IMG/VR virus record: IMGVR_UViG_3300001686_000031
Span: 1-22,404 of that record
Direction: 5' to 3' (one strand)
From: a virus
Length of the DNA: 22,404 bases
A model generated the notes under the pieces. That model saw only the letters and a program-made list of their open reading frames with translations, made no database searches and had not been told where the DNA came from. Shown here in pieces: positions 1 to 22,404 of the stretch (positions are counted from its first letter, which is position 1; each line of letters starts with the position of its first letter). Position numbers and translations under genes: made by a program.

Positions 1-388
1 CCGTGGCGTTTGCGTCGGCTTGATCGGCCTTCAGGCTGTCGTAGGCGCTGCCAAAGAAGTTCGGATTGCTGCCTTCCGGAGCCAGTGAATGACGGTCAAT
101 GAATGCCGGGATCGCGATAGCGGCCTGCTTGGCACCGCGCAAGGTGTCCATGACGGCCTTGCCTGCACCAGCGGCGAAGTTCTGCGAGTCCGAACCAAGG
201 CCGTTCTGTGCCTTGCCGCCGTCATCCGGAGAGTTGGCGTCGATCAGGTGATACAGGCCAGCCTTCTTGTAGAACTCTGCCGGGTCCGCATCGGGGTAGT
301 ACTTCTGACGAATGGCAGACGCCAGTTTGCCGTCCGGCACATCGGCATACTGCGGGTACTGCTGTCGGATGTCGTCGAGTATCGTCAC
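1..388 (-). CDS. Partial large virion protein (N-terminus), putative internal/ejection protein
   Basis: An open frame runs from a GTG at 386-388 to the window edge, giving about 129 residues with no TAG. The GTG overlaps the TGA of the upstream gene (GTGA), as at many junctions here, which supports the start. The protein begins MTILDDIRQQYPQYADVP and continues with a Gln/Asp/Tyr-rich segment, then a small-residue stretch rich in Ala and Gly. This short conserved head ('LDDIRQQYPQY') resembles N-termini I associate with large podovirus internal virion or DNA-ejection proteins, but that is inference. The C-terminal part is outside the window, so size and domains are unknown. Confidence 0.75.
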   Translation of the reverse strand, partial: MTILDDIRQQYPQYADVPDGKLASAIRQKYYPDADPAEFYKKAGLYHLIDANSPDDGGKAQNGLGSDSQNFAAGAGKAVMDTLRGAKQAAIAIPAFIDRHSLAPEGSNPNFFGSAYDSLKADQADANAT

Positions 389-1770
389 AGGCCAAGTCCA
401 AGCGGGTCTTTCGCGTTGAGGTCTACCTTTCCGCCACTCGGCATCGAAACGGGGGAGGACCCGCCCCCATCACCCGAGAACTTGTCGAACAGCTTCTTCG
501 CCTTCGGGTCGATGACCTGAATGCTCTTTGAGCCATAGCCCAGTGACTGGTCCGCCTGATCCTGCAGCGCCTGGAGGCGACCCAGAACGAGACGGGAGGC
601 TTCCTGATGGGCAGCACGGAGCGCATCGGCACCGTTATTGGCGTCGAAGATAGCCTTATTGTGCTCACGATCACCTAGCGCACTCTGTCCGCCCGCGAAG
701 GTCTTAGCCAGCTCGTCGCCGACTGCACCCGATGCGATGTTGAACTTAGACAATTTCGCCTGTCCAGGCCCGCCAAACGTTGACGATGCTAGGTTCGACA
801 CGGCGTTCAGTGGCTTGACGTTGGAGTTGTCCAACTGATCGATGGTCGAGCCGAACTCGTCAAGATGGTGCGCAAGCGTGTTAAGCGACTTGATCTGTTC
901 GCCGATCTTTCCCGAGGTAAAGTTCTGCCGTGCCGCCGCACGAGCCTTGTAGGTGCCCGCATCCAGTGTCGGGTCAACCTGCTGGGCCACCGAGATAAGA
1001 CGCTACCAGTTCGGATCCATGGCCTGCTTACCAGTGGGCACCGGGTAGCGACCGTCAACAATCGATTGGACCGCGGCCTTGTCGGAAGGTGAAAGGCTGT
1101 CGATGGTCGGAACCGAGCTTGTGTCAGCACCGCCGATACCTAGGGCGCGCTTCACATCGTCATCCGTGCCGCCGTACTGTTTGATCAGGGCGACCTTCTG
1201 CGCGAAGGCCGAAGCGGCCGACTGCTGGGGTGCAAACCGGCCCGCCGTCGCGATGGTCTTCCACGTGCCGTCTGACTGTTGCTCCTGAGTGACCTTGTTG
1301 TTGCCCATATCGATTTCGCGAGTCGGGGCAGTATTGAGGTCGCGCTTGGTCTTCTGGCCCTGCAACTCGGCGTTCTTCGACTGTAGTTCGTTCTGATGAA
1401 GCTCCATCGCGGCCTGCGGATCGAACTGGGCCAGTGCCGACTGGTATCCCGGCATATCGAAGGTGCCATCTGGCTTGGCAAACTTAAGTGCCAAATCCTG
1501 AATCTGCTGGCGACGCTGCATCTGCTGCTGCTGGTCGTCCATCTGCTGCTGCTGGAAGCGCTGCTTGACCAACTGCTGACCGCCCTACTGGGCCGACTGG
1601 ATGCCGCCGAGAAGGCCGCCAGAGAGGGCCTGAATGGGCGTCACCCCCGGCTGAGAGTTAGCCGACAGGGCCGAGAGCCCAGCCTGAAGCAATCCGCCAC
1701 GCGCAAGGCTTGTCCGGTCCTCATCGCTGAGTCCCGGCTGGTTACCCGCAAAGATGTCCTGCCATGCCAT
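385..1770 (-). CDS. Internal virion / tail protein, 461 aa, two in-frame TAG codons
   Basis: The gene starts at ATG 1768-1770, overlapping the previous stop (TAATG), and ends in TGA at 385-387. It is continuous only if TAG is sense: TAG is codon 62 (1585-1587) and codon 256 (1003-1005). The first lies in a very Gln-rich stretch (SAQ-TAG-GGQQLVKQRFQQQQ); the second is in DPNW-TAG-RLISVAQQVDP. The C-terminal part (WxRLISVAQQVDPTLDAGTY...ARQNFTSGK) resembles conserved C-terminal regions of podovirus internal virion or tail proteins. A long Gln-rich, probably helical segment lies at residues 63-90. The exact role (ejection protein or tail hub) cannot be told from sequence alone. Under the standard code it would appear as three unrelated fragments. 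Confidence 0.85.
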
Positions 1771-2174
1771 TACTTCATGCTCCCGAGCAGGCCAAGGCGC
1801 GTCCCGTTGCCGATGTATCCGGCCTGTCCCTGCTGAATCTGGCCGAGCTAGACCTGACGGGCATGAGCCTGTAGCGGGGACATCGTGCCTTGCGTCGGCA
1901 TCGTGCCCTGTGTGGCCCCCGCAGATCCCGCCAGCTTCGCCCAGTCCGTACCGGGGGCCTACTGCTGACCCTGATACTGGTTCTGCTGGAGAGCCCACTG
2001 GCCGATCTTGGAGAAGTCCAAGCCCTGCGTGGCGGGAGACTGGGCCTGACCGCCACCAAGAATCTGGCTGTAGTCCGTTGGCTGTTGGAACTGCGCATAC
2101 TGCTGCATCGGAGCGCCGGCCTGCGCGTTTGCGTTGGGACCAGCCAGCCCGGAAAGAAAGTCGAAAGTGCCCAT
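1770..2174 (-). CDS. Gln-rich virion-associated protein, 134 aa, two in-frame TAG codons
   Basis: The start is ATG 2172-2174, preceded by AAGG seven bases upstream; the stop is TAA 1770-1772. TAG is codon 72 (1959-1961) and codon 109 (1848-1850). The protein is strikingly rich in Gln, Gly and Ala: the first TAG follows QYQGQQ and the second precedes LGQIQQGQAGYIG, so glutamine is the most natural reading. No membrane segment or catalytic motif is seen. It sits between two putative internal virion genes and overlaps the next gene by one base, so a role in the virion or ejection machinery is likely but unproven. Confidence 0.8.
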
Positions 2175-2183
2175 GTGTCCGCC

Positions 2184-3146
2184 TTAGAGGTAGTAGCCAG
2201 CCGCGCCCATGACGCCACCAGCGACAGCGCCGATAGCCGTACCGATACCCGGAACAACGCTACCGAGAGCGGCGCCAGTTGCCGCACCGCCGAGTGCGGA
2301 CGTGGCAGCTCCGCCAACCGTTCGTGGCTTGTAGGCCGGATTGGCACCCGTCGTTGCCGATCCAGTGAAGTTGCCAGACACCGCGTTGAGCGCGTTGCCA
2401 TAGTTGTTGATCTTCTGCTGGTCGTATCCGTAATTCTTCTGATACCAGTCGTTGTATGCCTGGTCGATGTTGCCCTGTGCGTAGTCCTGCTGCACTTGGC
2501 CGAGGCCGGCTAGCTGGCCATTGAACTGGGCCTACAAGGCCCTCGATCCATTGAGCGAGTTGGAAGCCCCGAGAATGTTCTGGCTGTTGTTCTGCGATGC
2601 CGCTAGCTGGTTCTGGAAGCCCTGCTGCCAGCGATCCGCCTGGTTGTTGTAGTCGGTATAGCGCAGGTTGTCCGTGTTCGTTGCAAGACTCTGTGCGAGC
2701 TGCTGCTGGCTTGCCGTGGCCGCCTACTGCATCGCCGACCCACCGAACGCCCCACCCTGTGCAAACTGGGTCGGAAGCTGCACGCCCGCACCCTGAAGAT
2801 ACGAGTTGGTGATATCCCTGTTGGAGTCGCCAACGACCTTATCAAGGTATTGGTTGGGACCGGCAAACGGACTCGCCTGAGCCGTGACATTCTGGCTTCC
2901 GCCCATGATTTGCTGGAGGGCATCGTTTTGCTGGGGATTTCCCAGTGCCCCTTGAGCCGCATTCGCGAAAGACCAATCCTGCCCAGCAGAAAGAGGGGCA
3001 TTTAATTGCCCGCTGTATGACTGATACGGCTTTGCATTCTGCGCATTTGTCTGCCCGATGAACTACTGATAGTCGCTCGCCAGCCAGTCCGGGATCTTGG
3101 TCTCGGTCGTGGTGGTTGTATTTTTCGGTGCTCCGCCGCCGCCCAT
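2184..3146 (-). CDS. Internal virion/ejection-type protein with C-terminal glycine-zipper, 320 aa, three in-frame TAG codons
   Basis: The start is ATG 3144-3146 with GAGG six bases upstream; the stop is TAA 2184-2186. TAG codons are 28 (3063-3065), 141 (2724-2726) and 205 (2532-2534). Each has Gln close by: SDYQ-TAG-FIGQT, SAMQ-TAG-AATASQQQ and RAL-TAG-AQFNGQL. The protein is Gln/Asn-rich for most of its length. The last 50 residues form a Gly/Ala zipper (TSALGGAATGAALGSVVPG onward), a pattern of membrane-interacting segments in phage ejection proteins. The sequence shows the zipper; the ejection role is inference from composition and position between the structural genes. Confidence 0.83.
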
Positions 3147-3147
3147 A

Positions 3148-3576
3148 TTAAACCTCGTACCAAGTGGTGATTTTCTTGTATTTCGCCGTCCAGCCCTCTT
3201 GCGGGCTAGAGAAGACGACGCGTTCAATACCTGCCTCGTTAGCAACGTGGCGGGCGGCTTCGGCCCCCAGATGACCGCTGGATTTCTCGACGGAATAGCC
3301 GATCCAGACGTTGAGGACGGGGCTGTCCTCGTAGGGGAAAGTGATGGCCTGGAGGACGGCAAACCCCGTGTAGGCACCCTGACGGTAGCCCGCGTACAGG
3401 GAAGCGTTGCCCGTCATCAGAGCAGCGTAGATATCCTCGGGAATCCACGGCTCGCCATTGGTCTCCTTGACCTTCACGAGACCCGGCAGGATGACCGGCC
3501 ATATCTACCGAATGTTGGCGACGTGATTGTAGGCAATCGTGCCGTCTGCGGTGACGCCTGAGATAGGAGGAAGCAT
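3148..3576 (-). CDS. GNAT-like acetyltransferase fold protein, 142 aa, one in-frame TAG codon
   Basis: The start is ATG 3574-3576, overlapping the previous TAA by one base (TAATG); the stop is TAA 3148-3150. TAG is codon 24 (3505-3507), in HVANIR-TAG-IWPVILPG. The order of elements fits a compact GNAT domain: an N-terminal helix (PEDIYAALMTG), strands (SLYAGYRQGAYTGFAVLQ), a strand with VLNVWIGYSVE, a helix (GAEAARHVANEAGIERVVF) and a final SSPQEGWTAKYKK resembling the SxRxGW end seen in phage GNAT proteins. Such genes recur among podovirus tail genes; substrate is unknown. Without suppression only 23 residues would be made. The GNAT call is by pattern reading only. Confidence 0.75.
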
Positions 3577-3881
3577 TAGTTGCCTGTCAGTGTGCGGACG
3601 GGAAGCCACGTACCGGGAGTGCCGGCTACGGTGCAGCGCCACCCGTGTACGAGGTATTTCGAGCCTGCCGTACCTAGTTCAGCCGGGGCCGAATTGAGGA
3701 TGAAGTCACCCACGGCATTCTGTCCTGCGGTGGGGATGGTCGCCTGAGCGTTGTAGTGCGCAGCGACGCGCCCTTCGGTGATCTGGTTAACCTGAGTGGC
3801 CGTCTGCCGGTACAGGTCGGAAAGGCGCAGGACGAGCTACTGAAGGTCGCCGGGTAGTGTGGGGTTCTGTTGCAGCTTCAT
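3576..3881 (-). CDS. Small structural-region protein, 101 aa, one in-frame TAG codon
   Basis: ATG 3879-3881 overlaps the TGA of the preceding gene (ATGA); the stop is TAA 3576-3578. TAG is codon 15 (3837-3839) in the stretch PGDLQ-TAG-LVLRLSDLYR. The N-terminal 40 residues look like a helix rich in Gln; the C-terminal half (KYLVHGWRCTVAGTPGTWLPVR) looks like a small beta domain of the kind found in phage head/tail accessory proteins. No family is recognised with confidence. It sits between a tail-type protein and a GNAT-like gene in a fully overlapping operon. Confidence 0.75.
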
Positions 3882-5332
3882 TCGGGCGTCGTCGGGAGGA
3901 TTTCGGGCGTGTAGCCGTTGATGACCATCGTCCCGGTCCACGACATTCGAACCCGATGCCAGCGGGCGTCGCGATGGAAGTCGAAGCGACCGTTGGTCTG
4001 GGCAATCGTCGTGTCCTGAACGGGCGATACGCCGAAGTCGTACCGGTAGTAGTTCGTCCCCGTCGCAGCGGTTGGGCTCGTCCTGTAGCGAGGCGTAACG
4101 CGACGCAGAAGGGAGTAGTTCGTCTCATCGCCAAGGTCGCCCGTAATGAGGTACGAGGCACCCGGTACGCCGGTCAGGCTGTAGAGCTTGTGGTCGGTAG
4201 CGATAACGCCTGGGACCGTGTTGTCGGCGATCCAGAACGGCGAGTCGTAGGCGATGTTGGGCAGGTTGTCGTAGGTGCTGTAGAGCGTGCCCAGACCGTC
4301 GTAGGTCACGTTACCCGACGAATACTGGATCACTGCCTCGATGGACCGGGCGAACTTTCCCCACTGGTTCGTGCGGATGTTGTAGACCACGCACAGGTCA
4401 CAGATACCGGTCGATGCCGTGCTAGGGAAATACCAGTACACCAGATCGCGAGTGAGGTCGGCACCGCCCTTGATATTCGACCGCTGCGAACCGTTGAGGT
4501 TGGTGAAGAACCACTCGCGGATGGGCGCACCGATGGACCGGGGAACCGTTCCGTCGTAGACGAAGAAGTCATTGGGGCCGACGAAGAAGTGGCTTGCGGC
4601 CACGACCACTACAGCCTCTTGACCGGAGCAACCGATCTCACCCGGAATGCGCTGCCACTGCCAGATAAGGGGTGGGCCAGCGTAGGTGCCGCGATACATG
4701 GATTTCTCCTTGTACGCGATCACATCGGGGCCGAACTCTCGACCTGCGGTGATGGGGCCCGGGGCGTCCACGAGGCGCCCGTTGGCTGCCTGAGAGCCGA
4801 TGGTGGGCGTCCACGCGGTCTGGTCGAACAGGTTGGAGCACCACCACCCGTCAGGCTGGTCACCGAAGCCGCCCGTAAGGTCGGATACGTTGAAGGCCAT
4901 GACGAAGTTGGAGGCTGAGCAGATGATGCCCGCAGCCGGCGACGTGGCGATGTCAGCGAACGAACCAGAAGGTGCGGCCTACTGGATTCGCTGAGCCCGG
5001 TTCACTGCCAGGATGTTGCTGCCGAACATGGTGAAACGCCAAGGAGCGAGTCCCGTGTACCCGCCCGCCTTGCTACGGTCGACCCACGCACCGCCTGCGA
5101 TGTCCCACAGCTTGGCCGTGGTGCCAGCCACGATGCGCTTGGTGCCGTCCAGCAGCGTCCCGACATAGGCACCCTTGCAGGCGCTATCCAGCGCGGCCAG
5201 ACCGGCATCCACAAGGCTATTGCCCGCTGCGAACCCCTTGGTCGTCGGGATGATGTTGTCGCAGTCGACGATAACGCCCGGAGTCTCGGGGTCCGTGTCA
5301 GGGCCAAAGCCGATGAAGGGAATGGCACTCAT
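3878..5332 (-). CDS. Structural (tail/stopper-type) protein, 484 aa, one in-frame TAG codon
   Basis: ATG 5330-5332 overlaps the upstream TGA (ATGA); the stop is TGA 3878-3880. TAG is codon 118 (4979-4981), in NRAQRIQ-TAG-AAPSGSFAD, joining two long open segments with no gap. The sequence is beta-rich with many aromatic residues (GTYAGPPLIWQW, DLVYWYFPS, NYYRYDFGVSP), consistent with a propeller or jelly-roll virion protein. The opening MSAIPFIGFGPDTDPETPG and 'VIVDCDNIIPTTKGF' are typical of podovirus tail or head-completion proteins of this size, but I cannot name the exact role. Under the standard code it is split into a 117 aa and a ~340 aa product. Confidence 0.85.
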
Positions 5333-5931
5333 GCGGTGATGAAGTCCACGCGGGGACGCGGCGACGGGCCATAACGAAGCATATCGTCGTTCTTCTTCAT
5401 GGCAGCAAGGGCCGTCTGATAACCCTGACCGAACAGGGCCGTGCGCTGGTCATCGCGAAGGTAGATGCACGCCTCCAGCAGCGTCCCATAGAGGTACATC
5501 TGGGGCTGGGCGAGGATCAGCCAGTTTTGCGTGGCGGAGTCCGAAAGGCTCGGGATGTAGCTGTAGTAGTACATGCGGTAGTCCGTATCCGCTGCACCCA
5601 CGATGTTGATGACGCCGTTGACCATCGTGTAGCCGATGGGCAGCACGAAAAGCTGCGAGTTCGTGTCCTGAATGGTCGGTAGCGGATATAGCTCGCGCTC
5701 GACACCCTCAAGGCTGACGATGAGCGCCTGGACCTGCCGAAATCCTGCCGGTGGGGTGATGACACCGCCCACTGACGTGCCTGACACGAGGGACTACTGG
5801 GGCGACAGGCGAAGATCGTTATTCATCCGGGCTTCGGCAAGCTGGATGAAGTCGGGAATGACAGCCGTCAGGTCAGCACGCGCTAGGAATTGCGCAACTT
5901 TTGCCTATAGGGTGCTGTAGTCGTTAATCAT
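5329..5931 (-). CDS. Head-tail adaptor-like protein, 200 aa, two in-frame TAG codons
   Basis: The start is ATG 5929-5931 with AAGG upstream; the stop is TGA 5329-5331. TAG is codon 9 (5905-5907) and codon 46 (5794-5796). The N-terminus reads MINDYSTL-TAG-AKVAQFLARADL, followed by IPDFIQLAEARMNNDLRL. This matches the pattern I know from podovirus adaptor proteins (TLQAAIA...LNRxDL...IPxFIxLAEARxxRDLR), in which the position of the first TAG is commonly Gln. That makes this codon one of the best protein-level pieces of evidence for TAG = Gln. It follows the capsid genes, the expected place for an adaptor. Confidence 0.85.
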
Positions 5932-5934
5932 TGC

Positions 5935-6180
5935 TTAGACCTTACCCTGCCAGATGCGGAAAGCGGCGAATTCGGATGAATTCATGATGCGCTTGAGGTG
6001 TACGGGGTTCACTTCGAACTCGTGGAGCGTGATGCCGTGGTCGTTGATGTACTTCTCGACGAAGACCATCGGCAGTCGCATGGCGTGCTTCATTTCGGCC
6101 GATCCGACAGCCCCGATGGAGCGTAGATTGGCACACGACTCCAGCACGGGCTCGACATCCTGAACACGGTTCTAGGTCAT
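5935..6180 (-). CDS. Small structural-region protein, 81 aa, TAG at codon 3
   Basis: The start is ATG 6178-6180, five bases after a GGAG ribosome site; the stop is TAA 5935-5937. The reading is M-T-TAG-N-R-V-Q-D-V-E, so the amber codon is the third codon (6172-6174): without suppression the product is a dipeptide. The rest of the frame is clean and ends FRIWQGKV. The family is unrecognised; it lies between a capsid-accessory gene and the adaptor. A start after the TAG is possible only at internal Met/Val codons with no visible ribosome site, so the full frame is preferred. The ribosome site lies in a hairpin (6183-6202). Confidence 0.72.
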
Positions 6181-6182
6181 AT

Positions 6183-6202
6183 CGTCTCCATCGAAGGAGA
6201 CG
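6183..6202 (-). promoter_or_regulatory. RNA hairpin covering a ribosome binding site
   Basis: On the minus strand the sequence CGTCTCC-TTCGAT-GGAGACG forms a perfect 7-bp stem with a 6-nt loop. The 3' arm contains GGAG, the Shine-Dalgarno of the gene starting at 6180 (spacing five bases). If folded, it would hide the ribosome site. It also lies just after the TGA of the upstream gene (6213-6215), so ribosomes finishing that gene could melt it (translational coupling). Confidence 0.6.
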
Positions 6203-6212
6203 TGCGTCTGGA

Positions 6213-6524
6213 TCAGCCCCATTCGATGGGAACCACGTTGACCGTGCCAGCAGCGGCGTCCTGAATGACGGCAAAGACATCGTAATTCTGCACGTTGATG
6301 GTGACCGCATCGCCAGGCATGAGCAGAAGGTCGTTGGCGGTGGCAACTGCCGTGGTCTTGTTGAACCGGATGTGCGCAGCGACCGTAGCGGCCACGCGGA
6401 CGTACTTGGCGACCACGCCCGCCGAATTGACCGGGATGGGTGTCTGTGCCGAGGCGGCACCGGATGCCACGGTCACGCCAGGCATATCGATGTTGAGACA
6501 CGTAATGGTGGACTTGAAGGACAT
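6213..6524 (-). CDS. Small capsid-region protein, 103 aa (decoration/head accessory candidate)
   Basis: The start is ATG 6522-6524 with GGGAG six bases upstream; the stop is TGA 6213-6215. No TAG is present. The sequence is Ala/Val/Thr-rich and beta-predicted (GVVAKYVRVAATVAAHIRF, GDAVTINVQNYDVFAVIQD), with no membrane segment. It directly follows the major capsid gene, the usual site for a decoration or head-fibre protein, which is the basis of the suggestion. It is one of the few genes of the capsid block free of recoded codons. Confidence 0.8.
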   Translation of the reverse strand: MSFKSTITCLNIDMPGVTVASGAASAQTPIPVNSAGVVAKYVRVAATVAAHIRFNKTTAVATANDLLLMPGDAVTINVQNYDVFAVIQDAAAGTVNVVPIEWG

Positions 6525-6542
6525 TCGTTACTCCCAAGGGAA

Positions 6543-6560
6543 GGCCCCCTTTCGGGGGCC
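6543..6560 (-). terminator. Strong GC hairpin after the major capsid gene
   Basis: On the minus strand GGCCCCC-GAAA-GGGGGCC forms a 7-bp G/C stem closed by a GAAA (GNRA) tetraloop, 18 bases past the MCP stop. It is followed by TTCCCTTGGGAG rather than a run of T, so it is not a classic intrinsic terminator. It may be a partial terminator or a 3' stabilising/processing element that sets MCP mRNA abundance. The next gene's ribosome site begins about ten bases after it. Confidence 0.5.
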
Positions 6561-6577
6561 AACCACATTGCAGGTTC

Positions 6578-7513
6578 TTACGTGAGGTCGCGCACAACCG
6601 CGTGGGCCAGATAGTTGTCCATCTGGAGGCCGTACTCCCAGGTGATCAGCATCTTCTCCGCGTCGCCCGTCTTCGCCAGTGGCTTGGCCTCGACGTTACG
6701 CAGCGTCTTGAAGCTGACGTGGTCGTAGTCGAGCAGATAGGCCGCTGCGTCGATGAAGCGATCCGGAACCACCTTCAGCGAACCGAAGTCGGTCACATAC
6801 ACGTCATACGCGGCGTGGAGCTTGTTGCTGTCGGCCTGTTCGAAGCGGGTGGCGTTGCCCGTGAAGCTGGACACGATCACCTTATCGGACGGACGGACGA
6901 GCAGCTGGGTCGGAGCGCCGCCAGCCGTGTAGGCCGTCTGCATCGCCGACTTGACCAGTGCCTCCGAGAGCGCACGAGCCGTACCGGCGACCGCAGCCGT
7001 GTTGGTGGACGGGATCGGGAAAGCGCCCGCACCAGCACCCACGGAACCCTGCGTGATCCACCCGGCAAGGCCGCGCGTCTGACGTGCAACGGTCGTGGAG
7101 CCGGCGTTGAACGTGCCGTTCTGGACCAGACCCGTCTCGGCGTCGCGCTTCAGCTCCTTGAGCTTCTTCGACTTCTGGTAGGCGATTTCCGACTTACGGC
7201 CCGCCTTGTCCACCACTTCCTCGGTATCGGAAATGATGAAGTTCTTGGTCGAGACCTGGCAGTAGTTGCCCCAGCGGGTGGACGGGGTGACGGCCGTGAA
7301 GCTGGCAACGTCGTCGCCTTCGAGCTGGGCGTTGTTGGCCGCAGCAGCGAGGGCTTCGGTCTGCCATTCGAAGAATCGGGCCGAAGCCTTGCCCTTTTTG
7401 AGCGCCGAGTAGAACGGGGTGTCCGTCGGCGAGATCATATCGATCACGTCCGACAGGTCTTCACGCTAGCCGATGGCGGCGTAGGTGGTAAAGGTATTGG
7501 CAACAATCGTCAC
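6578..7513 (-). CDS. Major capsid protein, DUF5309/SU10-type, 311 aa, TAG at codon 16
   Basis: The chosen start is GTG 7511-7513, preceded by GAGGA; the stop is TAA 6578-6580. The N-terminus reads MTIVANTFTTYAAIG-TAG-REDLSDVIDMISPTDTPF, the conserved opening of DUF5309-type (SU10-like) major capsid proteins, whose family consensus runs straight through the TAG position (commonly Asn or another polar residue). HK97-type features follow: helix-rich middle (RKSEIAYQKSKKLKELKRDAE), GTFNAGSTTVARQTRGLAGW, and a C-terminal half with KVIVSSFTGN and YVTDFGSLKVVPDRF. Starting at the later Met would delete the conserved N-terminus, so read-through of codon 16 (7466-7468) is strongly favoured. The capsid is therefore entirely dependent on amber decoding. 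Confidence 0.92.
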
Positions 7514-7526
7514 TTAGCTATCCTCG

Positions 7527-8543
7527 TTATTTAGAGCGGGCCAGCAGGTAGGCCGCTACATCATCGACGTTGCCGGTGCGCTTGGCGCGTTTGGCTAGGT
7601 CGTCGGCCCGTTTCTGTGCTGGCGTGTTTGTGGGGGTATTGGCATTGCCGGCCTGTACCGCCTTGGGCGGGGTTCTGGCCTGCACTACCTATTTCTGCTT
7701 AACTGCCTGTGCGCGATCCCACATAGCTGCCTTGTGGGCAATCAGGACGGCGCGATGGTCGATGAGATCCTTCAGTTCTTCGGGGCTGTAACCGTTCGAT
7801 ACGAGGAAGTCAGCCACTTCGCGTTGTGCTGCTGCTCGCTTCGTCTGGTCACGCCACTCAGGCAACTTCTCCAGTAGCAATTCCTCGTTCTCGCGGAAAG
7901 ATTCGGTGCGGGCTTTCTCCGCCTCGTTCTTCTTCATCTGCTCGATGGCCGAGTGGTGATGCTGGATTTCGTTGAGGCGTGCCGACTTGGACGCCATTTC
8001 CTGCTGTTTTGCGACCCATGCCGCTGGATCGCTCTGAGCTAGCTCGGCAAGTTTCGCTTGGTCCCCTACTAGCTCCTGATAGAGCACGCTACCCAGGACA
8101 TTGAGCTGGTTGATACGGTTTTCGTATTCCTGCTTAACAAACTGGCGTTCTTGCGTGATCTGCGAGGTTAGCTGTGCAGCTTCCTGCGTCTTGCGGGTGT
8201 AATCCTGTTGCCGCATGTAGCCCTTAAAGGCTTCATCGGCGGTAACTTCCAGTTCCTCACCCTGGACGGTGATTTTCTTGCTCTTGGTCAGCCATTCGTC
8301 TTCCTTGGCCTTGGCTGCGGCGGCTTCCTTTTCCTCCGGCGTGCTCCCGTCGTCGTCCTGCGCTTCAGGCTGCTCCTGTTCCGCGGCATCTTCAGCCTCG
8401 GCCTCGGGTTCGTCAGTCGTTGCAGCCGCTTCCTACTCGTCTTCGGGATACTTCGGCTCCAGCCGCTTAAGAATTTCGTCTTCCGTCATGCCCTGCGAAG
8501 GTTCAATGGCGGTGTTATCGACTTCCCCGGTGGGATTGGTCAT
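7527..8543 (-). CDS. Scaffolding protein, 338 aa, two in-frame TAG codons
   Basis: The start is ATG 8541-8543; the stop is TAA 7527-7529. TAG is codon 37 (8433-8435, YPEDE-TAG-EAAATTDEP) and codon 285 (7689-7691, QAVKQK-TAG-VVQARTPP). Layout is typical of podovirus scaffolds: an acidic, disordered N-terminus (DEPEAEAEDAAEQEQ), the recognisable GEELEVTADEAFKGYMRQQD-type motif near residues 95-115, a long charged coiled coil to residue 285, and a short basic tail ending in a helix (DDVAAYLLARSK). It lies just upstream of the major capsid gene, as expected. The protein would chaperone procapsid assembly and leave before DNA packaging. Confidence 0.88.
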
Positions 8544-8555
8544 GGTGGTTACTCG

Positions 8556-8693
8556 TTAGGGTGAAATTGTGGTCCCGTTGTTGAGCAGGACCTTCCAGTT
8601 GCCTCTATCTACCGGAGCGCCTGAGTAGATCCCAGTCCACGTCTCCTGGCATTCGAACGGTACGGTGATGCGACACACGGTCAAGGGGCGCAC
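8556..8693 (-). CDS. Small hypothetical protein, 45 aa
   Basis: An open frame between the portal-adjacent gene and the scaffold ends in TAA 8556-8558. The start is uncertain: GTG 8691-8693 is chosen because it is the first plausible start after the upstream TGA at 8711-8713, and further extension overlaps the upstream gene. The sequence (VCRITVPFECQETWTGIYSG, then NWKVLLNNGTTISP) looks protein-like and has no TAG. No family is recognised. Confidence 0.45.
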   Translation of the reverse strand: MRPLTVCRITVPFECQETWTGIYSGAPVDRGNWKVLLNNGTTISP

Positions 8694-8710
8694 AAGGCAC
8701 TCAATGCCGC

Positions 8711-9001
8711 TCAGAACGCTACAGAGCCCCGGCCAGTCGCTTGGGCCACACGCATCTTCAGGGTGGCCTCGGCCATCTTCCCCGACTCGATCAGCGACGA
8801 CAGGTGCGCTTGTACTCTCTCGGACGCCTTCAGCATCAGGTACAACTTTTCGCGGCCTTCCACGTCTCTTGCCGGGGACTTTGACCATCTTTCCTGTACC
8901 TCGTTAGCGAATGTGGCGAATGCTTCGGCCAGAAGGGGCTCGGCGAGAAGTTGAGCGGCCTTCTGTCCACGCTGAATCTCGGCTTCCATCAGGGCAGTCA
9001 T
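8711..9001 (-). CDS. Small protein downstream of portal, 96 aa
   Basis: ATG 8999-9001 overlaps the portal stop (ATGA); the stop is TGA 8711-8713. No TAG. The sequence is Ala/Glu/Lys-rich and helical (AAQLLAEPLLAEAFATFANE, GREKLYLMLKASERVQAHLS). A small helical protein between portal and scaffold is common in podovirus genomes, but its function is not established. A second Met four codons downstream could also serve. Confidence 0.7.
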   Translation of the reverse strand: MTALMEAEIQRGQKAAQLLAEPLLAEAFATFANEVQERWSKSPARDVEGREKLYLMLKASERVQAHLSSLIESGKMAEATLKMRVAQATGRGSVAF

Positions 9002-11205
9002 TCGCGGGCCTCTTGGTAGTCGGCGTCAGCATCGGCCGTGGACGGGTCTTTCGCGCCCATGGTCTTAGCGGACAGGATCTTAGCCTCGGCATTGATGCGT
9101 GCAATGCGCTCAGCGGAGGCTAGTTTCATCGCCTCGATGCGCTCTGCCGACTCCATGCTCATCTGTGCCTTCTGCATCGTCAGTTGGGCTTCTAGCTGGG
9201 CCTTCTCGCGGGCAACCTGTATCGCGCTCTCGGCCTGCATCTGGTTACGCTGGGCCTCAAGCTGGGTTTCCTGCTGCGACTGTTGCGCCTGGAACTCCTG
9301 TTTCATGCGCTCGACTTCTACATCACCCTGCTGCTTGGCCTGCTGGAGCTGGCCCTGCTGCTGCAACTCGGCCTGCTTGGCCTGCGAGTCGGCCTGAATC
9401 TTGAGGATGGCCGGATCGGGTTTGTCCTGCTGCTGTGGGCCTTCGCCGGGAGCAGTGAAGTACCGACCTACGTCCTTCTTACCCATCGCAGCCAGGAGGT
9501 CCTCAAGGCTGCTGTAGGCATTCTGTGGCTGCACGAGGCCATACTGCGCTGCCTGCTGCTGGATCTATAGCAGCATCATGGCGTTCTGGATCTGCTTGGC
9601 CTTGCTCGATGTGCCAATGCCGATAGATACGGACATCGAATAGTTGTTCTTCCACGCCCGGGGATCGACGGCCATCCAGTTGCCGTTGACCTTGATCTGG
9701 GCCTAGCGGTCCTGATATTGGGTCGCGTTCTTGAGCAGCAGGCGGTACACGCGGCTGATGAACGTCTCAGCGATCACGCGGGCGATCAGTTCAAGTCGCT
9801 GGTCTGCCTGGTCCTGAAGGGTTGCGACGCCCTCCGAGCCGATCTGCGACTTCGACAGTTCCTCGCCTACAAGCCCCTGCGAGAACTGCTTGATGCCGGT
9901 GCGGTTGTCTCGCACGCTATCGAAGTAACTGATGCCAGCCTGAGCGTTCGGGCCGATATCCGTCGTGGTCAGTTCGCGAACGGCGTCCGGGTTATCGGCA
10001 CGGATGATGCCGCCCGGGCGCGGATTCAGCAGGTCGTCGAGGTTAACCTGACCAGCCACCACGATCTTCTGCGGGTTGTTCGCCAGGTACAGGTTGTCGA
10101 GGTACTGACGGGTCACGGCGGTCTTGATCCGCTGAATGTCCTCCGTCAGATCCCACATGCTCAGGCCAATGAGCTTGTACGGCATGAGGTTGGGGCAGCA
10201 CAGGGCAAACTCGTGGTCGTCAACGATCTCGTTTTCGAAGATGACCGTGCCGGCCTTGACGATACGTCGATATTCGGCAATGCCATCACCGTCCGCGTCC
10301 ACCCGGATGTACACGAGCTGGAGGGTTACGACGCGCTGGCTAGGATCCGGGGAATCGTCATCTTCGGAAACCGTGAAGCTGCCATCGTAGGATTCACGTT
10401 CCATGCGCTCGCCGTACGTGTCGCCCTCGTCGTCACCCGTGGGGATCTCGGCAACCTTATCCGCGTCGTAGCCCATCGAAAGCAGGTCGGAAACGGTGCG
10501 CTCGGTGTTCTAGCCCACGCAGCGAAGCTTCTCGATGTCGCGGCTGTCCTTGCTGAACCAGACTTCCTCGGGCGGCACGCCCTCAACCACGATGTTGTGC
10601 TGCTTGGTCTTGCGCTTGGCCGTGACGTTGAACGTCGGCTGAGGCGGAGTGCCATCAGGTCCCGGCATGGCCTGAGCGGGAACCTGCTCGACGATCTCCA
10701 CGTTCTGGTCAACGGCAAGCGCCTGGACATCCTGATCCGACAGGTACTCGTAGTGTTCCTCGCGCTCGTCCCACGCTTCCTCGCAGTAGACCTTGACCAC
10801 ACCCATACGGGAGATCAGGGCCGACTTGATGGCGTCGTGAAGGACCGTGAAGCCCTGGTTCTTGCGGAACAACATCCAACCACAGTATTCCGTGGCGTCG
10901 TTGGCGCTCTTCTCGTCCTCGGGGCCTTCCGCCTCAAAGCGGATCACGTCGTCGGCACCGCAGAACATGCGCATGAGCGAAGGCATGGCGGACTCGACGA
11001 CTTCCAGCAGATCCTTGCTGACAACCTTGGACCGGCCATCTACGTCAGGCGGCGTCAACTCGTGCGTCGCCTCGCCCAGGTAGTACGCCATAGCCCGCGT
11101 ACGGTCAGACGACAGCTAGTCCGCGTAGCCGATGCCGTTCGCCCGCTCGTGGTCGATGAGGGCGCACAACTCGCCGTCCGTCATCTTCTTGGATTTCTCT
11201 GCCAT
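8998..11205 (-). CDS. Portal protein, P22-like, 735 aa, four in-frame TAG codons
   Basis: ATG 11203-11205 overlaps the terminase stop (TAATG); the stop is TGA 8998-9000. TAG codons are 30 (11116-11118), 232 (10510-10512), 501 (9703-9705) and 547 (9565-9567). Portal signatures include RAMAYYLGEATHELTPPDV, GRSKVVSKDLLEVVESAMPS, FRKNQGFTVLHDAIKSALIS, a clip/stem region around 330-470 and IGLSMWDLTEDIQRIKTAVTRQYLD. The last ~190 residues are very Gln-rich coiled coil (barrel-type tail), and codon 547 sits in AMMLL-TAG-IQQQAAQYG, where Gln is the obvious reading. The protein forms the dodecameric channel for DNA packaging. With the standard code it appears as four fragments. Confidence 0.9.
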
Positions 11206-12458
11206 TAAGCGGTCGCCAGTGTCTTGTAAGTCAGTTTGCCGCCCCAGTCCTCGTTAGAGAGCTTCGGGGCGACGACGTGTAGGTAGCGGAACGCATCGGC
11301 ACCGTGGCTGAACTGATCGTGCAGTGGAGCGCCAGGCTCGCCCGTGGATAGTGGCAGCGCACGCCTGTAACGCTTCAGGCACTCGACCAGAGGGCCGGCC
11401 TTGGTCTTGTCGAAGTAGACCTGTCCGAACTGCCTACGGGCCAGCCTGATGCCTTCCTCGATGCCGAGCCGTGGAACGATCTACACCTTCCATCCCAGTT
11501 CCTGCATGATCTCCTGCGATGACTTGCCGGTCTTGAAGTCCCGGTTCTCACCATCGTGCGGGAGCCAGATCGTGCCCCAGTTGTGCTTGCGGGTCTTCAG
11601 TTCCGTCGAGTACCAGTCCAGCGTCTTGTGGTTGCCTTCCACGTACTCGATCACACGGAGCTGACTGAGGTGCTTCTGGACCAGAATGAGCGTCATCTGG
11701 TCGTTCCAGCCAAGGTCGAACACTACATGGACCTTCAGGGCCGGATCGTATGGCACGTCGCAGATGCGGCTAGGCGTGGCTTCCTTGGCACTGGCTATCT
11801 CGTCGGCGTAGATCGCGCCAGAGACGGCAGGCAGACACACGCCCTCCCATGTGTGGTCGTACTCGGCCTTGGTCAGCATTTCCTTGTCGCGAAGCCGCTC
11901 GGCCTCAAGGATGCCGTTAAACCATGGGTTGTCCGAGTAGTTCATCTTCACAACGAACGAGTCTTCGGGAGCGTTCTCCACGAAGCGTACGTACGTCGGA
12001 TCGGTGTCCAGCTCCGGGTTGAACGTGATCCAGACTTCGGACCCGTCCTTTCGGATGGTCGGGATCAGGATCTTCCAACTCCGCTCCGTGATCGCCTGCG
12101 CTTCCTCGCACCACACGATGTCCACGCCCTCGTAGGACTTCACGGACTCGGCGGTCTGGTCACTCAGGCCAGAGAAGGTGATCTCCGTGCCATTCAGGCC
12201 CTTGATGACCGTTGCCTGCACCTCGTAGAACGCGCCTAGGCCCATGGAGGCTATCTGGTCGCCCAGGAGCTTGTGTACGGAGTCCTTGATGGACTTCTGG
12301 ATCTCTCGGGTGCAGAGGATGCGCAACGGCCTCTCAGCGCCCTACAGGAGCAATGCGCGGGCGTAACCCCAAGACTTGCCGGAGCCTCGCCCGCCGTATG
12401 CCACCTTGTAGCGTGCCGGCGTGAAAAGTCCCTCAAGCTTGTCAGGGAACTCGATCAT
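11205..12458 (-). CDS. terL: Terminase large subunit, 417 aa, two in-frame TAG codons
   Basis: The start is ATG 12456-12458 with AAGG upstream, overlapping TerS by 17 bases; the stop is TAA 11205-11207. Walker A is GGRGSGKS at residues 22-29 and Walker B is VDIVWCEE at 112-119; the nuclease domain begins near FDLGWND (about 247-253). TAG is codon 39 (12342-12344, ARALLL-TAG-GAERPLRIL) and codon 326 (11481-11483, GWKV-TAG-IVPRLGIEEGI). Both lie inside conserved parts, the first between Walker A and the CTREIQKSIKDSV motif of PBSX-type terminases, so termination there would destroy the motor. Function: ATP-driven packaging and DNA cleavage. Confidence 0.94.
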
Positions 12459-12711
12459 GCTCAGCCTTGACGAACGAGATAGTCAGACCAGTCATCAGCG
12501 GGTTGTCAGGATCACCCGTCACCTGAGTGGGAAGAACCTTGCCAAGCAGCGTCATGAAGGCGCTTGGCGATGCTTCAGCCTGCGCCACAAGGTAAGCGAC
12601 ACCGCCCTTCCGATCCAGCGCCTACAGGATCATCTCCTTAAGCGTCGCAGTGGTCTTGTTGGGGGAGCCCTTCTGGCGCCCGCCAGTTTTAGGTTTCCCC
12701 TTGCCAGCCAT
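12442..12711 (-). CDS. Terminase small-subunit-like protein, 89 aa, one in-frame TAG codon
   Basis: The start is ATG 12709-12711 with GAGG seven bases upstream; the stop is TGA 12442-12444. It opens MAGKGKPKTGGRQKGSPNKT, a basic DNA-binding-type head (TGRxKGSxNKTT) common in small proteins encoded before terL, then TATLKEMIL-TAG-ALDRKGGVAYL, with TAG as codon 30 (12622-12624), and AFMTLLGKVLPTQVTGDP, also typical. Its place directly upstream of and overlapping terL supports a role as DNA-recognition subunit. The stretch downstream of the TAG carries conserved residues, so read-through is required. Confidence 0.82.
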
Positions 12712-12727
12712 CTGTCTGCCTCTGTTT

Positions 12728-12745
12728 TAGATAGCGCACTATCTA
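12728..12745. repeat. Palindrome TAGATAG-N4-CTATCTA upstream of the packaging genes
   Basis: A perfect inverted repeat with 7-bp arms and a CGCA spacer lies 17 bases upstream of the terminase small-subunit start, in one of the rare non-coding gaps of the late region. It could be an operator for the structural operon or an mRNA hairpin. No protein that would bind it is identified here. Confidence 0.55.
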
Positions 12746-12804
12746 TTCACAACTTCAGCTCCAGGCCAATCCTAGAGCCGTTTCATGCGTTCAGAATCTA
12801 TTCG

Positions 12805-12823
12805 TGTTCACGATTCGTGAACA
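12805..12823. repeat. 19-bp near-perfect palindrome TGTTCACGA-T-TCGTGAACA
   Basis: Two 9-bp arms surround a single central base, a classic symmetric operator shape. It lies in the 133-bp non-coding gap (12712-12844) between the tRNA-bearing ORF and the terminase genes, about 60 bases from the second palindrome. A dimeric regulator or host factor could bind. The stem could also fold only poorly as RNA because the loop is a single base, which favours a DNA-binding role. Confidence 0.6.
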
Positions 12824-12844
12824 GCGAACGTTAGTTGGATTGGG

Positions 12845-13258
12845 TCAGGGACTTGTCTCATCACCCGGCCACCAATCGTAGCTAACCTCGCGCTTGCTCA
12901 CTGGATCCCAGTAGATCACCGAGATCTTGCCCTATCCTTCGCCGTCTTTCCGGTCCGTGCTGGACGAGGCAGCGGCTTTCGCCACAGGTTCGTGTGACGG
13001 TTCACTAGCATTTCCATGTGTTACCTCGTGTGTGGCGGGGGCGGTCCGATTCGAACGGACATCCGAGAACTTTAGAGATTCTGGCTCTACCGTTGAGCTA
13101 CGCCCCACTAAACCCTCAAGCCGCAAGCTATCCACGTAGTTCTTCTCGCGGACACTTGCGTAGTAATCCTTCTTAGCCGCAAACACTCGATCCCAGTTAT
13201 CCGAGAACGTCTGCTCATCCACACTCAGCGGACGACGGTCATCGCCCTTGCCGCTCAT
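12845..13258 (-). CDS. Hypothetical protein, 137 aa; ORF contains the suppressor tRNA gene and a TAG
   Basis: ATG 13256-13258 overlaps the previous TGA (ATGA). Residues 1-50 (MSGKGDDRRPLSVDEQTFSD, then NWDRVFAAKKDYYASVREKN) look like a real phage protein. Residues ~51-76 are the translation of the tRNA gene at 13033-13107, and the frame stays open beyond it. Codon 109 is TAG (12932-12934); after it comes a Trp-rich tail (GKISVIYWDPVSKREVSYDW, then WPGDETSP) and TGA at 12845-12847. The tail looks protein-like, which favours read-through, but the tRNA section may be a chance open frame, and two shorter genes flanking the tRNA are an alternative. Confidence 0.55.
13033..13107 (-). tRNA. Amber suppressor tRNA, anticodon CUA, glutamine-type
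   Basis: A complete 75-nt cloverleaf with encoded CCA. Acceptor TGGGGCG/CGCCCCC pairs at 2-71 to 7-66, with U1 opposite C72; D stem GCTC/GAGC with loop AACGGTA; anticodon stem AGAAT/GTTCT with loop CTCTAAA, so anticodon CUA (13073-13075); variable loop CGGAT; T stem GTCCG/CGGAC with loop TTCGAAT. Discriminator is G73. U1, an open 1-72 pair, G2-C71, G3-C70, G10 and G73 are known identity elements for bacterial GlnRS, and U35 is shared with natural tRNA-Gln. It should therefore be charged with Gln and read UAG. It lies inside an open frame between lysis and packaging genes. Confidence 0.93.
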
Positions 13259-13431
13259 GCAGACGGCGGATTCGCGAAGTGGCTGTCGAGGTAGTAGGTC
13301 AGGTCGGCCCACGTACCGAACACGAGGCTCTGTGACGCTGGGTCGGCCGGCGACTGCACCACGGCGAATCCGTTATAGGTCTTGACGATGGTGATCGCCG
13401 GTCCACTGATCCAAGTCGGGTCGCCCTGCAT
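13255..13431 (-). CDS. Small hypothetical protein, 58 aa
   Basis: The start is ATG 13429-13431 with GAGGA seven bases upstream, immediately following the TAA of the previous gene; the stop is TGA 13255-13257, overlapping the next ATG. Sequence MQGDPTWISGPAITIVKTYN then GFAVVQSPADPASQSLVFGT and WADLTYYLDSHF. It is compact, beta-like, without membrane segment or TAG. No family is recognised. Confidence 0.7.
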   Translation of the reverse strand: MQGDPTWISGPAITIVKTYNGFAVVQSPADPASQSLVFGTWADLTYYLDSHFANPPSA

Positions 13432-13620
13432 TTAGTCTTCCTCTATGGTTTTGAGTTTTTCGCCAATCACTGCGGCCTGACCCACCAGAATCGAAACGTC
13501 TTCACCAGCTACCTTGCCGGTGGCAATCGCGCGGGATATGTCGCTACGCATCATCTGGAGGTGCATACGCCTTGCAGCATCCGGGTTGAACGGAGTGTCA
13601 CTCTTGTGGGGATTGCCCAT
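13432..13620 (-). CDS. Small hypothetical protein, 62 aa
   Basis: ATG 13618-13620 overlaps the Rz1 stop (TGATG); a GTG one codon earlier is possible. The stop is TAA 13432-13434. The sequence (MGNPHKSDTPFNPDAARRMH, then LQMMRSDISRAIATGKVAGE) is mostly helical, with no TAG, signal or membrane segment. It is translationally coupled to the spanin pair. Function unknown. Confidence 0.72.
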   Translation of the reverse strand: MGNPHKSDTPFNPDAARRMHLQMMRSDISRAIATGKVAGEDVSILVGQAAVIGEKLKTIEED

Positions 13621-13847
13621 CACTCACCTACCTTGTATTTTCCCCACCCGCAGATGGCCTTGCCAGTCTCGTCATGGGTCAGGATTTGTTTGGCCGTGCC
13701 ATCGGTCAGCACGTCGTCTTGGGATACGTAGATGGGCTTGGCCCAATCACACCCGTTAATCCCTGCTCCAGTTGTCGCGCAACCGGCCAGCAGCAGAATC
13801 GGGAGGCACATCGCGAACAGGAATAGTCGGAGCGGTTGGTAGCGCAT
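13620..13847 (-). CDS. Rz1-like o-spanin lipoprotein, 75 aa
   Basis: The start is ATG 13845-13847 with GAGGA eight bases upstream; the stop is TGA 13620-13622. A type II signal is clear: MRYQPLRLFLFAMCLPILLL followed by lipobox LLAGC, so the mature protein would be anchored in the outer membrane at Cys. The mature part includes GCDWAKPIYVSQDDVLTDGT and AKQILTHDETGKAIC, a pattern typical of Rz1-position phage proteins. It overlaps the end of the Rz-like gene in another frame, as is usual for spanin pairs. No TAG, unlike holin and lysozyme. Confidence 0.82.
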   Translation of the reverse strand: MRYQPLRLFLFAMCLPILLLAGCATTGAGINGCDWAKPIYVSQDDVLTDGTAKQILTHDETGKAICGWGKYKVGE

Positions 13848-14016
13848 CTACGGTGTCCTCAACCTTCGTTCGCTTCTTGTGGTTCTTCGCTACGACCTTT
13901 TCCGTCTTCTGAACCTGCGCATCCCTCTCGTTGGTCACTGCTGAGTGGTGAACCCACAGCAGGCTTGCTAGCCAGAGCGCGAGTCCTACCCCAATGCTCC
14001 ATACCCATCGCTGCAT
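13756..14016 (-). CDS. Rz-like i-spanin, 86 aa
   Basis: The start is ATG 14014-14016 with GAGG nine bases upstream; the stop is TAA 13756-13758. An N-terminal membrane segment (WVWSIGVGLALWLASLLWV) is followed by a charged periplasmic part (SAVTNERDAQVQKTEKVVAK) and a Pro-rich linker before DSAAGRLRDNWSRD. Membrane anchor plus short coiled coil, overlapped at its 3' end by the Rz1 lipoprotein gene, identifies the inner-membrane spanin. It acts in the last step of lysis by fusing inner and outer membranes. It is short compared with lambda Rz (153 aa). Confidence 0.8.
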   Translation of the reverse strand: MQRWVWSIGVGLALWLASLLWVHHSAVTNERDAQVQKTEKVVAKNHKKRTKVEDTVDALPTAPTIPVRDVPPDSAAGRLRDNWSRD

Positions 14017-14020
14017 CGTC

Positions 14021-14161
14021 TTATGCCTCGCAGTCACAGGGTCCGGGCTGTCTAGCCGGTGCCACACTCGTGCTGCATGTGTTCGTGTGGGTGGCCTTGC
14101 CGCTTGCCAGGATGTAAGCCTCGGCCAGTCGTTCGTTTAGCCACTCCCTCGGGTCAATCAT
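14021..14161 (-). CDS. Small Cys-containing protein, 46 aa
   Basis: ATG 14159-14161 overlaps the end of the preceding small membrane protein gene; the stop is TAA 14021-14023. Sequence MIDPREWLNERLAEAYILAS then GKATHTNTCSTSVAPARQPG and PCDCEA. A short helix is followed by His/Cys residues (HTNTC...PCDC) that could bind metal. No TAG. Small proteins of this shape occur in phage lysis regions, but function is unknown. Confidence 0.6.
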   Translation of the reverse strand: MIDPREWLNERLAEAYILASGKATHTNTCSTSVAPARQPGPCDCEA

Positions 14162-14249
14162 CGCCAGGGCCGAAGTACATGCGGATGGTGATTACGCCTG
14201 CGGCTACGATCAGTCCTAGGGTTATCCAGTTACTGATGGTCTGTGCCAT
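14154..14249 (-). CDS. Single-pass membrane micropeptide, 31 aa
   Basis: ATG 14247-14249 lies inside the end of the protease gene; the stop is TGA 14154-14156. The peptide (MAQTISNWITLGLIVAAGVI then TIRMYFGPGDD) is one hydrophobic helix with a short acidic tail. Position among lysis genes suggests a lysis accessory or a second holin/antiholin, but this is inference. No TAG. The overlapping arrangement on both sides and the clean membrane profile support it as a real gene despite its length. Confidence 0.6.
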   Translation of the reverse strand: MAQTISNWITLGLIVAAGVITIRMYFGPGDD

Positions 14250-14853
14250 AGCCAACCTCTCGGTACTGCTCGGCGGTGAACTTGAATGGGATCGAGCCCA
14301 TGAGCTTGAACTGGGTGTCGTTGTAGTTGATGACTACCGCGTAGCTCGTCACCCCAACGACCTGACCGGACAGGTTGAAAATGCCCGAACCGCTATCCCC
14401 ATAGAAGCCGTTCAGGTCGTAGATCGTCGTAACAACCCCTTCTTTCTCGTCGTATCCGGCCACATGGCCTTCGCGGTAGAGGAAGTTTAGGAACGCCGGC
14501 TGGCCCCAGAGGAAGATGAAATCGCCAGGCTTAGGCGACTCCCCCAACTTGGCCCACGAGGTGAACGTGGTATCTACGACCAGCATCGTGTGGTCGTTGC
14601 CGTCCTCGATCTACTGCTAGACCTTGACATCCTTGCCGTTGACCGTGAGCGCCTTCATCCCTACGAAGCAATGTGTCGCCGACAGGATCAGGTGTGGGCC
14701 AATGGCCGTACCGCTACACACCCCGTTTCCGTCCATTTCCAACCGGAGTGCTACTGCTCGACTTCGACTGAGCAGATCGTCTCGCGGTGAATGCGTCGCG
14801 CACCCTACCGCAGCCAGGACAAGGACGAGGTAGAACGCGATACGCATTTTCAT
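14230..14853 (-). CDS. Trypsin-like serine protease lipoprotein, 207 aa, two in-frame TAG codons
   Basis: The start is ATG 14851-14853 with GAGG six bases upstream; the stop is TAA 14230-14232. A lipoprotein signal (MKMRIAFYLVLVLAAVGC, Cys18) precedes a chymotrypsin-fold domain: GTAIGPHLILSATHCF with His61, NDHTMLV with probable Asp87, and GDSGSG with Ser154. TAG occupies codons 79 (14617-14619) and 81 (14611-14613) around a CAG, reading KDVKV-Q-Q-Q-IEDGNDHT. The TAG pair falls between His and Asp of the triad, so termination gives an inactive stub. A membrane-anchored protease in a lysis cassette is unusual; it could act on envelope proteins during lysis or on incoming phages/defence factors. 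Target unknown. Confidence 0.87.
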
Positions 14854-14861
14854 TTACTGCC

Positions 14862-15053
14862 TCAAACCGGAGTGTCCGGCGGCTTCTTGGTTACGGCTGT
14901 TTCGGCCACTTGAGCCGAGAAGTACAACCCTAGAACCCATGTGGTCATGCTTGCCCACTGGGCCGAGTCGATCTTGTTGAATATGAGCAGGCCGAGCGCC
15001 GCAAGGAAGGCTGCACAGGCAAGCTAGAAACGTGATTGTAGAAAGCCGCTCAT
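14862..15053 (-). CDS. Small membrane protein (holin/antiholin candidate), 63 aa, TAG at codon 10
   Basis: ATG 15051-15053 overlaps the lysozyme stop (ATGA); the stop is TGA 14862-14864. It reads MSGFLQSRF-TAG-LACAAFLAALGLLIFNKI, then SMTTWVLGLYFSAQVAETA: two hydrophobic segments with a short polar C-terminus (KKPPDTPV). TAG is codon 10 (15024-15026). Two-helix topology next to an endolysin fits a class II holin or an antiholin. Because the other holin candidate lies upstream of lysozyme, one may be the antagonist; which is which cannot be decided from sequence. Confidence 0.72.
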
Positions 15054-15520
15054 GACATACAAAGCCGGTACTCGGCATTGCGCCTGTTGACCAATCCCTG
15101 AATCTTCCTGCCGCCTGCGTAGACCCACATAAGCAGGGCCTTGCAGGATCCGGCACGATCACCCTCGTTCGCCTTACGGGCCATCGTAGAGCCGCAGAAG
15201 TCGGTCACTCCGATGTTGAACGTGGTGCTTGTGAAGCTCGCAGCCTGGTTAACCGTCAACCGTTCCGCTGATACGCAGGACAGGACGCCCTAAGCCGCAA
15301 TGCGGATATCTCGCTGGAACCAGAGGTTGCACTGGTAGTTGTCGTAGTGCTTGCCTAGCACTACCTCCGGCCCCGTATGGCCGGTACAGGCCGTCGTAAC
15401 CCCTACAACGTCCGAGTAGCCCTCGTAGACCGTACCTTCCCATGGCTGGGTGAAGGCTGCGGCTGCGGCTACTACGGCGGCCAGGAACGCAGCGGCGAGC
15501 TTAGGACTCCGGAACGTCAT
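15050..15520 (-). CDS. SAR-type endolysin, GH24 lysozyme, 156 aa, one in-frame TAG codon
   Basis: The start is ATG 15518-15520, overlapping the holin candidate by 20 bases; the stop is TGA 15050-15052. An uncleaved signal-anchor (AAAFLAAVVAAAAAF, residues 9-23) is weakly hydrophobic and Ala-rich as in signal-anchor-release lysozymes. The catalytic E-8-D-5-T pattern of T4-type lysozymes is present: Glu28 (WEG), Asp37 and Thr43. TAG is codon 77 (15290-15292), in RDIRIAA-TAG-GVLSCVSAER, followed by LTVNQAASFTSTTFNIGV and YAGGRKIQGLVNRR, the expected C-terminal half. Without suppression, lysozyme stops after 76 residues and is inactive. Confidence 0.92.
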
Positions 15521-15698
15521 TCTTCTTCGCCTACAAAGCCTTGTACCAGCGCCACAACTTCTCGCAGATCATCAGGCATGTGTACGCCGATGCCACGACG
15601 TACGAAAACGTATCCCACTACCAGCCCATCAATGAGGTCCCAATGAACCCTGCTACGGGCGTTGCCTTGATCGCGTCAGCGATATGCTCGGTCTGCAT
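15501..15698 (-). CDS. Holin candidate, 65 aa, two in-frame TAG codons
   Basis: The start is ATG 15696-15698 with GGGGA about ten bases upstream; the stop is TAA 15501-15503, within the lysozyme start region. TAG is codon 27 (15618-15620) and codon 56 (15531-15533): SLMGW-TAG-WDTFSYVVASAYTCLM, then WRWYKAL-TAG-AKKNDVPES. A hydrophobic helix (about 31-44), aromatic border residues and a Lys-rich tail fit the small holins found just before lysozyme genes. The gene is absent from standard-code ORF lists because its longest TAG-free piece is under 30 codons. Confidence rests on position, topology and gene overlap. Confidence 0.72.
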
Positions 15699-15719
15699 CG
15701 CTGATGCTTCCCCTGTTAG

Positions 15720-16154
15720 TTAGACGGTGAAGGAGCGCACTGCTCCCCCGGTGAAAACATCGAACTTCGCAGCAATCCTCACAGCCTCAGCCGGGGTCTT
15801 GCCGCAGGCCATCGCGGCCATCGCGTATTTAGCACCCGAACCGATGGCGAAGGACTTCGCTACCTCGTAAGGGATCATCTTGTCGGCCTCCAGGCAGTAG
15901 ACCTTGGACCGACCGACCAGCAGGTAGCACCCACCGTCGTCATCCTCAGACCCACACACCGGGGAGAACTCGCCGGCTACCACCTGGCCGTATGCGACCG
16001 GAACGTAATCGAGGCGCCCCGCAGCGCAGAATATCCACCCTGCGTACGGACCACTCTCGACCCGGCGGACCTTTACGTTGCCGTGAAACTTGAAATTGCC
16101 CGTGATCTGGCTATCCGCTGCGACCGTGCCTCTGGATACAGCGATTGTGGTCAA
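15720..16154 (-). CDS. HslV/proteasome-like Ntn-hydrolase peptidase, 144 aa
   Basis: The start is TTG 16152-16154 with GAGGA nine bases upstream; the stop is TAA 15720-15722. It opens (M)TTIAVSRGTVAADSQITGN, the same arrangement as HslV (TTI...GDGQAT), so Thr2 would become the N-terminal nucleophile after Met removal; an Asp (AADSQ) and a Lys in GNVKVRR match the other catalytic positions. The C-terminal part FAIGSGAKYAMAAMACGKTP also matches HslV's IAIGSGG...A. Length is close to a minimal beta subunit (HslV ~175). No ATPase partner is visible. It is the last TAG-free gene before the lysis region. Role (prohead protease, counter-defence, host remodelling) is unknown. Confidence 0.85.
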   Translation of the reverse strand: MTTIAVSRGTVAADSQITGNFKFHGNVKVRRVESGPYAGWIFCAAGRLDYVPVAYGQVVAGEFSPVCGSEDDDGGCYLLVGRSKVYCLEADKMIPYEVAKSFAIGSGAKYAMAAMACGKTPAEAVRIAAKFDVFTGGAVRSFTV

Positions 16155-16280
16155 GCGGGCGATCCTCGGTAAATAACCTTTAATAACGACCCGGCCTATT
16201 AAAGTTTAGGGCCGGATTCTTTAATTACGATGTGCGCTTCGTGGTACGTAAAGCCGGTTATGGCATCAGGTAGCGGACAT
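16155..16280 (-). promoter_or_regulatory. AT-rich intergenic gap with hairpin, possible promoter
   Basis: This 126-bp gap breaks an otherwise continuous gene run, at the border between TAG-free and TAG-using genes. It contains an inverted repeat CCGGCC...GGCCGG (plus strand about 16192-16215, AT-rich loop), flanked by TA-rich blocks (CTTTAAT, TTATTAAAGG, GTAATTAAAG on the minus strand). These could be a terminator for middle transcripts and/or -10-like elements for a late promoter. No confident -35/-10 pair is seen, so the promoter assignment is inference. Confidence 0.4.
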
Positions 16281-17102
16281 TTAGGCCACGCGCGCCAAGG
16301 AGAACCGACTCTCTGCATTCTTGTACTGGCGCTTCAGGTACGAGGCCAACGAGCGGCTTTCGTACTTCCGACATAGGTAGTCGAGGCTAAGGGCCATCTC
16401 GCTGAACGTACCGTCGCGAACCTCGTTCAACACCACGATGCCGCGCCAATGCGAGTTCGCCATACCCTTGTAGGGCTCGTCGTGGAGGTAGCAGCTACCA
16501 GCCACGACACCATGCCGCATCTGTCCTGTGGCGTACTGCACAGAGCCCTGCTGGAGCCCCTGGCAATGCCCGTTAATGAAGCTCGTGCCTACCTTGGACA
16601 ACCGATTGGCGATGGTTCCGCTGATCGGCTTACCTGTATTCGGATTCGAGAAATAGTGGGCGTAGGTAATCCCATCAATCTGGACGACGCCAGGAGAGCC
16701 GTTGAAGTACGGCACGACCTCCCAGCCCTTGTCGTTCAGGAGGTGGAGACCGATCAGCCCCTCAAGGACCGGATTGGCTTCGATATAGCGAACCAGCCTG
16801 TTCTCGTGGTTTCCGCGAAGTCGAACCATGCGCTTAGGGCGGAACGAGCCCATGCCCTCAAGGAGAATGGCCTCACCAGCGTTAGCCGCCTCGATGTCAG
16901 CGAGAAGCCTCTGGCCTTCCTTATCCTTGCTACCAAGGGCGCTATGCGTGGACATACTCGGGAAGTCGGCATTATCACCGATGTCCACGACCACATCAGG
17001 GGCGTAGTCACGGATAGCCATGCCAACCCATCGGTTGTAGTCCAGCGGCACGCCCGGCTTGATCTGACGGTCAGGAATCACGAGGTGGCGACGCGGTTTC
17101 AT
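16281..17102 (-). CDS. Calcineurin-like metallophosphoesterase, 273 aa
   Basis: The chosen start is ATG 17100-17102, which overlaps the HNH gene stop (ATGA) and has GGGAG eight bases upstream; an in-frame ATG five codons earlier is possible but less well placed. The stop is TAA 16281-16283. Motifs in order: HLVIPDRQ (Asp11, Gln13 replacing the usual His), VVDIGDNADF (Asp43), RLRGNHENR (97-100 GNHE), YAHYFS and INGHCQG. These are the metal-binding motifs of the family, with Gln in the first and last motifs as in many phage members. Substrate could be nucleic acid or a phosphoester; not determined. No TAG. Confidence 0.88.
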   Translation of the reverse strand: MKPRRHLVIPDRQIKPGVPLDYNRWVGMAIRDYAPDVVVDIGDNADFPSMSTHSALGSKDKEGQRLLADIEAANAGEAILLEGMGSFRPKRMVRLRGNHENRLVRYIEANPVLEGLIGLHLLNDKGWEVVPYFNGSPGVVQIDGITYAHYFSNPNTGKPISGTIANRLSKVGTSFINGHCQGLQQGSVQYATGQMRHGVVAGSCYLHDEPYKGMANSHWRGIVVLNEVRDGTFSEMALSLDYLCRKYESRSLASYLKRQYKNAESRFSLARVA

Positions 17103-17581
17103 GCGGCAAGCTCCCATGTGTATCCCTTGCAGGTCCGGCGCTCACCGTGAATGCATTTGCTGACATTGGCCTGCGTGAAGCCAGCCTTGCCAGCTTCGGC
17201 CTGAGAAATGAACTCGATGACCTTGCCAGTCAGGACGTGAGTCCCACGAACCGGCGTTTCGGGGTTGGCATGCAATCCTGTACGCAGCGAATGCATGATG
17301 TTTGCGCCCCGCGTGCACCACTCCAGATTGCTGGCGTGGTTATTCATCTTGTTTCCATCGATGTGGTTGACATCGAGGGAATCGCCATCTCCGATCCATG
17401 CCAGTGCTACAGCACGGTGAACGGTGATCGGCGTGCGCCCCACCTTCGTCGTCATGTAGCCGTTGCTGTTAATCCACTGCGATGTCACGCGAAGCTTGCG
17501 ACGGGCCGAGACCACGACGCCGTCTTCACTGACATAACCGTCCGGAATGCCCGGAATCGGCCGGAACTCAGACAAGTCCAT
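17099..17581 (-). CDS. NUMOD4/HNH endonuclease, free-standing homing type, 160 aa
   Basis: The start is ATG 17579-17581 with a strong GGAGGA six bases upstream; the stop is TGA 17099-17101. N-terminal FRPIPGIPDGYVSEDGVVVS is a NUMOD4-like DNA-binding motif; an HNH_3 core follows (VHRAVALAWIG, LDVNHIDGNKMNNHASNLEW, with catalytic His in NHIDGN); the C-terminus (ISQAEAGKAGFTQANVSKCI) is a NUMOD1-like helix-turn-helix. It nicks or cuts DNA for its own spread. It sits between two metabolic genes, overlapping both ends by a few bases, as mobile HNH genes in phage operons often do. No TAG. Confidence 0.92.
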   Translation of the reverse strand: MDLSEFRPIPGIPDGYVSEDGVVVSARRKLRVTSQWINSNGYMTTKVGRTPITVHRAVALAWIGDGDSLDVNHIDGNKMNNHASNLEWCTRGANIMHSLRTGLHANPETPVRGTHVLTGKVIEFISQAEAGKAGFTQANVSKCIHGERRTCKGYTWELAA

Positions 17582-17583
17582 GC

Positions 17584-18063
17584 TCAGTCCTCCGGGTCCG
17601 CCAGCGGCATGGCATAGCCAGCGCTCGGCGTGTGATCGTGCTCGGCCTTAACCAGCTCGTGCAGCATCCCATCAACGTTGAACTTGAGGGCGCAGAGGTT
17701 TTCCTTCAGCCCTGCCGGAGTCGAAACCCCACGGTGCTCGGACCAGACATCGAAGAAGTGACGCCACATGGACTTCATGTAGGCGTCGAGAGGGATCCCC
17801 CGCTGCCAATTATCTGAGTCGCGGACCTGACCGTCAGCCTGATGGCGATGCCGGTCCATGTACTCGCCGAACGCCTTTAGGGCATACGGGCTGAGGAAGC
17901 CGTCGAAGTCGATCTTGCCGGCATCCGTGTCACGGGTAGCTCCGGTGTCGAACTTACGAACGCCTGCACCAACCCAGTCCTGCGGAGTGGCAAAGGTTCC
18001 CAACGGATGACCGTGCTTATCGGACGGTATCACTACACCCGGATTAATCGTCCCACGAATCAT
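17584..18063 (-). CDS. DUF5664-family protein, 159 aa
   Basis: The start is ATG 18061-18063 with GGGGG upstream; the stop is TGA 17584-17586. The family signature is clear: GVRKFDTGATRDTDAGKIDF, DGFLSPYALKAFGEYMDRHR, then DSDNWQRGIPLDAYMKSMWR and HFFDVWSEHRG. These are the conserved blocks of the DUF5664 family, which databases label as the N-terminal part of dATP/dGTP diphosphohydrolases; I cannot confirm the enzymatic activity. A nucleotide-pool role would suit an early/middle phage gene. It is the first gene after the large non-coding interval. Confidence 0.85.
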   Translation of the reverse strand: MIRGTINPGVVIPSDKHGHPLGTFATPQDWVGAGVRKFDTGATRDTDAGKIDFDGFLSPYALKAFGEYMDRHRHQADGQVRDSDNWQRGIPLDAYMKSMWRHFFDVWSEHRGVSTPAGLKENLCALKFNVDGMLHELVKAEHDHTPSAGYAMPLADPED

Positions 18064-18112
18064 ATTGCCCCCGAAGGCATTGAATTAGTTTGCTGGTTGA
18101 GCCATCCAGCGA

Positions 18113-18259
18113 TCACTCGGCCCGCCGACCTAGACCCCCTTTCGCCTGAACTGCCATCAGGTAGCAGCGATCCCCACGGCAGTGGTCACGCTCGACTAGG
18201 GCGCCGGTGCGATGAATCGGGCATCGCGGGCTGTACGCCACAACCGGCAAAAATGTCAC
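18113..18259 (-). CDS. Possible small Cys/His-rich protein, 48 aa
   Basis: A GTG at 18257-18259, directly after an in-frame TAA, opens a frame ending in TGA 18113-18115: MTFLPVVAYSPRCPIHRTGA then LVERDHCRGDRCYLMAVQAK. Three Cys and two His (CPIH...HCRGDRC) could form a small zinc knuckle, and composition looks protein-like. A CGGAG lies about 11 bases upstream of the start, far for a ribosome site. Without a homology search it remains tentative. Confidence 0.4.
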   Translation of the reverse strand: MTFLPVVAYSPRCPIHRTGALVERDHCRGDRCYLMAVQAKGGLGRRAE

Positions 18260-18358
18260 TTAAGTGCGCGCTCCGGCCCGAAACCGGTGGAATAACGCCA
18301 CTTGTGTAAGTCGGGATTTGCACCCGAAGCCACCGACCGAGACCGGATGGGCTGAAAC

Positions 18359-18437
18359 TGGAGCGGGCCAGGAGAATCGAACTCCGCGTTCTTCGGCTTG
18401 GAAGGCCGTTGCGCGCCCTTTACGCTTGTTAACCCGC
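18359..18437 (-). tRNA. tRNA-Gly (anticodon UCC) with abnormal D arm
   Basis: The acceptor stem GCGGGTT/GGCCCGC (two G-U pairs), anticodon arm ACGGC-CTTCCAA-GCCGA, T arm with loop TTCGATT and the end TCCA match bacterial tRNA-Gly. Anticodon is UCC (18400-18402), reading GGA/GGG. The section where the D arm should be (AACAAGCGTAAAGGGCGCGC, then A) has no normal 4-bp D stem; at best a GCG/CGC 3-bp stem with GG in the loop. Position 8 is A, not the nearly universal U, and the top pair of the anticodon stem (A-A) is open. It may be a divergent functional phage tRNA or a decaying copy. Confidence 0.62.
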
Positions 18438-18699
18438 AATCTTGATATTCCGCTCAAGAATCAGCCGTTTCGCTGGAATCTTGAGGTATATGTCAGGTCA
18501 CGGTTACCGAATCCGTGTCGTCCCGCCAGACGAGGCCCCTGCCTTGCGCAGGTAATCCCGGCCTCTTTCTGGCTGTGCGGCGACTACCGTTCGATGAACG
18601 GGCCCGCAGAGGCTTAGCCGGGAATCTCAGGCGTGTAATCCGCCCTCGTGACTGAGTAGATCACGGCATTTCGGATTGCCGCAGTCAGGTGGTGTTTAT
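18438..18699. other. Non-coding interval with inverted repeats
   Basis: No convincing gene is found in these 262 bases on either strand. A 15-bp perfect palindrome, CCGTTC-GAT-GAACGG (18587-18601), and a hairpin CCTGC-GCAAG-GCAGG (minus strand, near 18543-18557) are present. The plus-strand frame crossing this area is antisense to the tRNA and is not credited. The interval follows a homing endonuclease gene and may hold regulatory sites or remnants of a lost tRNA cluster. Confidence 0.45.
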
Positions 18700-19203
18700 T
18701 TAATGCCGAAGTGGAGCGAACTCACCAAAGAACCTATTCCTTGCCGCGACGTATGCCTCGTGAGCCTCTTGCTCGGAAGCGAATGATCCAAGGTGCGTCT
18801 GCTTACCCATCACCTTTATCTTCGCGTGCCAGGTCGATGGGGACTTCCCCGGATAAGCTCCAATAAGTGAAGATTCCCGTCGACCATGAATGGTTAGGTT
18901 TTGCTGGTTTTGCCGCATGTCCGCCAGCCTGAGGTTGACTAGCCTGTTGTTGCTCTTGTCTCCATCGATATGGTCAATCTGGAATCCTTCGGGGTCGCCT
19001 ACGCGCATCATCCAGGCCAATCGATGCGCGTAGTAGTTTTTCCCGCCGAATCCAATTACGACATAACCCAGGGCTCGGTTTAGATGGCCCGCCACCCTTC
19101 CGGGACCGGAGCTACCCATCTTCACTCTCCACACAAACTGGCCTGAATCATCGTTGTAGTCGAGGACGAGAAGGGCCTTATCCCTCACTTCTTCGTAATT
19201 CAT
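18700..19203 (-). CDS. HNH endonuclease with AP2 DNA-binding domain, 167 aa
   Basis: ATG 19201-19203 overlaps the previous TGA (ATGA); the stop is TAA 18700-18702. The HNH_3 core lies at about residues 58-100 (YAHRLAWMMRVGDPEGFQID, HIDGDKSNNRLVNLR, QNQQN), followed by an AP2/ERF-like domain (SLIGAYPGKSPSTWHAKIKV to LGSFASEQEAHEAYVAARNR). This HNH-AP2 fusion is a common phage homing endonuclease. It is the second HNH gene in 2 kb but unrelated in domain layout to the other. The non-coding interval begins directly after it. No TAG. Confidence 0.92.
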   Translation of the reverse strand: MNYEEVRDKALLVLDYNDDSGQFVWRVKMGSSGPGRVAGHLNRALGYVVIGFGGKNYYAHRLAWMMRVGDPEGFQIDHIDGDKSNNRLVNLRLADMRQNQQNLTIHGRRESSLIGAYPGKSPSTWHAKIKVMGKQTHLGSFASEQEAHEAYVAARNRFFGEFAPLRH

Positions 19204-19688
19204 GCAACAAGCCTCGATTCTCTGACGACCGTGTAGTGCTGGTGATGAAGCTCGGCCCGGTAGTTCCGGAAGCCGATGACCATCTGTGCGGCCACCTCCC
19301 CCCGGATGCGCTTGTACTTCGTGTGCCAGACGTTCAGACGCTTGGCGGTGATGTATGCGGGCTCGGTGTATTTCCCTGCGATGACGAATTCCAGGGCGTC
19401 GATGCCTGCCTGTGATACCCAGTCGCCACGCCCCCTAGGAGCCACCACAGCCTGCCCGTTAGTCTTCCGGGTACGTGTGTGCTGCCTAGCCATGCCGATG
19501 GCCCACGCGGCTAGCTGACGGTCGTACACGGTGTCGCCACGGACTACCCGGCTATACAACTGCCAGCCGGGGTAATGGGCATCAAACAACTTCGCCGTCC
19601 GGTTGGCCGCGTCGATACACGCATCGGAAAGTTCCGGCATGGCAAACGCCTCGTCCGTGTCGCGGCCTAGGATGTCGTGGGTGGTCAT
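19200..19688 (-). CDS. Hypothetical protein, 162 aa (possible late regulator)
   Basis: ATG 19686-19688 overlaps the previous TGA (ATGA); the stop is TGA 19200-19202. The C-terminal half is basic (ITAKRLNVWHTKYKRIRGEV, then GFRNYRAELHHQHY) with a helix-turn-helix-like GIDALEFVIAGKYTEPAYIT segment. Small basic proteins at the end of a nin-type gene block can be antiterminators, and the late genes lie downstream, but no specific family motif is recognised and no zinc-finger is present. Function is open. Confidence 0.8.
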   Translation of the reverse strand: MTTHDILGRDTDEAFAMPELSDACIDAANRTAKLFDAHYPGWQLYSRVVRGDTVYDRQLAAWAIGMARQHTRTRKTNGQAVVAPRGRGDWVSQAGIDALEFVIAGKYTEPAYITAKRLNVWHTKYKRIRGEVAAQMVIGFRNYRAELHHQHYTVVRESRLVA

Positions 19689-19972
19689 GCCGCTTCCTCG
19701 GTAGGTGACGGGGAAAGTGACTGAATAACGGCCATAGCTACTGCCTTTCGGCCATCGCCATATTTGAAGAACCGCTCAACCTCGTCCTGAAGTACTCCAT
19801 CAAGCGTTGCCTTTGCCTGCCGCGTGATGATCGCAAGGAGGTTTTCTGGTGTGCAGTACTCGTCTACCGCCGCCTTTACGTACTCGTCCATCTGAAGCTG
19901 GTACTGGGTCATGGCCGTGCAGATGGCGTGCTTCATGCCTTCCACCTCCATCCGAATGATGGGCATAGTCAT
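19685..19972 (-). CDS. Hypothetical helical protein, 95 aa
   Basis: ATG 19970-19972 is chosen (TGATG overlap); a GTG one codon upstream is also possible, and a strong GGAGG lies before an internal Met (MKHAIC), so two forms may exist. The stop is TGA 19685-19687. The sequence (MEVEGMKHAICTAMTQYQLQ, then MDEYVKAAVDEYC) is helical and acidic. I have the impression of similar proteins in other phages but cannot name a family. No TAG. Confidence 0.78.
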   Translation of the reverse strand: MTMPIIRMEVEGMKHAICTAMTQYQLQMDEYVKAAVDEYCTPENLLAIITRQAKATLDGVLQDEVERFFKYGDGRKAVAMAVIQSLSPSPTEEAA

Positions 19973-20370
19973 CACGCCGCCTCCTTCATCTTCGTGTAGT
20001 TAACCGCCGTCTGTAGCTGGGCCCATGCCCAGTCAGGCGATATGCCGAGAAGTTCCAGAATGTTCCGCTCGTTACCTCCAGGGAGTTCGATCACCCCACG
20101 GACGGCGAGGTCACCAGCGGGAATGTCCGCGTTGACGTACTTGCCACCACTCAGGCCGAAGCCGAAGTAGTCATAGACGGCCCGCGAGTAGATGGCCCAC
20201 AAGAATTCATGCTCACGAGTCCGCCAGTCAGACGAAAGGTGAGGCGACGGACGCACGGTGATGACGCCATGGTTTTCATGGCTGTCGGATTTCCGCTCGT
20301 GTGCCGGCGACGCCGAGGCGATGTGGTACAGGGAGATCCGGAGTGTCTTGCTTAGATGCTGGCTGTTCAT
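19972..20370 (-). CDS. Hypothetical protein, 132 aa
   Basis: ATG 20368-20370 overlaps the previous TGA; the stop is TGA 19972-19974. The N-terminal 45 residues are Ser/His-rich and low in structure; the remainder (REHEFLWAIYSRAVYDYFGF, GLSGGKYVNADIPAGDLAVR) looks folded. No membrane segment, TAG or known motif. The true start might be internal, but no better ribosome site is seen. Confidence 0.72.
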   Translation of the reverse strand: MNSQHLSKTLRISLYHIASASPAHERKSDSHENHGVITVRPSPHLSSDWRTREHEFLWAIYSRAVYDYFGFGLSGGKYVNADIPAGDLAVRGVIELPGGNERNILELLGISPDWAWAQLQTAVNYTKMKEAA

Positions 20371-20702
20371 GACAAATCCACGATTTTCTGCGAGTAATGG
20401 AGACGGTTGGAAACCTTCTTGTGCTTCCAGCCGTGGATGTGAACGAGCCAGCCAGCCTTACGGCAAGCCGCTAGGTAGTCAGCGTGCACGTCGTCGGTAA
20501 TCTTCTTCAGTCGGGCCGACACGTTCGTCCATGAGGTCGTCTGGACCAGTAACGTCTCGGTTCCACGGAGGGCGATCACGTCGCCAAAGCCCCACAAGTC
20601 TTTCCGGATGTTGGCCCCAGGTATCCAGCGCTCTACGACTTCGGCAAGCCAGCCATCGGTGCGCAGGAAGGCGAGCGTCAATTCGGTCGGGGACTTAGCC
20701 AT
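20367..20702 (-). CDS. Putative PD-(D/E)XK nuclease-like protein, 111 aa
   Basis: The start is taken as ATG 20700-20702 (TAATG overlap); a longer frame upstream only duplicates sequence of the neighbouring gene. The stop is TGA 20367-20369. The order helix-GFGDVIAL-strand-TLLVQTT-helix (ADYLAACRKAGWLVHIHGWK) resembles the D...(E/Q)xK core of small phage resolvase/VRR-type nucleases, with Asp in GFGD and Gln in place of Glu; a Lys is missing at the usual place (TT instead of xK), so activity is uncertain. A recombination-type role would fit the neighbouring NinB-like and YbcO-like genes. Confidence 0.7.
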   Translation of the reverse strand: MAKSPTELTLAFLRTDGWLAEVVERWIPGANIRKDLWGFGDVIALRGTETLLVQTTSWTNVSARLKKITDDVHADYLAACRKAGWLVHIHGWKHKKVSNRLHYSQKIVDLS

Positions 20703-20968
20703 TACACCGTCTCCCGAAGATGCTCTGGTGCCCAGATGCACTCGGACCACTCGATCTTGTCGTTCGCGTCGGTGGCTGGCTCAAGCTCCCAAGGCCAGAA
20801 ACAGAACCCATCGTCACCACCGATGGTTACCCCGACATTCCCCGGCTCGTCGTCCATGTTCGTGCAGTCAAGTTCGTTTACAAATCCCTCCGAACCGATA
20901 ACGTGCGCCCATGAAAGATCGTCACAAGCGACTACTCTTACGCGTTGGCCCACAAAGAACTTAGCCAT
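20702..20968 (-). CDS. Hypothetical SH3/KOW-like small protein, 88 aa
   Basis: ATG 20966-20968 overlaps the previous TGA (TGATG); the stop is TAA 20702-20704. The opening MAKFFVGQRVRVVACDDLSW with later GSEGFVNEL and a Trp/Phe-rich FCFWPWELEP is the pattern of a small SH3-like barrel. Acidic overall. No TAG. Function unknown. Confidence 0.78.
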   Translation of the reverse strand: MAKFFVGQRVRVVACDDLSWAHVIGSEGFVNELDCTNMDDEPGNVGVTIGGDDGFCFWPWELEPATDANDKIEWSECIWAPEHLRETV

Positions 20969-21201
20969 CAGTGCATCCTCAGCTCTTCACCGGCCCATCC
21001 CATCGCGCGCTGACCAATGAGTCGGCTGTAGGCTTCCTGCGCGTCCTGAAGCCTCACGCGAAGGTCTACGTTGTCGGAGGCCATGCCGAAGTAGCGTTCC
21101 TCAAAATCCTCTGCACGTTCACGGTGAAACCGAACGCGGAACGACGAGTAAGCCAAAGTACCTGCCGCTACGAGGGCGGCGATGATCAGCACGATTACCA
21201 T
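20968..21201 (-). CDS. Single-pass membrane protein with coiled tail, 77 aa
   Basis: ATG 21199-21201 with GAGG nine bases upstream; the stop is TGA 20968-20970. An N-terminal helix (VIVLIIAALVAAGTLAYSSF) is followed by a charged, coiled-coil-like part (RVRFHRERAEDFEERYFGMA, then LQDAQEAYSRLIGQ). Likely an inner-membrane protein with a cytoplasmic tail. It lies among recombination genes, far from the lysis region, and its function is unknown. Confidence 0.78.
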   Translation of the reverse strand: MVIVLIIAALVAAGTLAYSSFRVRFHRERAEDFEERYFGMASDNVDLRVRLQDAQEAYSRLIGQRAMGWAGEELRMH

Positions 21202-21485
21202 TTGATAAGGCCCTCATTGATTAACTGCAGTTGAGTACGGAAGACGCCATCAAGGAACCATCGCTTAGCGTCTTCAGGGGAAAGGAGTTGCGTGCGACGG
21301 TCCCCCTCGCCGTGGCACCGGTCGCAGACCCATGCGCCCATGATGTCCGGGGCTTTCTGACCCATCCCAGTGATGCCAGCCATGCGGATGTGCCCGAGAA
21401 CCACCGTCTCTGTGTCGAACGAGCAGATGCCTGGGTAGCGGACCATGCACTCACGACCCCTGGCGGCTTTGCGGAGGTCGGCCAT
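21195..21485 (-). CDS. DUF1364/YbcO-like metal-binding nuclease candidate, 96 aa
   Basis: The start is ATG 21483-21485, where the family's N-terminus (MADLRKAARGRECMVRYPGI) begins; a longer frame upstream would replace the micropeptide gene and is rejected. The stop is TAA 21195-21197. Cys13, Cys21, His32, Cys54, Cys57 and His58 (CDRCHGEGDRRT) form the expected zinc/HNH-like site of DUF1364 proteins such as E. coli YbcO. These are encoded in the nin-like regions of lambdoid phages next to NinB, as here. Probable nuclease in recombination. Confidence 0.87.
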   Translation of the reverse strand: MADLRKAARGRECMVRYPGICSFDTETVVLGHIRMAGITGMGQKAPDIMGAWVCDRCHGEGDRRTQLLSPEDAKRWFLDGVFRTQLQLINEGLIKW

Positions 21486-21486
21486 A

Positions 21487-21579
21487 TCAGTCGCGCACCA
21501 GTTCGTTGAGGCAGAAGAAAGCGCAGGCCCACCCGTATTGCCCGACAAGCACCAGCACAATGGCAATCCACTTAAGCAT
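21487..21579 (-). CDS. Membrane micropeptide, 30 aa
   Basis: ATG 21577-21579 overlaps the NinB-like stop (TGATG) and the frame ends in TGA 21487-21489, just before the next ATG. The peptide MLKWIAIVLVLVGQYGWACA then FFCLNELVRD is a single hydrophobic helix with aromatic and Cys residues. It exactly fills the gap between two recognised genes, with coupled start and stop, which is the main support. Confidence 0.62.
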   Translation of the reverse strand: MLKWIAIVLVLVGQYGWACAFFCLNELVRD

Positions 21580-21977
21580 CACGTCACCTCGTTGGGATCG
21601 CAGACGTAGATCCCGATCTCGGCCATGCGGCGCTGGATCTCGGCTACGTAGTTGAGAAATTCGACCTTGCTCATGCGGGAACTACGGCGGACCGGACGCA
21701 GGCGCTTACGTCCGAAGCCTTCGACTGTCTCCCATCCGTAGATTTCGCCGAGGAAATATTCGTGCAGGTCTTCGGGGCTCCATCCGTCGAGCTGACCGCT
21801 TGCCAGAATGTCGGGGTATGCACTTCCCCAGAGGAACCGGTTCTGTGCGCTGCTACGGGTGTCGGCGTACTCCTTCACCTCGACCTTGACCCGCTTGCCT
21901 GGCAACGCTGCCAGCAAAACGGCAGCTAGGCGGCTGATATCCGACTCCCTGTCGGTTGCTGGCAGGACGGCGATCAC
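21579..21977 (-). CDS. ninB: NinB-like recombination protein, 132 aa
   Basis: GTG 21975-21977 overlaps the previous TGA (GTGA); the stop is TGA 21579-21581. The NinB pattern is present: VKVEVKEYADTRSSAQNRFL followed by WSPEDLHEYFLGEIYGWETV and RRSSRMSKVEFLNYVAEIQR. The RSxxQNRFLW segment is the best match. Lambda NinB (Orf) binds single-stranded DNA/SSB and acts as a recombination mediator replacing RecFOR. Neighbour DUF1364 supports a recombination module. No TAG. Confidence 0.87.
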   Translation of the reverse strand: MIAVLPATDRESDISRLAAVLLAALPGKRVKVEVKEYADTRSSAQNRFLWGSAYPDILASGQLDGWSPEDLHEYFLGEIYGWETVEGFGRKRLRPVRRSSRMSKVEFLNYVAEIQRRMAEIGIYVCDPNEVT

Positions 21978-22180
21978 TTGCTTACGGAGTACGTCACGGA
22001 GTGAACTCGGGCGATCCGCTCGCCATGCTCATGGCTGGCAAACTCACGAGCCATTTCACGGGTGTTGGCAAAAGTGATGACGCTGCCGTCGTAGGCGTCA
22101 ACGACACACCATCCCGGCACGTCTTTGCCAACGGCGTCCACGTACGTCCCGGTGCGGATGTGGTTGCTGTGCTGGTTCAT
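21974..22180 (-). CDS. Hypothetical protein, 68 aa
   Basis: ATG 22178-22180 overlaps the previous TGA (ATGA); the stop is TGA 21974-21976. Sequence MNQHSNHIRTGTYVDAVGKD then VPGWCVVDAYDGSVITFANT reads as a small beta domain followed by a helix (REMAREFASHEHGERIARVH). No known family, TAG or membrane segment. Confidence 0.75.
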   Translation of the reverse strand: MNQHSNHIRTGTYVDAVGKDVPGWCVVDAYDGSVITFANTREMAREFASHEHGERIARVHSVTYSVSK

Positions 22181-22404
22181 TTGAATTTCCTCGTGTTCTG
22201 TCTGAAGGATTGCCAGTAGTCGTGCATCTGAACTAGTCGGTCGCCGTCCAGGCTGTTGGATTGGTCCGGTCGCTTCCCGATGGATCGTCCGTTTTCTTCT
22301 GCGTAGATCAGCTTTGGATCGAACTCGATCAGTAGTTCTTTCATTTCGGCGGCGAAGGTGAAAATCGCTCTGAGTTCCGTCGCCTTCCGTTCCCGCTCGT
22401 CGAT
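22177..22404 (-). CDS. Partial hypothetical protein (C-terminal 75 aa)
   Basis: The frame is open from the window edge to TGA 22177-22179, which overlaps the next start. The visible part (IDERERKATELRAIFTFAAE, MKELLIEFDPKLIYAEENGR, later MHDYWQSFRQNTRKFK) is charged and helical. No TAG is present. Its start and full size are outside the window; family not recognised. Confidence 0.7.
   Translation of the reverse strand: MDERERKATELRAIFTFAAEMKELLIEFDPKLIYAEENGRSIGKRPDQSNSLDGDRLVQMHDYWQSFRQNTRKFK

Follow-up and report, generated by a model that had tools for sequence, protein, structure and literature searches.

The locus described here raises the question of which amino acid a phage tRNA with the anticodon CUA delivers to UAG codons, and which enzyme may charge it. 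The window, by which we mean the whole analyzed stretch of 22,404 nucleotides, is a 22.4 kb IMG/VR virus record with a GC content of 59% and with genes on the minus strand. ARAGORN detected a single tRNA in it, an amber suppressor located exactly at positions 13033-13107 of the minus strand with the anticodon CTA. The gene comprises 75 nt including the DNA-encoded CCA, and Rfam RF00005 matched it with 53.2 bits (E=4.5e-9). Near-identical copies were present in two relatives, L003 and L039. The acceptor stem is UGGGGCG/CGCCCCC, in which U1•C72 is unpaired and is followed by G2-C71, G3-C70, G4-C69, G5-C68, C6-G67 and G7-C66; further elements are G10, U35, A37, G73 and the anticodon loop CUCUAAA. 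The preliminary description of this DNA had placed here a CUA tRNA with U1•C72, G2-C71, G3-C70, G10 and G73. Every base that it named was right, and the ARAGORN cloverleaf was intact, in agreement with the Rfam score. The name 'tRNA-Pyl' was printed by ARAGORN because the program applies it to any CUA anticodon. A pyrrolysine tRNA has a 6-bp anticodon stem, a 1-nt connector between acceptor and D and a 3-nt variable loop; we rejected this assignment, since the window tRNA has a 5-bp anticodon stem, a 2-nt connector and a 5-nt variable loop. Sections of a study of gut phages describe HDV-like ribozymes adjoining suppressor tRNAs (PMC10879173). We searched for such a ribozyme next to the window tRNA and obtained no Rfam match within the window; the theta subgroup possibly lies outside the Rfam models.

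The gene layout on the minus strand comprises an SU10-type portal, scaffold and capsid, a terminase and other virion genes, followed by a lysis-type region and, after it, early-type genes. The window contains both the PF17236 capsid and the PF23899 portal that define SU10-like podoviruses, and it shares with them the order portal-scaffold-capsid. It differs from them in being recoded, and its portal is at most 38% identical to annotated phage records among the matches listed. The phage is a small, soil-type, SU10-like podovirus; the window itself is a fragment, the related SU10-like podoviruses in this study being approximately 40 kb long. All genes named below lie on the minus strand. The portal gene (8998-11205; SU10_portal, PF23899, E=1.7e-189) is read through four TAGs (11116, 10510, 9703 and 9565), the large terminase gene (11205-12458; PF04466) through two (12342 and 11481), and the head scaffolding gene (7527-8543; PHROG 3927) also through two. 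The major capsid gene lies at 6578-7513 (SU10_MCP, PF17236, E=1.8e-88). Further TAGs were found in a probable small terminase gene, named from its position (12442-12711; TAG at 12622), in a virion structural gene (3878-5332; PHROG 3287; TAG at 4979) and in a protease-like gene (14230-14853; PHROG 9683; TAGs at 14617 and 14611). The early-type genes (16281-22402), which encode a metallophosphoesterase, HNH nucleases and small ORFs, have neither in-frame nor terminal TAGs. A tRNA-Sec-like match at 18362-18438 of the minus strand scored 24.8 bits against a cut-off of 47 bits and is probably due to chance.

Two relatives were found integrated in Dyella-family genomes (Gammaproteobacteria) among 234 genomes of the family searched; the others had none. 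One of them, in Dyella sp. SG609, is a prophage whose end carries an integrase. The other, G136, is more distant and likewise recoded, with 32 TAGs in matching late genes of another genome of the family. The window phage therefore probably infects Dyella-family Gammaproteobacteria as well, judging from these relatives. The SG609 genome encodes GlnRS (690 bits) together with tRNA-Gln(CUG) and tRNA-Gln(UUG), both of which have U1-A72 and G73. The bodies of both are dissimilar to that of the window tRNA, and comparison with the tRNAs of the Dyella genome revealed no close host parent.

We counted 25 in-frame TAGs in 4825 codons of the late genes of the window and none in 1843 codons of the early genes, and none of the genes tallied has TAG as its terminator. 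In the late genes compared, tRNA-bearing contigs had from 4 to 45 in-frame TAGs each, while the relatives that span the tRNA locus and have no tRNA had 0 (L010), 1 (L016) and 0 (L025). These counts agree with the proposal that this tRNA decodes the TAG codons. L225 and L017 have TAGs, and a suppressor was not found in these fragments; a weak tRNA-like match in L225 has, by eye, a TTG anticodon and was rejected as a suppressor. The TAGs could instead be true stops, resulting from programmed truncation, errors or decaying genes, with the tRNA as a passenger. In favor of such a reading, the window is no more than a fragment, and decay is conceivable for the Dyella relative, which is a prophage. 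We find it hardly credible: when TAG is read as sense, the portal, capsid and terminase domains become whole, TAGs occupy matching codons in independent assemblies in place of Gln, the early genes have no TAG, and the relatives without the tRNA are nearly free of them.

Further, we compared the suppressor tRNAs of the recoded relatives. Briefly, ARAGORN detected the suppressor in most of them; for L015/L040 and L021 we used a covariance search and inspection, and for G136 a pattern search. All 14 distinct tRNAs of the clade, which are few, share a single locus and are for these reasons not fully independent, have a mismatch at 1•72 (U•C, A•C, C•C or C•U), G2-C71 and G73. The bodies that carry this acceptor end differ strongly and are of at least six kinds: the window type, a Gln-like type (L002, L004, L005 and L007), types with a long variable arm (L011/L013/L020 and L030/L198), types with a reduced D-arm (L015, L021 and G136), and those of L224 and L226. 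G10 and G3-C70 are not universal in the clade, as L030 has C10 and C3-G70. The window and L004 are 97% identical in the flanks on both sides of the gene, while their tRNA bodies are 54% identical; L004 and L002 have an identical tRNA, while their flanks are 84% and 53% identical. The tRNA has therefore been exchanged as a unit, with one end conserved.

We considered the possibility that the Dyella prophage has TAGs and no suppressor, and rejected it, as the tRNA is present though missed by ARAGORN. It has a reduced D-arm and scores 23 bits with the tRNA covariance model, which is below the family cut-off; CUA, U1•C72 and G73 were recognized by inspection. The suppressor of L021 was likewise missed by ARAGORN and recovered by the tRNA covariance model and inspection. 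Suppressors with reduced D-arms, which ARAGORN misses at default settings, lie at 4083-4153 in L015/L040, at 2934-3005 in L021 and in the L289/L290 region (G136), and those of L015 and L021 have odd T-loops. In two contigs a second tRNA lies 3 nt downstream of the suppressor, tRNA-Gln(UUG) at 8108-8182 in L030 and tRNA-Asn(GUU) at 2113-2187 of the minus strand in L198, the bodies being otherwise similar. Weak tRNA-like genes with, by eye, a UCC anticodon were seen in L025 (1572-1638), which has one even without a suppressor, and in L003 and L004 (loci L101 and L102).

The identity set of bacterial tRNA-Gln comprises G73, U1-A72, G2-C71, G3-C70, G10, U34, U35, G36, A37 and U38 (PMC9976931). The window tRNA shares U1, G2-C71, G3-C70, G10, U35, A37 and G73 with bacterial tRNA-Gln, and it differs by C72 instead of A72 opposite U1, by A36 instead of G36, which is dictated by the CUA anticodon, and by A38 instead of U38. 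The bases listed in the preliminary description as Gln identity elements are thus all present. They are not specific for Gln, however, as G73, G2-C71 and G3-C70 also belong to the Trp set, along with G4-C69, G5-C68, C34 and A36 (PMC9976931).

The amino acid was approached from the residues that stand opposite the TAGs. For this purpose, relatives were collected via capsid and portal, and the residue opposite every TAG was read. In the relatives, the residue aligned with a TAG of the window (31 codons) is Q 173 times, followed by E (28), with Ser 12, Tyr 11 and Trp 0. When only standard-code relatives were used, the share of Q in TAG columns was 42% for the window tRNA type, 35% for the Gln-like type, 31% for the long-arm type, and 35% and 46% for the reduced D-arm types, the range of 31-46% being that of the tRNA-type groups having most sites. 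CAG columns gave 31% Q against standard-code relatives, with A and E next, as for TAG columns. This agrees with the earlier prediction of Gln, and the sense of TAG as Gln in the window phage is well supported by these alignments. As the Q profile is the same across tRNA types, Gln seems to be the meaning of TAG whichever of them a phage carries; we rejected separate amino acids per tRNA type because every large group yields Q. The features that define code 15, namely an intact CUA tRNA gene, TAGs in late genes that are spared elsewhere, and TAG columns that correspond to Gln, were all found in the window.

It is improbable, given these columns, that another synthetase with overlapping identity charges the tRNAs, so that TAG would mean Trp, Ser or a mixture. 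The seven elements of the Trp set named above all occur in the window tRNA and would suit TrpRS; SerRS, in turn, might recognize the tRNAs of L011, L013, L030 and L198, which combine a long variable arm with G73. The Trp set also requires A1-U72 and C35, though (PMC9976931), Trp is never found opposite the window TAGs, Q comes first in each group with enough sites, and in the long-arm group its share equals that of CAG columns while Ser reaches 7%. Charging with Trp or Ser was rejected on the residues in the TAG columns, not from the tRNA alone.

GlnRS of the host is then the most likely charging enzyme, and the acceptor end may be what makes this possible. We scanned viral contigs with a tRNA pattern in which positions 1, 72 and 73 were free; the following counts refer to the matches listed, at most 120 stretches. 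Among 61 distinct CUA tRNAs, 12 had a mismatch at 1•72, and all 12 had G73; two of these (L133 and L198) are members of the present clade. CUA tRNAs without G73 were never mismatched there (0/30; Fisher p=1.3e-4), and phage tRNAs with G73 and another anticodon seldom were (10/167; p=6e-6). Among the phage CUA tRNAs listed, the comparison thus placed the mismatch solely in those with G73. The preliminary description had also stated that this end would open more readily than that of the host tRNA, which accords with U1-A72 in both tRNA-Gln of Dyella, the host suggested by the relatives. Mutants of su+3 tRNA-Tyr at positions 1, 72 and 73 are charged with Gln. Selection for active amber suppressors from tRNA-Asn in E. 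coli gave tRNAs with a weakened 1-72 pair throughout, every one of which inserted Gln, and an amber tRNA-Ser acquired Gln identity via changes at 1-72 and 3-70 (PMC9976931). A weaker first pair, with an acceptor end suited to GlnRS, turns such non-Gln bodies with CUA into Gln acceptors, as may also hold for the tRNAs described here; the E. coli tRNAs are laboratory mutants, whereas the window clade is natural and has several bodies. The open first pair would accordingly offset the missing G36 and let GlnRS charge the phage tRNA, and the shared frayed end fits a natural solution for capturing the host glutamine enzyme.

The mismatch may also be unrelated to GlnRS: it could be neutral decay, or it could help in 3' processing, in escape from host nucleases or in another step. 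We think this unlikely. Some phage tRNAs do have first-pair mismatches anyway (19 of 657 with anticodons other than CUA), yet in the clade the mismatch is universal across very different bodies, unrelated phage CUA tRNAs among the matches listed show it only together with G73, the Gln discriminator, and the Gln-inserting suppressors selected in E. coli carry the same change (PMC9976931).

The capsid gene has a TAG at codon 16 (7466-7468, minus strand) that recurs in nearly all recoded relatives. It was present in 14 of the 14 suppressor- or TAG-bearing contigs of the main comparison, although four-fold sites are only 37-46% identical to those of the more distant of these contigs; the next most shared of 163 TAG columns reached 9/13. 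Standard-code relatives have CAG or ATG at this codon. Further scanning added L225, L226 and L227, so that TAG at codon 16 is found in the window, L002-L007, L011-L013, L015, L020, L021, L023 and L225-L227. The exceptions carry an early capsid TAG elsewhere (codon 35 in L224, codon 63 in L017 and codon 9 in G136), and the capsid TAG of recoded relatives always falls within the first 63 codons. This pattern, to which shared descent contributes, may reflect selection for delaying capsid synthesis to the time when the suppressor is at work.

The whole tRNA also lies in frame inside an ORF of 137 aa (12845-13258, minus strand; TAG read as Q), an architecture shared with L002-L007, L030, L198 and L224. 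The ORF consists of an N-part, MSGKGDDRRPLSVDEQTFSDNWDRVF..., the tRNA as a peptide, and a C-part, ...GEG#GKISVIYWDPVSKREVSYDWWPGDE, which contains a TAG just downstream of the tRNA (12932-12934, minus strand). A TAG near the same place occurs in L002, L003, L004, L005, L007, L030, L039, L198 and L224, and is missing in L021, L226 and the G136 relative. In the standard-code relatives L008, L025 and L014 the N-part (MSGKGDDRRP...DNWDRVF) is a short stand-alone protein; in recoded relatives it extends through the tRNA, and many reach the C-part (INADTGE#VTEDWWP). In L005, L226, L030 and L198 the C-part starts directly after the tRNA CCA, with no start codon in between, and can therefore be translated only via the tRNA sequence. 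The frame stays open across two tRNAs in L030 (7888-8253) and L198. The base rate of an open frame in a single tRNA is approximately 0.5 per given frame; the recurrent in-frame nesting is therefore suggestive and not proof. More speculatively, and as a reading that we consider less likely than not, translation may extend to the gene of the suppressor tRNA itself, and the ORF and the capsid TAGs may form a self-reporting amber lock on the late genes of a phage that is temperate and whose tRNA body can be exchanged. Excision of the tRNA would destroy the ORF message, so translation would compete with tRNA maturation, and the TAG in the C-part would restrict the full nested-ORF protein to times when suppression works.

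Taking the evidence together, we consider it very likely that UAG is read as Gln by a suppressor serving the late genes, with host GlnRS as the most likely enzyme, an open end that would compensate, and an end that is kept while the body is replaceable. We assume that UAG is a stop codon for the host. The phage tRNA would have to be made, cut from its transcript and charged, and only then would full-length portal, terminase, scaffold and capsid appear. In charging, the anticodon would supply U35 without G36, for which G73, G2-C71 and the non-forming U1•C72 would compensate; since this first pair cannot form, the 3' end may open without cost. The acceptor end would be the part held by selection, and the remainder of the tRNA could be replaced and swapped among relatives.

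Recoding of TAG to Gln by a phage tRNA is already known. Code-15 phages, as presented in parts of PMC9523058, PMC11210395 and PMC10879173, include gut phages of the crAss-like, Lak and other groups that carry a Sup-CUA tRNA, and for two crAss-like ones mass spectrometry showed Gln at TAG. The phages in these parts resemble that of the window in their CUA phage tRNA, in structural and lysis genes where TAG stands for Gln, and in a standard-code host, presumed in the case of the window. Most of them come from the gut and infect Bacteroidota or Firmicutes, and many have large genomes, whereas the window clade consists of approximately 40 kb SU10-like podoviruses with a GC content of 59% in the window and with relatives integrated in Dyella-family Gammaproteobacteria. 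Neither an unpaired 1-72 position nor the exchange of tRNA bodies nor in-frame nesting of a tRNA within an ORF is mentioned in the same parts of these papers. What appears to be new is the open acceptor end conserved on exchangeable bodies, the capsid TAGs, the in-frame nesting, and the fact that these are small podoviruses whose relatives occur in Gammaproteobacteria.

In summary, these results extend stop-codon recoding to small phages with relatives in Gammaproteobacteria that possess a direct GlnRS route, and charging in such hosts is open to standard biochemistry. TAG-using phages reported without a suppressor may carry tRNAs with a reduced D-arm. A direct test of whether recoding is linked to late-gene control, as proposed, is offered by the nested ORF and the capsid TAGs. 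The clade amounts to a natural repeated experiment on what suffices for Gln identity without G36, with varied bodies and a common acceptor end. Should an unpaired 1-72 position together with G73 prove predictive of Gln, it would provide a simple sequence rule for the residue inserted by phage CUA tRNAs.
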